Source: Paramecium tetraurelia (lineage: Eukaryota > Ciliophora > Oligohymenophorea > Peniculida > Parameciidae). Taken from it: a stretch of DNA of 64,000 bases. This document shows positions 1 through 64,000 of the stretch, one piece after another. The translations under genes were made by a program, and so were the position numbers. Location: assembly GCF_000165425.1 (NCBI RefSeq), contig NW_001799510.1, positions 343,459 through 407,458 of the forward strand. The letters run 5' to 3'. The stretch's first letter is position 1. Every line of letters starts with the position of its first letter. Under the pieces are notes generated by a model that saw only the letters and a list, made by a program, of their open reading frames with translations, was not told the DNA's origin and did not search any database.

Positions 1-460
1 ATGAATAAAAAAATATAACACAAAAACATTTATAGGAGTTTGCACAAGAGAGTTCAATAACATTTACAGGTTTAATTAAACAAACATATGATGACAGAAA
101 AGGTTTGAAATAAATTATAATGCAATTTGAGCCGATTGTTAAGTAAATTTATTATCAGTATCAAAGCAAAATATATGCCGAAGTTTTGGGAATCCAAATG
201 TAGTAAATAAAAGATAGTTTGGATGATCCATAAGTAAATGCAAGAGAATAGGTAATAACATTAATGATTTACATCGAAGAAGTGTTATAAGAAATAGAAA
301 AACACTATCAAATACCCTACAATAAATAATACTTTGAAGATGCATGTAATAAACTGTAATTAATTCTGTAGTTTATGAAATAACAATCCCTGAAATAGTT
401 CAAGAAGATGCAGGAGCTATTAATAATGACGGTTGGTGTCAAAAATGCACCATCTCATGA
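1..460 (+). CDS. 3' end of an unrecognised protein gene (5' partial)
   Basis: The frame is open from the left edge (codons from base 3) and closes at TGA 458-460, so the start lies outside the window. A 26-nt GTA...TAG intron at 346-371 is needed; the exon after it ends in ...NNDGWCQKCTIS. About 143 residues are visible. They are rich in hydrophobic, Glu and Gln residues and look alpha-helical. The end carries a C-x-x-C pair and a terminal Cys, which could bind metal. If the intron is not removed the frame runs to 585-587, but that tail looks like noncoding AT-rich sequence. I do not recognise the family. Confidence 0.55.
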
Positions 461-539
461 TGTAGGTTCATTCTCAAAGATCAAAAGTTTATATAATCAT
501 ATAAATAAATAATTGCAGTATTATTATTCTCATTTCATA

Positions 540-1560
540 TCACAATGTTTCATCATTCATTAGATTAATATATGCTTATTACTCTGAAGTTTAAAAAGAA
601 CTCATTAACTTTGAATTACCGTTTTACCGATTAAATAATTTGATTAACTATTCTAATATTGTAAATTTAGATTTCATGGTAATCTATTAATCATTAGATT
701 TTGGGAGATTGCATTATTGTATTTTATCCTCGGTATAATTTTATTCTTTATAGAATTAATTCAAATTTATATCCAATAATGATAATAACATTATGGTTTG
801 TTAGATCTACTATTTGATAATTAAACTTTAATTATTATCTAATAAAAAATGAAACTGATATTGTATTCTAGAAACTCACAATGTTCTTTTAACTTCCATA
901 TCAAATTCTCTCTTTTAATTTTGATAATTTATCTAACTTTAATCTTTAAGTTCAAATTTTCATAAATTAATAAAAGGAACAAATAAATAACTACCCATCT
1001 TGATTAATTCTTCTTTAATCCTATTATTTAGTGTAATTAAAGTATTTTAGTTTGAGATCTCATCTATTACGTCTTCGTAATATAGGTTCTGTAAATAATT
1101 ATTTATTAAATTCATAGTCCATCTTTTATTTTGCAGCTAAATCTTAATCTAATTTTTGGAATTTAAAGGTATTAGGCATCCATATATTACATCACTATAA
1201 ATATTAAGTTATTCTTCATATTATTTAAGTTTGATCATATTTTTCAATTCCATAATTATTAGGATTCATACATAACATTTCCAACCAAAAACCTTAATTA
1301 TAATATAAAATTTATATAATTATTTTTGAATTTTAGGATGTCTAAAGAAAACCAAAGATTTTCTTGATAACACTTGTCTTTAGAAATCCAGTCAAATTAA
1401 ATAAGGAATTATTATAATTTCTACCCTTCAATCATGAGAACAAAAGTTATTGCTATATTTGAAAGATCCATTTTAGTCTTCATAGGAGGATCAATTTTAA
1501 AATGTGCATTTTTAGCTGCTAATAAAAAAGGGCAACATTGATGGAAAATTTAAAATTTGA
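540..1560 (-). pseudogene. Unresolved coding-like stretch, possibly a gene relic
   Basis: No intact gene could be built here. On the minus strand one frame from about 1240 down to 540 reads as protein-like sequence with many D/E/N/Q residues, but TGA interrupts it twice (roughly at 959 and 870). A second fragment in another frame covers about 1270-1520 and includes an FDWISKDKCYQENLWFSLD-like segment. No normal 20-32 nt intron removes the stops. Open frames of 60-90 codons arise by chance in AT-rich ciliate DNA because only TGA stops them, so part of this may be noise. The alternatives are a decayed duplicate gene or sequence errors. The remainder up to 1683 is AT-rich with nothing I can identify. 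Confidence 0.25.
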
Positions 1561-1683
1561 ATACCAAACCATACATTTAATTTATTAACATTCGATGGAC
1601 ATTTTCATTCGATTTTATTATATATATTTAATTTTATGAAGTATTATTAATCAGTTAAATAAATTATTTCAAAAAATTAAAAA

Positions 1684-2710
1684 ATGAGGAAGAAAATAGA
1701 GAAAACAAAAAAAAGTATTTATTCCTATCAAACCTTAGAACCTTGGACTGATTATGAGGATTCATAGGTTATGTAGTTAGTTGAATTGTATGGTCCTCAT
1801 AAATGGACTTTTATTGCTTCAAAATTACCAGGAAGAATTGGAAAGCAATGCAGAGAACGGTAGTCATTTAATTGATAATGTGAATAGATGGCACAATCAT
1901 TTGAATCCATTAATTAAGAAATCACCTTGGGATCTTGATGAAGAATGGATTCTATTTCTATATCATAAAGCAATCAGTAATAAATGGGCTGAAATTGCTA
2001 AGCATTTAGAAGGAAGAACTGATAATGCAATTAAAAATCATTGGAATTCAGGTATGAAAAAGAGAATCTCAGAATTCATTGAAAAACTATAGAATATTAA
2101 ATAATAGTTTATTCTAAAAGGGTTGTATCTTATAATTTTATGAAGAAAGGCCTTCTTATTTTGATTAGTTTCAGATTGAATTTGAGAAAAAGGCCCTTGA
2201 GATCATATTTTTAAATAAACCCTATGTTAGTTTGTTAACAGATTCAGAGGAAGAAATTGAAAGAACCTAAGAAATTACCTGTTCTTTAGAGTAGAGAAAG
2301 CACTGCTTTAAGAAAATAGCATTATGTAAATATTAGCAATTAATGAAAGAATGACTCAAGAATAAGAACAATTATGAAACATCCTAGAAGAAATAGAATG
2401 CATAAAAAATACCTTCTGTTCAAAAAGTAACAAAAGGATAGTGTTAATTCAAATAAATAACATATTTTGTAATGGACTTAAACTCCTTAGAAATATGAAA
2501 AGTAAATAATATTTCCATATTAAATTAAGTGATGATTATTATTACACACCTGCTGCATTCAATAAACAAAGAAGATTGAGCCATAGTAGTTTAAAATATA
2601 GTTAACATTAAAGCTATGTACAGAAACATTTAATATAATGTAGTTGAATGAATCCTTTATGGAAAGAGAGGAGCTCAAATAGAATCTATTCCTTTGAACT
2701 AAATTTTTGA
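1684..2710 (+). CDS. R2R3 Myb-like DNA-binding protein
   Basis: The start ATG 1684 gives [10 protein letters not shown], then two Myb repeats. The first runs WTDYEDSQVMQLVELYG...[20 protein letters not shown]; the second is W...[10 protein letters not shown]...[20 protein letters not shown]. Regularly spaced tryptophans and the GR-x-x-x-Q-CRERW and [11 protein letters not shown] recognition helices identify it as a nuclear DNA-binding transcription factor. A 28-nt intron at 1860-1887 splits the CRERW codon, and another probable intron is 2122-2149. The frame then meets TGA at 2352-2354, yet the same frame continues with coding-like sequence. Further likely introns are at 2467-2488 and about 2502-2529, with final stops possible at 2645-2647 or 2708-2710. 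The Myb part is certain; the gene end is not. Confidence 0.75.
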
Positions 2711-2765
2711 GATATCAATTTTTCATTTCTTTATTTGGAATAAGTAAAGAAATTATAATATAATT

Positions 2766-5227
2766 ATGTTTAAAAAAGTAATAAAGTTTCTTTACTCTTA
2801 AAAAATTGATTTGCATTCTGATATTCTTAGTTTAAAGGAAATTTAGTCTGCCATTAAGTCTGTGGTAGAGACTCATGAGGAGAATTTTATTTAGTAAATC
2901 AAAGTAGGGTAATTTAATCCTTAATTGTGGTTGAAAATCAAGAGACATTATATTGAGCCAAATGATGCAATTAGAATTATAAAAGCATTAGGAGAATAAG
3001 ATTAAGCTTAAAGAAATTAATTACTTAATAAAACATAAACCACTTAGGAATTAATAAAGAATGACATTTATAATTATTTTATTAAATATTTTTCAAAGAA
3101 GTATGAAAAATTGACATTCAGTTAAATTGCAATAGTATTAGAATAATATGCATACGTTAAAAGGTTCGATTAAGATTTTTTTCGAATTATGGAAAATGAA
3201 ATATATGATAGATTATCTGATAAAAATGAAATAATAAAATATTAAGATGTCGAAAAGATTTTATGGGCATATTAATATTGTCATTATGGTTCAGCAATTC
3301 TTTATGGTTAGCTGGCATCAGTCATCAAGATTGCTTAGCATGAAATAAATCCCCTGAAACTCGCTTATTATTCATATCTGTATTCTAAATGTCCAGACAA
3401 TCAGAAGGGTGGATTTGGAATATATGCTGTTACCGAGAAATAGGTCTAGCAAAGGATAAGAGATTATAATTTTGCGGATTTTATCAAATTAGCATAGTAT
3501 ATATTTACACCAAATATTTGTTCAAATGCTTTCTAATTAGTGATTGAAGAATAATTGGCTGAATAGTTTCCATCTAACAAAAATTTATTGCCCCATGACT
3601 TAGTTAAACTATGTAGGGCAACTATGAATTATTATTTTAAATATAATGATAGGTCTCTTTAGCATAAAATAGAGGTACTATATATTTGTTATTTTAGGGA
3701 GCTTGCATTGATTTGATCGACAAAGTTAATGATAAATAGTTCTGTTCAATCTTCTGGAGTTTCCTCAAATCAAGAAAAGGAAACGCAGAATTGTATAATA
3801 AGTTTTCAGATTAATTGATTATTAGACAAAATCTATTATCTATTAGATAATTGACTCTATTGTATCTAAACGCTTCAAACAATTCTGAGACTTTTGATAT
3901 ATCAAAATTATTAAATGAAATTATAGTAAAGAAACTTAATGCAGATTAATAATAACAGATTAAACCGACATATTTGGCATATATAACCATTGCCTCTATG
4001 CAATCGAAACTGTAAATACCAATTTAATTAACCTCTGAGCATTTGAAACAGATATCCACTCCTTTAAAAGTAGCCATTTTATAAACTCTTTAAATGTCCT
4101 TACCTCATTTGGATTAAATTAAATTATCCATTTTACTTATACAAAATCTTTAGGAAATTGAATTGCCTTATGAAGATTAGGTCATTCTTCATTATTGTGA
4201 AAAATACTTTTATAAATTCTGCTAGTAAAAGTAGATTCAGATAAAGCAAACGATTCATAAATCGTTGTTTCATTAAGCTTTGTACCTTGATCCATAAAAT
4301 GAGAATCTTCACAATTAATTAATAGTTTTAAACTAATAATATAAGGATGAAATGAGGTTCTTTTTTAAATAGGATAGTTGGGTTGTAATTGCTTGGTGTT
4401 TACTTCAAGAACACTTATTAACAAAGGAAAGAGTAATCAAGAAAGAACTAATACAGGAGGCTTGTATGGGTATTAAGGAATTAGACATAAATACAATTTT
4501 TCATGTTGATAAATATGTAGAGAGCTTATGGATGGTTATTTTGATTGAGAAACTCAATTTAGATGTGGGAATTGAAAAAATCTCTTAATTTATCAAAGTC
4601 TCTCATTATGCTTAGACAAGCGTTTTACTCAACAATTTCAAAGATTCCTAATTGCTGGAACTGAAAGATGTGCTCAAAGAATCATTGTAAAAATAGTGCA
4701 AAGACATAAGCTTAAAGTAGGAGTTCAATCAGTCTTATATAAATATGTTTGATTAAGGAATAGGGATGATGCTTCATGTTACTCATTTAATAAAAACTAA
4801 AACTTAAAATTTAAAATTTGGCTTAATAGTCTTGGATCCTTCAGATTTTGAAATTCAATTGAATGAAGAAAAAAATATTTAAACGAGATTGGGAGAGCAA
4901 GATTATAATTTATTGAAACATTTAAGAAGGGAAAGGTAAATATAAAGGCTTGTCTATGAACAACTTTTCGATTGGAATGTGGAATATATTTATCTTGAAG
5001 AGTTCTAAAGTTACAGCAGAGAATAGCAATTAGAATATTTGGGTAATGTTTTTGGTTTGAATCCACTTGAAGAGGAGGATGTAGAAAAGGTCTCAGAGTA
5101 GAAATCAAAGAAGGGGTTAAACTTTTAGGATAAATTGAATTCATTAAAATAATAGAAGAATAGGAATAGATATGAAAAAACAGAGACTAATGACTTAATA
5201 GAAAATGATCTTAATTTTGATTAGTGA
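2766..5227 (+). CDS. Large alpha-helical protein, 812 aa, unknown function
   Basis: ATG 2766 opens a frame that runs to TGA 5225-5227 with a single 23-nt intron (3675-3697). The product of about 812 residues is alpha-helical throughout and has no membrane segments. It contains recurring helix pairs of the form L...Y.Y.K and A..L..Y, for example EKILWAYQYCHYGSAILYGQL and LVKLCRATMNYYFKYNDRSL. This resembles the loose helical-repeat pattern of FASTK/OPR-type RNA-binding organelle proteins, but that is only an impression. The C-terminus (EYLGNVFGLNPLEEEDVEK, then K/N-rich) is hydrophilic. The start is the first ATG after the upstream gene, 55 bp from the Myb stop. I do not assign a family. Confidence 0.7.
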
Positions 5228-5255
5228 ATAAATATATTTTTTAAATATAATACAT

Positions 5256-6618
5256 ATGCATAATAACTAATAAAATCCTATACAACCAATATGCAACACT
5301 GGGAATCCATAATAATTTCACAATCCTTAAATCAATTTTGTGAATAATAATTAATTACCAACATTTATACAACAACCATAAAATCCACATTTTAATTAGC
5401 TTGTATTTCAACAGGGCCTTCATCATATAGGATAAAATATTAATTAGTAATAATTAATCCATTAAAAAATACATTTCCCATTATTTTTGAAGGATATCGA
5501 AAAATAAGATTTGCTTACAATATCAGGAATTGAGTACAAAAAGTTGAAATTATTAGGCAAAGGTAGTTATGGGTCAGTGTATATGATATAAAATAAGTAA
5601 ACTTTAGAGTTTTACGCTTTAAAGATTTAGACATCCATTCAAAAGGAAGAAGTAGAAATTTTGTCAAGGTTGAAATAAAAAACCTTTAAAAATTTAGTTA
5701 ACACCATAGAATTTTAAAAGCATCCTGAAACCAATGAATATTTTTTATTGATGGAATATTGCGAAAATAGTTTATAAAATATTATCGATTAAAAACCTAT
5801 TGATCACAAAGAGGCTAGATATATAATTAAATAAATAGCCAATGGAATAAAAGAATTACATGAAGAGAAAATTATACATAGAGATTTAAAACCAGAAAAC
5901 ATTCTTGTTTTTGTTAAAAAAGATTAAAATTCCAACATGACCTAAAACATATATAAAATATGTGATTTCGGATTATCAAGCACCAAAGATTTAGCAAAAA
6001 CCTTATAATGCGGAACAGCTCATTATATGCCTCCAGAATAAATTAAGCACTAAAATAATCTATTAGGATATGATTAGTCAGTCGATATTTGGGCTTTCGG
6101 AACAGTGATTTATGAACTATTTACTCAAAAAGTCATGTTTATGAAATCTAATAGATAGGAAGTTTATGAGGAGATCCTCAAAATTACTTAAAAATAGATT
6201 GACGAAAAAATCTAAACCGATTTGAAAATGTTAGATCAACAATATGTAAAGCTAGTTTAAAAAATGATTCTAATTGAACCTTCTTAGAGAATTACAATTG
6301 ATCAGGTTTTAATTGAACTCAAATAATAGAGTACAAATATTGCAACTTATAATGTAAATAAAGAAAATATTATAAAAGCCAAAAAAACAATGTAAAAAAC
6401 AGAGAAGCATTTCAGAAGGAAATAGGGAGAAAAATTAGAATTAACAGCAAGTACAGAATAATTTTCATACTGAATAATAAGCATTTTGTTAGAAAAATGA
6501 GCAAATCAATAATTAAAATAATAAAGCTCATATTTTTATTTAGTAAAAATAAGTGAATTTAACTTAATTTAATTAATAAAAGGTTTTTCAATTAAAAAGG
6601 CAATAATCACCAAAATGA
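5256..6618 (+). CDS. Serine/threonine protein kinase
   Basis: 445 residues with one 25-nt intron (6354-6378); without splicing the frame ends at 6471-6473, and splicing restores a longer Q/N-rich tail. After an N/Q-rich N-terminus of about 90 residues comes a complete kinase domain: glycine loop LLGKGSYGSVY, ATP-binding lysine in FYALKI, catalytic loop HRDLKPENIL, DFG in KICDFGLSS, and activation-segment end GTAHYMPPE (PPE in place of the usual APE), followed by DIWAFG. All catalytic residues are present, so it should be active and phosphorylate Ser/Thr. The subfamily cannot be assigned from the sequence alone. The start is only 28 bp after the preceding stop. Confidence 0.9.
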
Positions 6619-7178
6619 TACAATAAAGATAATGAATAATATAATATAATAATATAAATAGTGCTATTTCCAATAGAAATTATTAAAGATAATTGATTAT
6701 ATCATTTTTTGTTATCTCATTATTTTACTATTATTTAATCTAATTGATTTTATAATCTTATCAGAAACATAATTATTTTTATTTTTACTTATTATGCAAA
6801 ATCTTTAGCTAGCATTAATGATTGTTATTCTACTTAATTTTATTAAATTGCTTCTTTACTAATCAGAAATAACTCATCATCAGCTTTTTGGTAATCGTTT
6901 TGATCTAGATTAAAAGCTTAAAATGATGGAATATTGTTTATTTTTTAGTTTTAATAAATTTTAGGATATAAAGTATCCTGAATCATTATTATATCTAAGA
7001 TTTTCTCATTTTAACAATTGTTTGGTGTGGTCAACGTACATTCTGAATATCTTTTTCTATTCAATAAATAACATCTATACTATTTAGGATTAATCAATCT
7101 AATGATTGATAATCCGTATGTGTAATTTGGAGGAAATTTTGAACTTATTATTTGTTAAAATTTGAATTCAATTTTTTA
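6619..7178. other. AT-rich intergenic stretch, possible small ORF
   Basis: 560 bases of AT-rich DNA between the kinase stop and the SAS-4-like start. A plus-strand open frame from ATG 6794 to TGA 7103-7105 would give 103 residues starting MQNLQLALMIVILLNF, with a hydrophobic N-terminus. Its composition is what random AT-rich DNA gives under the TGA-only stop code. I see no other structure here, and no RNA gene. Confidence 0.25.
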
Positions 7179-10100
7179 ATGTATTAGCAGCGTAGCACTG
7201 TTGGATAGTCTATCTTCTAAAATGATATTCCCACTTAAAACATTAACCCAAATGATGTTATGATGTAAAATATGATGAAAATGTTTTAATCTCAAATGAT
7301 TTCAATGATGCAAAGCCATTCATCTGGTATAGAGATTTATTTATGTAGGATTCGATTTGGAGAAATTTTATATGCATAAAGTGAATGATATGAATTAGTT
7401 TTATAATTAAGTGAAACCAGATGAATGTTAATTGTAGCAAACCTCCCAATTCATAAATGCTTATAATCCAAATAAATATTATGAAGTATTCCAAATAATA
7501 ATATTAGGAAACCTATACAAATACAAATAGATAGCTAAATTTTGATGATATCCCTGTCTCAAATACTAACAACAACGAATTCCAAGATTACAATCTTTAA
7601 TAAAATGAATATTTTAATCAACAAAAGAATAATAATCAAGATTAAAAACCAAGAGGTTCGTAAAAATAGGTTGAAAGAGGATATTATAATCAATTTGATG
7701 ATGATTAAAATTCAATCAGACAATCCTCACATAATTTTGAGAATGAAGATTACAATAGACATTAATCAAGGTAATTTATGAATTCAAACATCAATTAAAA
7801 ATAATCCAATAATAATAATGATCAAACTAATAATAAATATAATAATCAAAGAAATTAAAATAATGAAAATAATTATTAAAAAAATATAAATAGAAGTCAA
7901 TATAATAATGAAGACAATTAATATCGAAAGCAGTCTAATCCTTTTGATGAAATGCCGATCAAGCCAATGCAATAGAATCAATTTGAAGATAATATGATTA
8001 ATCATAAATAGCTCGAAGATATTTCCAACACAATTAAAAATGAAGATTATAATAGAAAAAATTCTGAAATTTTCTAAGAAATATAAAGAAAGAATAGTTA
8101 AATGGAAGAATAACCAAAAAAAAAGTTGAATTATTAAAATTCGTATGATGCTTTTGATGAAATGCCAATTAAACCTACAAAAATTAATGTTTTTGATGAA
8201 ATGCCTATCAAACCAACTAAATAAAATACCTTTGATGAAATTCCAATAAGACCTGCTAAACAAGGTACCTTAGAGGAAATTCCCATAAGACCTGCTAAAT
8301 AAAATTCCTTTGATGATATTCCTATAAGACCTGCCAAATAAAATTCATTTGATGATATTCCTATTAAACCTACAAAATAAAATGTTTTCGAAGAAATACC
8401 AATCAAAACTGCTAAATAGAATGCTTTTGATGATATTGCAATAAAACCTACAAAAAAAAATTCATTCGATGAAATTCCAATTAAATCCAATTATCAGAAT
8501 TAAATAGAAGATTAAACTAATGGATACTCTAAATAAAATAATTAAGTGAATGAAAGAGCTAAATAAAATTAAAATGCAAAACAATAACCTAAATACTAAG
8601 TTGAGGATAATCAAATGAAAACCTATAAAAATTATGAAGAAATATCAATAAAATCCACAAAGCATTAAAATTTGGACACATTACCTGAAAGAAATCCTTT
8701 TCAAAGACAGTAAAATGAAAATTTAGAATAAAATCATGAAGGTTAAGTAAATGTTAAGAAAAAGCCTTTTTTGAAAAAAGGTACAAGATAATTTTTATCA
8801 AATGCATAATAAAGATCGGACATAGCAAAAAAGGAACATGAAGATATTATGAAAGAAAATAATGCAATTGGTAATCCAATTATGCAGAACTAAAATTTTT
8901 AGGCTAAACCATAAAAATCATCTATTCCTTCAAGATTTGAAAAATAAGAGTAGAGAGAAGTGTAAAATAAAACAAAGCGATCAGAAACACCTAAAGAATA
9001 GCCTAAGCCAAAGTCATAAAATTAACAATAAAAGTAAAAAGAACATTAAAAATAGTAAGAAAGTTAATACTCACCTCATCTTTCAAGTAAAGAGTATTAG
9101 TTTGATAATAATGAAGATTGGAATAAGGAGTAAACTACTTAAAATTAAAAAATCACTTCTTCTTATTTTGGTTTAAAAAAAGAGGTTAAAGTTGAGAAAT
9201 CAAATCATTCTGAAAGTGAAGAGGATAGTACAAAAAATTAAGTTTAAGATAAAATAAGTAATCTTAATATGGAAATAGCTAAATTTAAAAGTGAAAATGA
9301 TAAATTAAAGAAAACATAAGGAAAATATGAAGAGTTATTAAAGTAATTATAAAGGGAAAGAGATGAATGGGAAAAGTAAAAAGAAAATGAGAAATTGTAA
9401 TTGGATGAATGGAAAGAAGAAGAGAAAAAGAAAATGTTGAGAGAAAAAAGAGTGTTTGAAAGATAAGCAAAGTCTAATTAAAGCATTCCCAATAGAAAGG
9501 AAAAGGAAGAGATAGAATAACTTAAATAACAAGTTTAGAAATTGTAGGAAGAGTAAAAACTTAAAGATTAAAAAAATAAATTGGCTTATGATAGAATTAG
9601 GAAATAATATGAAGAAGTAAATCAAAAGAATCAAGACTTATAATCAGAACTAAAAGCATTAGAATTAAGACTTTTAGAATAAAAGAAACCCTCTTATGTG
9701 TAATCTTAAACTTCAATTTAACCAAATAAATAATAATAGATACAAATTAAATAAAATTAATCAGTCATATCATAAAAATAAGAAGTTCCTCCTTAAAAAT
9801 TAAGAAATCAAAGTCCTCAAAGTGTTCCTGATGATTAATCATTTAAAGAAAAAAAATCAATATAGGATAGGAAGAATTATTATTTAGATGAAGATGAAGA
9901 TGATTTTGAAAATGAAAATGAAAATGAGAATGATGATTACTAAAAAAACGATGAGGAAGAAGATGATGATGATAATTAAAGTGATGCATTATCTGAGAAG
10001 TATGAAGATATAATGGAGAAATCAATGACTTAAAAATCTAAAACTAATATTTCAAATTAATAAAAATAAAAAAAATACGATTTAGTAAGTATGCAAGATC

Positions 10101-10705
10101 AAGACATACCATTTACGATAAAAAACATAAATAATTTAATTAGTGAATAAGAATTCATATATGATTAGAATCGCTTTTATTTAATGTATAAGAGAAATAA
10201 GGAGTTGCCATCTAAAATAGTTAATTAGAATGTAGGTTCTGATGGGAAGGTTTCTAGATAGTATGCAAACGGAAAAAAAGAAGTAGTTTTTCATAATGGA
10301 GTCAAAAGAGAAGTGTTCCCTGATGGATATGTAATCGTTCATTTTACTAATAAAGATGTAAAATAGACTCTACCAAATGGAACAATAATTTATTTTTTTG
10401 CAGATGCCCATACAACTCAAATAACTGTACACAGTGGTCCAAATGTAAGATATTTGTCTTATTATTAGATTTATAGATTTTCGAATTAATAGATTGAAAT
10501 CCATTTTGCAGATGGTAGAAAGGAGATTAGGTTTGGAGATGGCACTGAAAAGTATATCTCAACAAATGGCGAAGAATAAACCTTTTTCAGTGATGGCATT
10601 ATCCAAAGGATAGATAGCAAGAAAATAAAATAAATAGAATATCCAAATGGAAATATTGATATAATATATCCTGATGGACAAAAACAAAGATAAATTAAAA
10701 AATGA
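7179..10705 (+). CDS. SAS-4/CPAP (CENPJ)-type centriole protein
   Basis: 1160 residues with two clear 22-nt introns (7327-7348, 7486-7507) and a probable in-frame one at 10445-10468. Order: a Met/Gln/Asn-rich N-terminus, nine 13-residue repeats (residues about 310-425), a basic Q/N-rich linker, a long coiled coil (about residues 680-840: KLKKTQGKYEELLKQLQRER onward), an acidic stretch DEDEDDFENENENEND, and a C-terminal domain of G-box repeats. The last contains SDGKVSRQYANGKKEVVF, FPDGYVIVHF, FADGRKEIRFGDG and YPNGNIDIIYPDG. Coiled coil plus this TCP10/G-box C-terminus is the hallmark of CPAP/SAS-4, which builds centrioles and basal bodies; a ciliate needs it for its thousands of basal bodies. 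I did not see a recognisable tubulin-binding PN2-3 motif. TGA at 10703-10705. Confidence 0.85.
8150..8500 (+). repeat. Nine 39-bp tandem repeats encoding 13-residue units
   Basis: Inside the SAS-4-like gene, nine consecutive 39-bp units encode variants of x-FDE-(M/I)-PI-(K/R)-P-(T/A)-KQN. The first is AFDEMPIKPTKIN and the last SFDEIPIKSNYQN. More decayed copies occur before (PFDEMPIKPMQQN, about 7949) and after (about 8636). Unit length is exact throughout, codon usage varies at silent positions, and the Phe-acidic-acidic, Pro-Ile-basic and Lys-Gln-Asn positions are conserved, which argues for selection on the peptide. Confidence 0.95.
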
Positions 10706-10816
10706 TTTATATATATATCTATCTATTAATTAATGCAATTGTAATAGAAAGGAAATTGATTACATTAATAATAATATTAATATTGATTATTCAAATCATT
10801 TAAATTATAATTTCTT

Positions 10817-13053
10817 TCATTTTTTTTTTGGAACTTAGAGCTATATCGGTAATGGAATTTTAATCTGCTATCTCAAGGCATTAAGTTCAATAAATTAAGG
10901 GTGGACTTACATCTATTTGGGAGCCAGAAACTTTTAAAATGGTAAGGTTTTGCACCATCCTCTGGGTAAAAATTAATTATGAACAATTTCTATTTGGATT
11001 AAATATGTAAACTTACTTTCTTGCTATTCATACTTTTATTAATCATGGCAATCTAATTCTACAACACTTAGTTTTCTAGTAGAAGTGTTACTCCTTTTTC
11101 CTAAAATAGCAAAATATTGTATTAATACATACTTGGAGGTTCAACAATCTTTGGATCTTAAGAAATAACACTAGTTTTTCTAATATAACCATAGGCTTAG
11201 GAATGATTTTACTGCTGTTGTTATTGCTCTATGTTTTAATTCAAGATATTGTGAAGGCTGGGAGTAGTGCCACCATTGTGACTACTTAGTCTGTGAACAG
11301 GGGATTAGTTAGATGGAAGTGGTTTTAACACATTCAATTATGAGGCAGTATTCAGAAATGGTATGGATTACTAAGGCTAGATGAGATGTGGTTGAGATTG
11401 TTGTTATTATTAAAATTAAGTGAGAGAAGCCAACTAAATTTTCTTAGGAGATTCAAATTGTTTGTTCTCTACAAGAGTATTCATCAGTTATTTTGGATTA
11501 TTGGCTGTTGTGGATCTAGATCTCTATTGTAGGTCAACTGAACTGTTGTTCTATTTTTTTGTATTAATAAATTAAACAATCTTTTTGGTCTTCTTCTTAT
11601 TTTGATTGCTTCTTTTGATAATAATAAGTTTGCCACTATTTGATTCAGCACACTCCTATGCATCCTAAATACTTTATTAAGAAACAGAACGCTAAGAGCC
11701 TTCGGTTTACTGATGGTTGTTATTGGAATTGTATTAATTGAGTATATTTTCATCTGCAATTTAGCTATTATTAGGTTAGTCAAGGTATGAGTCATGCTAA
11801 TTTCGAGATGGATCAATCAATCGTTTTAAAATACTTTAATATTTTGGAGTTTCAACTCTATGGTTGTGATTATGTTGTCTTGATTTAATTTATGCATGCT
11901 CTGCCATCATTTCCTTAACATATGACTTATCTAGTAAACTTTATTATTATTATTACTATTAATGAACCTATGAAATTTTGTTACACTAAAGTAATAGAAG
12001 AAAATATTTACTTGTTCTAAATAAGATGAATCAATCTTCTTGGTATTGACACATCTCCAATAGTCCTTTGACATCATCCTAATTACCATCAAAGCCTTAA
12101 TGATTCTTGTTACACGTTCTCTCATCGAGAAGGACTTATACATCTCAGGCAAGGAGAGTGGGATAGGATCATTGACCTTTCCAGTAATCCATGGATGATG
12201 TAAGATCTGATGCGCATTATATCTATGCATAGGGTCCTCAGCAACACATTTCAAGAACAGGTTCTTGGCCAATTAATCAAAACCATCAGGGAAATTCCAT
12301 TGTGGGTTTTGTATATGATCGTACAATTTTTCTCTATATTCCTCAGCTGTTTATCCTTAGACATACAATGGATGCTTCCCATTAGTGCAGACCATGTACA
12401 ATATGATTCCACAACTCCAAATATCAACTGGCTAGTCTATCGATTAATATATTTACTTTAGAGTAATGCTTGCTAGTGAAGAATTCTGGAGCCATGTAGA
12501 TGAGAGTGCCACATTGGCCGCTGATGAGAAGCTGAGATCGAGTTGACAATCCAAAATCTACTATTTTCAAAGTGGTCATATCGTTAGGGTCTTCAAGTAA
12601 AAGGTTCTCTAGTATACATACAATCCTCACCTCAGGTTTAATGTCTCGATGGACTACTCCTCTTTCATGGATGAATGCAACTGTCTTGAACAAGGTTTGC
12701 ATAAATTGTCTTTTCTTTTCGTAACTCAATTCAATTTTGTCTGTAAATAATCTTTTCAATTGTCCGTACTTGACCAAAGCCATTTCGATCAATAATCTTG
12801 TATCGGTCTCATGTACTCTCTTAAATTAAACAATATTTGGGTGCTTCATCTGACTCAAAATGCTTGCTTCAGCTAGTATTTCCGAATAGCTTCTTCTACA
12901 TTCTCTCTTGGGTACTAGTTTAACAGCTACGCTTTCTCCTTTGATGTTCTTTGCCTAAACTACCTTACCAAATCCGCCTGAGCCTAGAAATTCTTCGAAT
13001 TCGTAGAAGTCACTAAATTTATTTGCAACATCTCCAGAATCAAGATCATTCAT
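10817..13053 (-). CDS. CAMK-like protein kinase with long Q/N-rich tail
   Basis: 700 residues once five introns are removed (12607-12630, 12432-12456, 11986-12011, 11101-11132, 10990-11016). The kinase domain occupies about residues 18-275: FLGSGGFGKVVQAKN glycine loop, VAVKLVP lysine, HRDIKPENLLL, KIVDFGLS, GTLIYMAPE, PVDIWSCGIILYM, and an HPWITG-type end. These match calcium/calmodulin-dependent and CDPK-type kinases, but no EF-hands follow. The C-terminal 350 residues are low-complexity, rich in Q, N, S, P and T, and lack a known domain. Residues for catalysis are intact. Its start codon overlaps the stop of the LRR gene upstream. Stop at 10817-10819, 111 bp from the convergent SAS-4-like gene. 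Confidence 0.9.
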
Positions 13054-14880
13054 TTAGAAATAATTATATATTAAAAAATTTCATTAATCAGTTCCTTTCT
13101 GAATCTCACATTATAATTCAATCTTTTACTGTCAGCAATCACTGCACTATACAATAATTTTCGTTTTTATTTTTAATATTCTCTTGTTATTTTTTCGAAT
13201 AATCTTTCCTTAGTGTTATTTTGATCTTCTTATAAGATAAAATTTTAGAAATTATTGATGTTTATAATTTTAAATGGATTACTATATAAAAGAGAGACAG
13301 CATCTGAAAAAAGATAATTTAAATTATCGTCAGTAGTCTCCAATAAAGTAATGTGGTTCAATACAGGATTGAAAATCGAAGTTGTGATTTGATAATTAAA
13401 GGTATATAAATCCAAAACATTTACTATTTTATTGTTTCTTATATTTAATTCCAAAACGTTCAAATTTGTTAACTATTACAGAGATCGATATATTTTATTT
13501 AACAAAATATCATTTATCACCAATCTATCATTTTATAAATCTAGCTGAAATTGATAATAAAATATACTTGTAATTAAATTAATTTTTGTAATTCACTTAT
13601 TTAATTAAATACAAAATAATAGCTTACAGGTTTCAACATCATTTGATTTTATACAATCAATTAGAGCTATTTCATTTCCTTAAAATCAACTATAGTTTTT
13701 AATAGAATGTCGAAATTAAGCTCATCACATTAGATTTTATCAAAATTTAAATTCATTTTTTTTAAAGACTTCCTCAATTACCATTCCTTAGACAAAAACT
13801 CAAACAATTTACCAAAATTACTAAACTGTTAATCCTTAGTCTCCACAGTCTCTATAAATTGTAATTACACAGTGGAAGGATCAATCTTCCAAGATAGATT
13901 TATTGACATTAATTAATCCTTATCCTTATAGATCTCTAAATATTATTAATTTTATTTACTTGTCATTACTCTCATCTGTTTGTAATTATCAGTTGTTCTA
14001 TCGCAAGTTGGGTTATTTTGAATAATAAATTCTTATGTGTTTAATCCCCTTATCTTTTCCATAAACAAATTCAATAGAAAACTTTATTTCCATTAGATCT
14101 TCTCTAAATCTACATCAGTACCAAATAGACGTAGATTATTTAATGTTATACTAAGTTAAGAATTTACCACTTTGCTGTATGCTTCATTATTTGCGTATAC
14201 GAATCTGCTGTCAAGAATTTTAAGGTTGGGAAAGTTCTCAGCATTCTATCCCAAATCATTCAAGTTATTTATTTTATTACACCATTGTATGATGAAGGTT
14301 TCTAAATATGGCCATTATAATTTGGAGATGTAAAATATGCCCTAATTATCAATTTTAGTGTGACTCAAATCTAAATACTTGATTATTTGATTCCCTTGAA
14401 ATAAATACTCCAAGGAACTAGAAGTCATTGATTAGCAATTTAAAGTTAAGATTGTTAGTTTTTTAAAACAATTTGATAAACCTCCCTTTTTCAGAAACAT
14501 TTCAAATTTAGAATCAGTGATATCGATACTGACCAACTTTAATTCTACAAGTCCACTTAGATCGAACTTAATTAAATTCTTAATAATTTTTGGATGAGGA
14601 TTCTTAATATTTTCCAAAGCTATTTTTTTCAAATTTTTGTTATTGTATCTCAACGATTATTTGAAATCCTTATAATCCATGATGTTTGAATAAAAGATAT
14701 CATTCTAAGAATTTTATAATAAATTACTAAATTATGCAATGATTTTGTGTTTTGGATACCTTAGTCATTTTGATTCTTCACACTATATTTCATCTACTTT
14801 TCCTCCTCTTCTTTTTATGCTTACCCTGATAGGATTGAGTCAAATAAGCTTAATTATTTTGTTTATGTTGTTCTTCTCAT
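13050..14880 (-). CDS. Leucine-rich-repeat protein
   Basis: 594 residues after removing introns 14705-14727 and 13545-13567. The start chosen, ATG 14880 (MRRTTQTKQLSLF), gives an unbroken frame; a shorter start at 14793 is possible. Irregular LRR-type repeats are visible, such as LSGLVELKLVSIDITDSKF, LTILTLNCQSMTSSSLEYL, IIKYLDLSHTKIDNQGIFYI and LTNLNVLELNIRNNKIVNVL. There is no signal peptide or membrane segment, so a cytosolic protein-interaction role is likely. The last codon TGA (13052-13050) overlaps the ATG of the downstream kinase. Partner unknown. Confidence 0.75.
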
Positions 14881-15039
14881 TTTATAATAAATTTTGAAAA
14901 ATTAATAACACTTTTATATAGATCAGGCTAACATAAATTACATAATCTTAAGATTTATGAAATAATACATTTTCACACTCCTAAATGATATTATAGTAAT
15001 TTTTAATAATTCAATTGAAATTTATAAAGGACTTCGAAA

Positions 15040-15875
15040 ATGATTTCGTTGAGCAGCCTTCAAAATTCCAATCAAATGTTATCTATATTGATCTTAGATA
15101 AGATGGAAGAATTCTAAATCAATTCCATGTTCACTCCCCAATAGTTAGGGGTTTAGTTTTGCACACAATTTGGTTTAAATTTAACAAATCTACACTTAGT
15201 TACTGAGAATCTAATAAGATTTATATAGTCAGCCTCAGTGTTGCCTCAATATAGTAATATAGCTTAATGTTATGAAAAGTATTTTAATGTAAGACAGAAG
15301 ATTACTCCATTTAAATCTTCATATTAATTAAGTGAGTTTTTAGTTGAAAACAAAATTAAATTTGAGAAATCTCATTCTTAAAATAATTTGCATTCAGTGC
15401 AAAAAGAAAATCTATAATAGTTCTAGAGAAACTAGTTCATAAATTAGCAACCCTTCAAGCAAATTGCCGATAATTGTTAAACTTTCAGGGAGAAGAACAG
15501 ATTTGAGAATCTATACTTGAAAGGTAAGATAAAGTAAATGGAGAGAAATAAAAGCAGATAAAAGCATATAGATAAGTTGGATGTTTTAGATGAAAACTGC
15601 ACGTTTAGACCCAACACAAGAGTTTTGCAAAAGCAGAATCAGCAATCTTTATAGATAAAATAGGAGAAATATTATTAGCAAATATTTGACTGTTTAGATA
15701 ATGATAAGGATGGTGTGATTTCAAAAAATTGTATTGATATTAGCAAACTCAATGTGAATGATGTGAAGTATTAAATTATGATATTCTTAGCAATATTTTG
15801 GGGGTGTTGTTGAAAATTGAGAATGAGAGTTTGGAATTAAATTATAATTAATTTATATAATTAATATTCTTATGA
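15040..15875 (+). CDS. EF-hand protein, 270 aa
   Basis: ATG 15040 to TGA 15873-15875 with one 23-nt intron near 15768-15790 gives 270 residues. Most of the protein is polar and helical (LYLKGKIKQMERNKSRQKH). Near the C-terminus is one canonical calcium loop, DCLDNDKDGVISKNCIDI (D-N-D-K-D-G at positions 1-6), followed by YNQFIQLIFL, which resembles the closing helix of a second, degenerate hand. The start could lie further upstream in a separate exon. The stop overlaps the ATG of the EF-hand/WD40 gene, which may indicate a shared function or a mis-drawn boundary. Likely a calcium sensor. Confidence 0.65.
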
Positions 15876-18800
15876 CAACGTAAATAAAAAAGCTTTCGAA
15901 ACTAGATCATACTGTGCCCATCTACTCACCTCGTTCAACATATAAATAGATTTTACACACCGACGAAACTTTATTAGCTGATCTAACTCTTAATTTTGAT
16001 CCCTTCACAATTAATGTTTTGAGAACCGAGTTTCTAATGAGACAAGGATCTATGGAAGTGACAGAATTCATTTTGGTTGTGAAAGAGCATTTGTTAAGTT
16101 GGCAATTAGAAATCTCCAACAGAGATATAAAATTGATTAGGTATTGATTTAATCTAATAAGATAACTGGTGAATCTGTTTGAGGAGATCGATTTGAATGG
16201 TAATGGGAAATTGGAATGGGAGGAATTCACAAACTATATTATTGAAAAAGCAACTGTATTAAATAATATTAAGTCTAAATAAGATGAGATCAAACTCTAT
16301 ACTAAATCTAATATGAAACCATTCAAGAAATTCACTCAAATCATCACTCGAGTAATATACATCAAGGAGATTGATAAAATAGCATTCTTTGAAGAAGGAA
16401 GTGATGAAATCTAATTTATGACTCCCGACGGAGGGTATGGATTGAAACCTTTAAAAATTGTTCCTATTAGCGATAAGGTTGTGACGACTCAAGCAAAAAA
16501 GGATAAGGATAAACAAAATGTATCTAAATCTTATTATAAACTAGTTTATTATTGTGAAGAAAGAAGACACCATTGAGAAGAAGACTAAAATCTTGACCAT
16601 GCTCTACATCGATGATCCCAAGTATCAAGTGCTGTTGACATCCACTCATGACGGTTATGTAAGAGGGTGGAGATATTAATCCTCTGGATTCGTATTAGCC
16701 AACTAACCTGATAACGATGAGGAGATGATTGAACATCATTTTAATAATGACATTTATAGTATGACTTGGGATGGAATAAATGAAATTTTGTATTGTGGTC
16801 AAAAGGAAGGATAAATTAATATCTGGAACTTAAAAACAGATACAGAAACTTAATTGTAAAGTGAAGGAGGTCATACTGATGTAGTAATGGACATGATCGC
16901 AATGCCAAAATTATAATTTATGGCATCAGCTAGTTTGGATGGTAATTTAATTTTGTGGAATACTCTCTATAATAAAAGAGAGAGAACATATAAGGAACAT
17001 ACAAGAGGAATAGTATCATTAGCTTTTAATGAAAGTTTGATCTTACTATTTTCTGCAGGATTCGACCATAATTTATGCGTTTGGAATCCATATATAGAAA
17101 GCTTGATTTTTAAAATATAAGGACACAGTAGTCCAGTGATTGGAGTTGTGGTTATTGAAGGTACATCATAGATAGTATCTTTGGATTAAGAAGGTAGTGT
17201 AAAGGTTTGGGATACGAAGAAATTTAATTGTGTTTAACAATTTAGTGTGGAGACACAAGATGAAAAACATAAATTCAACCCTTCCAGCTTATGCTACATC
17301 CCAAAACCATTAAAGCTGATCTTTGGAGGCAGATCGATTTATTCCTATGAATATGATAAGAATTATAATCCCAATTCAGTAGATGATTATGTTGCAGTGT
17401 GTTGTAAATTCATAGAAAATCAAATGGCATTTTTCACACCTGCAGGAACTAAAATAAAGATTTGGAATGCTTTAACTGGAGATGTAAAGAAAATATATAG
17501 TGATATTACAACAACAGAAATCACGGCTTTTAAATTGGATAATCTAGATAAACGATTTATAATAGGAGACAGTAGTGGAACAGTAGCATTATTTAATGTA
17601 ATTAATGGAGCAAAGATCAAGAATCTACCTAAACACTCTGGTGAAGTTGTTGCTATAGTTCATGCATCAGACATTGGAGCATTCTTTACAGGATCAATGG
17701 ATAATAATGTGTTTATGACTTTAGATAATGAATTTGGAGAAAGTGAATTGTTACGTACTTTTATAATCTAAGATGGTTAATTAACTTACTTGAGTTATGA
17801 TCCAGCAATGAAACATTTATTGGCAGGCACTAATTCTGGTTAAATTAGATTTTATGAAACTGATACAAACAAATTGCATGGTGTTGCTAATGAATTCAAA
17901 TAAGGCGAAGAAATTACCTCTATCAATTTAATCAAAGGAATTCCTTTTCTATTTGTTACCAATAGTTAAGGAAGAGTTTCAATCATGTCCATGCCTCCAG
18001 TATTGCATAGATTTGTCAAAGTTTATACTTTTACCAATATAGATCCAGAAATTCCTAGTCAATTATTAGGGATCTCAAATGCAGTGTTCAGTTAAGAAAA
18101 AAAGGTTCTCTTTCTTAGTGATGATAAAGGATTTATTAAATGTTTCGAAGTTGATTGGCTAGTAGATTTTTTGATTAATGTTGTCAATGAAAAAGATAAG
18201 GAAGATGCTGCCACCAAAAGAATGAAGGGAATTAAAACTGGATCCACTTAAAATGCAAGACAAATGCTAGCATTACCTAAAGTACCTTAAAAAGAAGTTA
18301 AAATGAAATGGATTACAAGGGCACATTATGAAGTAATTAAATCCTTAGAGTATGTTGAAAAAGAAAACTTTCTTATCACAACTGCTTTCGATAAGAAAGT
18401 CAAATTATGGGATGCTGAAACTGGTAAATTTATTGATTCATTTCAACAAAATTATGATCGGAAAGAGCCAAGACCCATTGCTTTAAAAAGAAGCGGAACT
18501 GAAGAAATTTATAATACTGATTTGAATGAGAGAGTGGATCTGAAATATACACAATTAATACAATAATTATTATCAGAAGAACAGAATGGATAATTGCCTT
18601 AAATATAGGTTTTAGAGGATAAGATTTCTGATCCTCTCGGCTTAACCAAATCTCCCCAGGAAGAATTCAATCCATTTTATTACTTAGAAAAAATAGATCA
18701 ATCCAAATTGACTACGATAAAGAGCAATCCAGAATGGAAATTAGAAATAGGATTCAAAGAATATTATGAAAAATATGAATAAAAAATTAAGACGTTGTTT

Positions 18801-19494
18801 GATTAAGTCAAAATCAAAGAGAAGGAAGTACATGAGAAATAAGTTAAATAGGGAATCCATAATCGACATTTTAAAGTGCAAAACTATTCAACTGATGATG
18901 CCAAGTAATTTGATTCCAATCATAAACCAATACTGAAGGAAGATGAGGGAAACAATAATCATCAACAATAGGCTTCTTTACAATTCAATCAAAAATTAAA
19001 ACCAGAATAAGTTCTCTAAAAACACAAAGTTCAATAAAAAGATCAACATCAAATTACGTAAGGAGGAAATCAATAAATTAATTTTGATAGTATTACAAAT
19101 CAAGGTGAAATTGTTAAAGAATTGAAACAGTAATAATAAGATTTATAAGAAAATTTAAAACATGGAATCAAAGTCAGTATTTCAACTCCTTAAATTAAAT
19201 CTATTTAAGTTCCATCATTGGGCAAAGCTGCTACATCCAAAAAGAATAAAAAAGTGGATCCTCAATTGTTTGAGAAGTTGTATAGATAAAACCTAAAAAG
19301 CAAAGTACTCTTTAATTCCGATCCTGAAGTTTTCTTATCTGAAGTATATACATATATTTATATCAAAGGCTGAATGTAATGCTGCGTATAAGTTGGCTGC
19401 TGCATTGGCTAATTATGATATCACCGATGAACGCTCATTGAAGTTTGCAGAGATTAAATGTAGATCTAAAATCAAATTACCAAGATTATAATGA
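15872..19494 (+). CDS. EF-hand/WD40-repeat protein, 1183 aa
   Basis: Three introns (16141-16161, 16520-16544, 19344-19368) give 1183 residues. An EF-hand lies near residue 100 (FEEIDLNGNGKLEWEEFTNY, all loop ligands present). WD40 repeats follow over about residues 220-880, with typical ends such as DGYVRGW, GQINIWNL, DGNLILWNT, DHNLCVWNP, EGSVKVWDT, TKIKIWNA and KKVKLWDAETG. The C-terminal 300 residues are charged, Q-rich and probably disordered. This architecture matches WDR49/EFCAB8-type proteins, several of which are ciliary. It is probably a calcium-responsive scaffold. The first ATG overlaps the upstream stop (ATGA). Confidence 0.85.
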
Positions 19495-19665
19495 CAAAAT
19501 ATCAATTTATATAATATTTTACCTCAGATGTTATAATGCATTCTGAAATATAGTTAGATTTGGTTTTTGAAAGTTTAATCCTACTTTAATTTCGAAGTCT
19601 ATTATCATAATCAATTCAATGATTTTTTAAATCAAATAATCATTTAATTTAAGTGATCATGAAAA

Positions 19666-22600
19666 ATGATTTTTTTGATTGACAGCAAATCCATATTAGA
19701 TTGCAGAACTTACAGTATAATAAGACCACATTAATTTGATGTCGTTGCCATTTTAGAGTATTATAAATAACAATTACAATCAGCAGAATTTAAAGAAGAA
19801 TCAAAACCAATCTTATTTGATAAACTAAAGACTTTAGCTAATGTCCTATTTAATTCAAATAAATCTCAAATTTTAAGATTATTATAAGTCTTCACATAAA
19901 ACTCCTCTGAAAATTAGTAGCTTTTTTAAACATTTCAGACTAGCACTTGTTCATAATGGTTTATCGAATAACTTTATATTGATTTAGTTCTAATAATTTT
20001 TCAACAATATCTATTAAATGACTAGTAATTCATTGGAGTATTGTTAAAAAAGATTATGAATTTATATGAATTGAACCTCTAAGTTCAGAGTGGATAGTAT
20101 AAAAGTCCACGATTTTAAGAACATCATTAATCAAATATGAATAAGAGAACTTAAGGAAAAAACGGAAAAGATTAAATAATTGATTAATTCAAAGTTTAAA
20201 TAGACGATTGCATTCGAGAAAATAATTATATGTAAGTTCTAAATGATGTTCAATATGAGACATAATATGTAGAAACAAATACTCATCCTACTAAAACTAC
20301 TTAAAAAAAACAATCTAAAAAATAAAATCAAGGGAAACAAAAAAAGTAAAATTTGAATTAAGAACCAAATTTAATTTAATCTAATCCTGCATGCTTTAAT
20401 CAACAAGGATAAGGCAGTTCTGGTTTAGAAATTTAGAAATAATAAAATTAAATTAACGACTTAATATGCAACATCATCAGTAAAAAGTCTATTGATTCTG
20501 AAAATTTAACAGAAGAATATCCTTAGTAAAAAGAGTAAAAAAAAAAATAAGATACCTCATTAACTTAAGAAGACCCTAAAAAAAAAGAAGAAATAAACTA
20601 AGTTAAAAATGATGTCAAAAAGGAAATTTAAGACTAAAACAACAATTTGGATATAAATACTATGCAAATTTACTAGTTACCTGAAAATGAATAAGAAAAT
20701 ATAGTCATACAATAATATACAACTTTGGAAGGGGTGTATGAATTATTGGAAGATTAGTATTCTTTTGATATTTGGTGGCCAGTATTTAAGGCTTAATGTG
20801 TTTAATGTAAAAATAAAGATGAGTTCTTTAAGGTTCTATAGTAAAAAGCCCCAATTTTGATGGAAAAATGGTCTAAAACAACAGAAAATTCAGATAGTGA
20901 AATAATTGAGAGGTTTGAAGAAATTGATTTAAAAAAATAAGATAATGAATAATAAAATGATTGTTTAATATTAAAGGAATAAGATAGAAATAACATTCTA
21001 GAAAAATCAGCAAATCTTGAAAATAATAATAAAAATATTTGTACCAATATTGTTAGTCAACAACATGAGAATATTGATAAATTAAAGATTAATTAACAAA
21101 TATAAAGTTAAGGAAATCAAACAGAATCAAATCATTTATAGAGTAGTCAATAATTTATTAATCAAGAATTTATTTAAGAAAATCGATTTAGCTAAGATTT
21201 TAGTGATGGTGGATTATTTAATCTTAATTAATAATAGAACTTTGAAAATCAAAATTTTTCAGATTTATTTGTTCTATCTCCCTCAAAGAAATCTTCTGCA
21301 AATTATTGCAGCGATGAAGAAAACTTTGTACTTAATAAGGGAAATGAAGAAGAGAATAATTCAAATTTAAGTTAATCTGATAGTGTTATTTTAGATGAAA
21401 AGCAAACAAAAAAGAGTTTAATTACAAATTTAGAATAATTTTATAAATCAAAACTTGTTGAAAATCAACCATAACATATTTTTCCAGAACTTGAATATAT
21501 GGGTGACACATAGAAGATGGTTGAGAAACTGTTATCATATTTAGATTTAGAAAATCTTGATATTTAAATAGAAGACTTTTTAGCTTAACCACCCATAAGC
21601 CCATCAAAAAATTTACAAGAATTTGTTTTAGCAACTTATAATATAATCAAACACATTACCATACATAAATATTCCACAATAATTGAAGTGAAATAAGTTG
21701 AAAAAGAATACTTGGGATCAGTAATAATATGTTAAGTCAACAATAACAATAAGGAGATAAAGAAATACAAAGGACCATGTTTAGATATAGTAAATATAAT
21801 AACAAGATTGATAGCAATTAAGAAACTTAACAATAAATTCTTTAGCGAAGGTCTAGAATCCACAAGTTTATTCTAAAGCGTTATGTCGATAATAAAAAGA
21901 TTAGTCCCAGGTAAAGGTGTTTTTAAAGAAATAAAAGAAAAATATAAGAAAATAAAGAGTCCTCATGATAAACATTTAGATAAGATAGTTCTTATTAAAG
22001 CTCAAAAATCAATTCCATTAGTGTCTACAAATTAGTAAAACTCTTAACCAGATAAGTCAGAAAATAAAAAATATGATTTAAATAAATAACCTGCTGCAAA
22101 GAGAAGAAATTATGATAAAAGAGGTTAAAGAGATGGTTAATTGTAAAACAGAAATACAGAAACAAACTTTGTCAAAAATAAAAAAGCTAAATACAATCAG
22201 ACTTAAAATTAGAATGAATCAAATACAATATTTTAACAACATTAAAACAATTATGAGAAACAAGATTATTCCTTTGATTAATCACCATATTCTTATAATC
22301 AATAAAACTAATCATAATATTAAAGTTATCTATAAAATTAATATTAATAACCATCCTTATAAAAGAAAAGTTATAATTATCAGAATCAACTTTGTTAATA
22401 AGGTTATTAAGGCACATCGAAAAATCAGCAATAAGAATATAATTTTTACTAATAATCAGCTTAGAATTAGTATGCCTACAATACGCCCTACCATCCCAAC
22501 CATTTACAATAATTCTAATATTAGGCTCAATATTAATATGATAATTAAAATGATATGCACATGCAAGCATATCCTTATTTTCTTAAAAAGTCTTAAACTA

Positions 22601-22985
22601 TGTAAAAAGGAAATTTTAAATTAGAAAAACAATCTAGGCAATAGTTGCAAACTTAATAAAGTTATTCACATAACCGATAGAGTAATTAATACGAATAATT
22701 TCATTAAAATCAATAAATGACTTAATCATATGAGGGTTATGCAAAATAGAAATAACGAAGATATGATTATCAGCATTAAAGTGCGTCACAAAGTCCTGTT
22801 TATCAAAATCAAGGACAATTTAATTAAGAAAATTAATATTTAAATCAGCCCTCCTATTATTAAATGCAACCTTAAAATAACTAACGACCAATAGATTGTT
22901 AGATTATATAAAAAATGGTAACCAAACTTATGGGAGATAGAATGCATTGAGTTTGCATTAAATGAATGATTAATAATAGAATTGA
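19666..22985 (+). CDS. Large Q/N/Y-rich protein of unknown function
   Basis: ATG 19666 to TGA 22983-22985 with a 23-nt intron at 22918-22940; 1098 residues. The N-terminal 170 residues are helical (VVAILEYYKQQLQSAEFKEE; LFDKLKTLANVLFNSN). A charged middle follows, with one folded-looking segment (YSFDIWWPVFKAQCVQCKNK, Cys-x-x-Cys) and a basic part (SVMSIIKRLVPGKGVFKEIK). The final 300 residues are dominated by Gln, Asn, Tyr and Ser, like a prion-like or phase-separating domain. No family recognised. The intron near the end is required: without it the frame stops at once. It converges with the alpha-MPP gene, with 41 bp between the stops. Confidence 0.75.
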
Positions 22986-23026
22986 TAATTTTCAACATCA
23001 AATATATATAGATAATAACATAAATA

Positions 23027-24478
23027 TCATTTTCTCAAATTTTTTTTAATTTATTACATTGTTGGAATATCCTTTACATTTTTACCATAGTACATAAGAG
23101 TTGGTTCAGAATTATTTATAAAATTTTTTACATAATCCTATAATTGTTCTTTAGTAACATTTTCGATCAAACTCTCATAAAGGGGCACAGCATTTTATCC
23201 CATCAGGAATGTCTTGCATAATTTGATTGAAATACTGTTTTTATTTATTCTTCTAAACGATCAGCTTGTCTCTCCAAATTCAAATTAATTAATGTGATGG
23301 CTATGTTTTTGCCTCTCTAAAATTCCTCATCACTCATTGGTTACCCCAATTATCTGAATTCATCAATTAAGCATTCGTATAATTCCTATTTAGAACTAGG
23401 AGGTCCTTAAACTCTTAACCCAAATATTCCTGCATCTGAAAACACTTAAGAAACTCCTGCTGCCTCTTCCACAGATTATATTGATTGCATTAAATTCAGA
23501 GTTGTTCTGGATCTCATTCCTTTACCAGGACCACCAGTTGACCAGGAACCTATAAAATACTACAAATACTTGAAGATCCTAAAATTTGATTTAAAATATG
23601 TTGAGTAGGCATATTCTTATCACTCCATTTACTTCCTTTAAATAGTAATGCAATATCAAGAGTATCATTTTTCTCATCGTTTAAGGCAAATACTTGAGAA
23701 TGGAACTCTGGGGAAGTTTATTTCCTTAATTACCTTTAGAAAACTAGCAGATTTTTTGAAATTCTTACATTATTGATGATTTACTAATTTTTTTTCAATG
23801 TATTCTCTAAATTATTCATGACTCCACACTCCTGCATAACCAATAATCATATTTTAACTAGTAAGCATTTATTCTTAAAATCTTGAAAAGTCTTCTTATT
23901 TTGGCAATATTTGTGCTGATGTTTTAGCATTTGTTAATGGATGTGTGCCAAAAGCAGCTCTTTTAATAACTTCATCTACAGTCATCTAAATATTTGCAAT
24001 ATAATACTCTCTCTTAAGGAATATTCATTTAACTAAATTAATCTCTGGTTTCTTTTGCAATTCTCTTGGTCGTCAAAGCAAGCTTTAATAGGACATCTAC
24101 AATCATATCAAAATCTTCCTATATAAATTAGCATTTCCAATATGATAATTCTGAATCATATGTTTAATCCAGCATGCAGCCTGTTCGAAGAGTTTGCTCA
24201 CTAAATAGCTGATAAATTTACAAATTTTCCAAACAATCATTTTCAGAAATATGATACATATGTTAATTAAGACTGAATAGTGAGCCAGTTTCTGAGGGAA
24301 GCTCATTTCTTAATCCAGCCTTGAAACAAATTCCTATATCAGATGCAAATGGAAAAGCAGTTTATTCAGTAAATATTTTAATTCCAGAAGGTAATTCGCT
24401 AATCTTTAAAATAGGTTGTTTATCTTTGATGTATTTCATTGATTTTACAGTTGAAAATCCTCTTAGAATTTTATTCAT
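23027..24478 (-). CDS. Mitochondrial processing peptidase alpha-type (M16) subunit
   Basis: 453 residues after removing introns 23986-24007, 23744-23768, 23550-23569 and 23213-23235. The N-terminus MNKILRGFSTVKSMKYIK is basic and Ser/Thr-containing, as expected of a mitochondrial presequence. LPSGIKIF, DIGICFKAGLRNELPSETGS and later GGPGKGMRSRTTLNLMQS match the M16 fold; the glycine-rich loop is the signature of alpha-MPP, which grips presequences of imported proteins while the beta subunit cuts. No HxxEH zinc motif is present in the first domain, as expected for alpha. Some helices of the first domain are divergent, so a core-type relative cannot be excluded. Confidence 0.85.
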
Positions 24479-24516
24479 AAATAAATTTGTTTAATATTTT
24501 TTTATTATAATATTCT

Positions 24517-27500
24517 TCATTATGCTAACGCTAATGCTACTTTTGTTTTTTGATGACCATCCAATTACTCATTTAATGTCGTGACTTATGATCTTAAAGC
24601 TTCAATTTCAGCAAAGGAAACTACCAATAAGAAACTATATTCATCAATCTTGTATTGAAGACTATTTAATTTTGAATATTCAAATTTCCATTATCCTAAA
24701 TCCTAATTGTAAATAGACATTTTACTTTTTCTAATTCAATAACTTTCTAATCTGCCTCATTCAAATCTGCAGTTAAATGATCAACTTAAGTTGTTAATTC
24801 ATTAGATTTATCTTCTAATTTCTTTGCTTTAAATTCATATCTTTTAACTTCACTGCTCAAAAGTGCCATTTTATCCTCATATTTATACTAATGTTTTAAT
24901 AATAATGACATACTTTAATATCTTCAAGTTCGGCTATTTTACTTTCTAATTAAGTTAACTTTTGTTTAAATTAATCTATAATTTCATCTTTTGATTGTGA
25001 TTCAGTTTCTAATTTTTTTATTTGATTTTGTAAATCTTCCTAATTTACCAATAAACCTTCTATTTCAGCTACTTATTATTTTAGATGAGTAATCTCATTT
25101 AATTTATCTTAATTATCATCAATTTGTTATTGTAATTAGTTCTCAAGAGAACCTAATTAAGTTTTTAATTCATTAATATCTTCTAATTAATTATGTAAAT
25201 CATTCATTTCTTAATCTAATTTTATCAATTCTTAATTTTATTAATCAATTTCATCTTGTTTTTTTTTATTTAAGACTTTAAGTCTTTCTATTTCAGATGA
25301 AAGCATAGCTAATTTATTTTCCATCTATTCTTTAGTCATCTGTAATTATTAATATGACTAATCTAAGGATTCATGCTTTTATTTCCATAATTTTAATTCT
25401 TTCTCAAGTTCTGCTATTCTATCTTTTAAGCTTTCTATTTCCAATTCTAGAGCCTACATTTCAGCTAATTAACCTTCTAATTCTTAAATTCTCTTTTTAA
25501 GATCATCCACGTTTTCCATCTTATCTAATTTATATTTCATTCCTTCAATGTGAGTGGATAACATTGCACACTTACTCTATAAATCGTACTTCTCAGATTC
25601 AGTTTATTAAATTCTTTATTCCAATTCTTATCTCCCTTTAGCCTCATTTTATAATTGTTCTTATAATACAGTATTAGATTCATGCAATTCTTTAATTTAG
25701 ACCTTTAAAGAGTCTAATTCTAATAGTTCTTATTATAAATTTTGATTTTATTATTAATGATTAAGGACTTCTTAATTCTTTTGCTAAATAGTTTAATTTA
25801 ATCTTTGGTTTTCTTATTTAAGAAGAGTTAATCTATTTTATAAATCTAAAGTTGGATCTTCCTCATTTGCTAAATTTGATTCTGAAACCTTCTTATAACT
25901 TTGTTATAATGAACTAAGCTATTATTGCAATTCTGCAATTACAGATTCGGAATTGGATTGCTTATGAATAATATCTTAAGCCTTCTATTCTTCTAATTAT
26001 CGTTTTAATTCAGCTATATTTGTATTTGCTTAATTCGATTAACCTCTCAGTTTTTCTAATTCATCTTAATAATTTTAATTCACCTATTGTTATGCATCAT
26101 ACTTGTTTTACAATTAACTTAATTTTTCTTTCAATATATTTAAATCTGACAATTATTCTTCTGCATTTTTCAATTGTTCTGTTTTTTGATCATTCAAGTA
26201 TCTCAATCTTTAAGATTCAGCACTCAACATTGCTACCTTGTTTTCTAAGTCATATATTTTATTATTAGCATCAGCCAATTTTTATTCAAGAACATTGAGT
26301 TCTTGTAATTTTTATTCTAATTCTTCTATGATTTTATCTTTTTATTCCAATTCCTTCAATAATTATTGATTTTAATTCTCTAATTATTCAATTTCTCCTA
26401 ACTATTCTTATAAATTTTTCAAATCTTCTTATTACTCTAATATCTTTTCGTTTTTTTATTTAAGTTAAACTTTTAATCTCTCTATTTCTGATGCCAACAT
26501 ACTTACTTTACTTTCTAATTACTATTTCTCTTATTCTAAAAGTTTAAATTTATCAATATCCTTCAATAATTGAGAATTTTCTTGAGCAAGTTTTTCATTT
26601 TCTCTATGGGATTCATCAATTTCATGTTACAATCTTTAGTTTTCTTACTATAAAAGTGATAATGACTTGATTTTTTGATTTAATTCAGAAATAGTCAATT
26701 CTGCATTATTTAAATCTATGTCCTTTTGTTACGATTATTACAACATTTGTTATAATTCAGCACTCTTATCAGATAATAGTTTTTTAATCCTATCTAATTC
26801 TCCAATCAAGCCTTAATGAAGTTTAAGCTATCCTTTGGTTTATTCCAGTTCAATTTACAATTTTTGTTTATCTTCATTAAGTTAATGAATCTGAGTAGAC
26901 AACTTGTTTTACTCTTGGGTCAAAGTCTCAACTCTAGCAATTGATTCTTTTTGAGCAGATGATAATTATTGATGTTAGAGATCCAGATTCTATCATATAA
27001 GATTTGAATTACATTATATTTAATTTTCCATTGATCTAGCTATTTAAGGGCAGCAGCTAAATCAGATTGTTATTTTTTTAATTGATTCTACGATTCTTGT
27101 CTTTCTCTTTAAAATTAATCTTTTAAGTTTTGAACTTCTGCAGGATTAAATTCTGCAAGTTTTGATTTAAGTTCATCAATTTCTTTTTATTTTTTATTGT
27201 CATTTTCAATGTATTTTTATTTCCAAGTCTCAATCATTAATTCTTTTCCTTGGTTTTGATTATGCATATCTTAAAGAGCCTATTGAAAAGCTTCCAGCTC
27301 TTAGAATTACTCTTAATATTCCTTGCATTTTTATAAAAGCTATATAATTATTTTAATTAGATACTTGACTTATTGTATCCTCTCTTTCAGCCACTAATTT
27401 TTTTAATCTTTCAACCTCAACTTATTAATTTAGCAATTTCTAATTTTCAATAATCAACTTATTCATCTCAGATTTCTAATTATCCAAATCAGCTTGTGCT

Positions 27501-27893
27501 TTAGTAAAATCTATCTAAAACTTTTTAACATCCTCCTATGAACCTAATATCCTTGATTATAATTCATCTTTCTAAATAATAACTCATAATTAGATTACAA
27601 TTTCATTATCTATCTCATATTTAGCTAATCGAGCTTCTAATGAAAAGTACTTCTTTTTCCACTATTCTAATTCATCCCTTGCACTTTCATCAACTTCTTT
27701 ATCATAATTATATGATCCTGGATTCTTTTCCTTTACAATTACAGTAGTAGGCAAATTTTGAGCAGCAGGTATAACATATGATGTCCCCATATTAACAACA
27801 GGAGGAACAACTAATTTCTAATTAAATCTACATACCTCGACTGGGTGATCTGACTGAAATAATCTAAGAGGATTGCGGTCTAAATGAAGACAT
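24517..27893 (-). CDS. Long coiled-coil protein, about 1080 aa
   Basis: The start MSSFRPQSSQIISVRSPSR is followed by a short non-helical head, then almost uninterrupted heptad-type coiled coil to the stop at 24517-24519. Introns identified: 27811-27835, 27572-27598, 27340-27364, 26990-27012 and 24888-24913; at least one more is needed to keep frame. A motif of the form K-x-(A/S)-ML-(S/A)-x-E-x-x-RL-K recurs about five times along the rod. It is probably a structural filament or cytoskeletal scaffold protein. No motor, kinase or membrane domain is visible. Such proteins are common in ciliate cortex and basal-body structures, but the location here is inference. Confidence 0.8.
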
Positions 27894-27943
27894 TGTTAAT
27901 TAATTAATTTTTATTTAGGTATTTATTCATTCGATAAAGAGAA

Positions 27944-29499
27944 TCAATTTACTTAAGCATTTTTATATTATCTAAGAGCATCCCTAACATCATCACAATT
28001 ATCTTCTGCTATTTTTCTTAAAAATACACTCAATTTAAGCAATTCCTTATCATCCGGATCATTGTACCAAGTCTTTATTTAAATACCATTCTCTTCTTAA
28101 TGCTGATAATTAGCTTCAATATTATCTATTATTATGCATTTAGCCATCTTCCTACCCAGTCTTGATAAATCCTTAACAAAGTGTTTTTGATACTGCATAG
28201 CATGCTATCTATACAATCTGAACTGGATGTATTTATTGAAAGCAGCTTAATCAAGTACCCAATTTGCATAATCTGGTAATCCAGCAGTAAATACAGCTAT
28301 CTCATAATATTTGCTCATTTCTTACAGAAACTACTCTGCAAATGGTCTTACTAAAAAACTTTTCGTTTATTCAACGTAATGAATTAAAGTTTCATCCATG
28401 TCTAATATAAGAGTGAAGTCATGTGTTGCTTCATTTGGAAGGTAAGGTTTGTGAGCTACACTTATCAATGGAATACCCAATAATCCATGATAACCTTATT
28501 AAATAGTGAAGTATAGTGATGTAAAGTTTTATAGCATTTAATTACTCTCGACTATCTTTAAATTAGGAATCAATCTAAAATATGAATTTAAAAATTAATA
28601 AAGATCTTTAGATTATTTAGTTAAAGTCTTATACAACCCTTATAGTAATTCAAGATTTTGTCTAATCTAAGTGCTTGACTCTATTTTTTTACTTCCAAAA
28701 TACTTTTTATTTTGCATAATTATTGTTACTAATTCTTATTTTTAGGTCTTCTAGATTATGAATTCTCCTAAAAATAAATAGTTTTATAAATTATATATCA
28801 GTAAGTTTCTAAAATTTACATTATTAGTTGAGAAGACATGCTAATCAAAAAAGCAATTTACCACAACAATTATCTAAAATTTATAATATAATATTTTTAC
28901 TCCTGTTTTTATTAATATCAAAATTTATCTAAATTTCTTGCTATTATCAATCAAAAGGTTCTCTAGTGCTTAAAAATGCACTCCATCAATCACTTCTTAA
29001 AATCTATTGATTGAATCCACTAATTCACTCACATCCTTGACTATTTAAAATGAAATAATATTACTTTCCTCATTGCATCAATCAAATTAATGATAGAGTA
29101 GTAAAGCTTAACATATGAATCTAAGTTGTCTTCTAAATTTTCTACTATCTCTATCTTCTAATGTGTAGATCTTTTGATTATTGATACTGATCGATTATTA
29201 TCTTCTTTGGGTTTTAAATCAACTTATGATTGTGACTATCTAGTTTCACTTTAAGGAGGAGATTCTTCCTTTTGTAATGGATTCAATTTGCTTTATTTGA
29301 TATTAATAACCAATTTTTTTTCAGATGTGACCACTTTAACCCTGATCTTTTTGATCTCAAAATTCTTTTTGGATGGTTTTCTAACAGATTTAGATTTAAT
29401 GACAGGCAATTATTCTGTTTCATCATAATCTAAATTGGTTTTAAAGGGAGAATTGTCATGATTGACAACAATTTATTATGTTGGTTTATTTTTTCTCAT
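27944..29499 (-). CDS. FCP1/NIF-type (HAD) phosphatase
   Basis: 508 residues: a basic disordered N-terminus (MRKNKPTQQIVVNHD...), a helical middle (DSINRFQEVIDGVHFQALEN), then the catalytic domain. One required intron at 29036-29064; two further 3n introns (about 28868-28910) may exist. The domain contains the nucleophile motif DFTLILDMDETLIHYVE (D-x-D-x-T), FLVRPFAEQFLQEMSKYYEI and AVFTAGLPDYANWVLD, with a later CIIIDNIEANY acidic motif. These are the signature elements of FCP1/SCP/NIF-like Ser/Thr phosphatases that act on phosphoproteins. A shorter start at 28717 would give only the catalytic part. It lies 25 bp downstream of the next gene's stop. Confidence 0.8.
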
Positions 29500-29524
29500 T
29501 TATTATTTTATATTAAAATATATA

Positions 29525-30854
29525 TCAGTACTCAGAATTACATCTTTTCTTTGTTTACTAAATTATTTAGCTGAAATTTTGTAAAGAAACATTATATTTA
29601 TGCTTGATAAGTTATTACTCTTTCTTGCCCTAAATAATAAATTATTTTAATTTTTAAAAATTGTTTTCTAAAGCAATTTATGATTTAATCAACAGTTCAT
29701 TTGTGCTTTCCAATTCACTAACATATCTATTCATATCCTCCAACTAAATTTCTAAAGCTTTGTTTAGAAGCAATTCATCCTACAATTTTGTCTTGCATTA
29801 ATTTAATTCTTTTTAGAGAGTTTTATTTTAATCAGCAAAAGATGTTAGTTGAATTAATAATTTATTAGGATTAATGTAATATCCATTTTTATTTTAAGGA
29901 GTTGATGATTTGCTTGTGATAAATAATTTCTGGTCCATTTATAATACTTTATCCAATTGAATTTATTATTCTTCTTACTCCAATTATTTTTCAACTGTCA
30001 ATTACTATATTTTTTGGGCTTTACCTAAATTTAATTTTGGAATTGGAATTTAATGATTCTGTGTCGTAGAAATCTAAGGAGGTAAAAAGTCAACAAAACT
30101 CGATTCATTCAATTATGGACTCTATTCATTTAGCTATTTATTGTTATCTTCAGTTTTATCATTTTTTACTATATCTATGATCATTTACAATTTCTTATTC
30201 TCTTACTTTTGTATCCTATTTTCTTCATAGTATTTGATGAGCATTTTGTACATTGCTTCCAATTAGTTCTAAAAGGACAAGTATTCATTCTGTATTGATA
30301 TAGGCTTTTATAGGTTTATATTAATACTATTTTAGTTCTCATTCTTTTTTTCTATAGCAAACCTTATAACTATTCATTTAATTCAACTATTTGATTATCC
30401 TTCACAAGAAGTTAATTCTATAGGTCGATCAGCTTTATTTATTTCTCACTTTGAATATCCAAGATTCTTTAAGAATTTTCCATCCCTATTTATTACAGAA
30501 GCAAATTCTAACAATCATAAAATCAAAAAACCTATGCTCTCAAATCATCTCTTTATTTTATTAAGTCTTCATTAAAAGAAAACAATTTACAATTTTCTTC
30601 TATTAAGTGAGAGAGCATATTTTGAGTGTCAGTGCCTTCATAAGACTCAGTCTTACAAACTTCTAAAGTAATCAAAGGTCCATTTGGCAAAGTCTAATAT
30701 ATTTTAACCTTATTACATTAGTACTGGTTTATCCTCTGTATATTTTTAGGATCTCTTTATTCATTTGAATTAGTTATCTTAACTCCTTATTTTCTTCAGT
30801 CAGTATTTTGATTTCTTGTTACAAAAAATTTAATTTTGTATCGAAACTACTCAT
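29525..30854 (-). CDS. Coiled-coil protein, 419 aa
   Basis: ATG 30854 (MSSFDTKLNFLQQEIKILTE) to TGA at 29525-29527, with introns 30694-30716, 30508-30531 and 30305-30327. Removing them gives 419 residues, mostly heptad coiled coil, with a Q/S/P-rich break in the middle (SSFVDFLPPQISTTQ) and more coiled coil (LEIQLEDMNRYVSELES) before a basic end. No enzyme motif. It could form filaments or partner with other coiled-coil proteins; I do not recognise a family. Confidence 0.75.
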
Positions 30855-31139
30855 AAAATAATTAATAAAAAGAAACAATCTTGTAAATACATTTTACTAC
30901 TCATATCTAATAATAGTGCAGAACTGAAAATGCAAATAAAGTTTCAATTGAATGTACTCAATACCCTTATAATATGTGTACACCTCACGAAAATTTGAAA
31001 GAAACTATGATGATGTGTTTTTAGAATTCAAAAATCAATACCTCTTAACATAGTTCTTAATCAATCAATAATACAATTCACTTAGTAAGTTTATAATTCA
31101 TTCACATGGAATTATATTATCATTTAATAAGTTTTTGTA

Positions 31140-32415
31140 ATGGAAACTCAAGAAAAATACTTTTACTATACTTGGAGAGATAAACCAAAATAATCTTAGT
31201 TGTGTTAGAATGACAAAAAAGTTAATGTAATACAATTAATTAAATTCAGGTTTTATGCCAAATAAGTGAATCACTTTTACAATCTTAATAAACTCAATCT
31301 GATCAAAAGCATCTTGCTTTTTGGCAATTAAAAAGAAAAAATAGTATTGTTGAGTAAAACTCTCAATCTTAGATCAATACTACTCGAATATAAACAAGAA
31401 GAAATTCTGTTGTGACTGGATAGGAATCTTAAATTAAGACTTCAAGAAAAACTCATTAAACAAATAAAAGCTAAATTGAGAATGAATTAACAAAAAAAAA
31501 GAAAATTAGAGGAAGTTATATTGATGAATAATCAAGAAGAAGATTAAGTAGATTTTTATCAAATTATGAGATCTGTAACATACTTCATAAAAGAAGTTTA
31601 TCAAGATAAGATAATTAGATTTATGTTGAAGATATCGATAAGGAAATGGTTACAGCTTAAATTAAATCAATTCAAAATCAATAAATTCGTTTTCAATTTC
31701 ATTAATCAAATAAATAAATCATACAAGAAAAAAAATATGATAATCAAATTAATGATATGATTAATATGAAATAATCAACTTTTAAGTCTGTTTTTTAATA
31801 AATACAACGTCTTACTAATGAATAAAGAAAAAAAAGAGTACCTGTTACATAACATAAAATGCTTAAATCAAGAACTAAATTAATCAATTGTTCTCATAAA
31901 ATACGGGAGAGATTTCAAAAAATTTTAAAATAAGTGTTATTTGTTGCTAAATATAAGTGTAGAGTTGATTTTTGGTTTGAGTATCCAATCAAATATAATA
32001 ATTAATTCTATGAATCAATTATAGAAGGCAATTAGGATGGCATCATTTTGATATTATCGAAGGATCCATATCTAATTCATAGCAGAAACAAAGATGGGTA
32101 AACTCCATTGCATATTGCTTGCATTTGCAATAACGCTCTTTTGGTTAAATTATTCATTAAAAATGGCAGTAATATTGAAGCCTTAGATAATAAATAGTTA
32201 TCGCCTTTATATTATTCGTTTAAATCCAATTCTAATGATTGTTTTAAAGTAAATAACATATTTAGATAATTTAGATCTTACTTAACTCTAAAGCCAAACC
32301 ATGGTCGCCACCAGGAGGAAAATTAGATCAATATTAAATGAATGTTGTGCAAAAAAATTTACTGATGCATGCTCGTTTAATTTATATATTTACTATTTGG
32401 AAAATAAAAAAATGA
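31140..32415 (+). CDS. Ankyrin-repeat protein, 408 aa
   Basis: Introns 31227-31249 and 32249-32274 are removed. The N-terminal 270 residues are Q/R/K-rich and probably disordered (NSQSQINTTRIQTRRN). The C-terminal third holds about three ankyrin repeats: YESIIEGNQDGIILILSKDP, then DGQTPLHIACICNNALLVKL with FIKNGSNIEALDN, and LSPLYYSF...FKILLNSKAKPW. The middle repeat has the canonical TPLH tetrapeptide. A protein-binding role is likely. The second intron is inferred because it replaces an unconvincing tail with one that fits a third repeat. Confidence 0.75.
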
Positions 32416-32428
32416 TTAATTATTTAAA

Positions 32429-32962
32429 ATGAATTTTATTAAGGGTATATTCAATAAAGTAGTAGGAACATAATAACCATTAGTTGAATAAGAGATATTT
32501 GATTTTGTAATCTTAGGAACACTCTTTAAAGAGGATGAAGCTAAGTACACAAAATTGTAAGTAATTTTATATATGTTTAGATCATCTAATACAGAATTTG
32601 TATTTGACAAATTATCAAATGATGAATTCGATCATATTCTTATTGTTCGATTACAAAGAGCCTCTAAACCATATAATAATGCTATTAGTTCAAAAGAAGG
32701 AGACTATTATTTTAATATTTCATTTTTTAAATCAATTTGCCATTCATCATTAAGTGATCAAGTAGAGGAGTTCAGTTTAGATTTAGTGTATCAAATTAAT
32801 ATATTAATTTAGAGATATATAAGGTATTAAATGGAATATAAGGATGCATTTTTTAAAGAATACAAAGTCAGACAATTTAAAAATTTAAAATTTTAAATTG
32901 TTTTTAAGCAAATTAATATGGATTTAGAAGAACAAAAAGGCACTTCCAAAAAATTCGGCTGA
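32429..32962 (+). CDS. Small protein, about 169 aa, unknown
   Basis: ATG 32429 (MNFIKGIFNKVVGTQQP) with a 24-nt intron near 32559-32582; the frame ends at TGA 32960-32962. The body is soluble and mixed alpha/beta (EQEIFDFVILGTLF; FDHILIVRLQRASK). The last 30 codons are AT-rich and may not be coding, so the true end could be earlier or joined to the next gene by an intron I could not place. It starts 13 bp after the ankyrin gene stop. Family unknown. Confidence 0.5.
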
Positions 32963-33005
32963 ATTGAATGATGTGATTCCTGCAAAATAATCTTCTAAGT
33001 TAGAG

Positions 33006-34600
33006 ATGCATAATCTAGTCTAATAGAAACAGATGAAGAAAACATTGAAGAAAGTTGATAGATCAATTTTATCATAACCAACAACAAGAACTAGATAGGA
33101 GAAGGAAAGTATAGGAGATGTTATCAATTATTTTTTACAACAAGACATTGATTCTATTAAGTAAATATATACTGGAAAGTTGTATGTCCTTTATCCTGAA
33201 TTAGCAGAAATTAGACTCATTAATCCATTAGTGGTTATGGCATTAAATATTATATCTAAAACAGAATGCAGAATGGAATTATACAATCAAGATAGACAAT
33301 TATTATTAATTTAATCATTAAAAGACTTCATTAGTTTTGAAGTAGATAAAGATGAGAATTATTTAAGTTGGGTTTATTTTGATGGATACAATTCAATTGT
33401 AATATATTTCAAATTCGATGTTTTGGATGGAGCAACATCTATGGCCTTCATTTTATAGAGATCAAGAATAAATATGAAATAAAAAAAGAATTTATAATTA
33501 GATACCTCATGTAGTTCTATCTCTACAGCAACTACAATTAATATAAATGAGACATAAGTTTAATAAATTTAATAAAAAAAATAGAAAAAATACTTATATA
33601 AAGATAATTTAAATACAATAAAGGAGGGTTTGAAGATAACAAAAACGAAAAAAATCATTCATAGTGAAAATGATAATTTAATAATTTTAGAAGATAAAAC
33701 TATTTCATTTATAAAGAATAATAAACACATTTAGATTAATTAATAAATTAAATTTGATAAATCATGTCTAGGACATAACTCCTAGAAATTAATCCTTTAT
33801 TAATAGTTTTCATAAGAATTGCAACTTATAAATTTAGGAACTGAAACTCAGGAAATTGTTAAGTTAAACTTTTAGATTGTTGATGCTTGTTCTTATGAAA
33901 AATAATTCATTTTGTTAAGTAACTCTTAAGTTTATGTTCTAAATGAAGATAAAACTATTTAAAAAAGTAAATTTTAATTTTAATATAATAGTTAATTCAA
34001 TTGATTAAAATTTGAAGGATAACTATGCAATTGTAAGAAGTTCAATAAATGGGTCTATTGTTATTGGCTCTTAATAAGGTTTTGTATTTGTCTTTGATAA
34101 TATAAAAACTATGAAATAAGTCAATACTTTTGAAGGCTTGGGGGATCCCATTTCAGACATTCTTTTAAGTGCAGATGAGAGGTAAATTATAATTTATATA
34201 ATAGATTTATTATTATTAACAATTCTCAGTATATTTAATTTTAATAAGTAATAACAAATCTCCAGAATGGCTATTAATAACGTCTAGAATTAAAACCATT
34301 TCCAATAAGAGTTTAATTAAATCCAGAGGATTTGATTTTGATGGGAATATTTGATTATCCTAATTTCTAGCATGTGAGAATAGATAACAATAATAAAGTT
34401 ATTGCAGCCTAAATTGAAAATTTACAAGTAATTTGGAATATTGAATAAATCATTAATTAGTCACATAATTCATATCAAGTAATAGTAGATAATATATTTA
34501 GATTTTCATTCTCCCTGAAGAAACATTTGATTAATAATTTAGAGATGAAGATTTACTAATTCTTTCAGAATCAAATATATATGTCAGAGAATGTGATTGA
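33006..34600 (+). CDS. Propeller-like uncharacterised protein, about 507 aa
   Basis: The frame requires introns 33967-33991, 34182-34204 and 34479-34501 and closes at TGA 34598-34600. ATG 33006 is the first in-frame Met, but the frame is open back to about 32870, so the start is unsure. After a K/Q-rich N-terminus come many short beta-strand-like units: KLYVLYPELAEIRLINP, GSIVIGSQQGFVFVFDN and DLLILSESNIYVRECD. These resemble blades of a WD40-like propeller without the canonical WD dipeptides. No catalytic motif. Likely a scaffold; low certainty on fold. Confidence 0.6.
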
Positions 34601-34665
34601 TATATTTTATAAATTAGAAATTAACTGTTATTTTGATAATACTTAGAATACATAAATTAATAATA

Positions 34666-36681
34666 TCAATCTGTAAAGAAGTCATTTAATACTTAATCCA
34701 GATTTTAATAATGTTTTTTAACATCTTCTTCCACTCGTTTAAGAACTTCTTTTTTACTTTCAACTTATGATGGTTGTGATTATTATTTTTAAATTTATTG
34801 TTATTTTTATTATTATTGTTATGGAGGCTATTCAACTTTTTATGGTGGCACTATTATTTCAACTTTTCTTTTTTCACTTGTATCTTCATTTAAATAAGTT
34901 GGAAATTTCAATCCTGGCAAATGAATTCCAACTAAGTGTGACAATGATCCAATGGGAAGTTTGTGCAATTCTAAAGTAGGAGCAACACATTCTTCTTCCA
35001 AAACAAGAGTTTCCTTAAATTCTATACTTTTTGACAAGGTTCTAAAAAGATCTCGAACCAAGAGACTTGAGTCAAATTTAGCTAAAGTCATTATATATTA
35101 ATGCAACAATTCTATATGTTATTCTTGATGGATCGCTTATATTTAATGGCTTAGTAATAAAATCTAATATTAATTAAAATAAATTTACCTCATATTTAAC
35201 GTTTTCATGCTATTAAGAAAAAGTTAATGATAATTTTCTTAAGCTTTCAGCAGCAATAGTTGGTATTTAGTCTATTTCCTATCTGAGTAGTTTGATCACA
35301 GTAGCTTTATATCTAATATCACTTATATCATCAATATTTTAAAGACAAATAGCTAAAAGAGGTAGTTTACTTTCTTGAGTGCTAATTAAATTGCAAAAAG
35401 ATGCAATTACATGATTCTTAGTGTCAGAACTTCCAGTTTTTAGAATATCTAGAAGTGATTTAATAGTTCTTTTGATGAATTTTGGAAATTTTATTGTAGT
35501 TTTTGATAATAACTTGACAGCTACTGCTACTAATTATGGTTAATTTGATCTGGCTTAATATAACAATTCTTCTAGAATATTGTTGAAATTATTTTCATCT
35601 ATCAATAAGGATAGAATTTCTAATTTTAGTAATTTACAATATAGTTTTTCAATTTAGAGAATTGTAAGTGCTCTATAATGCGTCTTTTACATATTATGGA
35701 TATGAGAGTGCAAATTGATGTAACATTTAAAGGATTATAAATTTGGATTCAGATCCTATATTTAAAAATTTAACAATGGTTCTGATAAGTTTCTTAATTC
35801 TTGATTCTTAAGGGAACTAAAGGAATAGTCTAGATACTGCTTAAACTATTCCTGGATAAGGTAATTTTAAAAGGATTTCACAAGCATCCAATAATTTGAT
35901 TAGATCCTTATCTCCTTCCTTAAAATACATCACACTATATTAATATAATAATTGAAGGGCTCTTTCCAGATCAAAACTATTAAAATTTAGCAAATCTTTG
36001 ATAAGTTAAAAATAGTATTTATGTAATATTGAGAGATCACCTGTAATTTTGAAAATCACATAGATAGCTTATAATCTAGTTTGATGAGTGTCTTTTAGCA
36101 GAAAATTGATAACATCATTATAATCATCTGGTTAAACATCCTCACTACACATATCATGCATTTTAAGAATTGATAAGGCAACACTTCTTCTTACCAATCC
36201 ATTTTTATCTGCTTAAATCTTTCTTATTGCTGTAAAGAGCATTGGTGTAAGTTCTTAGATTCTTAAACTTGATAATGTTTTCAAAGCATTTAATTTAATT
36301 GAAGTGTTTTAATTAGTTAAATCTTTAAAAATAGGAGCTGTAGCCAAAATAAGGACATCTCCTTGAGATTTACTGGTTCTTGCATTTGGCTAAGCTGCAA
36401 ATTCACTTATCAATATTTAACATAATCTCTTTAATTCCAGGTCCTCTCTAGGAAGTAAATTAATTATTCTTGACATATAAAGTGTTAGATCCTTGTTTTA
36501 TAAGTATTACTATTATTATAGATGAAATTGATACGCAGTATAAAATTCTGATTGCTTCAACTAAGTCTTCAGTATATTTAGAATTGATGAGTTCAGCCAA
36601 TTTATTATTTCTGCTTGAGTAGATCGAAAGAGAACTATTTCCAAATGCTTTGCCAATTTTATCTGGGAGCACAGATAGCAT
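34666..36681 (-). CDS. AP3B: AP-3 complex beta-adaptin-like subunit (one +1 frame jump)
   Basis: From MLSVLPDKIGKAFGNSSLS the protein shows beta-adaptin features: NNKLAELINSKYTEDLVEAI, INLLPREDLELKRLCQILIS, LNALKTLSSLRIQELTPML, KNGLVRRSVALSILKMHDM and KLLKLEILSLLIDENNFNNI, with MTLAKFDSSLLVRDL near the trunk end. Introns lie at 36510-36534 and 35164-35188. Within a T-run at 35685-35688 the frame jumps by one base; with one base less the product is about 654 residues. The AP-3 beta subunit is part of the coat that sorts cargo to lysosome-like compartments. The C-terminus is short and Gln-rich, with no long hinge or ear. The AP-3 assignment over AP-1/2 rests on the DKNGLVRRS region and is moderate. 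Confidence 0.75.
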
Positions 36682-36689
36682 AACACGTA

Positions 36690-37250
36690 AATAATATTAT
36701 TTTTAATTTATGAATTAATAATTAAATAATTAGTTATTTACAAATCTCTTTGTTAAATTCTTAAAGTCATAAGCCTTATGAAATGTTTTTATAGATAATT
36801 ATTTGTGGAACCTTTCAATAATTTTTCTGCTACAAGAGCAGTCATAGAATTTATTGCCATCCTAGTTTAATTTTAAAAATTAATTGTTTAAGCTATTAGA
36901 ATTGAATCATTTCGTCCTAAGTATTAGTGGATAGCAAAATAAGCCTGAATCGCATTGCATATTCAATTAAAATCATCTTTTTCCAACATATTTAATCAAG
37001 AAAATAATATTGAGGGTGATTTAACAAAGATATTAAAGCTTTTTAAGTATTGAATTCATATACGAATTCAATACTTAATATTATTTCTTAATAGGAATCT
37101 TTTTAATAAAGATGCAGATCTTAGATTGATCCATAATTTCAATGACATAGCTTAAGAAAATTCATATAATTTAAATCTTGATAAGTATTAGAAAATGCTT
37201 TATTAAGCTTGGATACCTTTTTCAATTTAATAGTTTGAATATTTATTTTC
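36690..37250 (-). pseudogene. Unresolved coding-like region between AP-3 beta and chromo-like gene
   Basis: Two minus-strand fragments look coding. One (about 36870-37230, with a likely 27-nt intron near 37133-37159) includes KKVSKLNKAFSNTYQDLNYM and KALISLLNHPQYYFLDQ. The other, in a different frame (about 36760-36990), starts MLEKDDFN, meets TGA and continues ICNAIQAYFAIHQYLGRND and SMTALVAEKLLKGSTNN. No GT is available to join them by a normal intron and no start codon precedes the first. A gene relic or a stretch with sequence errors fits best; function unknown. Confidence 0.35.
37043..37078. repeat. Perfect 15-bp inverted repeat with 6-base loop
   Basis: TTAAGTATTGAATTC is followed by ATATAC and then its exact reverse complement GAATTCAATACTTAA. 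Every one of the 15 pairs matches; pairing breaks on both sides. It lies in the unresolved stretch between AP-3 beta and the chromo-like gene. Confidence 0.95.
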
Positions 37251-37326
37251 TTTAGATTTATCAAAAAATAAATTATAAATTAATATTAAATTATTTTGAT
37301 AATTATTTATAACAATAATTACTCAA

Positions 37327-37941
37327 TCATTTTTTGTTCATTGTCCCTCCATATTTTACTTTTCCTAATAAAAACTCACAAACAGCCACAGGTGCTTTTT
37401 CTTTCATTTCATCCAATGAAATCCACTTTTAATCAGTTGAATCTTCGAAACACACTAAAAAATCTACTCTTCCATTATCGTGTCTAACTTGTTTGACTTA
37501 ACAAGGTTTACTTTTTCTTGGCTTATGAGGACCATTTCCTGTATTATTGTTAAGCACATTATCAACATCTTTCTATATTTACTATTGTTTTGGTTTATCT
37601 GAAATTTTTTCTTGAGGCTTTTCAATAATTTTTTCAGTTTTCTCAACTTTATCCACTTTGTCATTTGACCTTTTTTCTTTTTTTTGTTCCTCTAATTTTT
37701 TCCCATTATTGTTTTGATTGATAATTTAAGTGTCTTGTTTTATATGTTTTTGAGGTTTAGGTTCTTGAGGGTCATGCCCTAATTGTTTTAATTCATAATC
37801 ATGGACTAGAACCAGCATTTCAGGAGTTAATTGAGTCATGGGTTCAATTGATACTGAGTTGTTACTCCATCTGAACTTATACATGATGGCTTCAGGTTCA
37901 ATCTTTTTCTTCAATAATTCAACAGGATGTTTTGAATTCAT
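37327..37941 (-). CDS. Small chromo/chromo-shadow-like protein, 204 aa
   Basis: An uninterrupted frame from ATG 37941 (MNSKHPVELLKKKIEPEAI) to TGA 37327-37329, no intron. The N-terminal part MYKFRWSNNSVSIEPMTQL followed by LVHDYELKQLG recalls a chromodomain (W...EP...L...YE). The middle is a charged K/E-rich linker. The C-terminal VDFLVCFEDSTDQKWISLDE then KAPVAVCEFLLGKVKY resembles a chromo-shadow domain (strands, W, then P.vv..F helix). This two-domain plan is that of HP1-like chromatin proteins, but the aromatic cage is not clear. Ciliates carry several such proteins. Tentative. Confidence 0.5.
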
Positions 37942-38185
37942 AATAGATAAATTAATTATTAAGAGAAGGCTCTATCAATGTTTATGTAGGACAATTATTG
38001 CAATGGTTTATCAAAATATTATATAACATTTATTGTTTAATTTTAGTTTGAGTTTCATAAAAAAAATACACAATATTTGAAATAATAAATAATTTTATAA
38101 TTTCTTTTTTCACTTCTATAATCTGGTTATAATATTTGTTTATTTTATTTATAATCTTTAAAAAATTGAATAATTTAAATATAAA

Positions 38186-39127
38186 ATGGCAAATATACAT
38201 AGATTGGGTGATAATAATGATTAGTAAAATAATTATCAGAACTTGGGGGGGTAATGGAAGACAACAGATGATTTCTATATTCGGTAAGCAAATTCATTTA
38301 AAGATATCAAGGAGGGATGGATGCAGACCCAAGAGGTGAGAATTTTTTTGATATGTTGAAAAAATCATTCTGTCCAAGACTTAAACTTATTTCATTTACT
38401 ACAATAGTCTCAGCATTGATTATAATTCTATACATCACAATGTTAGGAGTTGGAGGAATAAATAAACATGATCGATTTTTATCAGTTTATGAGAAAACCT
38501 TGAATGATTTTGGTGGAAATGATCCAGATGATGTTAAATCCAACTATGAAATTTTCAGATGGGTGACATCCTTACTCTTAGTTGGAGACTTCTATAATCT
38601 AATACTTGCGATCTTTATGATATTAATATGCTATTCGATATTAGAAGCCACATAAGGATTGAATTTAACATTAATAGTGTTTTTTGGGGCAGGAGCATGT
38701 GGTGCCCTATTTGGAGATTTGTGCAATATTTGCAAATACAGAACTTACTCTGAAACCTTTTCTTGCATATACGCTTGTGTAGGGTTCTTGATAGGAGTAT
38801 ATATTTTTATTATATATTTAATAGTACATAATTCTATATTGGAAGAAATTAGATTCTTTGGGTGAAATGAAATGCGCTGTGGTGTGTTTCGTTGCTATAG
38901 TAGTAATATTTGTTATGATCTTCACTTTTGGATCTGGACAAAATAATTTTTATGACAATTTTGGAGAATTGGGAGGTTTCTTGGGAGGTTTATTCATCGC
39001 CATGAGTTTGGTTCAAGTGCCTTAGAGTGGGGAATTTGAGGGCATATGTAGAAAGGTCGGATATGGATTTCTGGGAGTGCAAGTTGGATTGAGTATAATT
39101 TTGTTATATTCTTTGTCATGCAGCTGA
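38186..39127 (+). CDS. Rhomboid-family membrane protein, probably catalytically dead
   Basis: 297 residues after removing introns 38284-38303 and 38797-38824. A Q/N-rich cytosolic N-terminus is followed by the rhomboid fold of six or seven membrane helices: LKLISFTTIVSALIIILYIT, the L1-loop region NYEIFRWVTSLLLVGDFYNL, FFGAGACGALFGD, the serine helix ETFSCIYACVGFLIG, and DNFGELGGFLGGLFIA. The serine equivalent (normally GxSG) is present in TFSC, but the helix that normally reads DNxAHxGG reads DNFGELGG, with Glu in place of the catalytic His. So it is likely an iRhom/derlin-like pseudoprotease binding membrane clients. It ends 10 bp before the next gene. Confidence 0.8.
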
Positions 39128-39137
39128 TCATATAATT

Positions 39138-41190
39138 ATGAATAATTTACCATTTAATAAATGGACCCTTGGCTTCATTAATAAACAATATGAAGATCTT
39201 TATGAAACGGAGATGAATAAATACAGGCAGTCATACTTTAGAATTATAGAAGTGATCATTTTGATATTGTGCATCCTCTTCTTCATCTTTAGTTTGCTGG
39301 AAGGGAGATAAATCATCATATCTGTGATTTTAGCAGTTTCAAGCATAGCCATTTTCTTAGCTTTAATATATGGCCAGAGATTTGCATCGAAGGTTCGATA
39401 CTATTACTTTTTAATGTATGTGACATCCTTAGCAACAAGCTTGTATGTAGCATCTCAAACTATTCAAAAGTAATTTGTAGTTCTAATTATATAAGATCCC
39501 CATTTCTTTACGGATACTCATCTGCGACCATAGCAATAATCTAATTCCTCTTCAGTCACTTCAAATTACGCCTATTTACACTTTTAATAGTCCCAATAGT
39601 CTAACTTTATATTTTAGATGTACTAACTCTAGAAGACTTTGGATATATCGTTCTTGTATTTATGACATAATTGTTAATTGTACTCTACTCTCATTATAAT
39701 GAATTCATGTTTCGCTTGGCCTTTTCCTACATGCTCTATAATCTTAAATTGAAGTAACTCCTTATTATTATAATATAAGAGACATCTCTGAGGAATACAT
39801 TCCACATTCCTTCTTAGCACTTAGTCTTAATGTCAGAAATAACTAATTCTAACTTGAATTCCAAAATCAAATAGGCAGAACGAATTTAAATGTTGAAGAT
39901 TCGAAAACTTTAATTGAAATGATGAGAAATACCTATGTTGTACCCAAAGGTTAAATACCCACAAGTGTTGATTTATAGAATATTAACATCTAAAGATCAG
40001 GTGATTTGTCAATGAGAAGATTAACCAAGAAGTAAACGCTGGAGGAGTTTGCATTCTACAAGATTAAACAAAATTTATCAGTGGATGAATAATAATCGAA
40101 GGATGAGGCTGAGGAAATGGAAGGTGTGTTTTACAACCAAGTGAAAGAAAAGAATGTAATTGTCAGTATTGACATTAAAAATCTCAGTTTTGGCAAGAAC
40201 TACTTATTACTTGTAGTAAAGGAAGAAAAATAACCTTAAATGATGTCAAAAAGCGAAGAACAAATTCGATTCCTAAGTAAAATTATTTAATTTGCTTCCA
40301 ATTAATTGTCAGCTTCACATTAACATTTATATAAAGAAATCACTGGATTAAAGTTGGGTTAGATTGATAATAATAAAATTTGGCAGATCAAATGTATTAA
40401 TTTATCCATTATGAGCCATTATTAAAACTTTTACTTTTTTGTTAATTACACTCAAATCAATAATTTCTTAGCCGCCTATAATCAAATCAACCTCAAATAT
40501 TTTCTTATTAACTTACAATAGCATTTTTCTTACATGTGTATGAAAATGAAAAAGTAGTTCCTTTATGAATTAAAACTAGATGATTTTATGATTAAAGTAA
40601 ATTCTAAATTTCTCTCATAAATTGTCTTTAACATTTTCGAATAATGTCTAAAATAATCAGACTCCAATTCTACTATTAATCTGAGTGTAAAAAGCGAATT
40701 GAATTTGAATCCCTTATAAAACAATATTGTTGAAAAAAAGTGTCTACAAGAACTCGACTTCATTGAAAAAGTTGCTGAGGAGTCTTAAGAGAGTCCCACA
40801 AAAATAGAATTTTAAAAACTCGTAAAATTTGAATTTACTTTTCTTTCAAGTACATAGGTAGAATTATAATAGGAGACTTCTTTAATTTTAAATCCATAAA
40901 CTTACGAAGATTATCATTTCAATAACAATTAAGAATTTCAATTAAATCATCCTATAACAAACTTTTTACTAAAGAAGATTGGCCCCTACAATTCTATCCA
41001 ATATTCCTAGAATGTCTATTGTGATCATTAATGCTAACAAGCTGTTATAGTATTCCCTTCGATGATGGATTTGATTTAATAACAAACCTTGTATTAGAAT
41101 AAGATTAGCTTCTACATTTACTCAGATTAAACTTAGTTGACACAATCATTTATTAAATACGCACAATAGAAGTCGTTTTTATAACCTTGA
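39138..41190 (+). CDS. Multi-pass membrane protein resembling a degenerate histidine kinase
   Basis: 666 residues, introns 39470-39495 and 39754-39779. The N-terminal 190 residues hold about six membrane helices (VIILILCILFFIFSL, IISVILAVSSIAIFLAL, LFTLLIVPIVQLYIL, FGYIVLVFMTQLLIVLY). The cytosolic part includes a four-helix-like stretch and FMIKVNSKFLSQIVFNIFEQ followed by CLKQSDSNSTINLSVKS. That matches the N-box region of HATPase domains (D..RL.QVL.NLL.NAIK...G.I.I) but with QCLK in place of NAIK. No H-box LRTPLN and no DxGxG are visible. It may be a sensor-like pseudokinase. The fold call is inference from pattern only. Confidence 0.5.
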
Positions 41191-41235
41191 TTTTTAATTT
41201 TATAAATTATATTCTCAATCTTAAATAATAAAATT

Positions 41236-44200
41236 TCATTGTTTAAAACCACTAGTTCCAGCTTTCAATTCTATTTCTTAAGAACCCTTTAGTGGTTATT
41301 TATTTTCTATGGCTCTCTTCTTTCTAAGGAATGTGGAAGGTCTTTTCATTTTACCCTATAATTAATAGAATTCATAGGTGTACCTATATAGTTTCAGGAT
41401 TAGCTTCAGGGGCAACTTGTTCTTTAAATAATTCAATGGATTAGAAATATTGATCGGGAATTTATTTAATGCAGTATCCAACACCCAAACTACACATACC
41501 AATAATAATGCAAGCGACATGATGGCCAAAATCAAGAGGAGTGACTTTAATTGCTTTTCCACCTAATTAACTAATTAGATTATAAGATAAAAGTTTACAC
41601 AATAAGAATTTGAACAACAATAGTTCCAACAATAACACCTATGAAAAGATAGTTGTTAAAGAATCCATCAAATACATTCAATTCAGTTTTTTTCAATTTT
41701 CTAGCATTGATTTCATTGAAGACTTGCAAGAATACAAAAATATGGAAGAAGATAGTATAATGTTCTTGATAGACAGGGCTAAAATAAGATAAATTATTAT
41801 AGATACTTGTATTCTTCATCCAATCTATGTCCTCTACTAGATTCGATACCAAAAATGGAATCTCCACGGAATAAAATGATCAAAAGAACAAATAGTTAGA
41901 ATGCTGCTTAACATATAATGCTTCTCCACATTCCAGGCGTGATCATGTGTTCTTTTCTTCCATAAGGCTTACGAGTCAATAATTCATCAGTGGGAGGTTC
42001 AGTGGCCAAAGCCAAAGATGCCAATGTATCCATTATGAGATTAACCCACAACATTTGAATACTAGTTAATGGAGACTCTTTTAGGAAGACTCCTCCCAAA
42101 AATGCCATAGTAACTGCAACTACATTGACAGTGACTTAAAATACAAGGAACTTTCTGATGCAATCGAAGATATTTCTACCCCATTTCATGGCTGTAACAA
42201 TTGAAGCAAAATTATCATCTAGAAGTATAATACCTGCTGCTTCCTTTGCAACTTCTGTTCCTTGAATTCCCATTGCAAATCCTACGTCTGCCTTTTTTAA
42301 TGCTGGTGCATCATTTGTACCATCTCCTGTTACTGCTACAACATTCTCAAGTTATTTCAGACCAGTAACCAATAAAAACTTGTCTTCTGGAGAAGATCTG
42401 GCTAGGACTTTTAATTCTTAAGCAATTGTGGTGAAATTCTATAAATTCTTCACTTTTGGTATTTCATTTCCTTTTTCATCCTTTTCATATTCTAATCCTT
42501 CAACCATTTATCTGAAGGTCTTTCCTTCCATTACAGCAAGTGAATCTTCATGATGTTCATAATTTGGTGGTAAGATTCCTGCCTTCTTAGAAATGGCAAC
42601 TGCAGTATCAAAATTATCACCTGTAACCATTCTTACAGTTACTCCTGCTTCCTTGCATTATTATACTGCTTTGATGATTCCCTCTTTCAATGGATCTTAT
42701 AAACCAGTAACTCCAATAATTGTATAAGATTTGTCAATTAGATCTTCCACATTGTTAAATTCTTCTGGTTTTTATGGTCTACCTTAGATCATGGTTTCTC
42801 TATACAACAATAAGATTGATCTTAATGATTAGGATGCATAATTCTTAATAATACTATTAATTTTTTGTTTATAATCGTTGGTAATTCTAAAATATTAGAA
42901 ATTATAATTACACAGTTGCCTTGCCTTCAGCATTAATGTAATGAGAACATTTATCTAAAAGCATATCTGGAGCACCTTTAGTATAAATTTTGAATTGTGT
43001 TTTATCTCCTTTTGGATCTAAAATGATTGTCATCTTCTTTTTTTCTGAACTGAAAGGGAACTTCTTCTTGATCTTTTCTCCCATATTCTATCTAATTTAT
43101 CTGAAATCATATCCAAATTTGTAACACATTTCCAATAAAGCACACTCAGTTTTATTACCAATATGTTCAAATTTACCTGATTCATCTATTTATGGATGTG
43201 CCATAGAATTCAAACAGATACCTTCACATAGTAATTCTAAAGTTGAATTTTTAATGGCTTTAGGATCCAACTTACTAAAATCAGTATCTTCAACATATAA
43301 ATTGGTGACAGTCATTTTATTTTCAGTCAATGTACCTGTTTTATCACTACAAATATTGTTTGCACCTCCCATAGTTTCACATGCAGATAAAAATCTAACG
43401 AGATTTTTTTCATCTTTCATTTTACCAACAGAATATGCCAAAGCTATTGTTACAGCCAATGGCAATCCTTCAGGGACAGCAACAACAATAATTGTAACTG
43501 AGACGATAAAGAAGTTGAGTATTTCTTTTACTGCATGGGCAGAGAATAAAGGATATTCATTAAACACTGCATCATAGAGTAAATGAAGTGTCATTGCAAT
43601 AAATGTAATCACGGCTGCCTTTAACCCATATTCACCAATTTAATCAGCCAAAATTCCCAACTTCTCTTACAAAGGTGTTTTATCATCTTTAGTTTATTGA
43701 GTCATTAATTTTTTAGAAATTCCCCATTGTGAGTTTTCTCCAACTGCCAAGATGAGAATTTCACCTGTGCCTTCAATGATTGATGAACCACTTATCAAAA
43801 ATGGATTAGCTTTATCTTATTATTCGTATATAACTGGGACATTCTTTTTAATAGGATTTGTCTCTCCTGTAATTGAAGACTCATCTGCTTTTAAATCACT
43901 TGATTCAATTACAACTCCATCAACAGGCAATTTCTCACCTGTATCAACTATCATAATATCTCCAACAACCAATTCATATATATTAGTACTCACTATTTTA
44001 CCACCTCTTTTTACATTCACATTTCTATTTTCTGCTATTGCATTCAATTTTCTGAATTATTAGTCTTTTACATAATTATTTCCTGCGGTAACTGATACTA
44101 TAATAATAACTGCTATGAAAATTGCCATTCCATCCATCCATCCCTAATCAAATCTTATTGATCAATACTTCTTTCCATCCCTCTGTCCATACACCGATAA

Positions 44201-44649
44201 TCAAATTCACTGCTGCAGCCAAACACAGAATTCTAAGCATTGGATCTTCAAAGTTTTCAAGGATCTAATCCATCAATTCATAAATTTACATATTCCAAAA
44301 GTGCCTTTGGCTCTTTTATTTCAGGCTTATTGTCACCAAAACTATTGTTAAATATACATATCTTACTTCTTCACTCTCAATTCCATATCATTGATATTAC
44401 TGCTATCTAACCCTTTCTATAAATATATATTTCTGATTTACTTTTGGATCTGTTCTCAACTTCATCATCAACCCTTCAATCTTTCCATGTCTACCCAACT
44501 ATACCAAGCTTGATCCATCTCTAACATTTTCGGGAGTAAACAAGATGCTTAAATATTTGATATATCTTTTACGATAATTCTTTTGCTGTCATTCCAAAGT
44601 CAGAGAAAGTACTTCCCACTAAGAGATTCTCCTCTAGTTAAGATGCCAT
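41236..44649 (-). CDS. Plasma-membrane-type Ca2+-ATPase (P2B)
   Basis: Start [19 protein letters not shown] at 44649. Many mini-introns (for example 42887-42911 and 41779-41806); about 1050-1080 residues. P-type landmarks in order: TGETNPIK actuator loop, [20 protein letters not shown] (M4 with the ion-binding PEGLP), the phosphorylation site [15 protein letters not shown], a [20 protein letters not shown] hinge, and late helices [20 protein letters not shown] and NEINARKL. The PEGLP form, the actuator features and the NEINARK segment place it in the PMCA group, which exports Ca2+ across the plasma membrane or alveolar sacs. The tail after the last helix is short and basic and might bind calmodulin; no clear site seen. 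Confidence 0.93.
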
Positions 44650-44680
44650 TTTTAATTAAAATTTAATTATCAAATATCAC

Positions 44681-44940
44681 TCATTTTCTTATTTAATACT
44701 CATTATTAAATTTATTATAAAATGTGTCATCATCAAAACTCATTTCAATTGTTTACCTTAAATGACGCCATTTGTTAAGCACTCCCTCTTTTAACTCTTC
44801 ATTCCAATTACATTTTACACATTTTAATTATAAAATGGATTTTCATCGTTTCGTTTATAGAATAACTCATCCTTTGACTAGATTACACCTTAGTTTGATG
44901 CTGAGATTCCTACATATGATTATTGATTTTAAAATAGCAT
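44681..44940 (-). CDS. Small hypothetical protein, about 77 aa
   Basis: ATG 44940 (MLFQNQQSYVGISASNQGVI) with a 26-nt intron at 44795-44820 and TGA 44681-44683. The C-terminal exon reads LKEGVLNKWRHLRQTIEM then SFDDDTFYNKF. Composition (D, E, G, S, K) is that of real coding sequence here. The frame is open upstream of this ATG, with TGA breaks further out, so a longer or decayed gene is possible. Without splicing, a C-x-x-C appears in a third frame. It starts 32 bp beyond the Ca2+-ATPase start. No family recognised. Confidence 0.4.
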
Positions 44941-45869
44941 AGTTTCATCATTATTAACCAAACTAACTAATTTAATATTATAATGGTGGATTAAATTTTA
45001 TTATAAAAAAATTAGCTCAAATCTTAGAAATTCATCCTTTATTCATAATTAAATTTTTTATCTCCTTTGTGATTACAAATTTATCCTAAATATGTAGTTG
45101 ATTCTTTAAAATGCTTAAAATATATGATCTTATTTCAGAGAAAGGTCTAACAAAAGTGCAAAATTACGCTTCAAATACCACATTTTCTTAATTCAAAATA
45201 TATGAAAGAATTCTAAGATTTAAAGCTTAAACGAAATATTTCTAATAATGTAAATGTATTATTATAATTCTTTGAATTCAATTTTAATATTAAAAAGAGT
45301 TAAATTTCTTTAAAAAAAATTATAGTTCCAGAATTTAATTTGCGAATTAGAATATTTCATTATATTTCAATTCATTCTTTAAATTACAAAAATGCATTTG
45401 TATGATCTTCCTAGGTATATTAGAATAACAGAGAAGTTTAATTTTATTATGAGCTTTTCATTTGAATTTGTAAGTTAATATCTTAATTTACTTTTTAGGA
45501 TTACTTAAGACTATTTATCTTTCCAACTCTAAACAATTAATTTTGGGTTTCTTAATATAACGTACTTTTAACAATTAAAGCATCAATTAACAGTCGGTTA
45601 TAAGATAAGATATAAATCATCGATCTAATCAATATAAAATTTTTTTTTGACAGTTTTAAATAGTAGCTATATTTAATGGTGTATAATAATTATATATAAA
45701 AATATCTAATTAAATTTTTCCTTTTTGTTTTCCTTTATTTTTGCGAGATGCGAAAGAATGCTGATTTTAATGATTTATTAAGTAATTAATAGATATCAAT
45801 AGATATTAATTGTTTGAGATAATATAAAATAACCGATTATCATAAATATAATAATTATATATTCATAAT
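44941..45869. other. AT-rich intergenic region with ORF fragments
   Basis: About 930 bases, the longest plain AT-rich gap in the window. A minus-strand frame from 45361 downward is open apart from two TGA codons. A plus-strand ATG at 45392 is followed by a consensus-looking 29-nt GTAAGT...TTTTTAG element (45470-45498) and an open frame that runs on into the next gene. Both translations are dominated by F, I, K, L, N, Q and Y, as expected by chance. Presumably this holds the promoters of the neighbouring genes; I see no RNA gene. Confidence 0.4.
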
Positions 45870-48414
45870 ATGGGCTGTATTGGAAGCACTTCTAGAAACT
45901 TGCAATAACCAACTTTCTCTGCAATTCTAACGGAAATTTTTGAATTAGTACCAAGAGAGGAATCATTAAAAGAGTTCAATAAGAAATCCGAAATAATGAA
46001 ATACTTTAATGAGTTTGACTGGGCCAAGATATAACCTTAGTTTAAGTTAGAAGTAAAAACGTTGATAGATCACATAGAATCTTATAAAATTAGACTGATT
46101 GATTCTGCATTATATGTAGAGAGTAAAATAGTAAAAATAACAAACAATTAATTAGAAACTGTCTTAAAATCCTATTATAATAAAAATGTGCATGCACATA
46201 TTATAAGAGCTCATTCTCAATTTAGATAAGTTTATATAATTGAAAGAAATTCCAGTTTAAAATTAGCTTCTTGAAGAATCCAAAATTGAAATAAGTCAGA
46301 GGTCTATCCAAATAGAACACATACAAACCTTAACCTAAGTATCAGATAACTTTTTAAAATTTGAATTAGCGTTCTCTAATATTATCTCGTAATTGATTAA
46401 TGATAAAATGACATATGCGATGTAAGAATAACATAATTTCTTAAGGGTTTGGTGGTCTTAGTTTTTAGAAACCTTGGAATCATTCTCTAATAAAAAAGGA
46501 AATAAATAGTTCCAGAGCGAGAATATCCAATGCATTTTGACATTCCTAGAATATATAATAGGAACAAAGTTGGGTTATTCAGATTAATTGTAAATAATAA
46601 AATTACATTAGCGAATGGGTAACTAAGACCAATGAGGAAATGTCAGCAGTTTAGGAATTGCTGGATTTGATATCAGATCCATTTATTGTGATGTCAGTCT
46701 ATAGGAATGCTTTTCTAAGAATACCACAAGAAAGAATATTTGTGACAAAAAGTTAAAAAGCTCTATTTAATATTTTGATGAAGGATCATAAAAAGTTTGC
46801 CACTCAACCTATATGGCACAAATTAACAGAAACATTTCTGGGAAGAGCTTTAAATTAATAGTTATATGAAGAATTATTTTAAATGTTATTCAATAATTTT
46901 GATGAAGATTATTGGAAAAATCCCTCTGATATCTTTGATATGACCTTTATTGTTTTAGAAGTAGCCAAAGAAATCAATTAATTGTCTAATACTGAGCTAT
47001 TTATATTTACTAAATTAGTTGATTACTTAGATACTCCTAATGATAAGATTATATTTGACAGTCCCAGCGGTCCTCCTTTGCTCAAGAAAACTTCAGAATA
47101 TAAAAATTTTCACGTTACTTCAAATGTGAAAAACTCAATTATTAAATTATTAATTAGTCTATTTAATTCAATTGAAACAAATTAGTTTATTCTGTTTCAA
47201 CAAACCTAAACTATCAAGGCTGTTCTTAATAATTTGAGATCTAATCCAGAATTAGAGACCTTCACTGATACTAAATTATGTTTAATCGCATTGCTCAAAT
47301 AAATATCATCAGATACAAATAGTGTCCAGTCATTTATACAATAAATCCTTACTTTCACATACAATTACAATTTAAATTTAATAAATAATACAGCTATAAA
47401 TGTTGATATTTTAATAAACTTATTGATGATTTTGCAGGAATGCATATTGAAGATAGAGGCCTTTAATTCAACAATCATAATCACTGAAGAAATGATAGTT
47501 ATGTTGATTGAAATAGCTGAAATAAGTCATTAAATTTCATTAAAATGTGCTTAAATTTTAACAACTTTATTTTTATAAACAGGAAAAATAAACTCAAATG
47601 AAAATAATGAAATTAATTCATATCTTGTACCCAATTCCAATATTATTGGATTAAGTGCTTTTTTTTTATCGAACTCTGTTTTACTTAGTTACGATGAGCC
47701 AACAGATGCTAGAACATTAATAAATTAATTTTTTGATTTCATCCCTGGAAGATTAACAAATCAACAAATAGTGTCTATCATTGCATATTTAATTGATGAT
47801 ACATAGATTAAACAAGGAAGCAACAAATTGAGTAAGTCTAATAGAAAAGTTAACTTTGATCAATACAAAGACAAGGAATTAAGGTTGTGCATGATAATTA
47901 AGCTAATTTCATTTATGGATGAAGAAGTTTCGAAAGAATATAATGAACTTTTATATTCATTTCTTGGAGCATAGTTTTAAGTATATAAGAAAAAGGGATT
48001 TGGTGCATAGTATAAAATTAATTGTTATTATAAGTTAGGATTTATAGAATTTATTAAAAAAAAGTAATATTAACACAGAAATTCAGGAAATATTATCAAA
48101 ATGCACTTCAATAAGTCCGATTGATTTTGAGAAAATTAAGAAATAATTCAAAGAAAACCTATCTAATTAGAATAATTAAAATGGAATAATAAATTTAGAT
48201 GATATTTAAGTGAAAGAAGATATTGAAGTATTATAAAATTACATAATAATAGAGAGGATCCATTTTAAATTAGTCCTTTTAGGCTCCCAGTCACATAGAT
48301 GTTTAATTGGATGAAAGTTTTGAATAATAGTTGTAGACTATAAAAAAATAGAAGATGAAATAAGAAAAATTAGAACATTTAACCACTGAGTAGAGGGAAC
48401 TGATGGAGTATTGA
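45870..48414 (+). CDS. Probably N-myristoylated helical protein, 816 aa
   Basis: Introns 46188-46209, 46590-46611, 48010-48034 and 48228-48252 give 816 residues ending RELMEY. The N-terminus MGCIGSTSRN fits an N-myristoylation site (Gly2, Ser6) with an adjacent Cys for palmitoylation, suggesting membrane attachment. The rest is alpha-helical and armadillo/HEAT-like in rhythm (NSIIKLLISLFNSIE, TDTKLCLIALLKQISSD, EMIVMLIEIAEISHQI). A charged coiled-coil tail closes it (LQTIKKQKMKQEKLEHLTTE). No catalytic motif. A membrane-tethered scaffold is the best guess. Confidence 0.75.
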
Positions 48415-49143
48415 TTTATGTTGTTTTATTTGTATTTCAAAATAAACAAAATACTGAAATATTAATTTCAATCATAGATCTAGCATAATAATATGATTTT
48501 GTAATATAATAAAAGTGTGAAAGTATTATTTAATGTGGACAGGATAAGTCTTGGATGATCCGACTAAAAAGTTCATTATTGTTAAAATAATATTATTTAT
48601 TAGATATTTACTATATTAGTTAGATTCCATTCAAGCTAATCTCTATATTTTAGTGCAATCAATAGACTGTAATTGAAGATATCAAATATTATAAATATAA
48701 AATAATAAAGATTAATTAAATTCTAAAAGAATATAATGGGAATTTGAAAATAGCTTATGAAGTACTCAAAACAAGGAGTATATGAAGAATAATTTATATA
48801 AAATAAGAAAACACTCATTTATTGCTGCAATATTGGAACACTAGGCTAAGCATTATGAACTTCCAATATAGACCCTTAAAAATTATTGCAAAATAATAAC
48901 TTAATTATTTTTAGGACTTTTATAACATATATTTTGAAGATGAGTTAGAAAAATCTCGTTTCTTTAGGGGATGGAACATTTTATAATTGAAAATTAAGTT
49001 TTAATAAAATCAATATTTTTATTATTAGCCATTTTATAACAAATAATTATTAGAAAAAATTGCTACCACCAAGTTAATTGATGACTTTTGTGAAGAATAA
49101 AGTGAAAATTTTATAATTTCAGGTATAAATAAATAAAAGTCTA
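48415..49143. other. AT-rich region with unresolved plus-strand ORF fragments
   Basis: Between convergent genes. Short plus-strand pieces look partly coding: MWTGQVLDDPTKKFII (near 48537), KEYNGNLKIAYEVLKTRSI (near 48730-48783, UBA/CUE-like in pattern), MKNNLYKIRKHSFIAAILEH (near 48783), and DFYNIYFEDELEKSRFF (near 48915). I could not join them with convincing introns. Either a small split gene or chance frames. Confidence 0.3.
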
Positions 49144-50870
49144 TCACACAATTTCATTATGGATAGAACACTCATAAATTTCAAGCTCATCTACTTGAAA
49201 TTCAGTTTTACCAGCTAAACAACCTAATCCATTTATATTATTGCAGATATTGTTTTTTTTATTACAACAATCAACGAATATCTCAATATCATTGCCAAGT
49301 TTTAATAAATAGTTGGAATTGATAGCTAATTTCAACTCTTTTTTGTAATCCACCCTTTTCTTACTTTAAAAATTAATTATTTATATTCGACTGTTTTAAT
49401 TAAATATTCCAAAAACTGAATCATTGTCTACTGATCGAATAAGAATCAAGATGGAAGTTGCTTTTTTAATAGAGGTTAACTATTCTTCTGATGCAAGATA
49501 AAAATTATTCTCGGTTCTAATAAAAACATGGAGATATACCCTCGATACAATAATTTGAATTTAATTTACTGATAGATTTTGGCATTCAAAATCTCTCCCA
49601 AATAAGAGAGTTCTGACAGGGTGAAAACCGTTTGAGGTGTGCTATTGAAATGCAGTTGGCTTTTAAAAAATGTGTTGTCACTTTAATCGATCGATGAACT
49701 CTCCAATGGAATAGATTCAGCTACTTGTTGTAATACAAATTAGGAGGACTCAATGTCTTAGGAATTCGAATTATTCAAATTGCTAGCGTTGATTGAGGTT
49801 TTCTTTTGATTTTCAATTAATTATTGTAGATTTTCAATTCTTTCTTCGAGCATCTTAGATTTTAATTATAGTTCATTATTCTCTTTGATTGAGCACTTAA
49901 AGGATAGAATAGAGAATTAGTACTTATAACTTCATTTTAAGTTCTTCAATATCTCTCTGTTATTCGATAATAAGTTTGGAGGACCTATCGGAACAAGAAG
50001 CTTAGGTTAAATTGAAATTGTACATGAATTGACGCTGCTGGAGTATGATTTGCCCATGAAGGTTTGCAATCTTCTAGCATCATTGTCTGAATAGATGTCT
50101 TCAACTTTGTATATAGAGTTGACAATTTTAATTGTGTTTTCTTGCCTTTCTTCTTAAGTTTGAAATCTAATATTTACATAATACTGTATAATTTTGAGAA
50201 TATCATCTGGAGTTAAGAACTTTTCAGGAAAGGATTTCTTATTTTTTTATTCATTGTGAAATGATAGAAGTTTGATTAGGATGTCTTCTTTTAAATGTAA
50301 AACATTGATAGGGATGTCATCATTTTGTTTAGTGCAACAAATAGAATAATAATTTTATCGATAAAACTCTAATTTTTGTATGGGCAATATGATTTTCCAT
50401 AATTGAGGATTTTCATCCAAATAATCAATATATTTTTCTCTTAGTGATTCAATTTCATATAATTCAGCTAGTGTTAATACAATATGAATATCTATTCTTT
50501 GGAAGTTTTCGTATAATGAATCCTAAAGAGTAGTGATAAAATTATTAATTTATAGAAAGTGAGAGATTTTATAAGCAGAGTAAAATTCTTCAGCTTTGTA
50601 AATGTGATACTGGTAACCATAAAAACAGTTGAGTATTTTTTAAAATACTACTCCATCGTGTTTGCCGGGTATAACTTTAAATTTGGAGTCACTATTATGC
50701 AGTTGCGTTTCGAAATATTGGCTTCTTTTTTTAAGTAACCTGATCTACAATTAAAAAGTTTCTTTGCCATTCAAAACCAATATGATATCTGCATTTGGAT
50801 CAATTGGAAAATGACTTTACAAATCATTGTTTTCAATATTGACAAATTTCAAAGTGGCCAATGAATTCAT
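49144..50870 (-). CDS. BTB/POZ - coiled coil - TLDc protein
   Basis: 550 residues after removing introns 50001-50023, 49896-49923 and 49517-49539. N-terminal BTB/POZ domain: DPNADIILVLNGKETFQLQI, LLKKRSQYFETQL, FQKILNCFYGYQYHI, with a BACK-like helical part (IVLTLAELYEIESLREKYI). A coiled coil follows (SSKLIIEQQRDIEELKMKLQ; MLEERIENLQQLIENQKK). The C-terminus is a TLDc domain: LSYLGEILNAKIYQQIKFKL, LYRGTENNFYLASE, ILILIRSVDNDSVFGIFN, and the end FQVDELEIYE. BTB usually dimerises and recruits cullin-3; TLDc occurs in oxidation-resistance proteins and V-ATPase regulators. The ends of all three introns restore frame exactly, so the model is solid. Confidence 0.85.
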
Positions 50871-50940
50871 AGAATGAATTATATAAAAAATATTATTGTC
50901 ATTGTTTATATAATAATAATATAATATATTTATCAAAATC

Positions 50941-53900
50941 TCATTCGGTTGAGCATAAGAGTGCAACTCCTCTTAACTTCCATTTATGAGCACCTGTACC
51001 TTCACAAGGCAATCCAACTCTACAAATGAGATATTTGTCAGTTCTTCTTGGATACTAAGATGAATAACACAAAATAATACCTTATAAACAGGACAACTGT
51101 AAGTTGAAGAATTCTTTTCAGCATCAGCACCCTTCTTCTTATTGATAGCAGTGACATAAAGGATGGGCAAAGGAGCAAACATCTTCTTAGGTTCAGACTC
51201 ATCAAGTCCATTTCTACTCCATTTGCATCCCTCAAGAGATAATCCACTCACATAGACACCTTCTGATTGAATATCTCTGATTTGTTCATATTCTCTTTCT
51301 TTAACTTATGTGGATTGTACAACATCATCCAATGACCAAGCATCCTTGTCTCCTGGTTTGCCCTTGTGCATACGAGTGACTTCTTATTTGACTGCAGTCA
51401 AGAACCCTTGAGGATTGAAGAAACCACCAAGCCAAAAGTGATTGGGTCTGTTGCTCTTCAACCAATCATTTAATTGTTTATTACGATCTATCAATGAACT
51501 GAACCATGCTCCTAGAGTGGGCAAGATCCATGAGATTTCGACACCTGTAGCATCATAAACCCAAGTAAGAGGTACTTTGGCATCATACATCGAATTGATA
51601 GCATCTAAAATATCAGGAGTCATGATGATCTGTCCATCAATTGCATCAATGACATCTGACAATGTTTTTCTGCAAATGGCAATAACTATTTGCATTCTTT
51701 GGATTTCTTGATATAAGAAAATGTTAAGTGGCACAGTCAATCCCTTATCTGGAAGATTCTTTGGACCTGCTAATTTACGAACTTGTTCTCTAACTTCCAG
51801 ATCAACATAGTCTGAGGGTAATTTAGCTAATAACTCTCTAGCTTTATCCTAGACTATTTCTTCTCTTGTTTTTCCACCGCCACCGCCGGAATCCTTTGGT
51901 CTAGTGTCCATAATTGTTATAATCATCTCAGTAGATTCTTTCTTTCTAAATGTAATATCAGCATTAACATGTAATCCAAATACTTCAGGATTATCAATGT
52001 CTGGTAATTACTTAATGACATCGTGATACTTAATGAGTTCTGGCATTTAAGTTGTGGCAGGGATTTTGTATTAGAATTTAGTTGGTTTAGTACCACCTCC
52101 TGCATCAAATGGTGCTTCAGCTATAACATACTCATTTCCAAAGATTGCTTCCTTTAAGTAATCTTCACCATAGGCATTAAACAATTCTCTATCCAAATCA
52201 TCAGTAATACGACCACCATATTGCACTTCACAAATCATGTATCTAATGACATTCATATTCAAGTTCAAGTTTGGTGATTATGAAGGAGGTCCACTAAGGA
52301 ATGAATTCAAGTATTTTTCAATAAATGCAAGGGAGGCTTCAAGATCTGGATTATTAAATTCGTAAGGTACACACCATCCAAGAGGACCGAACTTACGTCT
52401 TTCAATGACAATTGAATGTAAGAAACAAATTGTATAGATAAGACTTCTCCAATTTGGATGTTCGACCTTTTCCAAGAATTCTTAGGTGATGATTGTAGTA
52501 AAGGTCTTATATAAACCTGCCTTCAATCCCTTAGGTGGTTCATTTGTAACTTTGATAGTCTTTTGTAATAGACCCAATGGGAATCTAGGATGTTATTCAC
52601 AGGTAATCCACAATCTGAAGTCATCATTTATGGTTGCCTCTGGATTAACAATGGTTTCGATTTCTTCCATGAATTTAAGACCCAAATGACAATTTTAGAG
52701 AATAACCCACATACCAGTTTCGAAACCATTCTTAATGACTCTTCTGGCAGCTTCTTCTTGACCTTCTCCCATTGACACTTTTTCACAAAATACTTTTCTC
52801 TTCTTTCTTGAGAGATCATCTATAGATGAAGTAGGATCAGCACCAGCAGACAATAAGAATAATACTGGATCAGTTTTGGAACTTTCTGCCCAAATAGAAT
52901 CAATAGGATATGAAATAGGAGCAGTAAATTCTTTGCCAAGAGTTGCATTAATAAAATGAGTAGCAGCAACTAAGGTTCTATCTTCTTTAAGTGATCTTAC
53001 GAGACATAAGGAAATGAATGGACCAATTTCTTTGTCTGCTGCTATACGTTCAGCAAAATCTGGAATTGGTGAATTTTCAGGATCATTTCTATCATTCCAT
53101 TATCTCCATTGTTGTTCATTTCTAGAAATGGATTCTGGTAGATCTCTAAAGAAGGCCATTTGATCTCCATTGAAATGATGTCTAGACAAGGCTAAAATGT
53201 TGAGCCATTATTTCTCATCCAAGAATTAGAATGGTTTCTGTTTTTCTGCTTTTGCATCCAAAGCTGCACCACTCTTCAAGAATTGTGATACATCTCCAGC
53301 ATTAATTTTTTTGTCTGTTTGTTTAACTTTGAAACACATCATTAAAATGAATGAAATCTTATCCTTTTCAAATAGACCTCTATTGACATACTTATAAACA
53401 TAGAAGGTGAGATATTTAATGATGTTATCAACTCTTTTAGAGGGTAATGTATTTCTTTCAGATTGATCAATAGAATCATTAAACAACTTCAAGAATTGTT
53501 CCAAAGAGGAATTATACATCCAATTGATTAATGAGACTTCCAAAATAGTGAAATACAAGGCTGAACCTCTGATTGCAACTGGTCTATATTATTCTCTCTT
53601 TTCATTAATTTCTCTGGTCTTGACTTCAGCATCCAACAATTTCACTGAAACTTCTTTGGCTTAAGTCTTTGTACTTCCCAACACTTCAATCAAACCTTCG
53701 TCTTCCAAAAGATTACCAGAAGATTGAGTCAATCTTTCTAACAAATTCTTATCTAATCTTTATAGATCTTTCTTATTTTAATTGACATCTGCCAATAATT
53801 AATTGAGAGAGTCTTCCAAAGCTTTTTATTCTTTACTGATGACCTTACCCAACAATTATTATTCTAAACCACCTTGAGTAACAGTAAAGTCAATGATGGT

Positions 53901-56900
53901 TGTCTTGGCTGATAATTCAGGAGAGAATGTAGGATTGGCTAATCTACAAAACATAAACAATTTAAATCCATCATCAAAGTCCATTTATGTACCTCCAACT
54001 TCAATATACTTATTTTTCTTGGCTTTGACTTAGATTTACTTTTCAAGAACTGGATCCAACATAGGATCTACTTCATTCTCGATATTTTCAATAATCAAAC
54101 ATAATCCATCTTACATACATGGTTTTAAGAAGTTATCTTTGAATTTAGGATGATTCAATGTAGTAATGCATCTGAAGGGTTCAATTTTGTCAGCGAACTT
54201 TTATCTGATCCAGTAATTACCTTGTCCTTATGGATCAATTAACAAAGGATATCTGGTTGAATTGGTAACCATGATACCATTTTGAATGGACAATTCATCT
54301 TTAGGTAATCCCTATAAGTTCCATTCTCCTACTGTGGCATCATCGACTAAAAACTATGTCAGATTCAATCCTGGTGTAACTGGAACACCTCTTCTCTTTT
54401 GATCATTTACGAAATAGTCTCCTGCCAATAACTATCTATATTCTGCATTGAATGGACCACAATAAGAAATAAATGAGGTAGCCAATGAACAATTACCAAT
54501 TAATTTGCGTTTTTGATCAGCTATTTCTGTGGCTCCTTATCCCCATCTAGCCTTTTCATCTGAAAGTGATTCAATCAATTATCTAGCTGTAGTAATTCTC
54601 TTTTTAGTTTTATTTGATTTTTGTTCCAAAAATGATTTCTCTTCCATTTACTTGTTGAATGTCTCCTTCAATTTAGCCAAATACTCCTTGATTTCATTCA
54701 AATCTCTTTCAGCCTTTGCCAATTCCTTTCTTGCCACTTCAAGACGACCTTCTTAAATTTACAAATAGACCTTCTTAGGCTTAACGATCTTTGACTTCTC
54801 ATGATATTCATAAATAGCCTTAACCCACTTCAATAGACCTTAAGCAGCCTTTGAAGCACTCTAAGCCTTCTCCTCACTAAACCATTCTTATGACATGTAT
54901 GGTTACAATAATTCAATAGTTTCCTCATTAATACCATCTTTCTCAAATCCCTTCAACTTGTTTAAGAAGTTCATATCAAAAAGTACTGATTTACCACCTT
55001 CATCAAATGAATCTTTCAAGAATTGATAATCAACCTTACTGATCTTCACAGTGAATGATTGAACTGGCAATAATTTACCCATGAAATAAACTACAATTGA
55101 GTCTATAATGGCTTTCATAATGTCCATCAAAGTCTTCATGGCCTTCATTTCATCAATATCCTTCTTATCCAAAGAATCGACGGCTTCTTAAGCTCTTATG
55201 AGAGCAGGCATAGCAGCAGCCAAATCTTTCTCTGCAGCTTGTTTCTCACTTGCAATCATCTATGCTTATTTCATACATTAAGCAGTGGTAGCCTCGACTT
55301 CATCATTCTTTTAATTGGCCTTTTTGCTTTCTTTCTCCAAATCTTCTAATAATTTCTCAGTCTTTTCTGATGCTTCCTTTAATTAAGCCTCTTCTTCTCT
55401 TAAAGAAACACCCATCTTTTCTATTTGTTTAGCTGCTTCATTAATCTTATTCAAACCAATCTTGTATGAATTTTCTTGAAGATCTAATTCAGCATATTTT
55501 TTCAAATACAATTCCTTATAAGAATTCAAATAAGAAAGATAACTCTTTGGTGTAACATAAACTTGTCTTCTCATCTTTTGGAAGTAAAGTTCACAAACAG
55601 AGTTAACCATAATATGTACATTACCCATATGTTTCATCAATTCTTCCTTGATATCATTAGTTGTATCTAATTCTTTGAAATTCTTGATGAATGTTTCAGC
55701 AACACTAACCAAAGCAGCTTCAGGCCATGGCAAGAACCAATCAATTGTACATTCATTGAACAAAGCTGGGAATTTACGAGATCTGTCTCTGAATTTCTAA
55801 CCTACTGGTGAGAAGCACAAAATAATATGCAAATTATCTCTTATTCTATCAACCAAATAGGCATATAAGTCACTCTAAGGAGGATCAATATTACCCAATT
55901 GTTTCTCTTTGACATAATCATTTCTGACATCAGCCAACCAAACTTCCTTTTCATCCTTTGCCAATAAACCAGCCACTTCTCCTGTTGATAAGATCATATT
56001 GATATATTCTAAGAATTCCTCTTTCTTCACTTCACTATCTGTCAATATAAATGTAACCTATTTACCAAGATGGCCAGCCCAATCAAACAATTTCTTAATT
56101 TCTTCTTTCAAGTCTTTCTCACTGAAATTTTTAGTCAAAATAATTTAATAGCATACATTTTTCAAGATATCAGCAGCCAATCTTGTCAAGGATTATTTAC
56201 CTGAACCACCAACTCCTACCAATAAAGCATTGGATCTTGGTTATTTAATTAATCTTGAAATACGCAACAAATGTTTGATAGCATCGTCGAAAAGCACTAG
56301 ACTCATCTTCTTTGCTGGATATTTATCATTGTAATCTTGTAAAAGAGTATTGCATCTTAATCTTAATCTGTCAATAGAATTGACTCCCTCATCAAATCTT
56401 TTCAGCTTCAACTTCAACTAATCCATCTTCATTCTTTATATCTTCCTTCAAGAAATCGCACATTAAGAATAACTTCTCCTTGCTGTATTTATCTTAGATT
56501 TCACTATCTAAATGGTTATATAGATCCAAAGCAATATCTTTAATGTAATTACATACTTGATCCTTATCCTTTTGGTTAGTCATTTTATCTACAAAGACTC
56601 TTTCACATTCATGCATCCACAATCCAACTAAAAATACATCTGATTTCATTGGTCCAACTTAAGCAGCAGTGTTTATTGTTTCCTTTCTTACTGATAAGAT
56701 ACCCTTGAAGACACGGGATAGATCTCTCATATTGAACACATAATGGAATTTGGCTGGTGTTGGTAACATAGTTGCTTTGACTTTATTCCAAATTTAAATG
56801 GTTGCACCAGTTAATGTATCAATAGCTCTATTCACATCAGCTGAGAAGTATTTAGCCTTGAATTAATGTTTGATGATGGGACCATAAATGCCTTCAACTG

Positions 56901-59900
56901 AGAGTGGCAAAATCATATTGAAAATGACTGCTTGTCTCTTCAATCTGTTAGGGATATCATTTCTACCACCTCCTGGATGTTACATAGCTCCGATGTATGT
57001 AAGGTTTTTGATACCTCTGAAGTTACCTCTTTAGGCTTTGTCTAACATATAGAAACCACCCTAATCGATGAGTTGTCTAACTATTTCCAAGGTGACTTAA
57101 TCTCCCCACTTATTTACAAAAGGCATAGAAAGATCATCAATGAATACAGTCATGTTTTTATTTTGAGGAGGAGCAAAATCTTTACCTATTTTGAAATCAC
57201 ATTCAGCTTCAATAGCAGCTTAGAAGTGACTAGGTAGAGTAGCAGATGAAAAGTTGATTCTCTTGAACAACATCTTTTCTTTGTTGAATTTGTTGGCATA
57301 CATAAGCACACTTGATGTTTTGGCTGTACCACTACCTCCGACTAAGATAACGTAACTGCAACTGACTGGTGGTTATGGTGATGCCTTTGGTTGATTAAGA
57401 ATGTAGGATAAGATCATTTCGGCTCTAAATGAATCGACAGTAGGCATGAGTAATTGAGAGAATTAAAATTTATCTGGAGCCTTCCATTCTTCTGGTGATA
57501 TCAGTTTCCATTCACATGTTCCTCTTTCATCTAAGTAGATGTAGTAATCGAAGACTGTTTCACCATCCTTAGCTTTGTATGGAATTGGGGCTCCTTTTTA
57601 GGCAAAGAATTCATGGAATAAGATTCTATCTTGCACTTCATAGATACCACCTACTCCCCAAGTCAAAGCAAAGACAACTACTTTCTCATAATCTTATTCA
57701 GTCAATGTTTTGTTAGCATTTACCAATGGTCTCAAAATACCATTGAGGAGATTTAAGGTTTGATAGACCCTTAATACATAAGAGATATCCATAACTGGAT
57801 TCTTGCATGTCTTGTCTATTGTTTCTAAGATAAGGTGAGTGTTAAAGTATTTATTGAGTAGAACATTCAATTTTTCTGATTCATCAACTCTTGCATCTAA
57901 TTTTCTTTGTAATATCCATCCTTTCCATACTGGTTCATATCCTAAATCTGTTGGTGAAATATAAACTTATCCACATCTACTGACTGTTGCTGGTGAAGCA
58001 TTATTCAGATTTTCTACTTCAAACACCAATTTACAATTTTCTGTCATTGGTATACGCTAACCATTGGCTAGAGTAAGAATCTTATTGTCATCTAACACTG
58101 TATTCAAGTTTTCAATCCAAATAGCATCCACTGGACCATCACAAGTAATCCAAGTAGTATGTTTATTGTTTCTGCTATTTGATTTCTACCAAATTGTACT
58201 GAAAATACCTGGAATCCAATCATCTGAGATTTCACTCTTGACACCATACATTTCTTAGGCTGTAATGGCTTTAGGATTAAGTCTTGTGATTCTGTGAGGA
58301 AGTCCCAAATCAGTTAATGAGTCTGTCAATACGGCCATAATAGTGGTCTTACCACTGCCTGATGGTCCCACTAACATAAAACCATGTCTGACCAAAGCTG
58401 TTTCATATAATTAAATGATCTTCAATTGGAATTTATCGTTATTGATTAAACCTCCTTTTCTTTAGATGACTTATGGGATCATTTTCTCAACATCTGGATA
58501 TTCCTTCTTTTTGATATCACTTTATTTAGGGAAGATATCTTGTAATAATCCATTGAACAAGGCAATATCATCAGCCACCAATTTACTCAAATTCATATCT
58601 CTTAAGGATCTCATTAAAAGCATTTCTTCATCAGATTTAAGTTCTTCTCTTTTGGTATTACCTGCTGTTCTTAACACTGATAAGATATTACGTAATCCGA
58701 AATCATAATGTCTTTATTTTGAAAGTTGTTCTTCGCATAAACGATATAAAACATTGAATTTTTTGGCTAATGCATCAATTGAGTTATAACCAACAGAAGC
58801 CAACTTGACTTTAATAATAATTTCTCTATCTGGAACCATCATAGACACTCCTCTAAATAAGGCTTTCAAGTTTTCTGGTAATTCTTATCTACCAGCATAT
58901 CCTGGATTCATTGTAATGAAGTATCCTACTTATTATTGTAATTCAATTGGAGCAACTTCTTCAGGGAACATAAATTCTTTAAGATGTTATTTCTTTGCAG
59001 TTGTAATAGCTTCTACTTACATAGCCACGACAGAAAGTACTTCCAAATCAATTCTATTGAATTCATCGAAACAACCCCATAAACCTGATTAACATAATCC
59101 CTTGAAAATCTTAGCCATATCTCTATATCTGTGTTAATCTGAACAATTTGTGACAACGACAAAGACTCCCAAAGTTCTACCCAAATCCTTAACGGTTTCA
59201 GTTTTACCAGTACCAGCTGGTCCTGCAGGAGCACCACCATAATACATAGACATAGCTTAAGCCAATGTAATGTAACATCTATCTGTCAAAGGAGTAATAC
59301 ACAATCTTTCCTTAGATCCCAAGAATTCATAGGCATATCCTTAATCCCAATCTGTAATTGAAATAACACAAGTGTCTTAATCTTATTTCCAATAAAGACG
59401 AGTCTACTTTTACCAATCGAAATCATTAATGTCTTTGCATTTCAACTCCTGAGCAATATCTCTTTGATGGACATGGATTGTGACCAATGTTTCAACTCTA
59501 GTTCTTTCTAAATTGCTTTTGTATCCTTCCAAACACATAGCTGACAATACAGCCATCATGTCTCTAATTTCTGATCTCTTTGTTTCCATGATATTCTTAT
59601 TTTCTTATCTTCCAGTCTTTTCTAATGCTTCTGTGATCTTTTGAGTCCAAATGACTTAAATACCCAACAAGGCAATTTAAGAACAATAAGCCTTACAGAA
59701 ATCCTTTAATCCCATAGTGAAACAAGCACTGCAAGCTGTTCTTGTAATATCTCTTAGTGTAGATTGCATTTGTAATTCTAAAGTCTTTAACCAACCTTCA
59801 ATATTTCCTTCACACTTAACATTTTAATTCAAATCTACAATTTCTTCATCTTTTCCTGCACTTTACATAATTTATTGGATCACTAATTCAGTAGATCCTT

Positions 59901-62900
59901 TCTTCTCTGTGTTCTTTCCAAATGTGACTTTAGTGATGGCATCAAACAACTTTTCAAAATCTTCTTGAATACTCTTTGGATCACTTCCTTGAGATAAAAT
60001 CTTTAATAAATCTTGATTAGCCACAAAGTAAAATCTTGGGAACTTCTTTCTTTTACCTTCCAAATAGGCTTCCAACATCTTTTAGCAATCTTCTAATTTC
60101 TTTTACAAATCTGGTAAAAAGTCCTTCAACATATCATTTTAACAACTGATAATAACCTTTTTGCTTTCAAATGCTTTTTCCATAATTTTCATCCAATTCT
60201 TATCAATAGCTGCAAATTACTTAGCTTATAATGGCATTTATCTAGCAATATCACCACCTGTAAATACTGGTTCCAATGCAGTCCATAACTTCTATACTTT
60301 AATCCACATATCCAATGTTTCTGAGACATCTGAGAATTCTCTGATTTTGATTTCAACTTCAACTTTGAATGGTGCAACATATCTTTATGCATTCAATGAA
60401 GATAAGGTCATTTGATCTTCTTCCAAAGTTTCTGTAATCTCTTACACACTCAAACCATTAAGCATACATGGTACATCTCTTTTTCCCCAAATTGAGAATT
60501 TGAATTCTTGTGTAGACCATCTATCCACAATATCTTTCAAACTTGTTTCAATCTTAATTTATTTATCTGCTGAATCTGTGATATCTACAATATCGTCTTC
60601 ATGAGCCAATAATTCACAATTTATGATATCAGAAATAAAGAAGTTATCAGGATTTTCATAATTCAATTACTTTCCTGTTGTTTCAACAATCTTTTACCAA
60701 TGTCTTGGCTTGATGGATGGCTTCTTCAATTCCTTGATAATGGGTAAAATCTTATTTAAATTATCTAATTCTAATTTCAACTCTTTATAGGCCTACCATT
60801 CTCTTAAGTCTCTTGGCAATGTACCACATTAGGCTGTATATTTTGTGAAATTTTCTTCCATCTAATTCAATGATTCAACTGAAACATCAGCCCAAGATTC
60901 TTCTTTCCATCTATTGATAGTTTCAATAACTTCTGAAAATAGGGAATACAATTTCTTTAGGTTTGTTAATTCATCTTAAGTCTTTTTAAGAGCTGGATAG
61001 GATTGATTTTATAAACCAAACAAATCTTCACCCTTCTTATTAATTTAATAGAACTTCTATTTCACAGAAAATTCATCCTCAAATCTACGCAATCTTTCCA
61101 TTGCATCTTTTGGTGTGATATTTTCAACCATAGGTCCATTCAATTCATAATCCTTACGGAAATCATTAACTTCTTAAATGAATTCCTTAATTGACTTCTT
61201 CAATTGCTTGAGATAATTCTTTTATTTCTATTGTAATTCCTTTCCTTTAATTTCAGCCTAACTAATCAATTGATCCCAATTTCTTCTTAACATAGATCTT
61301 TGATCCATTTCATCCTTATCAGAAATACCACCTGGTAAATAGATATCCAAAAGAGCATACATGTCTTAAACTGGATTAAATTTCAAATCAATTTCTGCTT
61401 GAATCTTACGAATATCTTCTAAACATTCCATAACATATCCTAAAGAATCAATATCCTTAACTTCCTTGGATAATTTGGTTGAATATTAATTAGTTAAATC
61501 TGTCAATTAGTCTAATAATTATCTAGCTCTTTTATGAAGATCTTAACAATAGAAATTTTTCCAATCTTTTGCATGTACTTTCAATCCACTACATAAATTT
61601 CCTGTCTTTAATTCCATGGCACCAATTTTATGAGATGCTTCAATTTTATCGATTTCTTCTTCAATTGATGTGAATTTCTTCAAGGCATCTTCATAATCTT
61701 ACAAAGTTGGGTTCTTCTTACTGAAACTATTAATGTTATCTTAGATGTTTTCAGTCCACAACCATGAGAACTTCTTGAATGATGATAAGAAATCATGAAC
61801 TTTGTTTCTTGTTCCTTAAATTGAACCGGTCAATAGCAATATGACTTTTACAATTTCCTTATCTTGAGCAATCATCTCATAAAATGAACCTTTGCTTTCC
61901 TTCTACTACAAATTCCAACTATAGAGGTCTTTAGAACATCTCAACACTGCAGTGGCTGCTCTATTAATTGCTTTCTAAATTTCATCCAAACTTGGATTCA
62001 ATCTTACTTAATTATTGAATAATTGAACATCGACTTCAAAGAATGGTTTCAAATTTTAAGTACTTGATTGTCCTGGTCCTTTCTTTCCGCATACTCTGTA
62101 TTTCATAGCATTGAGTGAATTTTAAGTTGAATTAAGTAATGCTTAATACAAATACCAGAAGTAATATCTCTTGATTCTGATGGTTTCTGTAGGGTCAGCA
62201 TAATCAACATGTGGATCTAATTTATATTCTCTAATGACAGAGAGTAAATCATCAACTGCTCTTTCGACTTCCAAATTCTTACTCATCAAATAATCTGTCT
62301 TGGTCTTTATGTATTCTTCTTACAAATTAACAAATTGATCCAAAGTCAAAGGTTTGCTTTCTTATGGTAAATGTACCAACAATACTTTACTAATGTTTTT
62401 TAAATTGTTTTCAATTCTATTTTCAATGATATCATTTATTGTGATAATCAATTATTCCAATTTATTTAATCCTGCATGAACACTCTATAAATAACTATCA
62501 ATATTCATTGATGTCCAAGTCAATGTAACCATACCAGGTCTCAAATTTCAATTCTAAATCTTCAACATGTGGACCAATCAATGTTTTGCAAATTGGCTTT
62601 ATTTTTGAAATAATTCTTTCATATTCTTTCAGAACATAAAGTAATTCATTGTAATACATCTTAAATTTATCTTCTTATAAAAGAATGATTCTTGCACTTT
62701 CTGGAATTTCAATTCCTTATCTATCTAATACTTTAGCTTCTCTAATTAATTGCATTATTTCAATATCAAAATTAACATATAATTTTTTGTTTTCATCATG
62801 TCTTACAATCAAAGTGGCTTATAATGCAGCCTTACTTCTTTCAATTTCATTTGACCAATTCTAATAATACCACATTTCATAGATTGTCAATTATTTACCC

Positions 62901-64000
62901 AAAGTGTTATATCCACCATAATATTTTTTCAATTCTCCTTAGTCAATTGCATTTTCAGGGAATTTAGTAATAGGCCCTGTAATTTTTAGAAATAGATGTC
63001 TAGCCCAAATGATCTTACCAGCCTCAGGTGGTATATTTCTAACAATAGGAGGACTTGATTTCTGATCAGTGAATATACGTTATATCTTGTCTAATTCTGT
63101 TGCATAGTTGTGCAATATTGTATTATATTTAGATACCAATGAATTTTTCAATTGATCTCTCTTGATTGTTTATTCAAATTTCTTCAATAATTTAAGTGAA
63201 TATTCAATAGTTCTCAATCTATTGAAATTATTATCAATGAATGATTGTAATTACATATCCAAATGGGAGATTTCAACATTGAATTCAACCCAATCTCTAT
63301 CAAATTTATTACTGTTTGTGTCTAACAAATCATGATTTTTGGCTTTGAAATCCTTAATGATTTAATTAAATTTAGCAGTCAATTATTCCATACCTTCTAG
63401 GTTATGTTTAGCCAAAGCCTAGAATTATTAGATATTTTAGAATATGTCAATTAATTTAACCAATCTTCTTACAAAAGTATCAAATTTACCAAATATCTGA
63501 GTTTCTGGGAAATCGAATGTTTTACCTTTGGGCATATCAGCCACTTTCTCCTTAGTTTCTTTATAACTATCCTTGTATTCTCTATTGAGTTGTATGCATT
63601 GTCTAAGAACTTCATTTAATTCAGATGGATCTCTATTCCAAATTTCTTAATTCTTTCCTCCATTTAATATTCTCTCTTTGCAGTTCTTAATCATTTGATT
63701 AGTAATTTTGACAAACAAGCCAGTCATTTTGTCATTAGTGTTATAAAATCTAGCAATAGTATGAATCATCTTAATAGCATTCATAAGTGCTGGTAATGTG
63801 TCAATAATTTATTGAGGAGTTCCTTTGTACAATGGATCAAGGAACTTTTCCAAAGTTGACAAGTACTTCACATTGTCCTTGGCTTCATTTAACTTATCAG
63901 TCAACAAAAGATCAAGTCTACTATATTCCATGATAAGTTTATTGATGTTCTCTTCTCCTCTATTTGAGGATTTATCATGTTATTTGCTTCTTTGGAGTGT
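50941..64000 (-). CDS. Axonemal outer-arm-type dynein heavy chain (5' partial)
   Basis: About 4,340 residues of a dynein heavy chain; the N-terminus lies beyond the right edge. The N-terminal tail and linker (63.9-60 kb) are followed by AAA1 with Walker [16 protein letters not shown] (about 59203-59226) and [12 protein letters not shown]2 is GPSGSGKTT (about 58342-58369), AAA3 GGSGTAKT (about 57318-57342), AAA4 GVGGSGKQS (about 56193-56220). The coiled-coil stalk with the microtubule-binding tip follows (about 55.4-54.5 kb), then AAA5/6 and the C-terminal domain: [55 protein letters not shown]. The end best fits the DNAH5/8 (gamma, outer arm) class. A 26-nt intron is at 51055-51080. One base too many near 62543-62548 breaks the frame. 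Confidence 0.95.

Follow-up and report, generated by a model that had tools for sequence, protein, structure and literature searches.

A tandem motif array in a Paramecium SAS-4/CPAP-like protein and its likeness to the N-terminal stretch of the tubulin-binding PN2-3 domain

In a 64,000-nucleotide stretch of the Paramecium tetraurelia genome (the window), a gene for a SAS-4/CPAP-like protein carries a tandem array of 13-residue units ahead of a SAC-like loop. The array unit appears to be homologous to the N-terminal stretch of human PN2-3, a relationship that has good support at the level of motifs; the claim depends on short motifs in a conserved order and on a bridge through paralogs, and not on a database match. 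We think it fairly probable that this N-terminal, beta-tubulin-capping stretch has been multiplied in Paramecium to form a flexible, multivalent comb that precedes a single SAC loop, with tubulin binding by the copies presumed from the likeness to the human domain.

The SAS-4/CPAP-like gene and its repeat array

The frames of the window, whose G+C content is 27.7%, are open once TAA and TAG are taken as glutamine, and the gene was read in this way (Table 1). With splicing deduced from the sequence, the product comprises about 1152 residues when the 24-nt third intron is spliced and 1160 residues when it is not. Reading through this intron adds eight residues (VRYLSYYQ), which fall opposite an 8-residue gap of the vertebrate G-box 4ld1. 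The corresponding site bears introns of 25, 26, 23, and 23 nt in C14, C143, C222, and C181, respectively, i.e., in four of the five paralogs described below, and no intron was found at this place in C200 by the same pattern. The intron lies within the G-box and is stop-free, and an open-reading-frame reader passes through it. Protein-kinase-like genes, named by eye, flank the SAS-4 gene at 5139-6473 (+) and at approximately 12000-13080 (-).

Table 1. Coordinates of the features of the SAS-4/CPAP-like gene in the window.
Feature	Position	Strand	Basis or remark
SAS-4/CPAP-like gene	7179..10705	+	Read with table 6; exons 7179-7326, 7349-7485, 7508-10444, 10469-10705
Intron 1, 22 nt, GTA..TAG	7327..7348	+	Frame and ends
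Intron 2, 22 nt, GTA..TAG	7486..7507	+	Frame and ends
Outlying motif copy FDDIPVS	7541..7561	+	Aligned copies FDDIQIT/FDDIQVT in C200/C14
Outlying motif copy FDEMPIKP	7943..7966	+	Same FDEMPIKP at the corresponding site of C200 and C14
Array, nine 13-residue units xF[DE][DE][IM]PI[KR]PxKQN	8150..8500	+	Tandem Repeats Finder and translation
Degenerate copy YEEISIK	8633..8653	+	Translation
LDTLPER, possible decayed SAC-proximal copy	8672..8692	+	Alignment only, with FDEMPPK/FDEMPPR of C200/C14
SAC-like tubulin-binding loop KKPFLKKGTRQFLSNAQQR	8759..8815	+	F of PFLK is the human F375 equivalent
Charged region, coiled-coil-looking	9243..9690, limits approximate	+	By eye from translation
G-box / TCP domain (PF07202)	10232..10702	+	Pfam and PDB chain matches
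Intron 3, 24 nt, in frame, without TGA	10445..10468	+	Paralog homology

The C-terminal region of the product matched the Pfam model PF07202 (Tcp10_C) with an E-value of 1.2e-15 and 57.3 bits against a cut-off of 36, and the CPAP and Sas-4 G-box chains in the PDB matched the gene with E-values of 7.9e-25 to 3.5e-11. On this sequence evidence the gene encodes a ciliate SAS-4/CPAP, as the preliminary description had held, and its G-box is clear. The G-box used as a query against viral contigs gave seven pattern matches, with no relative among them. A published study of Paramecium Sas4 reportedly exists; the open-licence literature gave no match to PtSas4 by name.

Tandem Repeats Finder reported a period of 39 with 8.7 copies at 8148-8485 (0% indels, score 291). 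Under table 6 this region reads as nine adjoining units of 13 residues, with starts at 8150, 8189, and so on to 8462, with no frame break and with the consensus x-F-D-[ED]-[IM]-P-I-[KR]-P-[TA]-K-Q-N, the ninth unit being degenerate at its end (KSNYQN). The nine exact 39-bp units announced earlier for 8150-8500 were thus borne out, and the outlying degenerate copies mentioned with them are present at 7541, 7943, and 8633. The copy at 7943 shares all eight residues of FDEMPIKP with the first unit and differs from it at four synonymous sites. Across the six frames of the window the pattern [DE][DE]xP[IV][KR] had nine matches, every one of them within the SAS-4 gene (raw counts, without a shuffled control). 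In the protein, the array lies upstream of the SAC-like loop, a coiled-coil-looking region recognised by eye, and the G-box.

The units differ from one another preferentially at synonymous sites (pS 0.535, pN 0.201). The ratio of 0.38 was not reached in any of 2000 neutral simulations, which followed a star model from the consensus, a simplification. This comparison of synonymous and nonsynonymous variation, which had been proposed together with the array, suggests that the array is under purifying selection.

Paralogs, copy numbers, and history of the array

A protein search of the genome itself (a 69.07-Mb assembly of 231 contigs, from which all the paralogs were taken) yielded 15 matches, which fall at six loci: the window gene (C189), C200, C14, C143, C222, and C181. 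Between the SAC and the G-box intron, identity is 0.88 for C200 and C14, 0.91 for C143 and C222, and 0.64-0.66 for the window gene compared with C200 and C14; it falls to 0.39-0.43 between these two groups and to 0.28-0.32 in comparisons with C181. C200 and C14 look like a whole-genome-duplication pair, and so do C143 and C222. By eye, the former two have flanking genes in common, including one resembling a Rab geranylgeranyltransferase, and the latter two have a common BRCT-like neighbour.

That the array should recur in close relatives was confirmed on these paralogs of one assembly, the two closest genes, C200 and C14, both having it. One regular expression applied to the open frames, which takes in degenerate copies and misses others such as FDDIPRKP and FDEVPMKT of C200, counted 12 motif copies in the window gene, 13 in C200, 17 in C14, one each in C143 and C222, and none in C181; the corresponding counts for [FILY][DE][DE]xP were 10, 13, 15, 1, 1, and 0. 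A stricter form of the motif retained 9, 7, and 12 copies in the window gene, C200, and C14, respectively, i.e., 28 of the 42 copies. Position 1 is F in 40 of these 42, where the pattern permitted only F, L, or Y. When the array consensus was submitted as a query against the genome, the 11 matches at E-values up to 10, among the best candidates scored, all fell in the window gene, C200, and C14.

The spacing of 13 residues accounts for 8 of the 11 intervals in the window gene, 5 of the 12 in C200, and 10 of the 16 in C14. A run of nine such intervals is found in C14, and spacings of 12 and 13 are mixed in C200; spacings of 12, 14, 15, and more residues also occur in the array genes. The unit length given in the preliminary description is therefore the commonest spacing in all three genes but is not strictly kept: the 13-residue pitch is preferred and is not a strict ruler.

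Between paralogs, the core of the motif (F[DE][DE]xPI[KR]) and the linkers have changed at different rates. For the window gene and C14, pN is 0.111 in the cores (pS 0.72) and 0.445 in the linkers (pS 0.59), and for the window gene and C200 the values are 0.141 (pS 0.63) and 0.407 (pS 0.62). The contrast is smaller between C200 and C14 (pN 0.096 in the cores vs. 0.187 in the linkers), and it is somewhat inflated throughout since the cores were chosen by motif and an alignment of arrays can slip. The high pS values indicate that the arrays did not arise recently. On the simplest history, the motif expanded once, after the split from the C143/C222 group and before the window gene parted from C200 and C14; alternatively, C143 and C222 may have lost the array.

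Relation of the unit to human PN2-3

The SAC-like loop that starts at 8759 (KKPFLKKGTRQFLSNA) resembles the human SAC loop (KQPFLKRGEGLARFTNA), in which F375 is required for tight tubulin binding (PMC4912634). Among the three array genes the loop is 90-97% identical over 30 residues, with pN values of 0.014-0.049. When the Paramecium SAC was set into a human-context chimera, the score on PF25779, the Pfam model of PN2-3, increased by 15.2 bits (from 59.8 to 75.0), compared with an increase of 35.5 bits (to 95.3) with the human SAC. The proline preceding the F375 equivalent is not invariant, PFLKKG being replaced by EFLKKG in C143 and C222 and by AFLKKG in C14.

In C143 and C222, the single copy (FDEIPIKG) reads IFDEIPIKGAQKPFEQLLQDQ and stands directly before a LID-like segment and the SAC-like loop, and then KKEFLKKGTRQFLSNAQ is read; EFLKKGTRQFLSNAQ starts 27 residues past the proline of the copy. 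In human PN2-3, IEERPIK lies before the helix and PFLKRG follows 48 residues past the proline; by our own count from the numbering of the paper (helix from F338, EE343/344, F375), IEERPIK corresponds to residues 322-328. A single BLASTP comparison of the C143 stretch plus SAC with the last C200 copy plus SAC gave 56% identity over 66 columns (E = 2e-20). As a query against the genome, C143 found C200 (1.9e-11) and C14 (2.6e-11), and the window gene was matched only from query residue 33, at the SAC. The LID before the SAC can be made out clearly in C143 and C222 and partly in C14 and C200, but it is not recognisable in the window gene.

An 8-column matrix made from ten copies of the window gene found its best site in human PN2-3 at IEERPIKA, with a score that 277 of 20000 shuffles reached. 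The same site was chosen by a 7-column matrix made from 24 distinct copies of five genes (361 of 20000), and a 12-column matrix matched human PN2-3 less well (1344 of 20000). The order of two blocks, EERPIK and then TFEDYLEEQ, was equalled in 5 and 4 of 20000 shuffles for C143 and C222, 242 for C200, 74 for C14, and 4002 for the window gene. The four-block order of PN2-3 was equalled in 0 of 5000 shuffles in each of the five genes, the window gene included. The order tests carry an ascertainment bias, as the segments were picked around FLKKG and the cores by motif, and C143 and C222 are near copies and not independent.

The preferences of PF25779 were also compared with the unit. Of the six residues placed behind PIK, the model scores P above A, S, T, G, and W (PIKP, 93.4 to 95.3 bits), a probe that was not blind because this P had been chosen in view of the array. 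It tolerates D in place of E and R in place of K (96.5 bits with DDRPIKP and 95.3 with PIRP) and disfavours I or M at its consensus R, by 4 to 5 bits. A C143 segment replacing the human stretch and the start of the LID scored 66.7 bits, compared with 46.9 bits without it and 44.6 to 54.9 bits for eight shuffles; the match starts at the I of PIK and thus supports the LID part more strongly than FDE.

No PF25779 match was obtained in the window gene (5'-truncated open frame, E up to 1; parts, E up to 10) or in C143, C222, C181, C200, and C14. The genome search with this model found nothing, and the controls in it also gave no match. Profile comparison with human PN2-3 by hhalign aligned the SAC alone (P 0.0036, probability 9%). 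A phmmer search of the PDB with the C222 region returned no CPAP chain, and PDB searches with the array alone, with region 8459-8852, and with an array profile gave 0 matches each. In plain alignment to human PN2-3, 1325 of 2000 shuffles were as good as the whole window protein, 94 of 2000 as good as the SAC alone, and 197 of 2000 as good as the LID part; for the human 21-residue stretch against the window protein the number was 2815 of 5000. A soft-gap alignment near the SAC was equalled by 19 of 2000 shuffles, and the SAC-adjacent segments of the five genes by 33 to 238 of 2000. Two Pfam families scored on the array stretch and were set aside as repeat or composition noise: the cytomegalovirus family PF06084 (22.0 bits, cut-off 20.2) fell to 13.0 bits on a longer stretch, and the Mu-like family PF10122 (20.7 bits, cut-off 22.9) fell to 16.5.

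Human CPAP/CENPJ PN2-3 (PF25779; PDB 5ITZ, 7Z0F, and 5EIB) and the Paramecium proteins share, in the same order, an acidic pair-x-P-I-K, a LID (clear in C143 and C222), and a SAC of the common pattern [PEA]FLK[KR]G..F..NA; a charged, coil-like region and the G-box come after these. They differ in that the human protein has one IEERPIK stretch, against about 12 to 17 copies in each of three Paramecium genes, and in that the human stretch has R before P and I at position 1, whereas the Paramecium copies mostly have I, M, or V before P and F at position 1. It had been thought that known CPAP proteins lack such an array. This applies to the multiplication of copies, the human protein having one such stretch; the motif as such is not foreign to the family, as it occurs once in each of C143 and C222 and has a probable counterpart in the human IEERPIK. 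The divergent sixth G-box protein, C181, contains EDNRPIQ...YLKKKG at about position 3032 of its locus and is perhaps a strongly diverged bearer of PN2-3, a weak case in view of the 38 of 5000 shuffles that equalled its four-block order and the approximately half of the shuffles that equalled its alignment.

Possible function of the array and competing explanations

In human PN2-3, the LID helix caps the exposed longitudinal face of beta-tubulin and the SAC binds the outer face (PMC4912634, PMC11756378). The N-terminal part, PN2-3N (residues 323-361), binds tubulin weakly with a Kd of 68 uM, and vinblastine displaces it; in combination with the C-terminal part it increases the affinity about 140-fold, and the whole PN2-3 binds at 25.6 nM (PMC4912634). 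PN2-3 of CPAP/Sas-4 controls the length of centriolar and ciliary microtubules in human cells and in flies (PMC4912634).

Multivalent binding to tubulin or another centriole component had been suggested from the repeat, and the tubulin version gains support from homology, as the unit corresponds to the N-terminal part of PN2-3, the domain through which SAS-4/CPAP proteins themselves bind tubulin. In the proposed mechanism, each F[DE][DE]xPI[KR] copy would be a weak, interchangeable ligand of beta-tubulin, and a row of such ligands before one SAC loop would work through avidity. CPAP is said to converge structurally with vinca-domain inhibitors, and the vinca site is presumably where the N-terminal stretch itself lies. 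A comb of about a dozen copies would raise the local tubulin concentration or grip several tubulins or protofilament ends together, with the SAC and the G-box anchoring the protein at the growing centriole wall. Each of the three array genes has a SAC-proximal copy that strays from the consensus (FDEMPPK in C200, FDEMPPR in C14, and, by alignment, LDTLPER in the window gene), as though the copies upstream of it had taken over.

More tentatively, the array may be the tubulin counterpart of a WH2 comb, by which one SAS-4 would load or cap several centriolar microtubules, with the copy number setting the avidity; we regard this as possible but rather doubtful. WH2/beta-thymosin arrays are likewise short, disordered, monomer-binding motifs in tandem with flexible linkers, but they bind actin and are unrelated in sequence, so that the analogy is confined to the mode of action. 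Tau/MAP2 repeats and TOG arrays are alike in being repeated units that bind tubulin or microtubules; they differ in that the former are lattice-binding repeats of 31-32 residues and the latter folded domains, and neither are ligands of the exposed longitudinal face. The 13-residue pitch could match the hooks to neighbouring sites. Thirteen residues span at most about 49 Å and protofilaments are about 50 Å apart, and the lateral protofilament geometry speaks neither for nor against bridging.

If the homology holds, a minimal core of the element (the acidic pair and P-I-basic) has been kept outside animals, and if the comb reading is true, it would be in keeping with a cell type that makes basal bodies by the thousand. 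Genes with 1, about 12, 13, and 17 copies in one genome would form a natural series in which the role of the element and the tuning of tubulin delivery by valency can be tested. Titles and abstract openings in the open-licence literature contained no report of such an array in Paramecium or Tetrahymena Sas4 or of multivalent vinca-site repeats, a result that speaks for that literature and does not establish absence from print.

The comb reading has as its main competitor a view in which the array consists of linear motifs for another centriolar or ciliary partner (an adaptor, a kinase, or a phosphatase) and the likeness to PN2-3 is due to chance or to descent without tubulin binding. We consider this unlikely. 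It would account for the off-consensus SAC-proximal copy of the three array genes (in the window gene by alignment), for F at position 1 where the human stretch has I, and for the human stretch aligning to the window protein no better than shuffled sequence. On the other hand, the P-I-[KR] core with its preceding acidic pair is the very part favoured by PF25779, the array consensus led to three SAS-4 loci only among the best candidates scored, and the copy of C143 and C222 stands just before the LID-SAC unit.

The other three explanations considered are disfavoured. A functionless expansion of low-complexity sequence by replication slippage appears improbable: neighbouring units are slightly more alike, and the surroundings are Q/N-rich with other small repeats, but the low pN/pS among units, the contrast of cores and linkers between paralogs, and the retention of the array in three genes at core and linker pS values of 0.5-0.7 all stand against neutrality.

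Still less probable is a ligand in cis, in which proline motifs of the array would fill the STIL-binding groove of the same G-box protein. The groove is kept. Of the eight STIL contacts described for the zebrafish protein (F978, Y994, Y996, H1003, T1005, F1015, Q1019, and E1021; PMC3776556), six are identical in the window gene as counted on the PDB alignment, and Y996 is replaced by F and H1003 by Q. The STIL consensus for the G-box, PRxxPxP (PMC3776556), is however absent from the array, PKEQPKP, the protein's sole P[RK]xxPxP match, lying outside it, and the unit has no conserved second proline. Furthermore, the genome encodes two STIL_N proteins (PF15253; C206:46500-52500, E = 2.6e-11, and C97:4500-10500, E = 9.0e-11), so that a partner of the G-box in trans probably exists. 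The pattern P[RK]xxPxP had no match in the open frames of these two genes. Both STIL_N-like frames have, downstream, a proline-rich KQPPVPQPLD, which may serve as a ligand of the G-box despite having no PRxxPxP.

The least credible explanation is an array of SH3-type ligands, in which the units would present P-I-[KR]-P-x-K as PxxPx[KR], the pattern of SH3 class II ligands: the window protein has six P[IV][KR]Px[KR] matches, but the pattern occurs once in C200, twice in C14, and not in C143, C222, or C181, and the acidic pair, which SH3 binding would not need, is conserved. The acidic and Pro-Ile-basic positions that had been regarded as conserved in the unit belong to the constrained core; the second proline is found in just 12 of the 42 copies.
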